Positions 1 through 49,033 of a stretch of DNA of 49,033 nt are shown here, piece after piece. Location: contig JAJZYM010000007.1 in NCBI GenBank assembly GCA_021798115.1, positions 1-49,033 of the forward strand, given 5' to 3'. The notes under the pieces were generated by a model, which worked only from the letters and a program-made list of their open reading frames with translations, was not told the origin of the DNA and ran no database searches. The stretch comes from Pseudomonadota bacterium. Its GTDB lineage: Bacteria > Pseudomonadota > Gammaproteobacteria > JAKAQQ01. Numbering within the stretch: position 1 is the stretch's first letter; each line of letters starts with the position of its first letter. The translations under genes were made by a program, and so were the position numbers.

Positions 1-175
1 CACCGCCGAACACGACAGCGACGCCATCGAACAGCTCTTTCTTCCAGCGGGTCACCTGATTCGGATGGACCTCAAACTGCTTGGCAATCTCGGCCACGGT
101 CTTCTCGCCCTTCAAGGCTTCGAGAGCTACCCGGGCCTTGAACGCAGGGGAATGGTTTCGTCTCGGTCTTCGCAT
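1..175 (-). CDS. IS3-family transposase OrfA, N-terminal part (runs off the window)
   Basis: Reading leftward from ATG at 175-173, the first 58 codons begin MRRPRRNHSPAFKARVALEA and continue through a typical helix-turn-helix, including the segments EIAKQF, HPNQVTRWKKEL and LFDGVAVVF. This is the DNA-binding OrfA half of an IS3-type transposase, which is normally joined to the DDE catalytic half (OrfB) by programmed -1 frameshifting. A GGAAGGAG ribosome site precedes the ATG. The gene is truncated only by the window end, so whether the element is intact cannot be seen. Confidence 0.85.
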   Translation of the reverse strand, partial: MRRPRRNHSPAFKARVALEALKGEKTVAEIAKQFEVHPNQVTRWKKELFDGVAVVFGG

Positions 176-249
176 CGGATCTGCTCCTTCCACAGAGGGA
201 ATGTACAGCAGTCCGTCCACTTATCGCCGCGTCCGAAAAAACCGAGCCA
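1..249 (-). mobile_element. Left part of an IS3-type insertion sequence, cut by the window edge
   Basis: The minus strand from 175 down to the window start encodes the N-terminus of an IS3-type OrfA. Upstream of that gene, reading outward on the plus strand, the DNA at about 227-249 contains a GTCC-A6-CC stretch ending in CA. On the element strand this begins TGGCTCGG and continues TTTTTTCGGACG, which looks like an IS3-family terminal inverted repeat (these begin TG and end CA). The boundary at 249 is an inference; the other end and any target duplication lie outside the window. Confidence 0.5.
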
Positions 250-288
250 CCTCTGCCCTCCCTCACACCAAAAAGGAATTTGCACAAC

Positions 289-317
289 TTGACGGACATA
301 ACCTCCGGTGGTATCCT
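289..317 (+). promoter_or_regulatory. Sigma-70-type promoter of the Met/His-rich secreted protein gene
   Basis: TTGACG (289-294) and TATCCT (312-317) are separated by exactly 17 bases. This gives 5/6 and 4/6 matches to the -35 and -10 consensus, with a likely transcript start near 324, some 25 bases before the GTG start at 349. The promoter lies just beyond the probable IS end, so the gene does not need the IS for transcription. Confidence 0.55.
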
Positions 318-348
318 CGTGAGGGATCCGAGCACGAGGAGACAGTCC

Positions 349-879
349 GTGTCCAGACCGTCGATGATATCCATCCTGGCAACGGTGGCTTTACTGAGCG
401 CGGGGATCGCCTCATCTCAGGCCACGCCGATGCATCCCAGCAACCGGATGATGAAGTCGCACTTTTATTTCATGCGTCACTCACTCGGTTTCGTGAACAT
501 TTTCTTCCGGTATCACCCAGGTCCCCACTGGGACTTGATGCATCGAACCGCCCTAGATCTCACGCCCGTTCAGGTTGCTGAGGAGCGCAGACTCGCCATG
601 GGCATGATGCATGCCACGGAACGGGGGATCGTCGCACTCAAGGCGGCCTATCGGCACTACCGGCAGGATGCCCGGCAACCCGATCCCGCGATTGGCACAC
701 TGATCGAGGACGTCAAAGCGGTCGGTCGTGCCCAGTCCTACCTCGGTTACGAGATGATCCCCTATCACTTGAAGGGTTATGCCATCCTTGATGCCTCCCA
801 GAAAATCCGCTATCACAAACTTGCGCGCGCCGACTGGATGCGGATGGAGCAAATGATGCACAAGATGAGGATGCACTAG
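349..879 (+). CDS. Secreted Met/His-rich protein, Spy/CpxP-like (putative metal-stress periplasmic protein)
   Basis: The predicted product is 176 residues. The N-terminus carries a Sec signal peptide (ILATVALLSAGIASSQA) with cleavage after about residue 25. The mature part is rich in Met and His (HPSNRMMKSHFYFMRH, MGMMHATERG, MEQMMHKMRMH at the C-terminus). A helical segment beginning LTPVQVAEERRLAMGMM resembles the LTxxQ region of Spy/CpxP/CnrR-type periplasmic proteins, which act as chaperones or metal sensors. GTG 349 is chosen because GAGGAG lies 7 bases upstream; ATG 364 is possible but poorly spaced. It sits alone between an IS fragment and a convergent peptidase gene, in DNA clearly less GC-rich than the rest, so recent acquisition is likely. 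A role in copper or other metal stress is inference only; no transporter or sensor gene is adjacent. Confidence 0.6.
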   Translation: MSRPSMISILATVALLSAGIASSQATPMHPSNRMMKSHFYFMRHSLGFVNIFFRYHPGPHWDLMHRTALDLTPVQVAEERRLAMGMMHATERGIVALKAAYRHYRQDARQPDPAIGTLIEDVKAVGRAQSYLGYEMIPYHLKGYAILDASQKIRYHKLARADWMRMEQMMHKMRMH

Positions 880-1061
880 TGTAGTGCTTCATTCTGTTTG
901 GAACTTAAGCGGGTAGTGTACGGACTTGTGTGCAAATTCTTGGCAACCTGAAGAGGTCGCTGAGCTCACGAGATGTTGGGTGGCCCACGAGGCGGCGAAA
1001 TGCTTACGGTCTTGCCGTGGGAAGGATGTCGGTGAACGAGCCGGACGAGATCGGTCGGACG

Positions 1062-2498
1062 TCAGGGACGTGAGGGCCTTTCCTGGGCGTATGCGGCGAG
1101 GATGTCCGCGACCGAGGCCGTGAGACGCACGGCCGTCGGAAGGTCGAGAAACTCGTTCGGGCCGTGGGCGTTCGAGTGCGGACCGAGGACGCCCGTCACA
1201 CAGTAACGGGCCGCGGGGTAGCGCTCGGCGAGCATGTTCATGAACGGGATGCTCCCGCCCATCCCCATGGCCCGAAAGGAGGGTCCGAAGTGGCGCCGCG
1301 AGGCCTCGTCGAGGGCCCGCTCGAGGGAGGGTCCGAGGGGTGGGGCGTTCCAGCCGGGCATGACCGAAAGAGGGAGGAAGGCGACGCGTGCCCCGAACGG
1401 CGGGGCGGATTCCAGGGTCTCGCGGAGGGCCCGCGTCGCGGTCTCCACAGCGAGTGTGGGCGGAAGCCGGAACGAGAGCTTGACGCGGGCCGCGGGGAGA
1501 TGGACGTTGCCGCCTTCACGCACGCTCGGGAATCCGTCGAGCCCCGTGACCGCGAGCGCGGGTTCCCAGGTGTTGGCGAGGAGAAGCGCAAGGGGGTCCT
1601 CGTGAAGAAGCCGAACCCCGTCGAGGAGCGGGAGTGAGCGACGCACCTCGTCCGCGGTCAGGTTCCGCGCCAGGGCCTCGGCCTCGCGGCGGCGGTCCTC
1701 GGGAATCTCGACCCGGAGGGTGGAGGGCACGAGACGCCCGTCGCGCGGATCCTCGATCCGGTCGAGGAGGCGGCGGAGCACCATCGTGACCGAGGGAATG
1801 AGTCCCCCGGCGTTGCCGGAGTGCACGCCCTCACGGAGGACCTCGATGCGGAGCTCGGCCAGGAGGTTCCCGCGGAGGGAGGTGGTGAGCCAGAGCCGTT
1901 CGTAGTCCTGGCAGCCCGCATCCAGACAGACCACGAGATCGACCGCCCCGAGCGACTCCCCGAGCGCGTCCACGTGGGCCCCGAGATCCGGGCTTCCGCT
2001 CTCCTCGCTGCATTCGATGAGGACGACCGCGCGGGCGTGGGGACGGCCCTCGTCCTCGAGGGCGCGGAATGCGGCCAGAGCGGCGAAGACGGCGTAGCCG
2101 TCGTCGGCCCCGCCCCGGCCGTAGAGCCGTCCCTCGCGGCGGACGGGAGTCCAGGGCCCGAGCCCCTCGTCCCAGCCGGTGAAGGGCGGCTGCTTGTCGA
2201 GGTGCCCGTAGACGAGGACGGTGCGGCGGTCGTCGGCGGGGACGCCCCGCGCCGGGATGTCGATGCGGAGGAGCGGGGTGCGGCCCGGGAGATTCTCGAG
2301 GCGGACCCGAGCCCCGCGCGGTTTTTCCGCCTCACACCAGCGGCGTGCGAGTTCGACCGCCCGCGCCATGTGCCCGTGCTCGGCCCAGGCGGGATCGAAG
2401 GCGGGCGAGACGTTCGGGATGCGGATGTAGTCGGTGAGGGTGGGGAGGATGCGTTCTTCCCAGTAATGTTCGGTTCGGGAGACGAGATCGGAGGGCAT
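1062..2498 (-). CDS. M20-family metallopeptidase (dipeptidase/carboxypeptidase-like)
   Basis: The 478-residue product has the M20 layout. VYGHLDKQPP (first metal His and Asp) is followed by GRGGADDGYA (bridging Asp), ECSEESGSPD (catalytic Glu plus metal Glu), a dimerisation insert containing GVHSGNAGG, and C-terminal GPHSNAHGPNEFLD (last metal His). All expected zinc ligands and the catalytic Glu are visible. Such enzymes hydrolyse small peptides or N-acyl amino acids in the cytoplasm. It is the last gene of the leftward hutI-hutH-tatD group, 34 bases behind tatD, so a role in supplying amino acids is plausible but substrate is unknown. No clear ribosome site precedes ATG 2498. Confidence 0.85.
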   Translation of the reverse strand: MPSDLVSRTEHYWEERILPTLTDYIRIPNVSPAFDPAWAEHGHMARAVELARRWCEAEKPRGARVRLENLPGRTPLLRIDIPARGVPADDRRTVLVYGHLDKQPPFTGWDEGLGPWTPVRREGRLYGRGGADDGYAVFAALAAFRALEDEGRPHARAVVLIECSEESGSPDLGAHVDALGESLGAVDLVVCLDAGCQDYERLWLTTSLRGNLLAELRIEVLREGVHSGNAGGLIPSVTMVLRRLLDRIEDPRDGRLVPSTLRVEIPEDRRREAEALARNLTADEVRRSLPLLDGVRLLHEDPLALLLANTWEPALAVTGLDGFPSVREGGNVHLPAARVKLSFRLPPTLAVETATRALRETLESAPPFGARVAFLPLSVMPGWNAPPLGPSLERALDEASRRHFGPSFRAMGMGGSIPFMNMLAERYPAARYCVTGVLGPHSNAHGPNEFLDLPTAVRLTASVADILAAYAQERPSRP

Positions 2499-2532
2499 GG
2501 CGGCGGCTACGGATTGCGTGAGACCCTCAATT

Positions 2533-3390
2533 CTAGGTCTGTGCGGTCCGTACGTCCTCGGCGACGGGGTGACGGGTTCCGGGAGGGTCGGGAAGCGCGA
2601 AGAGGCGAGAGAGGTTGGCGCTCGTCGTGCGGGCCACCTCTTCGGGATCGATCTTCCACGCTTCGGCCACGACCCGCGCGACGGCGGGGAGATAGGCCGG
2701 CTCGTTGCGCCGGTGGCGGGGCGGGGAGGGGAGGTTCTTCGGGAGGAGATAGGGGCAGTCGGTCTCGATCACGAGGCGGTCGCGGGGGATGTGGGGAATG
2801 AGATCCGGGAGATGTCCGCCCCGCCGGGGGTCGGTGATCCAGCCGGTGAGGCCTACGGAAAACCCCTCGGCGAGGATCGCGTCGAGTTCATCGGCGGCGC
2901 CGGTGAAACAGTGGACGAGCCCCCGCGCGGCGGGAATCCCTCCCGCTCGCCAGAGGGCGAGGAAGTCGGCGTGGGCCTCGCGGACGTGGAGGAGGAGCGG
3001 ACACCCGCGGCGTCGGGCGAGGGCGAGCTGGGCCTCGAAGGCCCGTCGCTGCGCCTCCCGCGGGCTGAAATTACGGTAGTAGTCGAGCCCGCACTCGCCG
3101 ACGCCGACCACCCCCGGGTGGTCGAGAAGGGTCTTGAGCTCGCGGGCGGTGTGATCCGACCAGCCGGCGGCGTGGTGGGGATGGACCCCCGCGAGGGCCC
3201 AGATCGTGTCCGGGTGACGCTCGTGAAGCGCAAGGGCGCGACGGCTCTCGGCGAGGTCCGAGCCGGGCACGAGGAAGCCCGCAACCCCGGCCGTCTGCGC
3301 GCGGGCGAGAACCTCGTCGAGGTCACGGGCGTAGCTCTCGTGGGTGAGATTGGCGCAGGCGTCGAGGAAGGGGGGCGGCGGCTCCGCCAC
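2533..3390 (-). CDS. tatD: TatD-type metal-dependent DNase
   Basis: The 285-residue product matches the E. coli TatD subtype. It starts FLDACANLTHESY instead of the DSHCHLD seen in YcfH/YjjV. It then has AGVHPHHA, the metal Glu in GVGECGLDYYRNFS, LHVREAH, VHCFTGAADE, and IETDCPYLLP followed by HRRNEPAYLP. TatD enzymes are cytoplasmic 3'-5' exonucleases of the amidohydrolase-like fold, with a proposed part in DNA repair and degradation. It begins with GTG 8 bases after hutH ends, so it is probably cotranscribed with the hut genes; no functional link to histidine use is known. The ribosome site is weak. Confidence 0.88.
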   Translation of the reverse strand: MAEPPPPFLDACANLTHESYARDLDEVLARAQTAGVAGFLVPGSDLAESRRALALHERHPDTIWALAGVHPHHAAGWSDHTARELKTLLDHPGVVGVGECGLDYYRNFSPREAQRRAFEAQLALARRRGCPLLLHVREAHADFLALWRAGGIPAARGLVHCFTGAADELDAILAEGFSVGLTGWITDPRRGGHLPDLIPHIPRDRLVIETDCPYLLPKNLPSPPRHRRNEPAYLPAVARVVAEAWKIDPEEVARTTSANLSRLFALPDPPGTRHPVAEDVRTAQT

Positions 3391-3398
3391 GGTTTCGT

Positions 3399-4940
3399 TC
3401 AGCCGCCTTCCGCGACGGGAGGAAGATGGGGATCCCCCTCCCTGATGAGGAAGCCCCTCTCCTCGAGGGCGTGGGCGAAGATCCGCATCTCCTGATCGAG
3501 GCGGCGGTCCCCGTCGGTGGCCGGCGCCCGTTCCCGGAGTCTCTCGTACAGGGCTTCGAGAGGGGGACTCGCGCGGAGCGGACGGACGAGCTCGAGCGCG
3601 CGGCAGGCGGCGGAGTACTCGATCGCGAGGACGAGGGCGAGGTTGTCGAGAAGCCGGGCAAGCTTGAGTCCCGCCCAGGGCGCCATGCTCACGTGATCCT
3701 CCTGACCCGCCGAGGTCGGGATCGTATCGACGCTTGCCGGGTGCGCGAGGGTTTTGCCTTCGGAGGCGAGGGCGGCGGCGGTGACCTGCGCGATCATCCA
3801 GCCGGATTCGAGTCCCGGGTGTTCGGCCAGGAACGGCGGGAGCGCGGGGTTCACCCGCCGGGTGTAGAGATCGATCCGCCGTTCGGCCATGGCGGTCACG
3901 GTCGCCGTCGCGATGGCGAGGGCGTCGGCCGCCCAGGCGAGGGGGGCGGCGTGGAAGTTGCCGCCCGAGAGGATCTCTTCGTCAAAGACGAGAGGGTTGT
4001 CGCTCACGGCGTTGAGTTCGCGGGCGGCGATCGTCTCGGCGGTGCTGAGCGCGTCGGCCGCGGCGCCGAGGACCTGCGGCATGCAGCGGAGCGAGTAGGG
4101 GTCCTGGACACGTCCGCAGGTGGCGTGGCTCGCGGCGATCGGGCTTGTCGCCCCGAGCCAGGCGCGGAAGATGGCCGCGACCCGTTTCTGTCCCTCCTGG
4201 TTGCGCGCCTCGTGGATGCGCGCGTCGAACGGGACGCGGCTCGCCGCGAGGGCCTCGACCGAGAGTGCCCCTGCAGCGATCGACGCGTCGAGAAGACGCC
4301 GGAAGCGTTCGCCGCCGCGGAGAAGGAGGGTGAGGGAGAGCTGGGTGCCGTTGAGCAGCGCGAGGGCCTCCTTGGCCTCGAGGACGAGGGGCGGGACACC
4401 GGCGGCGCGGGGAACATCCGCTCCGGTGAGGAGGCGGCCTTCGTAGCGGGCTTCGCCTTCCCCGATGAGGGCGAGGGTGAGGTGCGCGAGCGGGGCGAGG
4501 TCGCCCGAGGCGCCCACCGACCCGCGCGAGGGGATGAGCGGCAGCACCCCGCGGTTGAGGAAGGCGAGGAGGGTGTCGACGACGAGGGGACGCACGCCGG
4601 AGAGACCGAAGGCGAGCGCGTGGGCCTTCAGGATCATGAGCAGGCGCACGTCCTCATCGGCGAGGGGTTCGCCCGTGCCCACGGCGTGGCTGCGTGCGAG
4701 GTTGTATTGAAGGCGGCGGACGTCTTCCGGAGGGATGCGTTCGCGGGCGAGGGCGCCGAAGCCGGTGTTGAGGCCGTAGTGGGCGTCGGGCCCGAGCGCG
4801 AGGCGGCGGACCGTCGCCGATGAGCTCTCGAGACGCGCGCGGGCGGTGGGGCCGAGCGCGAGGGGCCGTCCGTCCGTCGCCGCCGCGAGGACCTCCGTCC
4901 GTTCGAGGGGACGGGCATCGAGCCTGAGGACATCGCTCAT
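3399..4940 (-). CDS. hutH: Histidine ammonia-lyase
   Basis: The enzyme removes ammonia from L-histidine to give trans-urocanate, the first step of histidine degradation. The 513-residue length is normal. The Ala144-Ser145-Gly146 triad that cyclises into the electrophilic MIO cofactor is seen in GSVGASGDLAPLAHL. YGLNTGFGAL and the later QEDHVSMAPWAGLK segment are also family hallmarks. The ATG overlaps the hutI stop by 4 bases (ATGA), with GGAGGCGAAG just upstream, indicating translational coupling. It is the second gene of the leftward operon. Urocanase (hutU), which would use its product, is absent from the window. Confidence 0.96.
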   Translation of the reverse strand: MSDVLRLDARPLERTEVLAAATDGRPLALGPTARARLESSSATVRRLALGPDAHYGLNTGFGALARERIPPEDVRRLQYNLARSHAVGTGEPLADEDVRLLMILKAHALAFGLSGVRPLVVDTLLAFLNRGVLPLIPSRGSVGASGDLAPLAHLTLALIGEGEARYEGRLLTGADVPRAAGVPPLVLEAKEALALLNGTQLSLTLLLRGGERFRRLLDASIAAGALSVEALAASRVPFDARIHEARNQEGQKRVAAIFRAWLGATSPIAASHATCGRVQDPYSLRCMPQVLGAAADALSTAETIAARELNAVSDNPLVFDEEILSGGNFHAAPLAWAADALAIATATVTAMAERRIDLYTRRVNPALPPFLAEHPGLESGWMIAQVTAAALASEGKTLAHPASVDTIPTSAGQEDHVSMAPWAGLKLARLLDNLALVLAIEYSAACRALELVRPLRASPPLEALYERLRERAPATDGDRRLDQEMRIFAHALEERGFLIREGDPHLPPVAEGG

Positions 4941-6124
4941 CGTTCTTCGCCTCCGAGGAAGATCCGCTCCGGGCGGAGATGACCCCCGAGAGAGTAGACG
5001 AGTGCGCGCGGGTCGGGGAGGTCCCAGAGCGCAAAGTCCGCCCGCGCGCCGGGCGCGAGGGTTCCGACTTCACCCGCAAGGCCGAGGGCGCGGGCCGCGT
5101 GCACGGTGGCCCCGAGAATCGCCTCCTCGGGCCGAAGTCCCCAGAGGCGCACCGCCAGATGGAGCGCCAAAAGAAGACTGGTGGTGAAGGACGTTCCGGG
5201 GTTGAGGTCGGTCGCGACGGCCATGGGGACGCCCGCGCGGCGGAACGCCGCAAGCGGAGGGCGGGACGTCTGGGCGGTGAAGTAGGCCGCGACGGGCAGG
5301 AGAACGGCCACGGTTCCCGAGGCGGCGAGGGCACGGGCGTCCGCTTCCGTCGCCTCCTCGAGGTGGTCGCAGGAGAGCGCCCCGAGGGCGGCGGCGCGGG
5401 CGCTCGCTCCGAGGGCGTGGAACTGTTCACAGTGGGCGCGGAGCCCGAAGCCCAGGGCGCGTGCGGCACGGAAGAGACGCTCCATGTCCTCGAGACCGAA
5501 AGTGAAGGGCTCGACATAGATGTCGACGAGACGCGCGAGACCCCGGCGGGCGACTTCCGGGAGAAGCTGCGTCACGATCGTCTCGAGGTAGGCGTCCCGG
5601 CTCTCCTCGGGCGGAACGGCGTGGGCGGCCAGGCAGCACGGAACCGCACGCACGCCGGCCCGGGCGCCGAGCGCCGGGACGAGCGCGAGAAGACGCAACT
5701 CCTGGGCGATGTCGAGTCCGTAGCCGCTCTTCACCTCGACCGTCGTCACCCCCTCGCGGGCGAGAGCGGCGAGGCGCGCGGCCGAAACGTGCAGGAGACT
5801 CTCGTCGTCCGCCGCACGCACCGCGCGCACGGTGGAGAAGAGCCCTCCGCCGGCACGGTGCCGTCGGGCATAATCGTCTCCGTCGAGACGCGCGAAATAC
5901 TCTTCCGCGCGGTCGCCGGCGAAGAGGGCGTGCGTATGGCAGTCGACGAACCCCGGAAGAAGAAGCCGACCGCGGGCGTCGAGGACCCGCCGGGCGGGGC
6001 TCGTCGCCGGCACTCCGAGGGCGCTCACGCGCCCGCCGTCGACCGCCAGCGTCCCCCCCGGATGCGCGGCGAGCCCCTCAAGGAGGGGGTGGACGCGGGC
6101 GTTGATCACGAGGAGATCGTGCAC
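4937..6124 (-). CDS. hutI: Imidazolonepropionase
   Basis: It hydrolyses 4-imidazolone-5-propionate to N-formimino-L-glutamate in histidine degradation. The 395-residue product is an amidohydrolase. VDCHTHALFAGDRAEEY carries the metal HxH, VEVKSGYGLD and AHCEQFHALG follow, and the metal Asp is in ATDLNPGTSFT. The reading frame stays open far upstream, but homology begins at HDLLVINARVHPLLEG, so GTG 6124-6122, preceded by GGAGGA, is the start. That GTG abuts the divergent hutF start inside a GTGCAC palindrome. First gene of the leftward hut operon. Confidence 0.94.
   Translation of the reverse strand: MHDLLVINARVHPLLEGLAAHPGGTLAVDGGRVSALGVPATSPARRVLDARGRLLLPGFVDCHTHALFAGDRAEEYFARLDGDDYARRHRAGGGLFSTVRAVRAADDESLLHVSAARLAALAREGVTTVEVKSGYGLDIAQELRLLALVPALGARAGVRAVPCCLAAHAVPPEESRDAYLETIVTQLLPEVARRGLARLVDIYVEPFTFGLEDMERLFRAARALGFGLRAHCEQFHALGASARAAALGALSCDHLEEATEADARALAASGTVAVLLPVAAYFTAQTSRPPLAAFRRAGVPMAVATDLNPGTSFTTSLLLALHLAVRLWGLRPEEAILGATVHAARALGLAGEVGTLAPGARADFALWDLPDPRALVYSLGGHLRPERIFLGGEER
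6119..6124. promoter_or_regulatory. GTGCAC palindrome holding both divergent hutF and hutI start codons
   Basis: GTGCAC reads GTG on the plus strand (hutF, 6119-6121) and GTG on the minus strand (hutI, 6124-6122). AGGAG (6111-6115) serves hutF, and on the other strand GGAGGA (complement of about 6132-6137) serves hutI. The two coding regions touch, so each ribosome site, and presumably each promoter, lies inside the other gene. No HutC-type operator could be recognised by eye. Confidence 0.6.
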
Positions 6125-7474
6125 GGGCCCTCCTCCGGAGGGGGATCGGGACGCCTCGCCTTCCGTCACGTGCTCACGCCCGAGGGGTTCGTCACGGATA
6201 CGGCGCTCGTCCTCGACGGGACGGGGAGGATTGTAGCCCTCGAACCCGCAGAGCCGCCCTGGGACGGTTGGTGCGCACTCCCGGCCATGGTCTCGGCGCA
6301 CAGCCACGCTTTCCACCGTCTCCTCACGGGACTCGGGGAGCGCGCCGTCGAGGCGGGCTCCTTCTGGTCTTGGCGTGCGCTCATGTACCGGGCCGCCGAA
6401 CGGCTCACGCCCGCGGATCTCGAGGCGGTCGCGACCGTGACCTACGAGGCACTCCGCGCCGGGGGCTACGGGGCCGTCGGGGAATTCCACTACCTGCACC
6501 GTGACGCCCGTGGCGAGCTCTCGACGAAAGCGGGCGAAGCCCTTGCGCGCGCCGCCGCGCGCGTCGGCATCCGTCTCGTCCTCATCCCGGCGCTTTACCA
6601 GCGCGGGGGCTACGGACGGGCCGCCGCGGGGGCGCAAGAACGTTTCCTCACGCCCGAGATCGACTCCTTTCTCGACTATGCCGCCGCCCTTCCGGGTGCG
6701 GGCCGGGCGGTGGCCGTCCACTCCCTGCGTGCCGTCGAACCCGCGTGCGCCGCCGACTTCGTCGCCCGCGCGCGCCGCCGCTTCGGGGCCGACTGCCGCC
6801 TGCACATCCACGCGGCGGAGCAGCTCTCCGAGGTCGAAGAGGTGCGCCGTCACGAGGGCCGGGGGCCGATCGAGGTCCTCGAAGAGCGGGGTCTTCTCGA
6901 CACACGCACGGCCGTGGTCCACGCCACCCACGCCTCGGCGGAGGAGCGTGCGCTCCTCGCCCGGCGGGGCGCACGGGTCGTTCTCTGCCCGCAGACGGAG
7001 GCCTATCTCGGCGACGGGTTGTTCCCCCTCGGGGCCTTCCAGGACAAAGGCGGGGACTGGACGCTCGGGACGGATGCGAACGTCCGCACGGGAGCGTGGG
7101 ACGAACTCCGTCTTCTCGAGCAGGAGGCGCGTCTTCTCGAACGCCGACGCGTCTGCCTGGCGCCGGGCCCGGGTCTCGCCCGCACGCTCTGGAGTCGGGC
7201 GGCGCGCGCCGGGGCCCACGTCCTCGCGCTTCCCTCAGGCGAGATTCGGCCCGGGGCCTGGGCCGATCTTTTCGTCCTCGATCCCGGCGGGAGTCCGTGG
7301 ACGACGACGGACCCGCAGACGTTCCTGGATGCCTGTCTCCTCGGGGACGAGACGGCCGAGGCGGCCCTCTACGTCGCTGGCCGCCGCCGTTCTCCTCTCG
7401 GTGCCCGTGATCCGGTGTCCTGGCACGAAGCCCTTGCCCGTTTCCGCCGCCTTCAGGAGGAGCTCGCCCGATGA
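6119..7474 (+). CDS. hutF: Formimidoylglutamate deiminase
   Basis: It converts N-formimino-L-glutamate to N-formyl-L-glutamate and ammonia, the first step of the two-step HutF/HutG route. The 451-residue amidohydrolase shows SAHSHAFHRLLTGLGER (metal HxH) with the HutF-typical FWSWRALMYR. EFHYLHRD, HIHAAEQLSEVEEV and the metal Asp in LGTDANVRTGAWDELR follow. GTG 6119 follows AGGAG by 3 bases; GTG 6170 is an alternative that would drop 17 residues. The stop overlaps hutG by 4 bases. It is transcribed away from hutI with no gap between the two starts. Confidence 0.92.
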   Translation: MHGPSSGGGSGRLAFRHVLTPEGFVTDTALVLDGTGRIVALEPAEPPWDGWCALPAMVSAHSHAFHRLLTGLGERAVEAGSFWSWRALMYRAAERLTPADLEAVATVTYEALRAGGYGAVGEFHYLHRDARGELSTKAGEALARAAARVGIRLVLIPALYQRGGYGRAAAGAQERFLTPEIDSFLDYAAALPGAGRAVAVHSLRAVEPACAADFVARARRRFGADCRLHIHAAEQLSEVEEVRRHEGRGPIEVLEERGLLDTRTAVVHATHASAEERALLARRGARVVLCPQTEAYLGDGLFPLGAFQDKGGDWTLGTDANVRTGAWDELRLLEQEARLLERRRVCLAPGPGLARTLWSRAARAGAHVLALPSGEIRPGAWADLFVLDPGGSPWTTTDPQTFLDACLLGDETAEAALYVAGRRRSPLGARDPVSWHEALARFRRLQEELAR

Positions 7475-8322
7475 ACGATCCCGTCCTCGACGTCTTCCGC
7501 TTCACTCCTGCGGTGGCCCCCGCGCGGGCGGTCGTCGTGAGCATCCCGCACACCGGGACGGAGGTGCCCGACGAGATCCGTCGGGCGTTCCGCACCCCGG
7601 CGCACGCCCGGCTTCCGATGACGGACTGGCATCTTGGGCGCCTTTACGATTTTCTGCCCGCCCTCGGCGTCGCTGTGCTCGAAGCCCGGGTGAGCCGCTA
7701 CGTTGCGGATCTCAACCGCGATCCCGAGGGCCAACCCCTCTACCCGGGCCGTTACGAGACGGGACTCGTCCCGCTTCGGGACTTCGCCGGTGAGGAGATT
7801 TGGAAGACGCCCCCCGATGCCGAGGAATGCGCGCGCCGCCGGCGCCTCGTTTTCGATCCCTACCACGCCCGCCTCGCGGCCGCCCTGGCCGAGGTGCGGG
7901 CGCGTGCCGGGCACGTCCTTCTCCTCGATCTCCACAGCGTGTCCTCGGCGCCCAACCGGATCACCCCCGCACTCGTCGAGGAGATCTATCTCGGCGACCG
8001 CGACGGGGCGAGTGCACCCGAGGCTGTGGCCGAATCCTTCACCCGGGCGTACGAGGCGCGTCGTCTGCGGGTCTCGCGCAACAGGCCCTACAAGGGCGGC
8101 TACATCACCGCCCACTACGGGTCGTGGGCGGGCGTTACGGCGCTCCAGATCGAGATGGCGGAACGCGTCTACATGGACGAGAACGAACCCGAGTCGCCCG
8201 ACCTCGGGCGTCTCGCCGCCGCCCGGGCGCTTCTGCGCGAGATCTTCGAAATCGCTCTCGATCGCCTGGCCCCGCGCGGGGGGACGCTCGTCCCGGAGGC
8301 CCGACGGTCCCGGGAAGCCTAG
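7471..8322 (+). CDS. hutG: N-formylglutamate deformylase
   Basis: It hydrolyses N-formyl-L-glutamate to glutamate and formate, the last step of the HutF branch of histidine degradation. The 283-residue product has the N-formylglutamate amidohydrolase pattern. VVVSIPHTGTEVPDEI and TDWHLGRLYDF come first, then RYVADLNRDPEG, a central LLLDLHSVSSAPNR with likely metal ligands, and NRPYKGGYITAHYG. ATGA overlap with hutF shows coupling. Having hutF with this deformylase, and no arginase-type formiminoglutamase, indicates the five-step pathway. Confidence 0.93.
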   Translation: MNDPVLDVFRFTPAVAPARAVVVSIPHTGTEVPDEIRRAFRTPAHARLPMTDWHLGRLYDFLPALGVAVLEARVSRYVADLNRDPEGQPLYPGRYETGLVPLRDFAGEEIWKTPPDAEECARRRRLVFDPYHARLAAALAEVRARAGHVLLLDLHSVSSAPNRITPALVEEIYLGDRDGASAPEAVAESFTRAYEARRLRVSRNRPYKGGYITAHYGSWAGVTALQIEMAERVYMDENEPESPDLGRLAAARALLREIFEIALDRLAPRGGTLVPEARRSREA

Positions 8323-8325
8323 AAT
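8320..8325 (+). promoter_or_regulatory. Putative -10 element of fmdB
   Basis: TAGAAT overlaps the hutG stop codon (TAG 8320-8322) in the context GCC-TAGAAT-GG, matching the GC-TANAAT-G pattern found before several other genes here. No good -35 is visible. A transcript starting near 8332 would leave about 60 bases before fmdB. Confidence 0.35.
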
Positions 8326-8391
8326 GGCCTCTTGAAAGAAGACGTTCGGGTTCCCATCGTTACCAGGATCCCTCCAGGAGACACACGGCGT

Positions 8392-8769
8392 ATGCCCCTC
8401 TACGAATACCGCTGCGAGGCCTGCGGACACGAGTGCGAGGTCCTTCAGGGCATCCACGAAGCCGAGCTCACGCTCTGCCCGCACTGCGCGGAGCCCAAGC
8501 TCCACCGTGTGGTCTCGCGTGTGAGTTTCCGTCTGAAGGGCGGAGGATGGTACGAGACCGACTTCAAGAAGGATGGCCGTCGCAACGTCGCCGACGACGG
8601 GGCCGCCAAGCCTGCATCGGGGGGCGACGCCCCGGCTGCGGACGGCGGCGGCAAGACCCCGTCGGAAGAGAAGGCCGCGAAACCGGCGCCGAGCACCGCG
8701 AAACCCGTCGAGAGCTCCGCCAAACCCCCATCGGGCTCGTCGCCCTCGGGGACCGGCTCCGGCTCCTGA
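8392..8769 (+). CDS. FmdB-family zinc-ribbon protein with low-complexity tail
   Basis: The first 60 residues form a small zinc ribbon, MPLYEYRCEACGHECEVLQ then LTLCPHCAEPKLHRVVSR, with CxxC pairs that should bind one zinc, followed by the FmdB hallmark GGGWYETDFKK. Residues 65-125 are a low-complexity Ala/Lys/Pro/Ser/Gly tail. The molecular function of the family is not established. ATG 8392, not an upstream in-frame ATG, is the start because MPLYEYRC is the conserved N-terminus; AGGAG lies 11 bases before it. Its position before the DUF502 gene and aspS is the standard proteobacterial arrangement. Confidence 0.88.
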   Translation: MPLYEYRCEACGHECEVLQGIHEAELTLCPHCAEPKLHRVVSRVSFRLKGGGWYETDFKKDGRRNVADDGAAKPASGGDAPAADGGGKTPSEEKAAKPAPSTAKPVESSAKPPSGSSPSGTGSGS

Positions 8770-8773
8770 CGGC

Positions 8774-9418
8774 GTGTTCCGCCGACTTCGCCTGTGGTTT
8801 GCCTACGGCCTTGTCGTCTGGATCCCGATCGCCGTTACCATCCTCTCGCTCAAGCTCCTCTACGGCGTCGCGCACAGTCTTTGGGCGCTCCTTCCGGATT
8901 CGTGGCACCTGGGTTCCCTTCTGCACGCGCAGGTGCCCGGACTCAGCATCCTCGGGGTCCTGGTTCTCGTATTGGTCACCGGGATTCTCGTGCGCAACGT
9001 GGTGGGCGCCCACCTCGTCGGCTGGTTCGAGAAACTGATCGGGCGGGTCCCGTTCCTCCGCATCGTCTACGGGGTTACGAAACAGATCGCCTCTTCACTC
9101 TTCGTCGGCCGTCACCGCGCCTTTGAGCAGGCGGTTTTGGTGAGCTACCCCAAAGCGGGCTCGTACGCCATCGGGTTCGTGACCTCGCAGCGGGCGTTCC
9201 CCACCGAAGACGTGGGGGAGGAGCTTCTCAGCGTCTACGTCCCGACCACCCCCAACCCGACTTCGGGATTCCTGCTTCTTCTCCCACGGAGCGAGATTCG
9301 CCCGCTCGGTCTCAGTGTCGAGGAGGCGTTTCGCACACTCCTCACCCTCGGGATGACGAACCTTCTAGAGGATCCAGCGAAGAATCCGTCGGAGGAGAAC
9401 CCGACCGGAGGCGCATGA
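8774..9418 (+). CDS. DUF502 family membrane protein
   Basis: The product is 214 residues with two likely membrane segments: FAYGLVVWIPIAVTILSL near the N-terminus and ILGVLVLVLVTGILV around residues 57-72. Family signatures follow: LVRNVVGAHLVGWFEKLIGR, VPFLRIVYGVTKQI, IGFVTSQ and VYVPTTPNPTSGFLLLLP. The biochemical role of DUF502 is unknown. GTG 8774 lies 4 bases after fmdB and is chosen because the family N-terminus starts just before the first membrane segment; the open frame extends further upstream inside fmdB. No strong ribosome site is seen, so coupling to fmdB translation is likely. Confidence 0.88.
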   Translation: MFRRLRLWFAYGLVVWIPIAVTILSLKLLYGVAHSLWALLPDSWHLGSLLHAQVPGLSILGVLVLVLVTGILVRNVVGAHLVGWFEKLIGRVPFLRIVYGVTKQIASSLFVGRHRAFEQAVLVSYPKAGSYAIGFVTSQRAFPTEDVGEELLSVYVPTTPNPTSGFLLLLPRSEIRPLGLSVEEAFRTLLTLGMTNLLEDPAKNPSEENPTGGA

Positions 9419-9641
9419 AGGTCTTCGGGTGAGCCCGGGGAAATCGTCAGGACGATGGCCCGATCGCCAGGCAGGGCGGGCTCGGCTTTCCGAAGCTCGC
9501 GCCGTGGAGCCGTCTGGATTCGCCTTGGTGAGGGGTATCGATGGGGTTCGTGGATGTTGCGTGTCGAGCGGAGAGTGGGCCGACACTCTGCGGCGGGGCA
9601 CAGGATGAGGATGGAAGGACGCAACACGCCCGGGGGAGGAT

Positions 9642-9670
9642 CTGACACCGCCGAGGCGGACCGCTACAAT
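9642..9670 (+). promoter_or_regulatory. Promoter of aspS
   Basis: CTGACA (9642-9647) and TACAAT (9665-9670) are exactly 17 bases apart, each a 5/6 match to the sigma-70 consensus. The -10 is in the GC-TACAAT-GG context shared by other promoters here. The start of transcription would be near 9677, leaving a leader of about 33 bases. The 220 bases between DUF502 and this promoter hold no recognisable gene. Confidence 0.7.
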
Positions 9671-9709
9671 GGCGCCGTCGCGAGCGCACGCAAGATCGGG
9701 AGACGCCCC

Positions 9710-11521
9710 TTGAGCGGGCCGTGGCGCACACATCTCAGTACGGATCTCGTGGCCGAAGCTCCCGGCACGTCGGTCACGCTTGCGGGCTGGGTCCACCACC
9801 GTCGTGACCACGGGGGGGTGATCTTTCTTGATCTTCGTGATCACGAGGGGCTGGTCCAGGTCGTCTGCGATCCGTCTCGGCCGGAACTCTTTGGGCGCGC
9901 CGAGCGTGTGCGTGCGGAGTATGTGCTGAGCGTCCGCGGGACGCTCCGCCCGCGTCCGGCGGGGACGGAAAACCCGCGTCTTGCGACCGGGCGCCTCGAA
10001 GTGCTCGCGGAGAGCCTCGAGATCCTCAACCCCTCCGAGCCGCTGCCCTTCGCGCTCGACGAATCGGAGACGGGTGAGGGGGTCCGCCTCCGCTACCGGT
10101 ATCTCGATCTCCGCCGTCCGGAGATGCAGGAGCGTCTGCGTCTTCGCGCGCGTGTCGCAGCGGCGCTGCGACGCTGGCTCGAGGCACGCGGCTTTCTCGA
10201 AGTGGAGACGCCGATGCTCACCCGCGCAACCCCCGAAGGGGCGCGTGATTTCCTGGTGCCCTGCCGGCTTCAGCCGGGGACGTTCTACGCGCTGCCCCAG
10301 TCGCCCCAGCTCTACAAGCAGATTCTGATGATGAGCGGCGTCGACCGCTACTACCAGATCGTGCGTTGCTTCCGTGACGAGGATCTTCGCGCCGACCGTC
10401 AGCCCGAGTTCACCCAGCTCGACGTGGAGACCTCTTTCCTCGACGCCGAGGCGATCACCGGTCTCATGGAGGAGATGATCCGCACCGTCTTTCACGAGGT
10501 TCTCGGCGTTGCGCTGCCCGATCCCTTTCCGCGCCTCGCCTACGACGAGGTGATGGCCCGCTTCGGGAGCGACAAGCCGGACCTTCGCAACCCCCTCGAG
10601 CTCACCGAACTCACCGACTGGGCGCGTGGGACCTCGTTTCAGGTCTTCGCCCGCGCGGCCGCTCGTCCCGACGGTCGCGTGGCCGCGCTCCGCCTGCCCG
10701 GAGGGGGGGAGCTCGCCCGCACGCGCATCGACACCCACACCGAGCTCGCCCGCCGTCACGGCCTTGGAGGGCTCGCCTGGATCCGCGTCCTCGATCCCGA
10801 GCGTCTCCCGGAGGGACTCCAGTCTCCGGTCGTCAAGTTTCTCTCAGCCGACGAACTCCGCACGCTTCTTGCGCGCACGGGCGCCCGGGCGGGAGATCTT
10901 CTCTATTTTGCCGCCGAGACGCGGGCGAAAGTCGATCAGGCTCTCGATGTCCTGCGCCAGACGCTCGGACGGGAGCTCGGCCTCGGAGGCGAGGGTTGGG
11001 CCCCCCTCTGGGTCACCGATTTCCCGATGTTTGCCTGGAACGCCGACGAGCGACGCTGGGACGCGATGCACCACCCCTTCACCGCCCCTCGCGTCGCCTC
11101 CCCGGAGGAGCTTCGTGCGGACCCGGGGGCGGTCCGCGCCCACGCCTACGATCTCGTCCTGAACGGCTACGAGGTCGGCGGCGGATCGGTGCGCATCCAC
11201 CGCTCCGAGATCCAGGCCGCCGTCTTCGATCTCCTCGGGCTCGGGCGGGAGGAGAGCGAGGAGAAATTCGGCTTTCTTCTCGAAGCGCTCCGTTACGGCG
11301 CTCCGCCGCACGGCGGCATGGCCTTCGGTCTCGACCGTCTCGTCATGCTCATGAGCGGCGCGGCCAACATCCGCGAAGTGATCGCTTTCCCGAAGACCCA
11401 GACCGGCGCCGAGCCCCTGAGCCGTGCGCCGGCGCCCGTGCCCGCCGCCGATCTCGCCGCGCTCGGTCTGCGCCCCCTGGTGCCCGAGACCGGTCCGGCG
11501 CGTGAGCCCGGTTCGTCTTGA
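9710..11521 (+). CDS. aspS: Aspartyl-tRNA synthetase (possibly non-discriminating)
   Basis: It charges tRNA-Asp with aspartate. The 603-residue length fits bacterial AspRS. The OB-fold anticodon domain is seen at residues 20-110, class II motif 2 in FRDEDLRADRQPEFTQLD, the bacterial insertion domain in the middle, and motif 3 in GMAFGLDRLVMLM. TTG 9710, preceded by GGGAGA and 33 bases from the promoter, is chosen because homology starts at about residue 5; an upstream out-of-frame ATG at 9669 is not used. His34 in RRDHGG matches the His31 position of Pseudomonas-type AspRS that also charges tRNA-Asn (E. coli has Leu), so non-discriminating activity is a reasonable inference. Confidence 0.95.
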   Translation: MSGPWRTHLSTDLVAEAPGTSVTLAGWVHHRRDHGGVIFLDLRDHEGLVQVVCDPSRPELFGRAERVRAEYVLSVRGTLRPRPAGTENPRLATGRLEVLAESLEILNPSEPLPFALDESETGEGVRLRYRYLDLRRPEMQERLRLRARVAAALRRWLEARGFLEVETPMLTRATPEGARDFLVPCRLQPGTFYALPQSPQLYKQILMMSGVDRYYQIVRCFRDEDLRADRQPEFTQLDVETSFLDAEAITGLMEEMIRTVFHEVLGVALPDPFPRLAYDEVMARFGSDKPDLRNPLELTELTDWARGTSFQVFARAAARPDGRVAALRLPGGGELARTRIDTHTELARRHGLGGLAWIRVLDPERLPEGLQSPVVKFLSADELRTLLARTGARAGDLLYFAAETRAKVDQALDVLRQTLGRELGLGGEGWAPLWVTDFPMFAWNADERRWDAMHHPFTAPRVASPEELRADPGAVRAHAYDLVLNGYEVGGGSVRIHRSEIQAAVFDLLGLGREESEEKFGFLLEALRYGAPPHGGMAFGLDRLVMLMSGAANIREVIAFPKTQTGAEPLSRAPAPVPAADLAALGLRPLVPETGPAREPGSS

Positions 11522-11597
11522 TCCCGCGGACGAAGGGTCGTTCCCGGCGTCTTTTTGTTTGTTACCATGTTCGCCTAGGTTCCCGGAGAGCGGCGTC

Positions 11598-12155
11598 GTG
11601 ACGGCGAAGACTTCCCACGAGCTCGAGGCGGGGCGACCACTTCCGCCGTTCCGTCTCCTCGACCCGCGTCGCGGAACGACGGTGTGCGAGAGCGATTGGG
11701 TCGAGGCTCCGGGTCTTCTCGTGATGGTGCTCTGCAACCACTGCCCCTACGTCCGTCACATCGAGGAGGGAATCCTCGCCTGCACCCGCGAGTACGGACC
11801 GCGCGGGATCGCCTGTCTTGGGGTGAGCGCCAACGACCCCGAGACCTACCCCGAGGATGCGCCCGGGAAACTCGCCGAGCGCGCCCGTCTCAAGGACTAT
11901 CCGTTCCCGTATCTTCACGACGCGGACCAGTCCTTCGTGCGTGCGCTCGGCGCGCAATGCACCCCCGAGTTCTACCTCTACGACGCCGGGCGGCGACTCT
12001 ATTACCACGGACGTTTCGACGGGGCGACCCCCGGAAACGGCGTGCCCGTCGACGGGCGCGATCTTCGCGCGGCCCTCGACGATCTCCTGGCCGGGCGGCC
12101 CCCGCCCGACCGCCCTCTTCCGAGTCTCGGATGCAGCATCAAATGGCGCGTGTGA
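11598..12155 (+). CDS. Thioredoxin-fold protein of the AhpC/TSA-like group (CNHCPYV type)
   Basis: The 185-residue product has a thioredoxin fold. Instead of CGPC the active site is LCNHCPYVRH, a CxxC pair in the redox position. Downstream signatures are CLGVSANDPETYPEDAP, AQCTPEFYLYD (a cis-Pro-type region with an extra Cys) and a C-terminal SLGCSIKW. Proteins of this type are widespread in bacteria and annotated as thioredoxin-like or thiol-disulfide oxidoreductases without known substrate. There is no signal peptide, so it is cytoplasmic. GTG 11598 is preceded by GGAGAG. The last bases overlap the DUF1820 start region, suggesting cotranscription. Confidence 0.8.
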   Translation: MTAKTSHELEAGRPLPPFRLLDPRRGTTVCESDWVEAPGLLVMVLCNHCPYVRHIEEGILACTREYGPRGIACLGVSANDPETYPEDAPGKLAERARLKDYPFPYLHDADQSFVRALGAQCTPEFYLYDAGRRLYYHGRFDGATPGNGVPVDGRDLRAALDDLLAGRPPPDRPLPSLGCSIKWRV

Positions 12156-12487
12156 GCCCTTCTCTCTACCGTGTCACCTTCCTCAATCAGGGGAAGGTCT
12201 ACGAGGTTTACGTGCGCCGCGTCCACCAGAACGGACTCTGGGGCTTCGTCGTCCTCGAGGATTTCGTCTTCGGCAACCGCAGCACGGTCGTCGTCGACCC
12301 CTCGGAAGAGAAGCTCCGCGACGAGTTCGGAGGGACCCGCAGCGTCCAGGTCCCGATGCACGCGGTCCTGCGCATCGACGAGGTGAACCGCGAGGGAACG
12401 GCGAAGATCACCCCCGCCGAGGGCGGCAACGTCATGCCCTTTCCCTTCCCGACCTACTCCTCGGGACAGAAGGAGCCCAAATCTTGA
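12143..12487 (+). CDS. DUF1820 family protein
   Basis: The product is a soluble protein of 114 residues. Family motifs are YRVTFLNQGKVYEVYVR, a GFVVLEDFVFG stretch, VVVDPSEEKLRDEF, and VPMHAVLRIDEV near the C-terminus. The family is found mainly in gammaproteobacteria and has no assigned function. ATG 12143 is preferred; ATG 12131 is in frame upstream, and GTG 12152 makes a GTGA overlap with the previous stop. It lies between the thioredoxin-like gene and a beta-barrel gene, overlapping both, so the three look like one operon. Confidence 0.85.
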   Translation: MARVSPSLYRVTFLNQGKVYEVYVRRVHQNGLWGFVVLEDFVFGNRSTVVVDPSEEKLRDEFGGTRSVQVPMHAVLRIDEVNREGTAKITPAEGGNVMPFPFPTYSSGQKEPKS

Positions 12488-13086
12488 TCCGCGGGCGCCG
12501 TTCCCTCACCGCGCTTTTCCTCGCCGGCGCCCTTCTCGCCCCGCCCCTCGCCCGGGCGGCTCCGTCCTTCTCCGGACCCGATCTCGGCATGAGCGGGGTG
12601 GGGTACGGGTGGAACCGGACCGGAAATTCCGGCTACTACGGGGACTCGGCGCGCGGCCCCTCGCTGCGCCTCGGATGGACCGTGGCCGGGGGGATCTACC
12701 TCGTCGGGCGCGCCGGTCGCCTCCTCTTCTACAACCGGAGCGAGCGGCTCGAGGATGCCTCGCTGGGCGTCGGCTACATCGCCGATCCCACCGGCCGGGC
12801 GGCGGCGTACGTCGAGGCGGACTATGTGCGCGCGAATCTCACGGACGTCCCGGCCGCTGCCCACGAATACTATTGGCGTTTCGTCTACGGGATCCGCCAG
12901 GACCTGGGCGGGCCCTTCGTGCTCGGTCTCAGACTCGACGGGGAAGTGAACCAGCACTGGGCCCCGCACGGCCTGGGGGAGAGGCTCTCGCTCGCGGCCG
13001 GGTTCGCCCCTCTCACCCTCGGGGTGGCCTGGAGCCACGATCTCGATGTGAACGCCGCGCAGGCGTTCCTGCGCGTTTCCTTCTGA
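12484..13086 (+). CDS. Small outer-membrane beta-barrel protein, unassigned
   Basis: The 200-residue product has a clear signal peptide ([20 protein letters not shown], cleaved after PPLARA). The mature chain alternates short hydrophobic strands ([53 protein letters not shown]). It ends in RVSF, the terminal aromatic signal read by the BAM complex. About eight strands would fit its length. I do not recognise a specific family; OmpW- or YfaZ-like barrels are the nearest idea. TTG 12484 overlaps the DUF1820 stop (TTGA) with AGGAG 8 bases before it, so the start is well supported despite being rare. Confidence 0.7.
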
Positions 13087-13114
13087 TGCCGGCGGACAGG
13101 GCGGAGGCTCACCC

Positions 13115-14458
13115 GTGCGCGTGAGCATTTTCGGCACCGGCTACGTCGGTCTCGTCACCGGGGCGTGCTTTGCGGAGGCGGGTCACCACGTCGTCTGCGC
13201 CGATGTCGACCGGGAGAAAATCGCGCGTTTGCGCGCCGGCGATATTCCGATTTACGAACCCGGGCTCGAACCGATCGTGCGCCGCTCGGCCCGCGCGGGT
13301 CGTCTACGGTTCACGACCGACTCCGCCGAGGCCGTCGCACACGGGGAGTTCCTCTTCATCGCCGTCGGGACCCCTCCGAGCGAAGACGGCTCGGCCGATC
13401 TTCGCCACGTGCTGGCCGTCGCCGAAACGATCGGTGATCTTCTCGAGGAGCCGGCCGTCGTCGTCGTCAAATCCACGGTGCCGGTCGGCACCTGCGATCT
13501 CGTGGCCGAGACGGTCGCGCGCCGGCGCGCCGCGCGCGGGCGCGACGCCCCCGTGGCGGTGCTCTCCAACCCCGAGTTTCTCAAGGAAGGGGCGGCGGTG
13601 AGCGACTTCCTGCGCCCCGACCGCATCGTCGTCGGCGGCCGTGACCCCGCGGCTCTCGAGAGGATCAAGACGCTTTACGCCCCGTTCAACCGCAACCACA
13701 ACCGCCTCCTCATCATGGATCTCCGCTCGGCGGAGCTCACCAAGTACGCGGCGAACGGTCTCCTCGCCACGAAGATCAGCTTCATGAACGAGATCGCCGC
13801 TCTCGCCGACCGTCTGGGCGCGGACATCGAGCAGGTGCGCGTCGGGATCGGCTCCGACCCACGCATCGGCTACCAGTTCCTCTACGCCGGGGCGGGTTAC
13901 GGGGGCTCGTGCTTCCCGAAGGACGTGCGCGCCCTCGCGCGGACCGCCCGGCGGGAGGGCGTCGAACCCTGGATCCTCGATGCCGTGGAGCGCCGTAACG
14001 ACGCCCAGAAGCACGTTCTCTTCGAAAAGATCCACCACCACTTCGAGGGCCGCCTCGCCGGACGGGTCTTCGCCGTCTGGGGGCTGGCCTTCAAACCCCA
14101 GACCGACGATCTTCGGGAGGCGCCGAGCCGCGTCCTCCTCGACGACCTCTGGCGTTCGGGGGCGCGGGTCCGCGTCCACGATCCGGAGGCGATCCCCGCC
14201 ATGCGGAAACTTTACGGCGAGCGGCCCGATCTCGAGTTCGTCGACGAGCCCGAGGAGGCCCTCGCGGGGGCCGACGCCCTCGTTCTCGTCACCGAGTGGT
14301 CGGTCTATCGAAGCCCGGAGTGGGCGCTCCTCGCCGAACGCCTGCGGGCGCGGGTCGTCTTTGACGGACGCAACCTCTACGACCCCGCGTCGGTTTCCGC
14401 CGCGGGCCTCGTCTATTACGGGATCGGTCGCGGCGGGCGGAACGCGACGCCCGCCTGA
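13115..14458 (+). CDS. ugd: UDP-glucose 6-dehydrogenase
   Basis: It oxidises UDP-glucose twice with NAD+ to UDP-glucuronate, a precursor for exopolysaccharide and lipid A sugars. The 447-residue product has an N-terminal Rossmann [14 protein letters not shown], the [13 protein letters not shown] loop, [20 protein letters not shown], and the catalytic Cys266 in [10 protein letters not shown]. The C-terminal domain begins [19 protein letters not shown] 13115 has GGAGG upstream. It is 28 bases after the barrel gene and ends tail-to-tail with phhB, 7 bases apart. Confidence 0.95.
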
Positions 14459-14465
14459 GACGTCT

Positions 14466-14807
14466 TCAGCCTTCGGCGCCCAGGCGGTCGATCTTGGCCG
14501 CGCAGATGAAATCGTTCTCCGAGAGACCGCCGATCGCGTGCGTCTGGTAACGGATCTTGAGCCGGTTGTAGCCCACCTCGAGATCCGGATGGTGGTCTTC
14601 CTGATGGGCGACCCAGGCGACGGCGTTGACGAAGGCCATCGTGCGGTGAAAGTCGGGGAAACGGTAAAGACGCTCGAGCGCCGTGCCGTCCGGGCTGAGC
14701 GACCAGGCGGGCTCGAGCTTCTTGAGGTAGCGCTCGGCGTCGGCACGGCTCAGGGGAGGAATCCCCCCTTCGCAGGGGCGGCAGCGTTTTTCGGCAAGTT
14801 CGGTCAC
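14466..14807 (-). CDS. phhB: Pterin-4a-carbinolamine dehydratase
   Basis: It dehydrates 4a-hydroxytetrahydrobiopterin-type pterins formed by phenylalanine hydroxylase, allowing the cofactor to be recycled. The 113-residue protein has the family hallmark HQEDHHPDLEVGYNRLKIRY, with the catalytic His residues, followed by THAIGGLSENDFICAAKID. The N-terminus carries CRPCEGGIPPLS, usual for this group. GTG 14807 overlaps the phhA stop by 4 bases, so the two proteins are translationally coupled, matching their partnership. Confidence 0.93.
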   Translation of the reverse strand: MTELAEKRCRPCEGGIPPLSRADAERYLKKLEPAWSLSPDGTALERLYRFPDFHRTMAFVNAVAWVAHQEDHHPDLEVGYNRLKIRYQTHAIGGLSENDFICAAKIDRLGAEG

Positions 14808-15637
14808 GACAAGGACTCCACGGGCAGGGGACGGGATGCTGAGGGGGCCGGGGGTGGAGGGTAGGCGGGCGGCAGATCGCCTTCCCGCCGCGCCCGCCGG
14901 ACCCAGGCGACGAGATCCTCCCGGGCGACGGCGAAGAGTTCGTCGAAACTCTCGAGATAGTAATAAAGCGGTTGGTAGATGTCGATGCGGTAGGGCGTGC
15001 GGAGCACGGTGAGGAGATCGAAACGCTCGCGCCGCGGTTCGGGGCTCTCGACCGCGTAGACCGTCTCGCCCACCGAGGAGAGGATCCCCGCCCCGTAGGT
15101 GCGCCAACCCTCGGGCGTGCGGAGCAGCCCGAACTCGATCGTGAACCAGTAGAGACGGGCGAGGACGTCCTCCTCCTCACGGTCGCGGCAGCGCCGCCCC
15201 GCCGCACCGTAGGCGCGGGTGAAGGCCGCGAATCTTGGGTCGGAGAGGAGCGGGGTGTGGCCGAAGACCTCGTGGAACACGTCCGGCTCCTGGAGGTAGT
15301 CGAACTCTTCGCGCGCGCGGATGAAGGTGGCGCAGGGGAAGCGCCCGGAGGCGAGGAGCTCGAAGAAGGTGCGGTTCGGGATGAGCGCTGGGACCGGCAC
15401 GATCCCGACGCCCGTGGTCCGGGCGAGGGCCGTCGTGACCTCGAAACACTGGGGAATGCGTGTGGGGGGAAGCCCCACGGTCTCGAGAGACTCGAGAAAG
15501 AGAGGGCAGGCGCGGCCCGGAAGGATCGTCATCTGCCGCGTGTAGAGGTCGCGCCAGACGGCGTTCTCCTCGGCGCTGTACGCCACCCGCCCCGTGGCGT
15601 CGGGGGTCTTGGCCGCGTAGACGATGCCCTTGCCCAT
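14804..15637 (-). CDS. phhA: Phenylalanine 4-monooxygenase
   Basis: It hydroxylates L-phenylalanine to L-tyrosine using O2, non-haem iron and a reduced pterin. The 277-residue product is the bacterial catalytic-domain form without a regulatory ACT domain. The 2-His-1-Glu iron triad is visible as His122 and His127 in FHEVFGHTPLL and Glu168 in YWFTIEFGLL. The pterin-binding region includes PNRTFFELLASGRFP, and YGAGILSSVGE is conserved. A strong GGAGGTGAG ribosome site precedes ATG 15637. It is the first gene of phhA-phhB, divergent from gcvT over 143 bases. Confidence 0.95.
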   Translation of the reverse strand: MGKGIVYAAKTPDATGRVAYSAEENAVWRDLYTRQMTILPGRACPLFLESLETVGLPPTRIPQCFEVTTALARTTGVGIVPVPALIPNRTFFELLASGRFPCATFIRAREEFDYLQEPDVFHEVFGHTPLLSDPRFAAFTRAYGAAGRRCRDREEEDVLARLYWFTIEFGLLRTPEGWRTYGAGILSSVGETVYAVESPEPRRERFDLLTVLRTPYRIDIYQPLYYYLESFDELFAVAREDLVAWVRRARREGDLPPAYPPPPAPSASRPLPVESLS

Positions 15638-15685
15638 GGCGTCTCACCTCCGCCTCTCATTCTAGCGCTCCCCGCCGCGCTCCCG

Positions 15686-15691
15686 TATCAT
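15686..15691 (+). promoter_or_regulatory. Weak candidate -10 for the gcv operon
   Basis: TATCAT at 15686-15691 is the only AT-rich hexamer in the phhA-gcvT intergenic region. It has no recognisable -35. On the minus strand the overlapping TATGAT could serve phhA instead. The remaining 90 bases to gcvT contain a small GGCGCG-ATC-CGCGCC palindrome (15711-15725) but nothing resembling a glycine riboswitch. Confidence 0.3.
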
Positions 15692-15780
15692 AGAGAGGTG
15701 CGACGGAGGCGGCGCGATCCGCGCCCCCGCCCGGATTCCGGCGCCGTCCGCACGCTCGCCGCCCCGGGGGTCCGCGCACC

Positions 15781-16881
15781 GTGTCCGAACGTACGCCGCT
15801 CTATGATCTTCACCGTGAGCTCGGCGCCCGTTTCGTCGATTTCGGCGGTTACGAGATGCCGCTCCACTACGGCTCGCAGATCGAGGAACACCACGAGGTC
15901 CGCCGTGCGGCCGGGCTTTTCGACGTCGCGCACATGGGCATTCTCGATCTCGAGGGGCCCGGCACGACGGCCTTTCTCCGTCGCCTCCTCGCCAACGACG
16001 TGGCACGGATCGAGCGCGACGGCCGGGCGCTCTACAGTTGTCTCCTCGCCGAGGATGGAGGGGTGCTCGACGATCTCATCGCGTACCGTCGGGGCGAAGA
16101 CCGCTACCGGCTCGTGGTGAACGCCGCCACGAAGAACAAGGACGAGGCCTGGATCCGTGCCCGCGCACCCGCTTCGGTCCGCATCACCCGCCGCGACGAT
16201 CTCGGTCTTCTGGCTCTCCAGGGCCCCGCGTCGCCCACCCTTCTTCGTCAGGCCCTTCCCGGTCCCTGGGACGGGCTTCGCCCGTTCGCCTTTGCCGAGG
16301 AGGGGGATCTCTTCGTCGCCCGGACCGGCTACACCGGTGAGGACGGCTTCGAGATCGCCGTGGCGGCCTCCGCCCTCGAGGAACTCGCCCGCCGGCTCCT
16401 CGCGGCGGGGGCCCGACCCACGGGCCTCGGGGCGCGCGACACCCTCCGGCTCGAGGCGGGCCTCAATCTCTCCGGGCAGGATATGGACCCCGGGGTGAAC
16501 CCGCTCGAGTCCAATCTCGGCTGGACGGTGTCGTTCGACGACCCCGAGCGCGGCTTCATCGGCCGTGCCGCCCTCGAAGAGGCGAAACGCACGGGCCCGC
16601 GCCGCCGCCTTGTGGGTGTTCTCCTCGGACGCCGTGCGGTCCTGCGCCACGACCAGGAGGTCCTCGATGAGGCGGGACGTCCCGCCGGCCGTCTCACGAG
16701 CGGAGGTTACGGTCCAAGCCTTGACCGCGGTCTCGGATTCGCCCGTCTCGACGAACCGCTCCGGGGCCCGTACCACGTTCTTCTGCACGGGCGCGCCGAG
16801 CCCCTCGAGCTCGTTCGCCTGCCTTTCGTCCGCCGCGGGCAACCCGCCTACCGCCCGCTTGATCTTTCTCCCCCTTCCTGA
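15781..16881 (+). CDS. gcvT: Glycine cleavage system T protein (aminomethyltransferase)
   Basis: It transfers the methylene group from aminomethyl-lipoyl-GcvH to tetrahydrofolate, releasing ammonia. The 366-residue product has the full family pattern. LGARFVDFGGYEMPLHYG, the AGLFDVAHMG motif near residue 47, LLANDVARIERDGRALYSCL and GYTGEDGFEI come in order. Then follow GARDTLRLEAGLNLSGQDMD, with the Asp that assists folate attack, and the C-terminal TSGGYGPSLDRGLGFA. GTG 15781 starts it with no strong ribosome site. It heads the operon gcvT-gcvH-gcvPA-tpx-gcvPB-PfkB kinase. Confidence 0.95.
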   Translation: MSERTPLYDLHRELGARFVDFGGYEMPLHYGSQIEEHHEVRRAAGLFDVAHMGILDLEGPGTTAFLRRLLANDVARIERDGRALYSCLLAEDGGVLDDLIAYRRGEDRYRLVVNAATKNKDEAWIRARAPASVRITRRDDLGLLALQGPASPTLLRQALPGPWDGLRPFAFAEEGDLFVARTGYTGEDGFEIAVAASALEELARRLLAAGARPTGLGARDTLRLEAGLNLSGQDMDPGVNPLESNLGWTVSFDDPERGFIGRAALEEAKRTGPRRRLVGVLLGRRAVLRHDQEVLDEAGRPAGRLTSGGYGPSLDRGLGFARLDEPLRGPYHVLLHGRAEPLELVRLPFVRRGQPAYRPLDLSPPS

Positions 16882-16890
16882 GGTTTCCCG

Positions 16891-17292
16891 ATGAGCAGCC
16901 CCCCCCCGAGTGATCGCCGCTACACCCGCACCCACGAGTGGCTCCGTGCCGAAAACGACGGCACCTACCTTCTCGGGATCACCGACCACGCCCAGTCGGC
17001 GCTCGGCGATGTCGTCTTCGTCGAGGTCAAGCCGGCCGGGACGGCGGTGGAGGCCGGAGGAAGCGTGGCGGTCGTCGAATCGGTGAAGGCGGCCTCGGAC
17101 GTCTACACCCCGTTCGCCGCCGAAATCGTGGCCGCGAACGCGGATCTTGCCCAGCGCCCCGAGGTTCTCAACCAGGATCCCTACGGGGAGGGTTGGATCC
17201 TCCGTCTCAAGCCGGCCGAGGGGAGCGACCCCGGGGCCGGCCTTCTCGACGCGTCCTCCTACGGCCGGAGCCTCGAGGACGCGCATGACTGA
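16891..17292 (+). CDS. gcvH: Glycine cleavage system H protein (lipoyl carrier)
   Basis: The 133-residue carrier shuttles the aminomethyl group between the P, T and L proteins on a lipoyl arm. The lipoylated residue is Lys66 in [22 protein letters not shown] near the N-terminus, [18 protein letters not shown], and [15 protein letters not shown] near the C-terminus are standard. It starts 9 bases after gcvT and its last 8 bases overlap gcvPA. The lipoate ligase or synthase genes needed for modification are not in the window. Confidence 0.96.
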
Positions 17293-18700
17293 CGACGGTC
17301 TCGAGCCGGGCGCGGCGCCCGCCTTCGTCCCGCACACCGCCGAGGACACCCGCGCGATGCTCGCGGCCATCGGCGTCGAAAAACTCGCCGATCTCTATTC
17401 GGAGATCCCTCCCGAGCTTCTCGGGCCGGATCTCTCGGCCCTGCCCGAAGGACTCGGCGAAATGGACGTCCTCCGCCTCGCCCACGAGCGCCTCCACCGG
17501 TCCGAGCCCCTTCTCTTCCTCGGGGCGGGCGCTTACGACCACCACGTGCCGGCCGCCGTCTGGGAGATCACGACACGCGGCGAGTTCTACACCGCCTATA
17601 CCCCCTACCAGGCCGAAGCCAGTCAGGGGACGCTGCAGGTCATCTACGAGTTCCAGAGCATGATGGCCGCGCTCACCGGGCTCGAGGTCTCGAATGCCTC
17701 GCTCTACGACGGGGCGAGTGCGCTCGCCGAGGCCGCCCTCATGGCGCTTCGTCTCGGGGGGGCCGCGGCGGGAGCCGCCCCCGCGCGCGTGCTCGTTCCG
17801 GCGCTCCTTCACCCCTCGTACCGCGAGGTGCTCCGCACCGTCCTCGACCCCCAGGGTATCGAGATCGTCTCCTACCCCTGGGATCCGGCGCGCGGCACCC
17901 ATCCGGCCGCCGGGCTCGAGGAGGCGCTTTCCGTCACCTCCGCCCGGGCGGTCGTGGTGCCCCAGCCGAATTTCCTCGGGCAGATCGAGGACGTCCACGC
18001 CCTCACCGCGGCCGCCCGCGCGGGCGGCGCGCGCGTGATCGCCCTCGTCAATCCGCTCGGTCTCGCCGTTCTCGAGCCGCCGGGACACTGGGCGGGGGAG
18101 GGCGCCGACATCGCCTGCGGCGAGGCCCAACCCCTCGGGCTTCCGCTGAGCGCCGGCGGCCCCTACGCGGGATTCCTCACCTGCCGACGGGAGTTCGTCC
18201 GCCATCTCCCTGGCCGCCTCGTCGGACGGACCCTCGATCGCGACGGCCGCGTCGGCTACACGCTCACGCTCCAGGCGCGCGAGCAGCACATCCGCCGCGC
18301 CAAGGCGACCTCGAACGTGTGCACCAACCAGGGCCTCGCGGTGACGGCCGTCACCATCCACACCGCGCTTCTGGGTGCCGAGGGTCTTCGGCGCACGGCG
18401 GCGGTGGCCCACGCGCGCACGCGCGCGCTTCTCGAAGCGCTCACGGGGATCGCGGGGGTCGAGGCCCCGTGGACGGGCCCCTTCCTCTACGAGACCGTCG
18501 TGCGCTTCCCGCGGCCCGCCCGTGCGGTCCTCGCGGGTCTTCACGCCCGGGGGATCCTGGGCGGGCTCGATCTCGCGCCCCACCTCCCCGAGCTCGGCCC
18601 CGGCGCCTGCCTGGTCTGTGCGACCGAACGGCGCACGCCGGAAGACATCGTCCGTTACCGCGACGCGCTGGCCGACGTCCTCGGCGCACCGCCGTCTTAG
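17285..18700 (+). CDS. gcvPA: Glycine dehydrogenase (decarboxylating) subunit 1
   Basis: This is the N-terminal half of the split, two-subunit P protein, which together with GcvPB decarboxylates glycine with PLP. The 471-residue product begins with [17 protein letters not shown] and carries [52 protein letters not shown] and [20 protein letters not shown]. The PLP lysine is in the other subunit, as expected. ATG 17285 overlaps gcvH by 8 bases. It is followed 32 bases later by tpx and not by gcvPB, which is unusual. Confidence 0.95.
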
Positions 18701-18732
18701 ATTCCGTCCTCTCCCTCACGAGGTTCCCCCCC

Positions 18733-19233
18733 ATGGCCACCGTCACTCTCCGCGGCACTCCCATCCACACCAACGGTGAGCCGCCCGCCGTCGGGCGTCC
18801 GGCGCCGGACTTCACGCTCGTCGCAAGCGACCTCAAGGACGTCCGTCGTGCGGACGCCGCCGGTCGCTGGACGCTCCTCAACGTCTTCCCGAGCATCGAC
18901 ACGCCGGTCTGCGCCGAGTCCACCCGCCGCTTCAACGCCTACGCCAAGGAGCATCCCGAGGTCGTGTTCTTCATGATCTCGGCGGATCTTCCCTTCGCGC
19001 ACCAGCGCTTCTGTTCGGCCGAGGGACTCGCGAACGTGCGCCCGCTCTCCATGATGCGCTCGAAGGATTTCGCGCGCGACTACGGGATCCTGCTCGTCGA
19101 CGGCCCGCTCGCGGGGCTCGCGGCCCGCGCGGTCTTCGTCCTCGACCCCGCGGGCGTCGTGCGCCACGCCGAGCTCGTCCCCGAGATCGCTCAAGAACCC
19201 AACTACGCGACGGCGCTCAAGGTTCTTCCGTGA
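18733..19233 (+). CDS. tpx: Thiol peroxidase (atypical 2-Cys peroxiredoxin)
   Basis: It reduces hydrogen and alkyl peroxides using thioredoxin. The 166-residue product shows the peroxidatic Cys60 in PSIDTPVCAEST and resolving Cys94 in FCSAEGL, matching Cys61 and Cys95 of E. coli Tpx. GRPAPDFTLV and GLAARAVFVLD are also typical. It sits between gcvPA and gcvPB in the same direction; its stop overlaps the gcvPB GTG by 4 bases, so the two are coupled. GAGG lies about 10 bases before ATG 18733. Its GC-rich sequence resembles its neighbours, so nothing suggests a recent foreign insertion. Confidence 0.94.
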   Translation: MATVTLRGTPIHTNGEPPAVGRPAPDFTLVASDLKDVRRADAAGRWTLLNVFPSIDTPVCAESTRRFNAYAKEHPEVVFFMISADLPFAHQRFCSAEGLANVRPLSMMRSKDFARDYGILLVDGPLAGLAARAVFVLDPAGVVRHAELVPEIAQEPNYATALKVLP

Positions 19234-20702
19234 TCCCGCTCGTCTTCGAGCTCGGGCGTCCCGGCCGCCGGGCGCGTCTTCAGGCCCCGGCGGAGGACCC
19301 CGCCCTCGACGATCTCCCCCCGGCGCTTTTGAGACGCGAGGCTCCGGCGCTCGCCGAGGTCTCGGAGCTCGACGCCGTGCGGCACTACACGCGTCTTTCG
19401 CAGCGCAACTACGCGATCGACACGCACTTCTACCCGCTCGGGTCGTGCACGATGAAGTACAACCCGCGGGCCTCCAACCGCGCCGCGCTTCTCCCCGAGT
19501 TCCTCGCCCTTCATCCGCTCGCGCCCGAAGAGGATCTCCGCGGCTACCTCACCTGTCTTCTCGAACTCGAAGAGATGCTCGCCGTCGTCACCGGCATGCG
19601 CCGCGTCGTCCTCAACTGCATGGCCGGCGCCCAGGGCGAGTTCGCGGGCGTGAGCATCATCCGCGCCTACCACCGCGCACGGGGCGACGAGGAGCGGCGC
19701 GAGATGCTCGTCCCCGACGCGGCCCACGGGACCAACCCCGCCAGCGCGGTCATGGCCGGCTTCCGCGTGCGCGAGATCCCGACCCGCCCCGACGGCGATG
19801 TCGATCTCGAGGCTCTCGCCCGCGCCCTCGGGCCACACACGGCGGGCATCATGCTCACCAACCCCTCGACGCTCGGGGTCTTCGAGCGGCGGATCGTCGA
19901 GCTCGCCCGGCTTGTCCACGAGGCCGGGGGCCTCCTCTACTACGACGGGGCGAATCTCAACGCCATCCTGGGCCAGGTGCGCCCCGGGGACATGGGCTTC
20001 GATGTCCTGCATCTCAACCTCCACAAGACCTTTTCGACCCCGCACGGAGGGGGCGGACCGGGCGCCGCGGCGCTCGGCGTCCACGAGCGGCTCCTGCCTT
20101 TTCTGCCCCACCCCTTCGTCGTCGACGACCCGAAAGAGGGGCCACGCTGGTCGCGGCCCGAGGATGCCCCCCGTTCGATCGGACGGCTGGCGTCCTTCCA
20201 CGGCAACGCCGGGGTTCTTCTTCGCGCCTGGGTCTACGCGCGTCTGCTCGGCCGCGAAGGCCTGCGCAGCGTCGGTCCCTACGCCACGCTCAACGCGAAC
20301 TATCTCGCCGTCCGTTTGCGGGCGCTGGGCTACGAGCTCGCGTACCCCACGCGGCGTGCCGGCCACGAGTTTCTCGTCACGCTCCGGCGCGAGGCCAAGA
20401 CCTACGGGGTCACCGCGATGGATGTCGCCAAGCGTCTCCTCGACCACGGCGTCCACGCGCCCACGACCTACTTTCCGCTCCTCGTGCCCGAGTGCCTGCT
20501 CATCGAGCCGACCGAAACCGAGAGCCAGGAGACGCTCGACGCTTTCGTCGAGGCGATGGCCGCGATCCGCCGCGAGATGGCCGAGGATCCCGAGCGCCTG
20601 CGCGGCGCGCCGTGGACCACCCCGGTGCGTCGTCTCGACGACGTGCGCGCGGCGCGCGTCCTCGATCTCGCCTGGCGTTCCGGCGGGGCGTCCTCCGCGT
20701 GA
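19230..20702 (+). CDS. gcvPB: Glycine dehydrogenase (decarboxylating) subunit 2
   Basis: This is the C-terminal, PLP-carrying half of the split P protein. The 490-residue product contains the early YPLGSCTMKYNPR, then DAAHGTNPASAVMAGF, MLTNPSTLGVFE and YYDGANLNAILG. The Schiff-base Lys266 is in NLHKTFSTPHGGGGPG. Subunit 1 is encoded upstream, separated by tpx. GTG 19230 overlaps the tpx stop (GTGA), and its own stop overlaps the next kinase gene in the same way. Confidence 0.96.
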   Translation: MIPLVFELGRPGRRARLQAPAEDPALDDLPPALLRREAPALAEVSELDAVRHYTRLSQRNYAIDTHFYPLGSCTMKYNPRASNRAALLPEFLALHPLAPEEDLRGYLTCLLELEEMLAVVTGMRRVVLNCMAGAQGEFAGVSIIRAYHRARGDEERREMLVPDAAHGTNPASAVMAGFRVREIPTRPDGDVDLEALARALGPHTAGIMLTNPSTLGVFERRIVELARLVHEAGGLLYYDGANLNAILGQVRPGDMGFDVLHLNLHKTFSTPHGGGGPGAAALGVHERLLPFLPHPFVVDDPKEGPRWSRPEDAPRSIGRLASFHGNAGVLLRAWVYARLLGREGLRSVGPYATLNANYLAVRLRALGYELAYPTRRAGHEFLVTLRREAKTYGVTAMDVAKRLLDHGVHAPTTYFPLLVPECLLIEPTETESQETLDAFVEAMAAIRREMAEDPERLRGAPWTTPVRRLDDVRAARVLDLAWRSGGASSA

Positions 20703-21664
20703 CGATCCTGGTCGCGGGGTCGTTCGCCTACGACACCGTGATGCGCTTTCCCGGCCGTTTCGCCGAGCACATCCTGCCCGAGCGCGTCCACGCCCTGAGC
20801 GTCGCCTTCGACGTGGAGAGCCTCGAGCGCTCCTACGGGGGCTGCGCCGGCAACATCGTCTACACCCTGAGCGCGCTCGGCGCTCCGGTCGTCCCGGTGG
20901 CGGCGGTGGGCGAGGACTTCGCTCCCTACCGCGCCCGCCTCGCCTCCTGGGGCGTCCCGACCGACGGCCTCCGCGAGGTGGCGGGTCCGACCGCCCAGGC
21001 CTATGTCCTCACCGATCGCGACGACAACCAGATCACCGCCTTCCACGCGGGCGCCATGCGTGCCTCCGGGACCGTCGCGTGGCCCGCGGTCGCGCCGCCG
21101 CCCACGCTGGCGATCGTGGCCCCGGACGCGCGCGAGGGGATGCTCCGCCGCGCGCGTGAGCTCGCCGAGCGGGGGATCCCCTACCTTTTCGATCCCGGTC
21201 AGGCTTTGCCGCTTTTCACGGCCGACGAACTCCGCACACTGGCCGGGGGGGCCCGCGCGCTCTGCCTCAACGATTATGAGGAGGCGCTCTTCGCCCGGCA
21301 GACCGGCTGGAGCGCGGAGACGCTCGCCCGCCGTCTCGAGGCGGTGGTCGTGACCCTCGGGGCCCGCGGCGCCCGGCTTTACCAGAGCGCGACGATCGAG
21401 ACGATCCCCGCCGTCTCCCCCGAGCGGGTGCTCGACCCGACGGGTTGCGGCGACGCCCACCGCGCGGGCCTCCTCTTCGGTCTCCACGCCGGCTGGGACT
21501 GGTCGCGGGCGGCGCGTTTCGCCTCGCTGCTCGGAGCGATCAAGGTCGCCCACGCCGGGACGCAGAACCATCCGCTCGAACGCGGCGATCTCCTCGACCG
21601 TTACGCGCGTGCTTTCGGCGAACGCCTCGCGTGGCCCGAGGGGTCCCTTCCCCCGCCGCGCTGA
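20699..21664 (+). CDS. PfkB-family carbohydrate/nucleoside kinase, adenosine-kinase-like
   Basis: The 321-residue product is a ribokinase-fold enzyme. ILVAGSFAYDTVMRFPGRF and SYGGCAGNIVYTLSALGAP mark the substrate side. The anion-hole and catalytic-base motif is DPTGCGDAHRAG, with its Asp as the general base. Bacterial relatives with this N-terminus are often annotated adenosine kinase, which would make AMP from adenosine, but sugar kinases share the fold, so the substrate is uncertain. GTG 20699 overlaps the gcvPB stop, so it is translated as part of the gcv operon. No obvious biochemical link to glycine cleavage is known to me. Confidence 0.82.
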   Translation: MTILVAGSFAYDTVMRFPGRFAEHILPERVHALSVAFDVESLERSYGGCAGNIVYTLSALGAPVVPVAAVGEDFAPYRARLASWGVPTDGLREVAGPTAQAYVLTDRDDNQITAFHAGAMRASGTVAWPAVAPPPTLAIVAPDAREGMLRRARELAERGIPYLFDPGQALPLFTADELRTLAGGARALCLNDYEEALFARQTGWSAETLARRLEAVVVTLGARGARLYQSATIETIPAVSPERVLDPTGCGDAHRAGLLFGLHAGWDWSRAARFASLLGAIKVAHAGTQNHPLERGDLLDRYARAFGERLAWPEGSLPPPR

Positions 21665-21682
21665 GGCCCGCTCACCCTTTGC

Positions 21683-21688
21683 TATCAT
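21683..21688 (+). promoter_or_regulatory. Putative -10 element of lgt-thyA
   Basis: TATCAT in the context TTGC-TATCAT-GAA stands out in GC-rich DNA between the kinase stop and lgt. A CTGAGG 16 bases upstream is a poor -35. The leader would be about 28 bases. Confidence 0.45.
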
Positions 21689-21721
21689 GAACCCGCCTCC
21701 CGTGCGGGCGCCGAGTTCCCC

Positions 21722-22567
21722 ATGCTGCGCTACCCGAACCTCGATCCCATCGCTCTCCACGTCGGCCCCCTCGAGGTGCACTGGTACGGGCTCATGTATC
21801 TCTGCGGGATCGTTCTGGGATGGTGGCTCTTGAGCCGCCGTCTCCACCGCCTGGGACCGGACTGGAATCAGGACCGGCTCCTCGATCTCGCTTTCTACGC
21901 CGTCCTGGGGGTCGTCCTCGGGGGACGGCTGGGGTACGTGCTCTTCTACAACCTTCCGTACTACGCGGCCGATCCCGTGCGGGTCTTCGAGGTTTGGGAC
22001 GGCGGCATGTCGTTCCACGGTGGCCTTCTCGGAGTGGTGGCGGCCATGGCGCTCTTCGGGCGCAAGGTGAAGACGGACGTCGTCACGCTTCTCGACTTCA
22101 TCGCGCCGGTCGTCCCGCTCGGACTCATGGCCGGACGGATCGGCAATTTCATCAACGGGGAGCTCTGGGGCAAGGTGAGCTACACGATTCCCTGGGCGAT
22201 GCGTCTTCCGTGCTCCGAATCCCGCTTCTTCGAATACTGCGGGTACGTCGGTCCGGGCTGGAGCCCCCCGTATCAGCCCTCACAGCTCTACGAGATGTTC
22301 CTCGAGGGGATCGTGCTCTTCGTGGTGCTCTTCACCTATTCGCACAAGCCCCGTCCGCGCCTCGCGGTCGCGGGCCTCTTCGCCCTTCTCTACGGCATCT
22401 TCCGCATCTCGGCCGAGTTCATCCGTCTCCCCGATCCCCAGCTCGGCTACCTCGCCTTCGGGTGGCTCACGATGGGTCAGCTCCTCTCGATCCCGATGGT
22501 CGTCGTGGGCATCGCGATGCTCGTCCTCGCCTACCGTAGACCCACGGCGGCTCCGGCCGCGGCATGA
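21722..22567 (+). CDS. lgt: Prolipoprotein diacylglyceryl transferase
   Basis: This inner-membrane enzyme moves a diacylglyceryl group from phosphatidylglycerol to the lipobox cysteine of prolipoproteins, the first step of lipoprotein maturation. The 281-residue product has about seven membrane segments. Hallmarks are [41 protein letters not shown] (catalytic His region) and the Lgt signature [22 protein letters not shown] overlap couples it to thyA, an arrangement common in proteobacteria. Confidence 0.97.
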
Positions 22568-23406
22568 GCACGGGCGCAGCGGAAAGCGGCGGCGCGGCGG
22601 AGGCCGTCCTCGAGGACCCCTATCTTGAGCTCCTGCGTGAGGCGCGCGAGCGGGGCGAGGAGAGGCGCGAGCGCACGGGGGTGGGCACGCGGGCGGTCTT
22701 CGGGCGTCTTCTCCGCTTCGATCTCTCGCGGGGATTCCCGGCCGTCACCACGAAGAAACTCCACTTCCGATCGGTCGTCGCGGAACTCCTCTGGTTCCTC
22801 TCGGGCGAAAGCAATGTCCGCCCCCTCCACGAGGAGGGGGTTCACATCTGGGATCCCTGGGCCGACGAGGCGGGGGAGCTCGGTCCGATCTACGGGGTTC
22901 AGTGGCGGCGCTGGCCCGACGGCCGCGGCGGGACGATCGACCAGATCGCCCGACTCCTCGAGGGTCTCCGGCGCGAGCCCATGTCCCGCCGCCACCTGGT
23001 CTCGGCCTGGAACGTCGCCGCGCTTCCGGAGATGGCGCTCGCCCCCTGCCACGTGCTCTTCCAGTTCCACGTCTCCCGGGGACGGCTCTCCTGTGCGGTC
23101 TACCAACGCAGCGCCGATCTCTTTTTGGGTGTGCCCTTCAACATCGCCTCCTACGCGCTTCTGACCCATCTCGTCGCCGCCGACGTCGGCCTCGAGGTGG
23201 GCGAACTCGTCTGGACCGGGGGGGATTGCCACGTCTATCTCAACCACTTCGAGGCCGTCGACCGCCAGCTCGCGCGCGCCCCGTACCCCGCCCCCCGACT
23301 CCACTATCGCCGCCGGGGACCCGACCTCTTCGCGGCGCGGAGTGACGACCTGGCCCTCGTGGGCTACCGGCACCATCCGGCCCTTGCGGCGCCGATCGCC
23401 GTCTGA
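22564..23406 (+). CDS. thyA: Thymidylate synthase
   Basis: It methylates dUMP to dTMP using methylene-tetrahydrofolate. The 280-residue product has [40 protein letters not shown], the nucleophile Cys162 in [30 protein letters not shown] and the dUMP-binding [10 protein letters not shown]. Compared with E. coli ThyA it has about 15 extra N-terminal residues before DPYLELLRE. It overlaps lgt by 4 bases. It consumes the same folate intermediate that the nearby gcv genes produce. Confidence 0.97.
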
Positions 23407-23431
23407 ACACCCGGACCGAGAGCGGTCGCGC

Positions 23432-23437
23432 TAGAAT
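23432..23437 (+). promoter_or_regulatory. Putative -10 element of grxD
   Basis: TAGAAT in the context GCGC-TAGAAT-GAC, 26 bases after the thyA stop. No convincing -35 is present. Transcription would start near 23444, giving a leader of about 75 bases before GTG 23520. Confidence 0.45.
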
Positions 23438-23519
23438 GACAGTCCTGATGCGCCCGCCGGGCCGCTCCCCGGTCGGGCCGCGCGTCGAATCCGGGTGCAA
23501 CGGTCCCGGGGAGGTCTGT

Positions 23520-23867
23520 GTGAGCGACGACGAAAGCACCAAGCGCCGCCTCGAGCGGCTCATCGCCGAGCACCCCCTCCTCATTTTCATGAAGGGGAGC
23601 CCCGAGCGTCCGCGTTGCGGCTTCTCCGCCCGGGCCGTCGAGACCCTGCGCCATCACGGTGTGCGCTCGATCGCGCACGTCGACGTCCTCGAGGACCCCG
23701 AAGCCCGTCGGGTTCTTCCGAGCGTGAGCGATTGGCCGACGTTCCCCCAGGTGTTCGTGCGCGGTGAACTCGTCGGCGGCGCCGACGTCCTCGACGAGCT
23801 TGCGGCGAGCGGCGAGCTGCGGCGTCTCCTCGCGGGTCTCGTGGACGAGCCTGTCCGCTCGGCCTGA
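23520..23867 (+). CDS. grxD: Monothiol glutaredoxin (Grx4/GrxD type)
   Basis: The 115-residue protein belongs to the CGFS monothiol glutaredoxins, which bind [2Fe-2S] clusters with glutathione and deliver them to target proteins. The motif is Cys33-Gly-Phe-Ser in RCGFSARAVE, preceded by LLIFMKGSPE. WPTFPQVFVRGELVGGADVL contains the cis-Pro and glutathione-binding segment. GTG 23520 is chosen since GGGGAGG lies 5 bases upstream; an upstream in-frame ATG has no ribosome site and would add an unconserved leader. It is convergent with rnt. Confidence 0.93.
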   Translation: MSDDESTKRRLERLIAEHPLLIFMKGSPERPRCGFSARAVETLRHHGVRSIAHVDVLEDPEARRVLPSVSDWPTFPQVFVRGELVGGADVLDELAASGELRRLLAGLVDEPVRSA

Positions 23868-23891
23868 GAAGTCTCCCTTCGCTCCCGGCGC

Positions 23892-24542
23892 TCAGTCCGC
23901 GCCTCCGTCCTCGGCCGCCGCGGCGCGGCCCGCGTACTCGCGGTGCAGGGAGCGGATGCGGTTCGTGAGCGTGCAGAAGATCTCCGCCGTGATCCAGGCG
24001 TCGTAGCCCGCCCCGTGCGCCTGGCCGGCGTCGTAGCCGAGCCCGAGAATGTCGGCCGCTTTGGCGAGGACCGTCTGCCCGAGGAAGACCCCGGCGAGGG
24101 TCACCGTGTCGAAGGTGCTGAACGGGTGGAAGGGGTTACGCTTGATGTCGCAGCGCGCGACCGCGGCGTTGAGGAATCCGAGATCAAACGACGCGTTGTG
24201 CCCGGTCAAGACCGCCCGGGTGCAGTCGTGCGCGCGCAGCGCCTGGCGGACTTCGCGGAAGAGCCGCTGGAGGGCTTCGCGTTCGGGCAACGCCGGACGG
24301 AGAGGGTGGAAGGGATCGATCCCGTGGACGGCGAGCGATTCGGGATCGAGCCGCGCGCCCTCGAACGGGAGCACCTGGTAGACGACCTGCCGGGCGGGCG
24401 TGAGTTCGCCGCGTTCGGCGTCGAAGTCGAGGAAGACGGCGCCGATTTCGAGAAGGGCGTCGGTCTCGGCACGAAAGCCCCCGGTCTCGAGATCGATCAC
24501 CACCGGAAGGTAGCTCCGGAAACGCGCGCGCATGCCGCTCAC
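23892..24542 (-). CDS. rnt: Ribonuclease T
   Basis: This DEDDh 3'-5' exoribonuclease trims tRNA and stable RNA ends. The 216-residue product shows the acidic pair in PVVIDLETGGF, TGHNASFDLGFLN with the third Asp, and HGAGYDAWITAE with the catalytic His and last Asp. PFHPFSTFDTVTLAG is typical of RNase T. GTG 24542 overlaps the pyrC stop by 4 bases with AAGGAG 7 bases upstream, so it is preferred over ATG 24533. It follows pyrC in a two-gene leftward operon, the same neighbour relation seen in other gammaproteobacteria. Confidence 0.94.
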   Translation of the reverse strand: MSGMRARFRSYLPVVIDLETGGFRAETDALLEIGAVFLDFDAERGELTPARQVVYQVLPFEGARLDPESLAVHGIDPFHPLRPALPEREALQRLFREVRQALRAHDCTRAVLTGHNASFDLGFLNAAVARCDIKRNPFHPFSTFDTVTLAGVFLGQTVLAKAADILGLGYDAGQAHGAGYDAWITAEIFCTLTNRIRSLHREYAGRAAAAEDGGAD

Positions 24543-25624
24543 GCGGTTGCTCCTTCCCGGTCGGGGAGGACACCCCAGGCGAGTCTCTCGCCGGCGCGCA
24601 GCGGCACATAGCGCTCCCCGTCGTCGCCCCGGAGCTCGTCCGGGACGCGCCACGGACGGCGGACGAGGGTGAGAAGACGTGTCGGGCGCGGCCAGCCGTA
24701 GCGGCGGCAGGCCCGTGCACTGGTGAAGTCCGCGAGGTGCGCGAGAGCGCCCGTCTCGGCGAAGAGCTCGGTCACCGTCTCGAGAGCGACCGGGGCGTTG
24801 AACACCCCGGCGCAAGCCGCCGCGCACTCCTTGCGCCCGCGCTCGTGCGGGGCGCTGTCGGTGCCGAGGAAGAACGCCTCCTCGCCGCCGGTGGCGGCCG
24901 CGAGAAGCGCCTCGCGGTCGCGGTCACGCTGCAGAAGCGGTCGGCAGTAGAGATGGGGGTGAAGTTCGCCCGCGAAGAGCGCGCGGCGGTCGTAGAGGAG
25001 GTGGTGGGGGGTGAGGGTCGCCGCGAGCTGGGGCGCGTGGCGGCGAACGCAGGCGACGGCCTCGCGCGTCGTGATGTGTTCGAGGGTCACGCGAAGACGC
25101 GGGTGGCGCTCGAGGAGCGGCTCGAGAATCTCGTCGAGGAAACGCCGCTCACGGTCGAAGGGGTCGGCCGCGGGGTCCGGGATTTCGCCGTGGACGAGCA
25201 GCGGCAGGTCCGCTTCGGCCAGGGCGCCGTAGAGATCGTCGAGGGCGAGGGGATCGCGGACACCGGAGGAGGAATGCGTCGTCACCCCGTGCGGGTAGAG
25301 CTTGACCGCACAGATCCCCTCGTCGGCCGCGGCGCGTGCGATCTCCGTGCGCGTGAGGTCCGGGTGCGCGTAGAGAGTGAGGTGGGGGACGAACCCCGGG
25401 TCCGGTCCCAGCGCCCGGCGGATGCGCGCGCCGTAAGCGAGGGCCTCGGCCACGGTGCGCAGAGGTGGGTCGAGGTTGGGCATGACGATCGCGTGTGCGC
25501 AGGTCCGCGCGCTCACCCGCGCGAGGAAGCCGAGCACCGCGCCGTCGCGAAGATGCAGATGCGCGTCGCAGACCGCCGGGAGCGTGATCCGCTCTTGCGA
25601 TGCCGACGTGGTCCGCTCGGGCAT
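24539..25624 (-). CDS. pyrC: Dihydroorotase (type II, E. coli-like)
   Basis: It cyclises N-carbamoyl-aspartate to dihydroorotate in pyrimidine synthesis. The 361-residue product has the metal-binding DAHLHLRDG, IVMPNLDPPL, the carboxylated-lysine segment AVKLYPHGVTTHS, LVHGEIPDP, LEHITTREAV and FFLGTDSAPHERGRKECAAA with the catalytic Asp. ATG 25624, with GGAG 6 bases upstream, is preferred over an in-frame GTG at 25636. A perfect TATAAT lies 26 bases upstream. It is divergent from aceE. Confidence 0.95.
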   Translation of the reverse strand: MPERTTSASQERITLPAVCDAHLHLRDGAVLGFLARVSARTCAHAIVMPNLDPPLRTVAEALAYGARIRRALGPDPGFVPHLTLYAHPDLTRTEIARAAADEGICAVKLYPHGVTTHSSSGVRDPLALDDLYGALAEADLPLLVHGEIPDPAADPFDRERRFLDEILEPLLERHPRLRVTLEHITTREAVACVRRHAPQLAATLTPHHLLYDRRALFAGELHPHLYCRPLLQRDRDREALLAAATGGEEAFFLGTDSAPHERGRKECAAACAGVFNAPVALETVTELFAETGALAHLADFTSARACRRYGWPRPTRLLTLVRRPWRVPDELRGDDGERYVPLRAGERLAWGVLPDREGATA

Positions 25625-25654
25625 TTGACGCTCCACCCCGTTTCGCGCGATTAT
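25625..25654 (+). promoter_or_regulatory. Candidate promoter of aceE-aceF overlapping the pyrC leader
   Basis: TTGACG (25625-25630) is a 5/6 -35. GATTAT (25649-25654) is a 4/6 -10 after an 18-base spacer. It physically overlaps the pyrC -10 on the other strand, so the two divergent promoters would compete for polymerase. The remaining 85 bases before aceE show no other AT-rich hexamer. Confidence 0.35.
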
Positions 25655-25655
25655 A
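25650..25655 (-). promoter_or_regulatory. -10 element of pyrC-rnt
   Basis: On the minus strand this reads TATAAT, a perfect -10, in the context CGCA-TATAAT-CGCG. No good -35 is seen 17 bases upstream. The transcript would start near 25643, leaving a leader of about 19 bases. Confidence 0.55.
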
Positions 25656-25738
25656 TGCGACGGTCCGACGGCCCCCGCCGCCGCGGCGGGCGCCTGGGGC
25701 GACCGCCGTTTCCATCATCTTCGACAGGTTTGGCCCGC

Positions 25739-28432
25739 ATGAGCGACAGCGATCACGCCCCCGAGACCGCCGCGGGGCGGCTTCCCGATCCCGACCCGGA
25801 GGAGACGCGCGAGTGGCGCGAGGCGCTGCGCGCCGTGCGTCTCCTCGAGGGGCCGGACCGCACGCGCGCCCTGCTCGACGTTCTCCTCGAGGACGCGCGC
25901 CGCCACGGCGTCGCGCCCACGGAGGGTCTCACGACTCCGTACGTCAACACCATCCCTCCGGAGGAGGAGCCCCCGTACCCCGGTGAGATCGATCTCGAGC
26001 GGCGCATTGAAGCCTACGTGCGCTGGAACGCGCTCGCCATGGTCGTGCGCGCCAACAAGGAACATTCGGGGGTGGGGGGGCACATCGCCACCTACGCCTC
26101 GGCGGCCCTTCTCTACGAGGTCGGCTTCCATCATTTCTGGCGTGCGCGCGTGGGCGACGGACCGGGCGATCTCGTCTACATCCAGGGGCATTCCTCCCCC
26201 GGCATCTACGCCCGCTCCTTCCTCGAAGGCCGCTTCGGCGAAGACGCGCTTCGGGGGTTCCGTCGCGAGGCGAGCCTGAGTCCGTCGCTCTCGTCCTACC
26301 CGCACCCCTGGCTCATGCCCGAGTATTGGCAGTTCCCCACCGTCTCGATGGGCCTCGGGCCCATTCAGGCGGTCTACCAGGCGCGGCTTCTGCGTTACCT
26401 CGAGCACCGCGGTCTTCGGCCCGCGAGCGACCGCAAGGTCTGGTGCATGGTTGGCGACGGGGAAATGGACGAACCCGAGTCGCTCGCGGCCCTCGGTCTC
26501 GCGGCCCGCGAGGGGCTCGACAACCTCGTCTTTGTCGTGAACTGCAACCTCCAGCGCCTCGACGGCCCGGTGCGCGGCAACGGCAAAATCATCCAGGAAC
26601 TCGAGGCCGTCTACCGTGCGGCGGGGTGGAGCGTCCTCAAGGTCATCTGGGGACGTCGCTGGGATCCCCTCCTGGCCCGCGACCGCGACGGACACCTGCG
26701 CCGCCGCATGGAGGCCTGCCTCGACGGCGACTACCAGACCTTCAAATCCAAGGACGGAGCCTACGTGCGCGAGCATTTCTTCGGCGTCGACCCCGCCCTT
26801 CGGGAGATGGTGGCCGACATGAGCGACGAGGACATCTGGCGGCTCAACCGCGGGGGCAACGATCGGCACAAGGTTTACGCCGCCTACCGGCGGGCGATCG
26901 AGACGCGCGGCCGCCCGGTCGTGATCCTCGCCAAAAGCATCAAGGGCTACGGGATGGGCCGCGCGGGGGAGGCGGCGAACGTGGCCCACCAGCAGAAGAA
27001 GGTGGACGTGGAGGCGCTGCGCGAATTCCGCAACCGCTTTTCGCTGCCGCTCGACGATGCCGCTCTCGAGGAACTGCGTTTCCTGAGCTTTGCGGAGACG
27101 AGCCCCGAGCGGCGCTATCTCCTCGAGCGTCGCCAAGCCCTCGGTGGGTTCCTGCCCGCCCGCCGCCCGGAGCCCCCGAAGCTGGCCCTTCCCCCGGCCA
27201 AGGCCTTCACCCCTCTTCTCGAGGCGAGCGGCGAGCGCGCTTTCTCGACGACGATGGCCGCCGTGCGGCTCATGAGCGAGCTTCTGCGCGACAAGAGCTT
27301 CGGGCCCCGGATCGTTCCCATCGTGCCCGACGAGGCGCGCACCTTCGGCATGGAGGGCCTCTTCCGTCCGTACGGCATCTATTCCTCCCTCGGCCAGCGT
27401 TACACCCCTCCCGACGCCCAGCAGATCGCTCCCTACCGCGAGGACACGGCGGGCCAGATCCTCGAGGAAGGAATCACGGAAGCGGGGTCCATGGCCTCGT
27501 GGCTCACCGCTGCCACGGCGCACAGCCATCACGAACTTGCGCTCGTGCCGTTCTTTTTCTTCTATTCCATCTTTGGATTTCAACGCGCCATGGACCTGAT
27601 TTGGGCCGCGGGAGACGCGCAGGCGCGCGGGTTCCTCTTCGGGGGCACGGCCGGACGGACCACCCTCGAGGGCGAGGGGCTTCAGCACTGCGACGGCCAG
27701 AGCCAGGTGATGGCCTCGCTCGTCCCGAGCTGCGTCGCCTACGACCCGTGTTACGCCTACGAGGTGGCGGTGATCGTGCGCGAATCGCTCCGCCGCATGT
27801 ACGTCGAGGGTGAGAAGATGTTCGTCTACCTCACCGTCACCAACGAGAACTACCCGCATCCGGCGCTTCCCGAGGGGGCGGAGGAGGGGATCGTGCGGGG
27901 CTTGTACCGCCTGCGCACCCTGGGTGAGGAGGGCCGGCCCGAGATCCAGCTCCTGGGTTCGGGCGCGATCCTCCGCGAGGTGGAGCGGGCGGCCGAGATG
28001 CTCGCCGCCGACTACGGCGTGCGGGCCACCGTCTGGAGCGTGACGAGCTTCACCGAACTGCGGCGCGAAGCGCGCGCGCTTCGCCGCGCCGCGGCCCGTC
28101 GCGCCCGCGGCGCCCCCGGCCGTTCGCACCTGGAGACGGAGCTCGGTGGGCGTCCGGGTCCGGTCGTGGCCGCCACCGACTACGCGAGTCTCTATGCGGA
28201 GCAGATCCGCGAGTTCCTGCCCCAGCGCTACGTGACCCTCGGGACCGACGGCTACGGACGGAGTGACATCCGTCCGGCACTGCGCCGATTCTTCGAGGTC
28301 GACGCCGAGCACGTGGTCGCGGCGGCGCTGCGCGCGCTCGTCGACGAGAAGGCCCTCAAGGCCGCGGTCCTCGAGACCGCGCTCAAGCGCTTCGGCATCG
28401 ATCCCGAAACGCCGCCCCCCTGGACGCGCTGA
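25739..28432 (+). CDS. aceE: Pyruvate dehydrogenase E1 component (homodimeric type)
   Basis: It decarboxylates pyruvate with thiamine diphosphate and passes the acetyl group to the E2 lipoyl arm. The 897-residue length fits the homodimeric AceE of proteobacteria. TPYVNTIPPEEEPPYPGE opens the conserved region. HSGVGGHIATYAS, YIQGHSSPGIYARSFLEGR, the thiamine-diphosphate motif MVGDGEMDEPES ending in FVVNCNLQRLDGPVRGN, and EGITEAGSMASW follow. ATG 25739 is taken; the frame is open far upstream but antisense to pyrC. aceF follows 16 bases later. lpd (E3) is absent. Confidence 0.96.
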   Translation: MSDSDHAPETAAGRLPDPDPEETREWREALRAVRLLEGPDRTRALLDVLLEDARRHGVAPTEGLTTPYVNTIPPEEEPPYPGEIDLERRIEAYVRWNALAMVVRANKEHSGVGGHIATYASAALLYEVGFHHFWRARVGDGPGDLVYIQGHSSPGIYARSFLEGRFGEDALRGFRREASLSPSLSSYPHPWLMPEYWQFPTVSMGLGPIQAVYQARLLRYLEHRGLRPASDRKVWCMVGDGEMDEPESLAALGLAAREGLDNLVFVVNCNLQRLDGPVRGNGKIIQELEAVYRAAGWSVLKVIWGRRWDPLLARDRDGHLRRRMEACLDGDYQTFKSKDGAYVREHFFGVDPALREMVADMSDEDIWRLNRGGNDRHKVYAAYRRAIETRGRPVVILAKSIKGYGMGRAGEAANVAHQQKKVDVEALREFRNRFSLPLDDAALEELRFLSFAETSPERRYLLERRQALGGFLPARRPEPPKLALPPAKAFTPLLEASGERAFSTTMAAVRLMSELLRDKSFGPRIVPIVPDEARTFGMEGLFRPYGIYSSLGQRYTPPDAQQIAPYREDTAGQILEEGITEAGSMASWLTAATAHSHHELALVPFFFFYSIFGFQRAMDLIWAAGDAQARGFLFGGTAGRTTLEGEGLQHCDGQSQVMASLVPSCVAYDPCYAYEVAVIVRESLRRMYVEGEKMFVYLTVTNENYPHPALPEGAEEGIVRGLYRLRTLGEEGRPEIQLLGSGAILREVERAAEMLAADYGVRATVWSVTSFTELRREARALRRAAARRARGAPGRSHLETELGGRPGPVVAATDYASLYAEQIREFLPQRYVTLGTDGYGRSDIRPALRRFFEVDAEHVVAAALRALVDEKALKAAVLETALKRFGIDPETPPPWTR

Positions 28433-28448
28433 GCGCAGGAGACCGACG

Positions 28449-30032
28449 ATGGCCCGACACGAAGTCAAGACGCCCGATCTCGGAGACTTTCACGACGTTC
28501 CGGTGATCGAGGTCCTGGTGAAGGAAGGCCAGGAGGTGGCGGAGGGGGAGGGACTCGTCACGCTCGAGACTGAGAAGGCGGTGATGGACGTGCCGGCCCC
28601 GGCGGCCGGGACGGTGCGCCGGCTTCTCGTGAGCCCGGGGAGCAAGGTCTCGACCGGCACCGCGGTCGCCGTCCTCGAAACGCCGGAGAAAGAAACCCTC
28701 TCCCCCTCCGCGGCGCCCGCGTCTCCGAAAACGGCGCCCCCGGCCGCGCCGCCGCAGGCGCCCCCGCCCAACCCGCCGCCTTCATCTTCCGCCGGGGGAG
28801 AGATGCCCGTCGTCACGCCCGATCTCGGGGACTTTCATGACGTTCCGGTGATCGAGGTCCTGGTGAAGGAGGGCCAGGAGGTGGCGGAGGGGGAGGGGCT
28901 CGTCACGCTCGAGAGTGAGAAGGCGGTGATGGACGTGCCGGCCCCGGCGGCCGGGACGGTGCGCCGGCTTCTCGTGAGCCCGGGGAGCAAGGTCTCGACC
29001 GGCACCGCGGTCGCCGTCCTCGAAACACGGAAGAAGGGCGCCCCCGCCCCGGAGGCGCCGTCCCCGCAAGCGTCCCCATCCCCACGGCCGGCGGCCCCTG
29101 TGCGCGAGGAGCCCCCTCCCGTCGTGAAGGACCCGTCGGCGAAGGGCTCCGCGACCGAGGGCCCGCGCCCCGTCCACGCCGGCCCGCACGTCCGCCGCCT
29201 CGCCCGCGAGCTCGGCATCGATCTCCGCCGTGTGCGTGGGAGTGGCCCGCGGGGGCGCGTTCGCCCGGGCGATCTCGCGCAGGCGTCCACCGTCTCCGCC
29301 GCCCCCCTTCCGTCGGCTTCCGAACACGCGCGCTTCGGCCCCGTCGAGGTCGTTCCTCTCGGGCGCATTCCCCGCATCTCGGGCCCGCGCCTTCAGGCGA
29401 GCTGGACCACGATTCCGCATGTCACCCAGCACGATCGGGCGGACATCACCCGCCTCGATGCGCTCCGCCGCGAGCTCAACGCCGCCGTGGGCCGCGACGG
29501 GCCGCATCTGACGCTTCTTCCCTTCGTGCTCCGCGCCTGCGTTCTCGCGCTCCTTCGTCACCCCACGGTCAACGCTTCGCTGAGCCCCGACGGGACGGAG
29601 CTCGTGCTCAAGAAGTACCACCACATCGGCGTGGCGGTCGACACGCCCCAGGGGTTGGTCGTCCCGGTGCTCCGCGACGTCGGGACGAAGGATGTTTTCG
29701 CCCTGGCGCGCGAACTCGGGAACGTCTCGGCCCGCGCCCGCGACGGACGGCTCACGCCCGCCGATTTCCAGGGCGGCTCGTTCAGCGTCTCGAGCCTCGG
29801 GGGGATCGGCGGGACGGCTTTCACCCCGATCATCAACGCCCCGGAGGTGGCGATCCTCGGCCTTTCGCGCGCGAATCTCGAACCCGTCTGGCGGGAAGGG
29901 GCGTTCGTTCCCCGCCTTCTTCTTCCGCTCTCGTTCTCCTACGATCACCGGGTGATCGACGGGGCGGAGGCGGCGCGTTTCACGCGCACCCTGAGCGGAA
30001 TTCTCGAGGGCCTCGAGGGGCTCGTCGCGTGA
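28449..30032 (+). CDS. aceF: Pyruvate dehydrogenase E2, dihydrolipoyl acetyltransferase with two near-identical lipoyl domains
   Basis: The 527-residue core enzyme of the PDH complex has two N-terminal lipoyl domains (about residues 5-80 and 120-195; lipoyl lysines 43 and 158 in ETEKAVMD and ESEKAVMD). They are joined by Pro/Ala-rich linkers. A peripheral subunit-binding domain (HVRRLARELGIDLRRVRGSG) and a C-terminal acyltransferase follow, the latter ending with the catalytic SYDHRVIDGAEAARF and FTPIINAPEVAILGL. The two lipoyl units are nearly identical in DNA as well. It follows aceE by 16 bases. Confidence 0.95.
   Translation: MARHEVKTPDLGDFHDVPVIEVLVKEGQEVAEGEGLVTLETEKAVMDVPAPAAGTVRRLLVSPGSKVSTGTAVAVLETPEKETLSPSAAPASPKTAPPAAPPQAPPPNPPPSSSAGGEMPVVTPDLGDFHDVPVIEVLVKEGQEVAEGEGLVTLESEKAVMDVPAPAAGTVRRLLVSPGSKVSTGTAVAVLETRKKGAPAPEAPSPQASPSPRPAAPVREEPPPVVKDPSAKGSATEGPRPVHAGPHVRRLARELGIDLRRVRGSGPRGRVRPGDLAQASTVSAAPLPSASEHARFGPVEVVPLGRIPRISGPRLQASWTTIPHVTQHDRADITRLDALRRELNAAVGRDGPHLTLLPFVLRACVLALLRHPTVNASLSPDGTELVLKKYHHIGVAVDTPQGLVVPVLRDVGTKDVFALARELGNVSARARDGRLTPADFQGGSFSVSSLGGIGGTAFTPIINAPEVAILGLSRANLEPVWREGAFVPRLLLPLSFSYDHRVIDGAEAARFTRTLSGILEGLEGLVA
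28470..28681 (+). repeat. Direct repeat, copy 1 (first lipoyl-domain coding segment of aceF)
   Basis: This 212-base stretch matches 28815-29026 at all but five positions by my base-by-base reading. Four of the five differences are silent; one changes Thr to Ser next to the lipoyl lysine. The second half, about 110 bases ending CCTCGAAAC, is identical. The spacing of 345 bases keeps both copies in frame. Confidence 0.9.
28815..29026 (+). repeat. Direct repeat, copy 2 (second lipoyl-domain coding segment of aceF)
   Basis: This is the second copy of the 212-base repeat and encodes the second lipoyl domain. It is preceded by a Pro/Ser-rich linker that is not repeated. Confidence 0.9.
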
Positions 30033-30195
30033 CGCGCCGGGCGAACGGGGAGGCGGCACCGCTCGTCGCCGGGGGAGGGCCGTTTGTCGGTCTTGCGGCT
30101 CCGCCCCGGATGCGCTCCGTTGGCGGACGCTCCATGATGATGACCGGCCGCCTTGGCCTCGTCTTTCTTCACACGCATTCCGGAGGATACGCAAC

Positions 30196-31098
30196 ATGAA
30201 TATTCGTTCTTCACCGGCGGGTTTCCTGCGGCTTGCCTTCGCGGCCGTCCTCGTGGCGACCCTGGCCGCCTGTAACGGCAGTTCGAGCGGATCGGGCGCG
30301 CTCACGGTCGGTGTCACCGACACCCCGGTCGACGGTGTCTCGCAGGTGGTCGTCGCCTTCACCGGCATCGAGCTCATGGGCCCGGACGGGACGGTGAACT
30401 ACTCTCTCTCGAGCGAGCAGCAGATCAATCTTCTGTCCTATCAGGGGACGGACGATTTCACCCTTCTGGCCAACCAGGCGGTGCCCGCCGGCAACTATCA
30501 GTGGATGCGTCTCGACATCGATCCCGCGCACTCCTACGTGGTGACCGACGCCGGCGCGCAATACCCGCTCTCGATCCCGAGCGGCTCGGAGACCGGTCTC
30601 AAGCTCGTGAGCGGCTTCACCGTGGCCCAGGGGTCGCTCTCCTCGTTCGTGATCGACTTCAATCTTCGTCAATCCCTCACCGAGGACAATCAGGGAGGGA
30701 GCATCACCTACTCCTTGACCCCGGCCCTGCGTGTCGTCAACCAGCAAGAGGTCGGCACTGTCGCGGGGACGGTCTCGGCGAACCTCGACATCGGCACGAC
30801 GCCCATCAGCAGCACCGGTTGTGATCCTGCGGTCTACGTCTACAGCGGAACGCCGACGACGCTCGAGGGCTACGACGCGACCGTGAGCGGGGGGACGATG
30901 CCGCTCACCTCCGCGACCCTCGCGCTCAACGCGTCGAGCGGTCTCTACGCCTACACGGTGGGCTTTCTGGCGCCCGGAACCTACACGTTGACGGTGACCT
31001 GCGCGGGCCTCGACGTGAGCGGCGGGACCTTCGTCGACGTGACGCCCCAGACGGTCACGGTGACGGCGAACCAGACGGCGACCCTGAACTTCAGCTGA
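30196..31098 (+). CDS. DUF4382-domain lipoprotein
   Basis: The 300-residue product is a predicted lipoprotein. Its signal (LRLAFAAVLVATLAAC) has the lipobox LAAC with acylated Cys26, followed by a Ser/Gly linker. The next part, GALTVGVTDTPVDGVSQVVVAFTGIEL to about residue 170, matches the DUF4382 pattern (VTDxPVD, FTGIEL, SFVIDFNLRQSL). The C-terminal half has beta-rich Thr/Val repeats like a carboxypeptidase-regulatory or Ig-like fold. Function unknown. CCGGAGG stands 11 bases before ATG. It is a single gene between the aceEF operon and a strong hairpin; the 163 bases upstream hold no clear promoter. Confidence 0.85.
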   Translation: MNIRSSPAGFLRLAFAAVLVATLAACNGSSSGSGALTVGVTDTPVDGVSQVVVAFTGIELMGPDGTVNYSLSSEQQINLLSYQGTDDFTLLANQAVPAGNYQWMRLDIDPAHSYVVTDAGAQYPLSIPSGSETGLKLVSGFTVAQGSLSSFVIDFNLRQSLTEDNQGGSITYSLTPALRVVNQQEVGTVAGTVSANLDIGTTPISSTGCDPAVYVYSGTPTTLEGYDATVSGGTMPLTSATLALNASSGLYAYTVGFLAPGTYTLTVTCAGLDVSGGTFVDVTPQTVTVTANQTATLNFS

Positions 31099-31107
31099 GG
31101 ACGCCCC

Positions 31108-31141
31108 GGAGCGGTCCGCGGGGGGGCCCGCGGACCGCTCC
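31108..31141. terminator. Strong hairpin after the DUF4382 lipoprotein gene
   Basis: A perfect 15-base-pair inverted repeat (arms 31108-31122 and 31127-31141) surrounds a GGGG loop. It starts 10 bases after the stop. No T-run follows directly, so it is either a terminator of the kind used in GC-rich genomes or a 3' end protector. A second, weaker hairpin (GGGAGGGC-GAAGA-GCCCTTCC) follows at about 31148-31168. Confidence 0.7.
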
Positions 31142-31187
31142 GCTCGGGGAGGGCGAAGAGCCCTTCCGGCTTTGGTCCCGGGAGTGC

Positions 31188-31216
31188 TTGACAGGGGCGG
31201 CGTTTGCTGTTAGCGT
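31188..31216 (+). promoter_or_regulatory. Putative hrcA promoter with a CIRCE-like half site
   Basis: A perfect TTGACA -35 lies at 31188-31193. The -10 position 17 bases on is TAGCGT (31211-31216), only 3/6. The bases 31182-31190 read GAGTGCTTG, a 7/9 match to the right arm of the HrcA operator CIRCE (GAGTGCTAA). The expected left arm nine bases upstream is poorly conserved, so autoregulation by HrcA is possible but not secure. Confidence 0.45.
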
Positions 31217-31247
31217 CAGCCGGTTCGTTTCCCCCTCACCGCGAGTC

Positions 31248-32324
31248 ATGCGCAGCCCCCCGACCACTTCCGTGTCCGGCACGTCGAGCGAGGAGCTCGG
31301 GGAGCGGGCGCGGACCGTCCTCAAGATCCTCATGGAGCAGTACCTGCGCACCGGCGAGCCGGTGGGTTCGGCCGGGATCGCGCAGCGCCTCGACACCCCG
31401 CTCAGCCCGGCGAGTGTTCGCAACGTGCTCGCGGATCTCGAGGAGCGTGGCTATCTCCTCTCGCCCCACACGTCCTCGGGGCGGGTGCCGACCGTGCGCG
31501 GTTACCGCTTCTTTATCGACGCGCTTCTCGAATTCGACACCCCCGACGAGCGTCTCCTCGCCCGTCTGCGGGAGGTGCTTGGACGCGACGAGGTTCCTCC
31601 CGAGGAGCTTCTCGCCCGCGCCTCGGAGATGGTCTCGACCCTCACCCACATGGCGGCGCTCGTGAGCGTCCCCCGCCGCGAGGTCCGGGTGTTCCGTCAC
31701 ATCGAGTTCGTCCCGCTCGAAGGACGCCGGATCCTCGCCGTCCTCCTGACCGGAGACGGGGAGATCGAGAACCGCCTGCTCACGGTGGATCACTCCTTCG
31801 ACCGGGCCCGCCTCGAGGAGGCCGCCCGGTCCCTCAACGAGCACTTCTCGGGGCGCGGTCTCGAGGAGGTCCGCGTGCGCCTCGAGCAGGAGATCGAGAA
31901 GACCCGCGTCGGGCTTGAGCGGCTTCTCGCGTCGGTGCGGGCGATGACCGAGACTCTTCTCGAGAAAGACCGCCGGGGTGAGATGCTCCGCGTCGCGGGG
32001 GCCCTCAACCTTTTCGGCTTCGAGGAGCTGCACAATCTCGCCCGTCTCCGGGAGCTCTTCGAGGCGCTCGACCGCCAGCGCGACATTTTGCACCTCTTCG
32101 AGGCCTGCGCCCGCGCCGAGGGGGTGCGCATTTTTCTCGGCCAGGAGAGCGGCGCCCAGGCCCTCGAGGAATGCGCGCTCGTCGCCGCTCCGTACCGCAT
32201 GGGCGAGGGGCGCATCGGCGTTCTCGGGATCGTGGGTCCGCGACGGATGGATTACGCCCACGTCGTGCCCATCGTGCGGGTGACGGCCGAGATGCTGGGC
32301 CTGGCCTTGAAGAACACCGACTGA
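31248..32324 (+). CDS. hrcA: Heat-inducible transcription repressor HrcA
   Basis: HrcA represses chaperone genes by binding CIRCE and is kept active by GroEL. The 358-residue product has an N-terminal winged helix (RARTVLKILMEQYLRTGEPV to ASVRNVLADLEERGYLLSPH, then TSSGRVPTVRGYRFFID) and the dimerisation and GAF-like part ending in RIGVLGIVGPRRMDYAHVVP. ATG 31248 is the first start after the promoter. It is placed directly before grpE-dnaK-dnaJ, its expected targets, 61 bases upstream of grpE. Confidence 0.96.
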   Translation: MRSPPTTSVSGTSSEELGERARTVLKILMEQYLRTGEPVGSAGIAQRLDTPLSPASVRNVLADLEERGYLLSPHTSSGRVPTVRGYRFFIDALLEFDTPDERLLARLREVLGRDEVPPEELLARASEMVSTLTHMAALVSVPRREVRVFRHIEFVPLEGRRILAVLLTGDGEIENRLLTVDHSFDRARLEEAARSLNEHFSGRGLEEVRVRLEQEIEKTRVGLERLLASVRAMTETLLEKDRRGEMLRVAGALNLFGFEELHNLARLRELFEALDRQRDILHLFEACARAEGVRIFLGQESGAQALEECALVAAPYRMGEGRIGVLGIVGPRRMDYAHVVPIVRVTAEMLGLALKNTD

Positions 32325-32335
32325 GGCCCCAAGGT

Positions 32336-32357
32336 ACGGGGGAAACCCGTCCCTTTT
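32336..32357 (+). terminator. Weak hairpin/attenuator between hrcA and grpE
   Basis: ACGGG-GGAAA-CCCGT (32336-32350) is a 5-base-pair stem followed by CCCTTTT. It resembles a weak intrinsic terminator that could limit read-through from hrcA into grpE, or mark an mRNA processing point. Confidence 0.35.
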
Positions 32358-32385
32358 CTCATGACTTTCAGGAGCGACCGGGCCC

Positions 32386-32976
32386 ATGGCCGAGACGACC
32401 GACTCACCCGCTTCTTCCGGCACGTTTACGCCGGACCCTCAGGAAGAGACCCCCTCGCCGAACGGAGGGGGGCCGAAGGGGCCCGAGGGCGGTGCTCCGG
32501 GCGAGCGGCCGGGCGCCGCGCCCCGTCCTCCCGACGAGGTGGACGAGCGGCTTCTGCGGGCCCTGGCCGAACTCGACAACGTGCGCAAGCGCGCGCAGCG
32601 CGAGGTCGAGGAGAGCCGCCGCCGGGCCCTCGAGATCCTCTTCGGGGAACTCCTCCTCGTCAAGGACAGCCTCGAGCTCGGTCTTCAGGCCTGCGGGGGC
32701 GAGACGGGGCCGGTCGTCGAGGGCCTCGGGATGACGCTTCGGCTCCTCGAGACGATCTTCGAACGCTACGGCGTCGAGACGATCGATCCCCTGCACGCGC
32801 CGTTCGACCCCCGCCGGCACGAGGCGATCGCCACCCGGCCCGAGGCCGACTTGGACCCGGGGACCGTGGTCGTCGTGGTCCAGAAGGGCTACCGCCTGAA
32901 CGAACGCCTTCTGCGCCCGGCGCGCGTCGTGGTCGCCGCCCCCCCGCTTGATTCCGCGTCCGCGGACCCCACATAA
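32386..32976 (+). CDS. grpE: Nucleotide exchange factor GrpE
   Basis: GrpE releases ADP from DnaK. The 196-residue product begins with an acidic, Pro/Gly-rich disordered tail of about 50 residues. It continues with a long helix (DERLLRALAELDNVRKRAQREVEE) and ends with the beta domain (VETIDPLHAPFDPRRHEAIA, TVVVVVQKGYRLNERLLRPARVVVA), all typical. AGGAG lies 11 bases before ATG. It sits between hrcA and dnaK. Confidence 0.94.
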   Translation: MAETTDSPASSGTFTPDPQEETPSPNGGGPKGPEGGAPGERPGAAPRPPDEVDERLLRALAELDNVRKRAQREVEESRRRALEILFGELLLVKDSLELGLQACGGETGPVVEGLGMTLRLLETIFERYGVETIDPLHAPFDPRRHEAIATRPEADLDPGTVVVVVQKGYRLNERLLRPARVVVAAPPLDSASADPT

Positions 32977-33042
32977 CCCTTGACCGGGCCGGGCGCCTTC
33001 TGCCCCGCCCACCCCACCGCCTCAGGAGGCTCTGAACGACCC

Positions 33043-34974
33043 ATGGCCAAGATCATCGGTATCGACCTCGGCACAACGAATTCGTGCGTTGCCGTGATGG
33101 AGGGAGGCCAACCCAAAGTCATCCCCAACAGCGAAGGCGACCGCACGACCCCGTCGGTCGTCGCCTTCGGCAAGGACGGAGAAGTGCTGGTCGGGCAGTC
33201 CGCCAAGCGTCAGGCGGTCACCAATCCGACCAACACCCTCTACGCCGTCAAACGCCTGATCGGTCGCCGCTTCGACGACGAGATGGTGAGGAAGACGATG
33301 GAGGCGGTGGCCTTCAAGATCGTGCGTGCCGACAACGGCGATGCCTGGATCGAGATCGGCGGCAAGGCCATGGCCCCGCCGGAGATCTCCGCCCGTGTGC
33401 TCATGAAGATGAAAAAGACGGCGGAGGACTATCTGGGCGAGAAAGTCACCGAGGCCGTCATCACCGTGCCCGCGTATTTCAATGACGCCCAGCGTCAGGC
33501 CACCAAAGACGCCGGTCGTATCGCCGGCCTCGAAGTGCGCCGCATCATCAACGAGCCCACCGCGGCGGCTCTGGCGTTCGGCCTCGACAAAAAGCCTCGC
33601 GACACCAAGATCGCGGTCTACGATCTCGGGGGGGGCACGTTCGACATTTCCATCATCGAGATCGCGGAAGTCGACGGCGAGCGTCAGTTCGAAGTGCTTT
33701 CGACCAACGGCGACACCTTCCTCGGTGGCGAGGACTTCGACCGCCGCGTCATCGACTATCTGGCCGAAGAATTCCGCAAGGAACAAGGCTTTGATCTCCG
33801 CAAGGATCCCCTGGCCATGCAGCGCCTGCGCGAAGCGGCCGAAAAGGCCAAGATCGAACTGAGTTCGAGCCAGCAGACCGAGATCAACCTGCCGTACATC
33901 ACCGCGGATGCGACGGGGCCGAAGCACCTCAACATCCGTCTCACGCGGGCCAAGCTCGAGTCGCTCGTGGAGGATCTCATCCAGAAAACGCTCGGGCCGT
34001 GCCGGACGGCGCTCAAGGACGCCGGTCTCGAGACGTCGGCCATCGAAGACGTCATCCTGGTCGGCGGCCAGACGCGCATGCCGCGCGTGCAGGAGGTCGT
34101 CCGCCAGTTCTTCGGCAAGGAGCCGCGCAAGGATGTCAACCCCGACGAAGCCGTCGCCATCGGCGCCTCGGTCCAGGGCGGGGTCCTCAAGGGCGAGGTC
34201 AAGGACGTGCTTCTCCTCGACGTCACTCCGCTCTCGCTCGGGATCGAGACCCTGGGGGGCGTGATGACCAAGCTCATCGAAAAGAACACGACGATTCCGA
34301 CCAAGGCCTCGCAGGTCTTCTCGACCGCCGACGACAACCAGTCCACGGTCACCATCCACGTGCTCCAGGGGGAACGCGAAATGGTGCGCGACAACAAGTC
34401 GCTCGGCCGCTTCGATCTCACCGGAATCACCCCCGCCCCGCGTGGCCAGCCCCAGATCGAGGTCACCTTCGACATCGACGCGAACGGGATTCTCCACGTC
34501 TCGGCCAAGGACAAGGGAACCGGACGGGAGCAGTCGATCGTCATCCGCGCCTCGAGCGGTCTCAGCGAAGACGAAATCAAACGCATGATTCAGGACGCCG
34601 AGGCCCACGCCGAGGAGGACCGGCGCCTCCACGCTCTCGTCGAGTCCCGCAACCGCGCCGACGCTCTCGTCCACGCCGCCGAGGTCAGCCTGCGCGAGCA
34701 TGGGGCGAGCCTCGCCGGCGACGCCCGCGCCCGGGTCGAGGCGGCCGTCTCCGATCTGCGCCAGGCGATCAAGGGCGACGACCGCGACGCGATCGAGGCC
34801 AAGGCCCGCCTTCTCGAGGAATCGCTGCACAGCGTGGGGCCGGGGGCGGGCGCGGGGGGCGCTTCCGGATCTCCGGGCGCGGCCCCGGGCGAAGCCGGCG
34901 CTTCCCCCGGGGGCGAAGAGGTGGTCGATGCCGAGTTCGAACCGGTGGACGGGACGGGGCCGACCAAGCATTGA
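33043..34974 (+). CDS. dnaK: Molecular chaperone DnaK (Hsp70)
   Basis: The ATP-dependent Hsp70 folds and protects proteins with DnaJ and GrpE. The 643-residue product starts [20 protein letters not shown]. It shows [60 protein letters not shown], the linker [16 protein letters not shown] and a Gly/Ala-rich tail ending in [14 protein letters not shown]. Codon use here is a little less extreme in GC than its neighbours, as usual for highly expressed genes. AGGAGG (33024-33029) precedes ATG 33043. Confidence 0.98.
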
Positions 34975-34994
34975 GGCCCACCGCGGCGACGGAG

Positions 34995-35028
34995 GCCCGC
35001 CCGAGAGCGTAGACTCACGGCGGGCTTT
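34995..35028 (+). terminator. Hairpin between dnaK and dnaJ
   Basis: GCCCGCC (34995-35001) can pair with GGCGGGC (35019-35025) around a 17-base loop and is followed by TTTCG. It could partly terminate dnaK transcripts and so lower DnaJ relative to DnaK. The T-run is short, so efficiency is uncertain. Confidence 0.45.
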
Positions 35029-35053
35029 CGTCGCCTGATCCAGGAGAGCCGCC

Positions 35054-36151
35054 GTGCCGGCGCGACGCGACTATTACGAAATTCTGGGAGTGGACCGCGG
35101 TGCCGACGCCGAGGCCATCAAGCGCGCCTACCGGCGTCTCGCGATGCGCCATCACCCCGATCGCAATTCGGGCGACGCCGAGAGCGAGGAGCGCTTCAAG
35201 GAATGCCGCGAGGCCTTCGAGGTCCTGAGCGATCCGGAAAAACGTCACCTCTACGACACGTACGGACACGAAGGCCTTCAGGCCTCCTCGGGCGGCGGCT
35301 TTGGGTTCGACATCGGGGATGTCTTCGGCAACTTTTTCGAGCAGATCTTCCAGGCCGCGGGCGGCGAGACCCCCGGGGGCGATCTCGGTCTGCGCTGGGA
35401 CATCGATCTCGAGGAGGCCTATCGGGGCGGGCGGATCCGGGTGCGCTACGAAGCGCTTGACCTCTGTCCCGAGTGCCGGGGGAGCGGGGCCCGCCCCGGA
35501 ACGGGCCTGCGCACGTGCCCGCGCTGCCGTGGAGCGGGGGCGCTGCGGATGCAGCGGGGCTTTTTCACCGTCCAGCAGACCTGTCCCGAGTGCGGCGGAC
35601 GGGGGAGGGTTCTCGAGGCGGTGTGCGAACCGTGCCGAGGTGAGGGACGGCGCCCGGCGGAGCGGGAGATCGAGCTCGAACTCCCTCCCGGCGTCGCGGA
35701 CGGCACGCGTTTTCGCATCCGCGGGGCCGGTCATGCGCACGGCCGGGGGCACGGGAATCTCCTTCTCGAGATCGGCGTTCGGGCCCATCCCCTTTTCCGC
35801 CGCGAGGGCGACGACCTGGTCTGCGAGGCCCCGGTGGGGTTCACCACGCTTGCCCTCGGGGGCGCGATCGAGCTTGCGACCTTCGACGGTCCGCGTCGTC
35901 TCGAGGTGCCCGCCGGAACGCAGAGCGGTGAGGAACTCGCCATTGCGGGCGGGGGCATGCCCCGTGCGCGCGGGCCGGGGCGGGGTCGTCTGCGGGTGCG
36001 CCTCGAGGTCGAGATCCCACGGGGTCTCGATGAAGAACAGCGCCGTCTTCTCCGGCTGTTCGAGGAGACCCTGGCGGACGAACAGAAGCCGCGACACATC
36101 CGTTTCACCGAGCGGCTGCGGGACCTTCTCCACCGGCGGGAGAAAGCGTGA
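35054..36151 (+). CDS. dnaJ: Chaperone protein DnaJ (Hsp40)
   Basis: The DnaK co-chaperone stimulates ATP hydrolysis and delivers clients. The 365-residue product has a J domain with His34-Pro35-Asp36 (HHPDRN) and a Gly/Phe-rich linker (GGGFGFDIGDVFGNFF). Four zinc-finger repeats follow (CPECRGSG, CPRCRGAG, CPECGGRG, CEPCRGEG), then the C-terminal substrate-binding domains. GTG 35054 has AGGAG before it. The stop overlaps dapB by 4 bases. Confidence 0.97.
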   Translation: MPARRDYYEILGVDRGADAEAIKRAYRRLAMRHHPDRNSGDAESEERFKECREAFEVLSDPEKRHLYDTYGHEGLQASSGGGFGFDIGDVFGNFFEQIFQAAGGETPGGDLGLRWDIDLEEAYRGGRIRVRYEALDLCPECRGSGARPGTGLRTCPRCRGAGALRMQRGFFTVQQTCPECGGRGRVLEAVCEPCRGEGRRPAEREIELELPPGVADGTRFRIRGAGHAHGRGHGNLLLEIGVRAHPLFRREGDDLVCEAPVGFTTLALGGAIELATFDGPRRLEVPAGTQSGEELAIAGGGMPRARGPGRGRLRVRLEVEIPRGLDEEQRRLLRLFEETLADEQKPRHIRFTERLRDLLHRREKA

Positions 36152-36906
36152 GCGCTTCCACCCCGGCCCCTCTTGCCGTCGCCGTCCACGGAGCGGGGGG
36201 ACGCATGGGGGGGGTGCTCTGCCGCCTGCTCGCCGCGGCCACGGATCTCCGCCTGGTGGCGGCCTGGGGGCGGAGCGGCGACGCCCGCCTCGGTTGTGAT
36301 GTGGGCACCCTCCACGGCCTCGGTCCCCTCGGCGTCCCCCTCGAACGGTTGGGGGTTCGGGGGATACGGCCGGCGGTCGTCGTTGATTTTTCGCTGCCCG
36401 CCGCGGGGCCGGCCCTCGCCGAGTTTTGCCGCGAGGAGCGGCTCCCGCTCGTCTCGGGAACGACCGGCGACGAGGACCCGGAGCGCACGTTCGGCCGTGC
36501 GGCCGACGTCGTTCCCGTACTCTGGGCGCCGAACTTCTCGCCCGCGCTCGCCGCCCTCGCCGAGGTCCTGCCGACCCTCGCGGGCCTTCTCCCCGAGGTG
36601 GCTCTGGGGGTCCTCGACGTGCACCACGCGCGCAAGAGGGACGCCCCCTCGGGGACGGCGCTCCGCCTCGCGCAGCTCGCCGGATCGGGAACCCGCCCCG
36701 TCGCGACGGCCTCGCTCCGTCTCGGAGAGGTGGTGGGCGAGCACGTCCTCTACTTCGAGGGAGCGGACGAGAGACTCGAGATCCGCCACCGCGTGCACGA
36801 CCGCAGTGTTTTCGCCCGCGGTGCGCTCCTGGCCGCCCGCCGGCTGGTCGCCCGCGGGCCGGGCTGGTACCGCATCGCCGACGTCCTTCGCGATCCGCCT
36901 CCCTGA
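36148..36906 (+). CDS. dapB: 4-hydroxy-tetrahydrodipicolinate reductase
   Basis: It reduces the DapA product with NAD(P)H on the way to lysine and diaminopimelate for peptidoglycan. The 252-residue length is slightly short. VAVHGAGGRMGGVLCRLL is the Rossmann motif. VSGTTGDED and APNFSPALAALA stand where E. coli has SGTTG and APNMSVG. The catalytic HH-K set is kept in DVHHARKRDAPSGTALR. GTG 36148 overlaps dnaJ (GTGA), which places it in the chaperone operon, a common gammaproteobacterial order. Confidence 0.93.
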   Translation: MSASTPAPLAVAVHGAGGRMGGVLCRLLAAATDLRLVAAWGRSGDARLGCDVGTLHGLGPLGVPLERLGVRGIRPAVVVDFSLPAAGPALAEFCREERLPLVSGTTGDEDPERTFGRAADVVPVLWAPNFSPALAALAEVLPTLAGLLPEVALGVLDVHHARKRDAPSGTALRLAQLAGSGTRPVATASLRLGEVVGEHVLYFEGADERLEIRHRVHDRSVFARGALLAARRLVARGPGWYRIADVLRDPPP

Positions 36907-36949
36907 GGCTCGAGGCACGGCCCGGCTCCGAGGGCCGAGAGGGGGCCGC

Positions 36950-36955
36950 TATAAT
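36950..36955 (+). promoter_or_regulatory. -10 element of the carAB-greA operon
   Basis: A perfect TATAAT in the context CCGC-TATAAT-GCGG lies 43 bases after dapB. No good -35 is seen. The start of transcription would be near 36962, giving a leader of about 125 bases that contains a short ORF (37034-37090). Confidence 0.65.
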
Positions 36956-37033
36956 GCGGTCTTTAAGGCCACCACGAATCTTCCGCGCCCCCGGCAACGG
37001 GTGTGGCCCCGCGCGTGTGCGAGGTGCCTCCCG

Positions 37034-37090
37034 ATGACCGACCGACCGCCGCCCGTCCCCGCCCGCCGCGCACCGGGGACCGTCTCGTGA
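37034..37090 (+). CDS. Putative 18-residue carA leader peptide (Pro/Arg-rich)
   Basis: ATG 37034 is preceded by GAGGTG at 7 bases. It opens an 18-codon ORF encoding [18 protein letters not shown]. Its TGA (37088-37090) overlaps the carA GTG (37087-37089) as GTGA. The peptide has five Pro, including a PPP run that can stall ribosomes without EF-P, and three Arg. carA itself has only a weak GGGGA site. Translation of this ORF could therefore deliver ribosomes to carA. Being a real peptide is inference; no homologue is recognised. Confidence 0.45.
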
Positions 37091-38226
37091 GCCGGGCTCT
37101 TCTCGCGTTGGCCGATGGCCGGGTTTTCTCGGGCAAGGGGCACGGGCCGCACGGTGTTCGGGTCGGTGAGGTGGTTTTCCAAACCTCCCAGACGGGCTAC
37201 CAGGAGATCCTGACCGATCCCTCCTACAGCGGTCAGATCGTTGTCTTCACGGTGGCTCATCTCGGCAACGTGGGGGTCAACCCCGAGGATCGGGAGAGCG
37301 CCCGGCCCCAGACGGCGGCTTTCGTGACCCGCCACCTGAGTGCCGTGCCGAGCAGCTGGCGGGCGCGCGGGAGTCTTCCGGATTTCCTGGCCGAACACGA
37401 TCTTCCCGCCCTCTCGGAGGTGGACACGCGGGCGCTCACGCGCCACCTGCGCGACGGCGGGGCGCAGAACGGTTGTCTCATCCACGCGCCCGATCCCGAT
37501 CCCGAAGAGGCGATCGCCCGGGCCCGGAGCTGCCCTTCGCTCGTCGGCGACGATTCGGCCGCACGGATCGGCACCCGCACCGCCTACGAGTGGAGCGAAG
37601 GACTCTGGGGAGGCGCCGGGCGGCCTTCTTCCGCCGGTCCCCGTGTCGTGGTTTACGACTTCGGGGTGAAGACGACGATCCTCCGCCAGCTCGCCGCCCG
37701 CGGCTGTCGCGTCCGGGTGGTGCCCGCCTCGACCCCGCTCGAGGAGGTGCGGGCCTTGGGGGCGCACGGGGTCGTCTACAGCAACGGGCCGGGCGATCCG
37801 GCCGCCATGGGAGGAGCGGTGGCGACCCTGCGTCTCCTCGTCGAGACGGGCCTCCCCTTCTTCGGGATCTGTCTCGGTCACCAACTCCTGGCTCTGGCAC
37901 TCGGGGCCCGGACCTACAAGATGAAGTTCGGGCACCACGGCGCCAACCACCCGGTGGCAGATCTCGGAGCGGGAACGGTCGCGATCAGCAGCCAGAACCA
38001 CGGGTTCGCCGTCGACGAGACGAGTCTTCCGCCCGGTGTCCGTGTCGGCCATCGTTCGCTCTTCGACGGAACGGTCCAGGGGCTTGTGCTCGAGGGTCGC
38101 CCGGTGTTCTCGCTTCAGGGGCACCCCGAGGCGAGTCCGGGTCCGCACGATCTCGCTCCCGCCTTCGATCGTTTCGTCGCCCTTGCCACCGCCCGTCAGG
38201 AGGCCGCCCGTGCCCAAGCGCCGTGA
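37087..38226 (+). CDS. carA: Carbamoyl-phosphate synthase small subunit (glutaminase)
   Basis: It hydrolyses glutamine and channels ammonia to CarB for carbamoyl phosphate, shared by arginine and pyrimidine synthesis. The 379-residue product starts [15 protein letters not shown] and has [20 protein letters not shown], the nucleophile Cys262 in [16 protein letters not shown], and [15 protein letters not shown] with the catalytic His-Glu. GTG 37087 matches the family N-terminus; an in-frame GTG at 37003 would add 28 unconserved residues. The last 17 bases overlap carB. Confidence 0.94.
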
Positions 38227-41200
38227 TATCCGCACGATCCTCGTGATCGGTGCCGGGCCGATCGTCATCGGTCAGGCCTGCGAGTTCGATTATTCCGGGA
38301 CCCAGGCCGTGCGGGCGCTGCGCGAAGAGGGCTACCGGGTGGTCCTGGTCAATTCCAACCCCGCGACGATCATGACCGACCCGGCCATGGCCGACGCCGT
38401 CTACATCGAGCCGCTCGAGCACGACACGCTCGTGCGTGTTCTCGAGAACGAGCGGCCCGAGGCGCTGTTGCCGACGATGGGCGGGCAGACGGCGCTCAAC
38501 CTCGCTCTGGAGCTCGACGCCTCGGGTGCGCTCGCGCGCCTCGGCGTGGAACTCATCGGGGCCCGGCGTGAGGCGATCGAGATCGCCGAAGACCGCGAGA
38601 AGTTCCGGGCGGCCATGACCGGCATCGGGCTCGAGACGCCGCCGTCGCGCGCCGTCCGTAGCCTCGAGGACGCGCTCCTTGCGCAGGGCGAGATCGGTTT
38701 CCCGGCCGTGATCCGGCCCTCCTTCACGCTCGGCGGGACCGGCGGGGGGATCGCCTACAACCGCGAAGAGTTCGTCGAGATCGCCGAGCGTGGGCTCGCG
38801 CTCTCGCCGACGCACGAGATCCTCGTCGAGCGTTCGCTCCTCGGCTGGAAAGAGTTCGAGCTCGAGGTCGTGCGCGACGGACGCGACAACGTGATCGTGG
38901 TCTGCGGCATCGAGAATCTCGACCCGATGGGGGTGCACACCGGTGATTCGATCACCGTCGCCCCGATCCAGACCCTCACCGACAAGGAATATCAGGCGAT
39001 GCGGGACGCGGCCGCGGCCGTGGTCCGGCGGGTGGGGGTGGACACCGGCGGGGCCAACGTGCAGTTTGCGGTCGATCCCGCGAACGGCCGGCTCAACGTC
39101 ATCGAGATGAACCCCCGTGTCTCGCGTTCCTCGGCGCTCGCCTCGAAGGCGACGGGGTTCCCGATCGCGCGTGTGGCGGCCAAGCTCGCCGTGGGCTACA
39201 CGCTCGACGAGCTCCGTAACGAGATCACCGATGGGCGGACGCCCGCCTCGTTCGAGCCCACGCTCGACTACGTCGTGGTCAAAGTGCCCCGCTTCACTTT
39301 CGAAAAATTCCCCGAGACCCAGAAGCGCCTCGGCACGCAGATGCAGTCGGTGGGCGAGGTCATGGCCGTCGGGGGGTCGTTCCCGGAGGCCCTGCAAAAG
39401 GCGCTGCGCGGACTCGAGATGGGGATCGACGGGCTCGCCTCGCCCCTCCTCGAGGATTTCGCGGCCGCTCCGCGGCGCGCGGGGGGGGCGCCGTCGGCCG
39501 ACGATCTCGGTCGGGTCCTCTCCCGGGAGGAGTCGCTCGCGCGTGTCCGGGGAGCTCTGACGACCCTCGTGCCGGAGCGTCTCCACTGGGTGGCCGACGG
39601 CTTTCGAGTGGGGCTCGGTGTGGAAGAGGTCTACGGGTTGACCGCGATCGACCCCTGGTTTCTTCGCGAGATCGCCGATCTCGTGGAGGACGAGCGCGCG
39701 CTGAGCGGCCGTCGTCTCGCCGATCTCGGGCGGGAGGATCTCCGACGCCTCAAGCGCAAGGGGTTTGCCGACTCTCGGCTGGCTACGCTTCTCGGCACGG
39801 ACGAAGACGAAGTACGCGCGCGCCGCCACGCGCTCGGGCTGCGTCCGGTCTACAAACGGATCGATTCCTGCGCCGCCGAGTTCCCGACCTCGACCGCCTA
39901 TCTCTACTCGACCTACGACGGGGAGGAGGACGAGGCTGAACCCGACGCGCGGCCCAAGGTCGTCGTTCTCGGCGGCGGCCCCAACCGGATCGGCCAGGGC
40001 CTCGAATTCGACTACTGCTGCGTGCACGCCGCCATGGCACTGCGCGAGGACGGGTACGAAACCCTCATGATCAACTGCAATCCCGAGACGGTGTCGACCG
40101 ATTTCGACACGCAGGACCGGCTCTACTTCGAGCCCCTCACGTTCGAGGACGTGAGCGAGGTGATCGACCGCGAGCGACCCGGGGCGGTGATCGTCCAGTA
40201 CGGCGGGCAGACGCCCCTCAAGCTGGCCGCGCGCCTGGCCGCCGCGGGCGTGCCGATCCCGGGAACGAGCGCCGAGGCCATCGACCGGGCGGAGGACCGC
40301 TCGCGTTTCCAGTCCCTCGTCGCCGAGCTCGGTCTTCGCCAGACCGAGAGCCGCAGTGTGCGCACGGCCGAGGAGGCCCAGGCCGCGGCGGACGTCCTCG
40401 GTTTCCCGCTCCTGGCGCGTCCCTCCTACGTGCTCGGCGGCCGGGCGATGGAGGTCCTCTTCGACCACGCGGAACTCGCGGCGTACATGACGACGCTCCT
40501 CGCCACGCCTCAGGTGCTTCCGGTCCTTCTCGACCGCTACCTGACGCACGCGCTCGAAATCGATGTCGACGTCGTGGCCGACGGGCACGAGGTTTTGATC
40601 GGGGGGATCATGGAGCACGTCGAGCACGCCGGTGTGCACTCGGGCGATTCGGTCTGCTCGCTGCCTGCGCAGAGCCTCGAGGAGACGACCCTCGCGCGCG
40701 TGCGCGAACAGAGCGTGGCTCTCGCCCGGGCCCTCGGGGTGGTGGGCCTGATGAACGTGCAGTTCGCCGTCCAGGACGGGGAGGTCTATCTCCTCGAGGT
40801 CAACCCGCGGGCGTCGCGCACGGTGCCGTTCGTGTCGAAGGCCGTCGGTCTTCCGCTCGCCAAGATCGGGGCGCGGGCGATGATGGGCCGGAGCCTTGCC
40901 GCGCAGGGCGTGGACGCGCGCGAGACGCGGCCGCGCTACGTCTCCGTCAAGGCCCCGGTGTTCCCGTTCCTCAAACTGCGCGGCTCGGACCCGATCCTCG
41001 GGCCGGAGATGAAGTCCACCGGCGAGGTCATGGGCATCGGCGAGAGCTTCGGGGAGGCCTACGCCAAGGCCCAGCTCGCGGTGGGCACGCGCCTGCCGCG
41101 CGGCGGCCGCGTCCTCCTCTCGGTCCGCGACCGCGACAAGCCCGCCGCGCTCCTGCTCGCCCGCGAGCTCGTCGCCCGCGGGTTCCGCCTGGTGGCCACG

Positions 41201-41506
41201 CGGGGGACGGCCCGCTATCTCGAGGAGCACGGGCTCGCGTGCCCGTCCGTGCCGAAGGTCCGTGAGGGCCGCCCGCATGTGGTCGATCTCATCATCAACG
41301 GGGAGGTCGACCTGATCGTGAACACCACCGAAGGGCGGCAGGCGATTGCCGAATCGCGCTCGATCCGGCGGGAAGCGATGCAGCGCAAAGTCACGTACTA
41401 TACGACCATTGCCGCGGCGCTCGCGACCCTGCATGCCCTCGATTTTCAGGGCGGTCTCGCCGTGCGTCCCCTCGATCGTGTTCTCAAGGAGATTCGTGCC
41501 TCGTGA
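38210..41506 (+). CDS. carB: Carbamoyl-phosphate synthase large subunit
   Basis: It makes carbamoyl phosphate from bicarbonate, ammonia and two ATP. The 1,098-residue product has two homologous ATP-grasp halves. The first begins [21 protein letters not shown] with [15 protein letters not shown], the second [20 protein letters not shown] with [15 protein letters not shown]. An oligomerisation domain lies between them. The C-terminal allosteric MGS-like domain ([19 protein letters not shown]) follows, where UMP and ornithine act in E. coli. AGGAGG precedes GTG 38210 by 6 bases. The stop overlaps greA. Confidence 0.97.
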
Positions 41507-41991
41507 CGACAGCTTCCGGACGTGTTCCCATGACCCGCCGCGGCGCCGAGCGCCTGCGGGAGGAGCTCAAACACCTGAAAACCGTCGAGCGTCCCCGGAT
41601 CGTTCAGGCCATCGCCGAAGCGCGCGCCCACGGCGATCTAAGGGAGAACGCCGAATACCACTCGGCCCGCGAGCGCTCGGGGTTCATCGAGCGGCGCATC
41701 CAGGAGATCGAGTCCAAGCTGGCGCGTGCGGAGATCATCGACGTGAGCCTGCTGCCCGCGAGCGGGCGGGTCGTCTTCGGGGCCACGGTGGTCGTGGCCA
41801 ACGCGACGGACGGCACGAGCCAGCGATACGAGATCGTGGGTGAGGACGAGGCCGACGCCGCCGAGGGACGCCTCTCCTACAACTCGCCGCTCGGGCGCGC
41901 GCTCATCGGGCGCGAAGAGGGAGAGCACGTGAGCCTCGAGGTCCCCGCCGGCCACCTCGAGATCGAGATCCTCGAGGTGCACTATGGCTGA
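41503..41991 (+). CDS. greA: Transcript cleavage factor GreA
   Basis: GreA rescues backtracked RNA polymerase by stimulating RNA cleavage. The 162-residue product has the coiled-coil domain with the acidic tip ([19 protein letters not shown]) and the C-terminal FKBP-like domain ([39 protein letters not shown]). GTG 41503 overlaps the carB stop as GTGA. The carA-carB-greA order is known from Pseudomonas and relatives. Confidence 0.96.
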
Positions 41992-42012
41992 GGACGCAGC
42001 GGCCGGGATTCC

Positions 42013-42639
42013 GTGAGCGGGAACCGGCGCGGGCGCGGCTGGTTCGACGACCACCGCCGTGATCCTTACGTCCGACGGGCCTGGGCCGAGGGACTCCCGT
42101 CGCGGGCGGGCTTCAAGCTTGCCGAGATCGACCGCCGCGCGCGGCTCCTGCGTCCGGGGCTTCGGGTCCTCGATCTCGGGGCCGCGCCGGGGAGCTGGAC
42201 CCTCTACGCCCGCGCGCGCGTCGGCCGGACGGGGCGCGTGACCGCCGTCGACCTCGTGCCGTTCGCGGCCCCGGCGGACGTGCGCCTCATCCTTCGCGAT
42301 GTGCGGGAGACGGACGCTCTCCTCGAGGATCTCGGGGGGGAGGAGGCCGCGGGCGGGATGGACTTGATTCTCTCCGATCTCGCCCCCAAGTTGACCGGTG
42401 TGCGGGAACGGGATCAGGAAGCCGTGGCCGCGCTGGGAAGGGCCGTGGTGGTGCTGGCGCGGGGTCTTCTGACGCCCGCGGGCGCCCTTCTTCTCAAAAC
42501 CTTTCACGGCGAAGGCGGCCGCGAGGTCCGCGCCGCGCTCGCAGAGGCCTTCGCCGAGGTGAAGACGCTCAAGCCCCCCGCCTCCCGGGCGGAGAGTTCC
42601 GAGCACTATCTTCTGGCCCGCGCGGCCCGGATCGTGTAG
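42013..42639 (+). CDS. rlmE: 23S rRNA 2'-O-ribose U2552 methyltransferase (FtsJ/RrmJ)
   Basis: It methylates U2552 of 23S rRNA during 50S assembly using SAM. The 208-residue product shows the SAM loop VLDLGAAPGSWT and the K-D-K-E catalytic tetrad: Lys35 in SRAGFKL, Asp122 in LILSDLAPK, Lys162 in LLLKTFHGEG and Glu197 in ASRAESSEHYLLA. It stands 21 bases after greA and before ftsH, as in E. coli. The YhbY RNA-binding protein gene, often found between greA and rlmE, is missing. Confidence 0.95.
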   Translation: MSGNRRGRGWFDDHRRDPYVRRAWAEGLPSRAGFKLAEIDRRARLLRPGLRVLDLGAAPGSWTLYARARVGRTGRVTAVDLVPFAAPADVRLILRDVRETDALLEDLGGEEAAGGMDLILSDLAPKLTGVRERDQEAVAALGRAVVVLARGLLTPAGALLLKTFHGEGGREVRAALAEAFAEVKTLKPPASRAESSEHYLLARAARIV

Positions 42640-42711
42640 CCTGATGGGGTGATTCGGGCGTTGTAACGTGGGATGCGGGGCGGTGTCCCGGGTTCCCGGT
42701 GGAGTGGAAAC

Positions 42712-44658
42712 GTGAACAACCAGATGCTCAAGACCGCACTCGTCTGGGCGACCATCGTCGTCGGACTTCTCCTGGTCGTCAGTTATTTCGGGCGGCAGAC
42801 GCCGGGCGCGCAGCGTCTCACCTACTCGCGCTTCCTCACGGAAGTCCGCGAAGGCCGTGTGGCCCGCGTCGAGTTCCGTGGCCCGCGCATCGAGGGCGCC
42901 CTCACCTCGGGGTCGCGTTTCCGCACCTACGCGCCGGTGCCCGACGATCCCACACTCGTGCGCCGCCTTGTCCGCGACCACGTGACGGTCCTCGCCAAGC
43001 CGCCGTCCCACGACCGCTTCATGAGCGGTCTGATCGAAGACGTCATCTTTGGGGCGCTCTTCCTCTTCGGCATGTGGTGGTTCCTTCTCCGCCCCATGCA
43101 GGGCGGCGGCGGCGGCCGGGGGGCCTTTTCCTTCGGGCGCAGCCGCGCGCGCATGCTCACGGAGGATCAGGTTCGGGTGACCTTCAACGACGTCGCCGGA
43201 GCCGACGAAGCCAAGGAGGAGGTCGTCGAGCTGGTCGAGTTCTTGCGCGACCCCGGCAAGTTCCAGCGTCTCGGCGGCCGCATCCCGCGCGGGGTTCTTC
43301 TGGTCGGCCCTCCGGGCACGGGCAAGACCCTTCTCGCCAAGGCCATCGCCGGCGAGGCCAAAGTGCCGTTTTTCAGTATCTCGGGATCCGATTTCGTCGA
43401 GATGTTCGTCGGCGTCGGTGCCTCGCGCGTGCGCGACATGTTCGAGCAGGCGAAGAAGCACGCCCCCTGCATCATCTTCATCGATGAGATCGACGCCGTC
43501 GGCCGCCACCGAGGCGCGGGGCTCGGCGGCGGGCACGACGAGCGCGAGCAGACGCTCAACCAGCTTCTCGTCGAAATGGACGGCTTCGCCGGCAACGAGG
43601 GCATCATCGTCATCGCCGCGACCAACCGTCCGGACGTTCTCGATCCGGCGCTTCTGCGTCCGGGCCGCTTTGATCGCCAGGTCGTGGTGCCGCTTCCGGA
43701 TGTGCGCGGCCGCGAGCAAATTCTCCGGGTGCACATGCGTCGTCTCCCGCTGGGAAACGACGTCCGCCCCGATCTCATTGCCCGTGGAACCCCGGGGTTC
43801 TCGGGCGCCGATCTCATGAACCTCGTGAACGAGGCCGCGCTCTTTGCGGCGCGCGGCAACAAGCGGACGGTCGATATGACCGACTTCGAGCGCGCGAAGG
43901 ACAAGATCCTGATGGGCAGCGAACGCCGTTCGATGGTGATGAACGATCAGGAAAAGAAGCTGACCGCCTACCACGAGGCCGGCCACGCCATCGTCGGGCT
44001 GCACGTGCCCGACCACGACCCGGTCTACAAGGTGAGCATCATCCCGCGGGGCCGCGCGCTCGGCGTCACCATGTTTCTCCCCGAGGCCGATCGCTACAGC
44101 TACAGCAAGCGGCGTCTCGAGAGCCAGATTTGCTCGCTCTTCGGCGGGCGCATCGCCGAAGAGCTCGTCTTCGGGCCCGAACAGGTCACGACCGGGGCGT
44201 CGAACGACATCGAGCGAGCCACCGAGATCGCGCGCAACATGGTCACCCGCTGGGGTCTCTCGCAACGGCTGGGGCCCCTGGCCTACAGTGAGGAAGAAGG
44301 CGAGATCTTCCTCGGACGGACGGTCTCGCGGCACAAGCAGGTCTCGGACGAGACGACCCACGTCATCGACGAGGAAGTGCGTGGGATCGTCGAAACGAGC
44401 TACAAGCGCGCGAAACAGATCCTTCTCGAACAACGCCAAGAGCTCGATCTCATGGCCGAGGCGCTCATCCGTTACGAGACCATCGACAGCGAACAGATCG
44501 AGGATATCCTGGCCGGCAAGCCTCCGCGCCCTCCGGCCGGGTGGAACGAGACCACGCCCGAGCCTCCGCCCGGTGGAACGGCCGCCGCTCCGGCCACCCC
44601 GCGGGGCGACGGAAGTTCGAACGACGGCGTCGTCGTCGGTCCCGCCGGTCAGCACTGA
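42712..44658 (+). CDS. ftsH: ATP-dependent zinc metalloprotease FtsH
   Basis: This membrane-bound AAA+ protease degrades misfolded membrane proteins and regulators such as sigma-32 and LpxC. The 648-residue product has TM1 (about residues 6-24), a small periplasmic domain and TM2 ([17 protein letters not shown]). Walker A is GPPGTGKT near residue 200, Walker B IIFIDEID, the second region of homology [20 protein letters not shown], and the zinc site His421-Glu-Ala-Gly-His425. GTG 42712 follows GGAGTGG and gives the usual N-terminus [12 protein letters not shown]; an upstream ATG at 42673 is not needed. Confidence 0.97.
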
Positions 44659-44665
44659 GCGGCGG

Positions 44666-45514
44666 GTGGTGGCCGAGTTTTTCGACTGCGGAGGGGTCCT
44701 CCTCCCGCTCGATCGTCCCCACGTCGTCGGGATCCTCAACCTCACGCCCGATTCCTTTTTTGACGGAGGACGCCACACCGACCCCGCCCGTGCGGCCGAA
44801 CGGGCGTGGCGGATGGTGGAGGAGGGGGCTTCCCTCGTCGAGCTCGGCGGGGAATCGACCCGCCCCGGCGCCCGCCCCGTCCCCCCGGACGAGGAACGCC
44901 GCCGTGTGCTTCCCGTCCTCGAACGGATCCGGGATCTCCCCGTCCCGCTCGCCGTCGATACGAGCGATCCCGCGCTCATGCGGGAGGCCGCCGCGCGCGG
45001 GGTCCGGCTCGTCAACGACGTTCGTGCGCTCGCCCGCCCCGGGGCGCTCGAGGCGGTGCGCGACTCGGGCCTGGCGGTCTGCCTCATGCACATGCGGGGC
45101 GAGCCTCCCACCATGCAGGACGATCCCTGCTACACGGACGTCGTGGAGGACGTGCACGCGTTTTTGGCCGACCGGCGTAGCGCGGCTCTCACCGCGGGCA
45201 TCGGCGCGCGGTCGATCCTCCTCGACCCCGGATTCGGTTTTGGCAAGACCCTCGCCCACAACGCTGCGCTTCTCGGCGCCCTCGGCCGTTTCCGTGATCT
45301 CGGCTGTCCGCTTCTCGTGGGCCTCTCGCGCAAATCCTTCGTGGGGGCTCTCGCGGGAGGACCGCGTCCCGTGAGTGAGCGCCTGGCGGGAAGTCTCGCC
45401 GCCGCGGTTCTCGCTTACGGAAACGGCGCGACGTTCCTGCGCGTTCACGACGTGGCGGCCACCCGCGACGCCCTGGCTCTCGTGCACGCCGTTCGGTCGG
45501 GGGCGGCGGCGTGA
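44666..45514 (+). CDS. folP: Dihydropteroate synthase
   Basis: It joins p-aminobenzoate to hydroxymethyl-dihydropterin pyrophosphate in folate synthesis and is the sulfonamide target. The 282-residue product shows VVGILNLTPDSFFDGG, ASLVELGGESTRPGARPV, VDTSDPALM, RLVNDVRAL and LLVGLSRKSFVGAL. Two adjacent GTG codons (44666, 44669) are possible starts; neither has a strong ribosome site, and the gene begins 8 bases after ftsH. The stop overlaps glmM by 4 bases. Confidence 0.94.
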   Translation: MVAEFFDCGGVLLPLDRPHVVGILNLTPDSFFDGGRHTDPARAAERAWRMVEEGASLVELGGESTRPGARPVPPDEERRRVLPVLERIRDLPVPLAVDTSDPALMREAAARGVRLVNDVRALARPGALEAVRDSGLAVCLMHMRGEPPTMQDDPCYTDVVEDVHAFLADRRSAALTAGIGARSILLDPGFGFGKTLAHNAALLGALGRFRDLGCPLLVGLSRKSFVGALAGGPRPVSERLAGSLAAAVLAYGNGATFLRVHDVAATRDALALVHAVRSGAAA

Positions 45515-46875
45515 GCCGGCGTTATTTCGGCACCGACGGGGTGCGTGGCCTTGTCGGCCGCCCCCCCCTCGAACCGCTCTTCGTCACCCGCCTCGGTCGG
45601 GCCGCCGCCGGCGTTCTCAAGGCCGCGCCCGGCCGCTCGCCCCGCGTCCTCCTCGGTCGTGACACACGCGCGTCGGGCGATCTCTTTGCGGCGGCCCTCT
45701 CCGCAGGCCTCGCCGCGGGCGGTGCGATGGTTCTCGATCTCGGCGTCGTTCCCACCCCGGCGCTCGCGCTTCTCGTCCGTCTCCTCGGGGCCGATGCCGG
45801 GTTCGTCGTGAGCGCCTCGCACAACCCCTACGACCACAACGGCATCAAGTGTCTCGGACCCGGCGGGACGAAACTTGACGACGACCGCGAGCTCGCGATC
45901 GAACGTCGCCTGAGCCGCCCCGGTCCCATGGCGACGGCCGCGGCCGTCGGCCGCATCCGGGCCGAGGAGCCCCTGATCGAGCGCTATCTCGATCACCTGC
46001 GGAGCTGCCTCTCGCCCGATTTCAGTCTCTCGGGCTGGCATCTCGCGGTGGACACGGCGCACGGAGCGACCTACGCGCTCGTGCCGGCGTTTCTCCGCGG
46101 TCTCGGGGCGCGCGTCACCGCCTTGGGCGACCGCCCGGACGGGTGCAACATCAACGACGGCTGCGGGGTGCTTCATCCGCAGGCGGTGCGGGAGGCTGTG
46201 CGCACGAGCGGGGCCGATCTGGGCATCACCTTCGACGGTGACGGCGACCGTGTGCACTTCGTGACGGCCGCCGGCACGGTGGTCGACGGTGATGCGATTC
46301 TTTATCTCCTCGCCACGGACGCGAGCGAGCGCGGCGCCCTCGGCCCGGGCCCGGTGGTTGGGACGGTGATGTCGAATCTCGGCCTCGAAGAGGCCCTCAC
46401 CGGCCGCGGCATCCGGTTTCTCCGCAGCGCCGTGGGTGACCGCTACGTCCTCGAGGCGCTCCTGCGCGAAGGAGGCACCCTCGGCGGGGAGAACTCCGGG
46501 CACGTCCTTCTGCTCGAGGATTCGCCGAGTGGTGATGGTCTTCTCGTCGCGCTTCGGCTGCTTGAGATTCTCCACCGGCGTGGCCGCTCGCTGGACGATC
46601 TTTTGAGCGATCTCCGCCGCTACCCGCAGCGGCTCGTGAGCGTGCCTCTGCCTCCTCTCCCGCGCGAAGAGCTCGTCCCGGTCCTGGGCGACCTCGAACG
46701 GCGTCTTCATGACGGCACCCAGGGCCGTGTCCTTCTTCGTCTCTCGGGCACCGAACCCCTCGTGCGTGTCATGGTCGAGGGGCGAACCGCCGAATGGGTC
46801 GAGACGACCGCGGAACGTGCCCGCGTGATCCTGAGCGAACTCTCGTCCGCCTCCCCCGGGTCCCTGCCGGCATGA
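45511..46875 (+). CDS. glmM: Phosphoglucosamine mutase
   Basis: It converts glucosamine-6-phosphate to glucosamine-1-phosphate for UDP-GlcNAc, used in peptidoglycan and lipopolysaccharide. The 454-residue product has RYFGTDGVRG, the phosphoserine site Ser103 in VVSASHNPYDHNGIKC, the metal loop TFDGDGDRVHF, the sugar-binding GGENSGHVLL and the phosphate-binding RLSGTEPLVRVMVE. GTG 45511 overlaps folP (GTGA) and the stop overlaps tpiA (ATGA). Confidence 0.97.
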   Translation: MSRRYFGTDGVRGLVGRPPLEPLFVTRLGRAAAGVLKAAPGRSPRVLLGRDTRASGDLFAAALSAGLAAGGAMVLDLGVVPTPALALLVRLLGADAGFVVSASHNPYDHNGIKCLGPGGTKLDDDRELAIERRLSRPGPMATAAAVGRIRAEEPLIERYLDHLRSCLSPDFSLSGWHLAVDTAHGATYALVPAFLRGLGARVTALGDRPDGCNINDGCGVLHPQAVREAVRTSGADLGITFDGDGDRVHFVTAAGTVVDGDAILYLLATDASERGALGPGPVVGTVMSNLGLEEALTGRGIRFLRSAVGDRYVLEALLREGGTLGGENSGHVLLLEDSPSGDGLLVALRLLEILHRRGRSLDDLLSDLRRYPQRLVSVPLPPLPREELVPVLGDLERRLHDGTQGRVLLRLSGTEPLVRVMVEGRTAEWVETTAERARVILSELSSASPGSLPA

Positions 46876-47669
46876 GTGGTTCCACCGTGCCCGGCGGACG
46901 GCGCCCACGGCCCGTCGTGGCCAACTGGAAGATGTACGGCGATCGGCGGACACTGGCCGCCTGGGCGCAGGCGCTCGAAGAGCGCCTCGGCGCGTCGCCG
47001 ACGGGGCCTGTCGTGGTCTGTCCGCCCTTTCCCTACCTCCTGCTCTTCGCCGGTGTCCGACGCTATGCGCTCGGCGCCCAGGACGTCGCGGACGAAGAGG
47101 ACGGGGCCTACACGGGCTGCGTCTCGGCGGCGATGCTCCGCGACTGCGGTTGCCGCTACGTGATCGTCGGACACTCCGAGCGGCGCACTTGTCAGGGCGA
47201 GCGGGATCCTCTGATTGCGCGCAAGGTCGCGCGGGCTCTCGCCGCGGGTCTCCGCCCCATCGTCTGTCTGGGGGAATCGCAGGCCGAACGGGACGCCGGA
47301 CGGACCGAAGAGGTTCTCCTGAGGGCGCTCGAGGCGGTGCTCGGCATCCTCGGGCCGCCCGGGGCGGAGAGTCCGGAGCTCCATCTGGCTTACGAGCCCC
47401 TCTGGGCGATCGGCAGCGGCCGGCCGGCAGGCCCGGAAGACGTCGCCTCCGTGCACGCGCTGCTTCGCCGTCGCCTGCGTGCGCACGATGCTAAAATGGC
47501 AGACCGGACGCCCATCCTCTACGGTGGAAGCGTGCGGGCCCCGCAGGCGCGGGAGCTCCGCGCCCTCGAGGACGTCGATGGCCTCCTGGTTGGCGGCGCG
47601 TCCCGCGACGTCGATGAATTTCACGCGATCTGCCGCGCCTGGCACGACCGGGAGTGGCCCCAGGACTGA
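46872..47669 (+). CDS. tpiA: Triosephosphate isomerase
   Basis: It interconverts dihydroxyacetone phosphate and glyceraldehyde-3-phosphate. The 265-residue product has Asn18 and Lys20 in VVANWKM, the catalytic His101 in VIVGHSERR, catalytic Glu175 in LAYEPLWAIGSG, and LYGGSV plus LLVGGASRD for phosphate binding. The N-terminus is about ten residues longer than usual (MSGSTVPGGRRP). ATG 46872 overlaps glmM. A promoter-like element for secG lies inside its 3' part. Confidence 0.97.
   Translation: MSGSTVPGGRRPRPVVANWKMYGDRRTLAAWAQALEERLGASPTGPVVVCPPFPYLLLFAGVRRYALGAQDVADEEDGAYTGCVSAAMLRDCGCRYVIVGHSERRTCQGERDPLIARKVARALAAGLRPIVCLGESQAERDAGRTEEVLLRALEAVLGILGPPGAESPELHLAYEPLWAIGSGRPAGPEDVASVHALLRRRLRAHDAKMADRTPILYGGSVRAPQARELRALEDVDGLLVGGASRDVDEFHAICRAWHDREWPQD
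47489..47497 (+). promoter_or_regulatory. Extended -10 inside tpiA, possible promoter of secG and tRNA-Leu
   Basis: TGC-TAAAAT (47489-47497) fits the extended -10 TGnTATAAT, in the same GC-TANAAT-G context as other promoters here. It lies about 190 bases before secG. An extended -10 can act without a good -35, and none is seen. Confidence 0.4.
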
Positions 47670-47685
47670 AAAGGGAGATTGTTGC

Positions 47686-48069
47686 ATGCTCGTCTCGATC
47701 CTGACCGCTCTTCAGGTCGTTCTTAGCATCGTGCTGGTGGGGCTCGTCCTCCTCCAGCACGGCAAGGGTGCCGACGCCGGCGCCGGCTTCGGGGCCGGGG
47801 CTTCGGGAAGCGTTTTCGGTGCCGGCGGATCGGCCACCTTCCTCAGCCGCACGACGGCCATCCTGGCGACCCTCTTCTTCCTCAATTGCATCGGGTTGAG
47901 CTATCTCATCGAGCAGCAGATCCACAGCGCTCCCACGGCCCTTCTGAAGAGCACGGGCACCGTGGTTCATAGGAAAGCCCCGGCCCTTCCCCTTCGCCCG
48001 CCCGCGGCAGGCACGGGTCTCGGACCCGCTCCCGCCCAGGCACCGGCGAAAGCCGGCAAGACCCGCTGA
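47686..48069 (+). CDS. secG: Preprotein translocase subunit SecG
   Basis: This is a small inner-membrane part of the SecYEG channel. The 127-residue product has TM1 (LTALQVVLSIVLVGLVLL), the conserved QHGKGADAGAGFGAGASGSVFG cytoplasmic loop beginning at about residue 24, and TM2 (TTAILATLFFLNCIGLSYL). A long Ala/Pro/Lys-rich C-terminal tail follows. AGGGAG lies 8 bases before ATG 47686. It follows tpiA by 16 bases and precedes tRNA-Leu, the standard order. Confidence 0.95.
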   Translation: MLVSILTALQVVLSIVLVGLVLLQHGKGADAGAGFGAGASGSVFGAGGSATFLSRTTAILATLFFLNCIGLSYLIEQQIHSAPTALLKSTGTVVHRKAPALPLRPPAAGTGLGPAPAQAPAKAGKTR

Positions 48070-48124
48070 TCCTCGTTGGCCAATCCAACCGGGTGGGGCG
48101 ATTTGGTGTAAATTTCACGTCCAT

Positions 48125-48209
48125 GCCGACGTGGTGGAATTGGTAGACACGCCGTCTTGAGGGGGCGGTGGCGCAAGCTGTGTGAGTTCGAGTCTCACCG
48201 TCGGCACCA
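48125..48209 (+). tRNA. leuU: tRNA-Leu (anticodon GAG)
   Basis: The 85-base gene folds into a class II tRNA. The acceptor stem is GCCGACG with CGTCGGC, followed by A and an encoded CCA (48207-48209). The D arm contains TGGTAGACACG. The anticodon stem CCGTC/GGCGG surrounds loop TTGAGGG with anticodon GAG. A long variable arm (GTGGCGCAAGCTGT) and T arm GTGAG-TTCGAGT-CTCAC complete it. secG followed by tRNA-Leu(GAG) is conserved in gammaproteobacteria (leuU in E. coli). A weak -10 (TAAATT, 48109-48114) precedes it. Confidence 0.96.
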
Positions 48210-48588
48210 ATATCAAAATCAACGAACCTGAGCTGGCAGATCGACCGGAACAGAAACCAGACCTTTCTGCACCGGCAAAGAGACCGACGGCAGAAGAATG
48301 ACCTGGCCCATGCGATATCCGGGGAACAAGAGCGCTGTCCCCCTGGATCGGGACACACGACTCTCACTCGAAGGAGGGGGATGGCCGCGTTGAAGTCGTC
48401 GAGAATCACCCCAAGTCCGAACGGGCTCGCGCTTCATTGGCCGCGGCTCGATACCAACCCCGATGTTCCCAGGCTCATCGAGAGCGCCTTCGGTTCGCGG
48501 CGCTGGATGCAGCGGATCGGCAAGCTCGAGGGACAGCGGTGCAGTGCCGTCCAAGCGAAGGCCTAGCGCTTGAAAGGCAATGGCGCTC
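48210..48588. other. Non-backbone segment after tRNA-Leu, mostly without recognisable genes
   Basis: These 379 bases are visibly less GC-rich than the preceding 47 kb. They hold only the DUF2442-like fragment on the plus strand. A minus-strand open frame (48219-48626) shows no motif I recognise and probably is not a gene. The gene expected after secG-tRNA-Leu in related genomes (rimP-nusA or nuoA) is absent, consistent with an insertion beginning at the tRNA. Confidence 0.5.
48381..48566 (+). pseudogene. DUF2442-like small ORF or gene remnant
   Basis: ATG 48381 with AAGGAGG just upstream opens a 61-codon ORF. Its segment NGLALHWPRLDT then PRLIESAFGSRRWM resembles the HWPxLDxD...FGxxxWM region of small DUF2442-type proteins. 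After the TAG at 48564-48566 the same frame continues RLKGNGAHDG, which looks like the usual RxNGxxGG tail of such proteins, suggesting a nonsense mutation. No matching N-terminal domain is visible upstream. The assignment rests on pattern memory and is tentative. The DNA is less GC-rich than the backbone. Confidence 0.35.
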
Positions 48589-49033
48589 ATGACGGTCCCC
48601 GAAGTCCTGTTTCTCTGCACCGGCAATTCCTGCCGCTCCGTTCTGGCGGAAGCCGTCTTGAACGACCTGGCTCACGGTCGACTCCACGCCCAGAGTGCGG
48701 GCAGCCATCCGGTGGGCCGTGTGCATTCGCTCACCCTCGCCCTCCTGCAGCGGGAAGGCTTCTCCGTTGAGGGCCTCGCCAGCAAATCCTGGGATGACCT
48801 CGCACGTCGTCCGGACATCGTCATCACCGTCTGCGACGATGCGGCCGGCGAGACTTGTCCCGCCTATCTGGGCTCGGCCCTGCGCGCCCACTGGGGCGTC
48901 GAGGACCCCGCCAAGGCCACGGGCACGGAGACCGAGGTCGAGGCCGCCTTCACGAGAACCTATCGCATCCTGCGCCAACGCATCGAGGCGCTCCTCAAGC
49001 TGCCGGTCGCCCAACGACTGGTCGAGGATCCGG
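48589..49033 (+). CDS. arsC: Arsenate reductase of the low-molecular-weight phosphatase family (3' end outside window)
   Basis: The visible 148 codons encode an LMW-phosphatase-fold arsenate reductase, which reduces arsenate to arsenite for export. The P-loop is Cys10-TGNSC-Arg16 in LFLCTGNSCRS, followed by AQSAGSHPVGRV. Redox cysteines Cys82 and Cys90 lie in TVCDDAAGETCPA, and AHWGVEDPAKATG carries the conserved Asp. The arrangement fits proteobacterial ArsC; most of these have Ala where this one has Cys15. ATG 48580 is an in-frame alternative start nearer to GAAAGG. No arsR precedes it; other ars genes could follow beyond the window. Confidence 0.85.
   Translation, partial: MTVPEVLFLCTGNSCRSVLAEAVLNDLAHGRLHAQSAGSHPVGRVHSLTLALLQREGFSVEGLASKSWDDLARRPDIVITVCDDAAGETCPAYLGSALRAHWGVEDPAKATGTETEVEAAFTRTYRILRQRIEALLKLPVAQRLVEDP

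Follow-up and report, generated by a model that had tools for sequence, protein, structure and literature searches.

Bacterial dihydrolipoyl acetyltransferases (E2p) are described as having between one and three lipoyl domains in each chain (PMC8421416, PMC6270654). The repeated domains of PKS/NRPS gene clusters are described as being in concerted evolution, so that they group by cluster rather than by position (PMC4256081), and long-lasting concerted evolution has likewise been described for 26 paralogous prokaryotic genes (PMC6053082). Here we analyze an E2p gene, aceF, from a gammaproteobacterium whose two lipoyl domains are nearly identical in DNA. The window denotes the entire 49,033-nt stretch of contig JAJZYM010000007.1 that was analyzed. 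Its genome (G000) was compared with the other genomes of the family, nine in all including G000, and with E2 genes from other lineages.

Results

The aceEF locus

In the window, aceE ends 16 bases upstream of aceF (Table 1). The closest solved chain for the aceF product is E. coli E2p (7b9k_A, 504.5 bits), and the homology is plain. The top NCBIfam equivalog is TIGR01348, which at 535.8 bits lies just below its cut-off of 552.1, and no other E2 equivalog cut-off was passed among the 25 matches listed. Judged from these assignments, aceE–aceF is an ordinary pyruvate dehydrogenase locus with a predicted E2p bearing two lipoyl swinging arms.

Table 1 Features of the aceEF locus in the window.
Feature	Position	Strand	Evidence or remarks
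aceE, homodimeric pyruvate dehydrogenase E1	25748..28432 (stretch tested plus stop)	+	TIGR00759, 1346 bits, cut-off 859.9
aceF, dihydrolipoyl acetyltransferase (E2p), 527 aa	28449..30032	+	Pfam 2-oxoacid_dh, Biotin_lipoyl (two), E3_binding
Lipoyl domain 1 (LD1), repeat copy 1	28470..28681	+	5 of 212 nt unlike copy 2; Biotin_lipoyl (PF00364)
Linker 1, between the lipoyl domains	28682..28814	+	Orthologous to G001 linker 1
Lipoyl domain 2 (LD2), repeat copy 2	28815..29026	+	Repeat search; Biotin_lipoyl (PF00364)
Linker 2, ahead of the E3-binding domain	29027..29171	+	Orthologous to G001 linker 2
E3/E1-binding (peripheral subunit-binding) domain, residues 242–276	29172..29276	+	PF02817, protein total 51.4 bits, cut-off 23.7
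Acyltransferase catalytic domain, residues 299–525	29343..30023	+	PF00198, 259.4 bits, cut-off 23; DHRVIDG in translation

The predicted lipoylation lysines lie in TEKA and SEKA motifs. The lipoylation motif (28572–28580 and 28917–28925) reads EKA in both window copies and DKA in G001, a genome of the same genus, and in the other readable genomes of the family; a scan of 149 E2 lipoyl domains returned 110 DKA, 11 EKA and 5 AKA, with 23 outside the pattern. The source genome (1.88 Mb, 38 contigs) also contains lipA (385.4 bits) and an E3 gene on contig C35 (TIGR01350, 505.4 bits). This sole E3 above cut-off adjoins a second E2-like gene, which places E3 outside the aceEF operon. The second E2-like gene (L004; L134, G000 contig C35, 31355–34160) has a lipoyl domain and stands immediately before E3. 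Downstream of aceF, positions 30196–31098 encode a 300-aa lipoprotein-like protein whose family matches are all below cut-off; a gene of this kind keeps the same place in G001, as read from the DNA.

Near-identity of the two lipoyl repeats

The preliminary description had reported two 212-nt lipoyl segments at an offset of 345 with five differences, four of them silent, and base-by-base comparison returned exactly these numbers (97.6% DNA identity). The silent differences between copy 1 and copy 2 are GGA/GGG (28484/28829), CAC/CAT (28493/28838), GAA/GAG (28526/28871) and GGA/GGG (28553/28898), and the single replacement is ACT/AGT (28570/28915), corresponding to Thr41/Ser156. The pair was also recovered by a repeat search, which lengthened it to 252 nt with 92% identity. 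Within the window gene, linker 1 and linker 2 align weakly above shuffles (z 2.5).

Two old copies could in principle be kept alike by purifying selection and codon bias, with no recombination: the protein is under strong constraint (within-gene dN 0.007) and third-position GC in aceF reaches 86%. When synonymous codons for the same 70 residues were drawn independently from local usage, however, 37.4 ± 4.5 mismatches were expected and the minimum in about 20,000 draws was 21, compared with the 5 observed. Protein constraint and codon bias therefore do not explain the identity, and we consider this explanation, which is also opposed by the comparisons with other genomes below, highly improbable.

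Age of the duplication

Near-identity of this degree led the preliminary description to propose a recent duplication, and the 97.6% identity is what a tandem duplication within the lineage of the window would leave. The sister-species check that it suggested, on domain number and within-gene identity, was performed with G001, which has the same aceF architecture and is 97% identical to the window across the E3-binding and catalytic part. G001 carries two domains, with 6 within-gene differences versus 5 in the window. Each linker aligns with its own counterpart in G001 (z 26.3 for linker 1 and 22.7 for linker 2), far above the crosswise alignments (z 3.2 for window linker 1 with G001 linker 2 and 3.0 for window linker 2 with G001 linker 1). 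In addition, G001 repeats three of the five differences between the window copies (those at 28484, 28493 and 28526), each copy bearing the base seen in its window counterpart; the window and G001 lineages therefore separated after the duplication. Two domains are likewise found in G003, G004, G005, G007 and G008. On this comparison of sequences, the lipoyl arm was duplicated long ago, no later than the split of the two readable species of this genus, and recent duplication is refuted on the very grounds that the preliminary description had set, with almost no probability left to it.

Homogenization after the split of the window and G001 lineages

Over 210 nt, the four domains of the window and G001 vary at 18 sites. 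At 10 of these the two copies of a genome agree and the genomes differ, 3 sites are copy-specific in both genomes and 5 show other patterns. The 10 sites of the first kind indicate that the copies were homogenized after the split. The preliminary description had named ongoing gene conversion as the other option beside recent duplication, and its homogenization component is thus upheld for the time since the split. Between the genomes LD1 differs at 14 sites and LD2 at 11, with 10 of the changes identical; with 5 and 6 differences within the genomes, the copies are more alike within each genome than between them, as in concerted evolution. The 10 coincident sites compare with 1.06 expected of independently evolving copies and with a maximum of 7 in 100,000 permutations that kept codon position matched, a test that ignores rate variation beyond codon position. 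One run of changes, GTC CTG to ATT TTG, is present in both G001 copies. Many of the shared changes are silent and genome-specific, contrary to what selection and codon bias alone would produce.

With the four gap-free genomes of other genera as outgroups, the derived residues are a Val to Ile change in G001 and the DKA to EKA change in the window, each confined to its own genome and present there in both copies; spread between copies thus occurred in both lineages. Within-gene dS is 0.076 in the window and 0.078 in G001, and between the two genomes it is 0.185 for LD1, 0.140 for LD2 and 0.148 for the E3-binding and catalytic part. For this quartet, the topology placing the copies of each genome together is favored over the orthologue topology by 30.5 lnL, with a KH p of 0.015 that is not extreme. 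Of this gain, positions 61–210 contribute 25.7 and positions 1–60 contribute 4.8.

Positions 61–210 contain zero orthologous sites, and positions 1–60 form a mosaic in which the shared copy-specific sites 28484, 28493 and 28526 are interspersed with the within-genome-shared sites 28487, 28512, 28514 and 28515. This interleaving of copy-specific and genome-specific sites (28484–28529 and 28829–28874) has a finer grain than long conversion tracts of the ordinary kind would give. It would call for parallel change at some sites or for tracts that are patchy or very short, patchy heteroduplex repair being a candidate. In both the maximum likelihood tree and the FastTree tree, the window copies are not sisters, and the G001 pair is nested among them.

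Homogenization across the family

Six of the nine family genomes are readable without gaps (G000, G001, G003, G004, G005 and G007). In all 15 pairs of these, sites shared within genomes outnumber orthologous sites, from 10 versus 3 in the window and G001 to 70 versus 0; the remaining 14 pairs show 21–70 within-genome-shared and 0–2 orthologous sites. Across the 12 domains, the copies-together topology is ahead by 328 lnL (0 of 20,000 resamples). The G005 copies differ at 3 of 210 positions with a within-gene dS of 0.037, versus 0.566 for LD1 and 0.612 for LD2 when compared with G003, its nearest measured relative. The copies of G007 and G004 are more diverged (dS 0.37 and 0.36).

The differences left in G005 (positions 3, 196 and 207), and most of those in G003 (3, 6, 142, 202, 207 and 210), are close to the ends of the repeat, as expected if recombination requires flanking homology. 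The linkers of G007 and G003 are orthologous (z 4.2 and 9.3; crosswise 0.3 and 1.3) although their domains are not. Linker orthology in this pair and in the window and G001 indicates that the gene was not lost and then duplicated again; it is weak between G007 and G005, and absent or one-sided between G005 and G003, G000 and G003, and G003 and G004, more distant pairs whose linkers align too weakly to be informative.

Assembly quality at the repeat

Identical copies might also arise as an assembly artefact, if reads of one copy had filled both. The genomes are many-contig drafts, and three of the nine family assemblies break at the repeat: the G002 contig starts inside a lipoyl domain (L054:1–60), G006 has a 100-N gap from the end of a lipoyl domain (L030:2406–2505), and in G008 the second of the two domains is interrupted by 10 N (L029:2672–2681). 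Lipoyl-domain counts from short-read drafts are consequently unsafe. The six genomes used here, however, have zero N at the repeat, and the window copies retain differences, three of them in common with the separate assembly of G001. We regard an artefact as very unlikely. Collapse of the window repeat was itself rejected, since the repeat (locus L002) is free of N and both distinct linkers are present.

Domain number and deletion at the repeat

The number of domains can be counted in seven of the nine family genomes (the six gap-free genomes and G008) and is two in each. This bears on unequal crossing-over as the route of homogenization, in which a transient three-domain gene would lose one domain, leaving hybrid domains with the same two linkers. 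Such exchange is expected to yield identical site patterns while retaining linkers 1 and 2, and three-domain E2p exists, as in [Erwinia] mediterraneensis (L077) and E. coli (L133). Among the seven countable family genomes, however, neither a one-domain nor a three-domain aceF was seen, although intermediates may be short-lived.

E. coli offered a larger sample. Of 5426 genomes there, 5374 gave an aceF match, which in one case covered only 5% of the gene, and 52 gave none. The linkers were used for counting because loss of one unit would leave more than 80% coverage. Linker 1 was found in 5371 genomes, linker 2 was found in 5365, and neither occurred more than once in any of them, leaving linker 1 undetected in 3 and linker 2 in 9 of the 5374 aceF-matching genomes; these counts are from the distant search mode, as the near mode with short linker queries under-counted linker 2 (5082 genomes). 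No duplicated linker, the sign of domain expansion, was seen in any matched E. coli genome, which further weighs against unequal crossing-over, and we judge that route unlikely. Three of the linker matches lie on records called plasmids. In E. coli JCL301, aceF is reduced to its last 96 bases (NZ_CP107281.1, 120135–120230).

The near-identical repeat had also been described as a hotspot for deletion to a one-domain E2. With two domains in seven of seven countable family genomes, and with E. coli linkers never duplicated and rarely undetected, this idea is not supported, although E. coli repeats are 78–88% alike and so give an indirect test for a 97.6% repeat. The deletion mechanism is reasonable in principle, and selection may remove its products or fail to favor them. 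In a tally of 106 distinct E2 genes, which are the best relatives of the query and not a random sample, the catalytic frame contained one domain in 59, two in 43, three in 1 and none readable in 3. The repeat is interrupted in the last three, which are G002, G006 and G008, and L075 was tallied as one-domain with its second domain visible in an overlapping frame.

Other lineages

Alcanivorax-type and Kangiella loci sort by copy, with shared versus orthologous sites of 0 versus 50 (L076/L105) and 2 versus 31 (L057/L094), and their copies are 58–65% alike in DNA. This opposite pattern means that homogenization is not forced by the enzyme. It also speaks against selection alone as the cause of identity, since the enzyme constraint is the same in these lineages.

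A simple identity threshold for homogenization was considered and proved not to be clean. For 40 two-domain genes, each compared with its nearest relative, the cases in which shared sites exceeded orthologous sites numbered 13 among the 19 genes whose copies were at least 80% alike and 9 among the 21 less similar ones. The Spearman coefficient for this comparison was 0.49 (p 0.0014), with non-independent pairs. Luteimonas-type loci were mixed. In L060, L065 and L066, of Luteimonas/Lysobacter type, copies 84–86% alike are yet wholly sorted by copy (0 versus 16–23). When a tree was built from all 80 domains, 17 of the 40 genes had their LD1 and LD2 as sisters; the window gene was not one of them. 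Orthologous sites exceeded shared sites in 38 of 780 gene pairs, distant pairs being saturated.

Discussion

Taken together, the data very probably reflect an old two-arm duplication in an ordinary aceEF locus, with copies that evolve in concert by recombination. The direct repeats would recombine homologously, so that stretches of one lipoyl domain are copied onto the other. Non-reciprocal gene conversion would be the simplest form of this, as opposed to unequal exchange with a transient third copy. With no homology between the linkers, conversion would stay within the domain. The process would presumably depend on a recombinase, and converted alleles would be tolerated if the arms are interchangeable. 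Fresh duplication was the first guess for this gene, and its correction shows that DNA identity of tandem domains is a poor clock.

Bacterial E2p lipoyl domains may fall into two regimes, one with identical arms held by conversion and one with escaped arms that diverge position by position; we put this forward tentatively, short of even confidence. We are as guarded in assigning the family of the window to conversion that outlasts species, and Alcanivorax and Kangiella to escape. If the two-regime picture is true, aceF would provide many natural replicates for when repeats escape homogenization, and would serve as a gauge of the hold of recombination on repeats and of whether it makes a difference to the enzyme that its arms are identical.

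In architecture the window gene resembles E. coli aceF (E2p, PDB 7b9k), with lipoyl domains, a subunit-binding domain and a catalytic domain, and with aceE upstream. It differs in having two lipoyl domains where E. coli has three, in copies that are 97.6% alike versus 78–88%, and in having no lpd beside aceF in the window, the E3 gene being on contig C35. No report of gene conversion or concerted evolution of lipoyl domains was found in the open-licence literature, subscription papers being outside the scope of the search. The genes described in PMC6053082 are similar in that members of conserved protein complexes undergo recurrent homogenization, there ascribed to gene conversion; they are separate paralogous genes, and the main text of that paper does not contain 'lipoyl', 'aceF' or 'pyruvate dehydrogenase'. 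As described for PKS/NRPS clusters (PMC4256081), internal recombination homogenizes interchangeable domains; unlike those clusters, aceF is a single gene of primary metabolism with two small domains. The process itself is already known, and the aceF lipoyl pair is a clear new instance of it, as intragenic concerted evolution.
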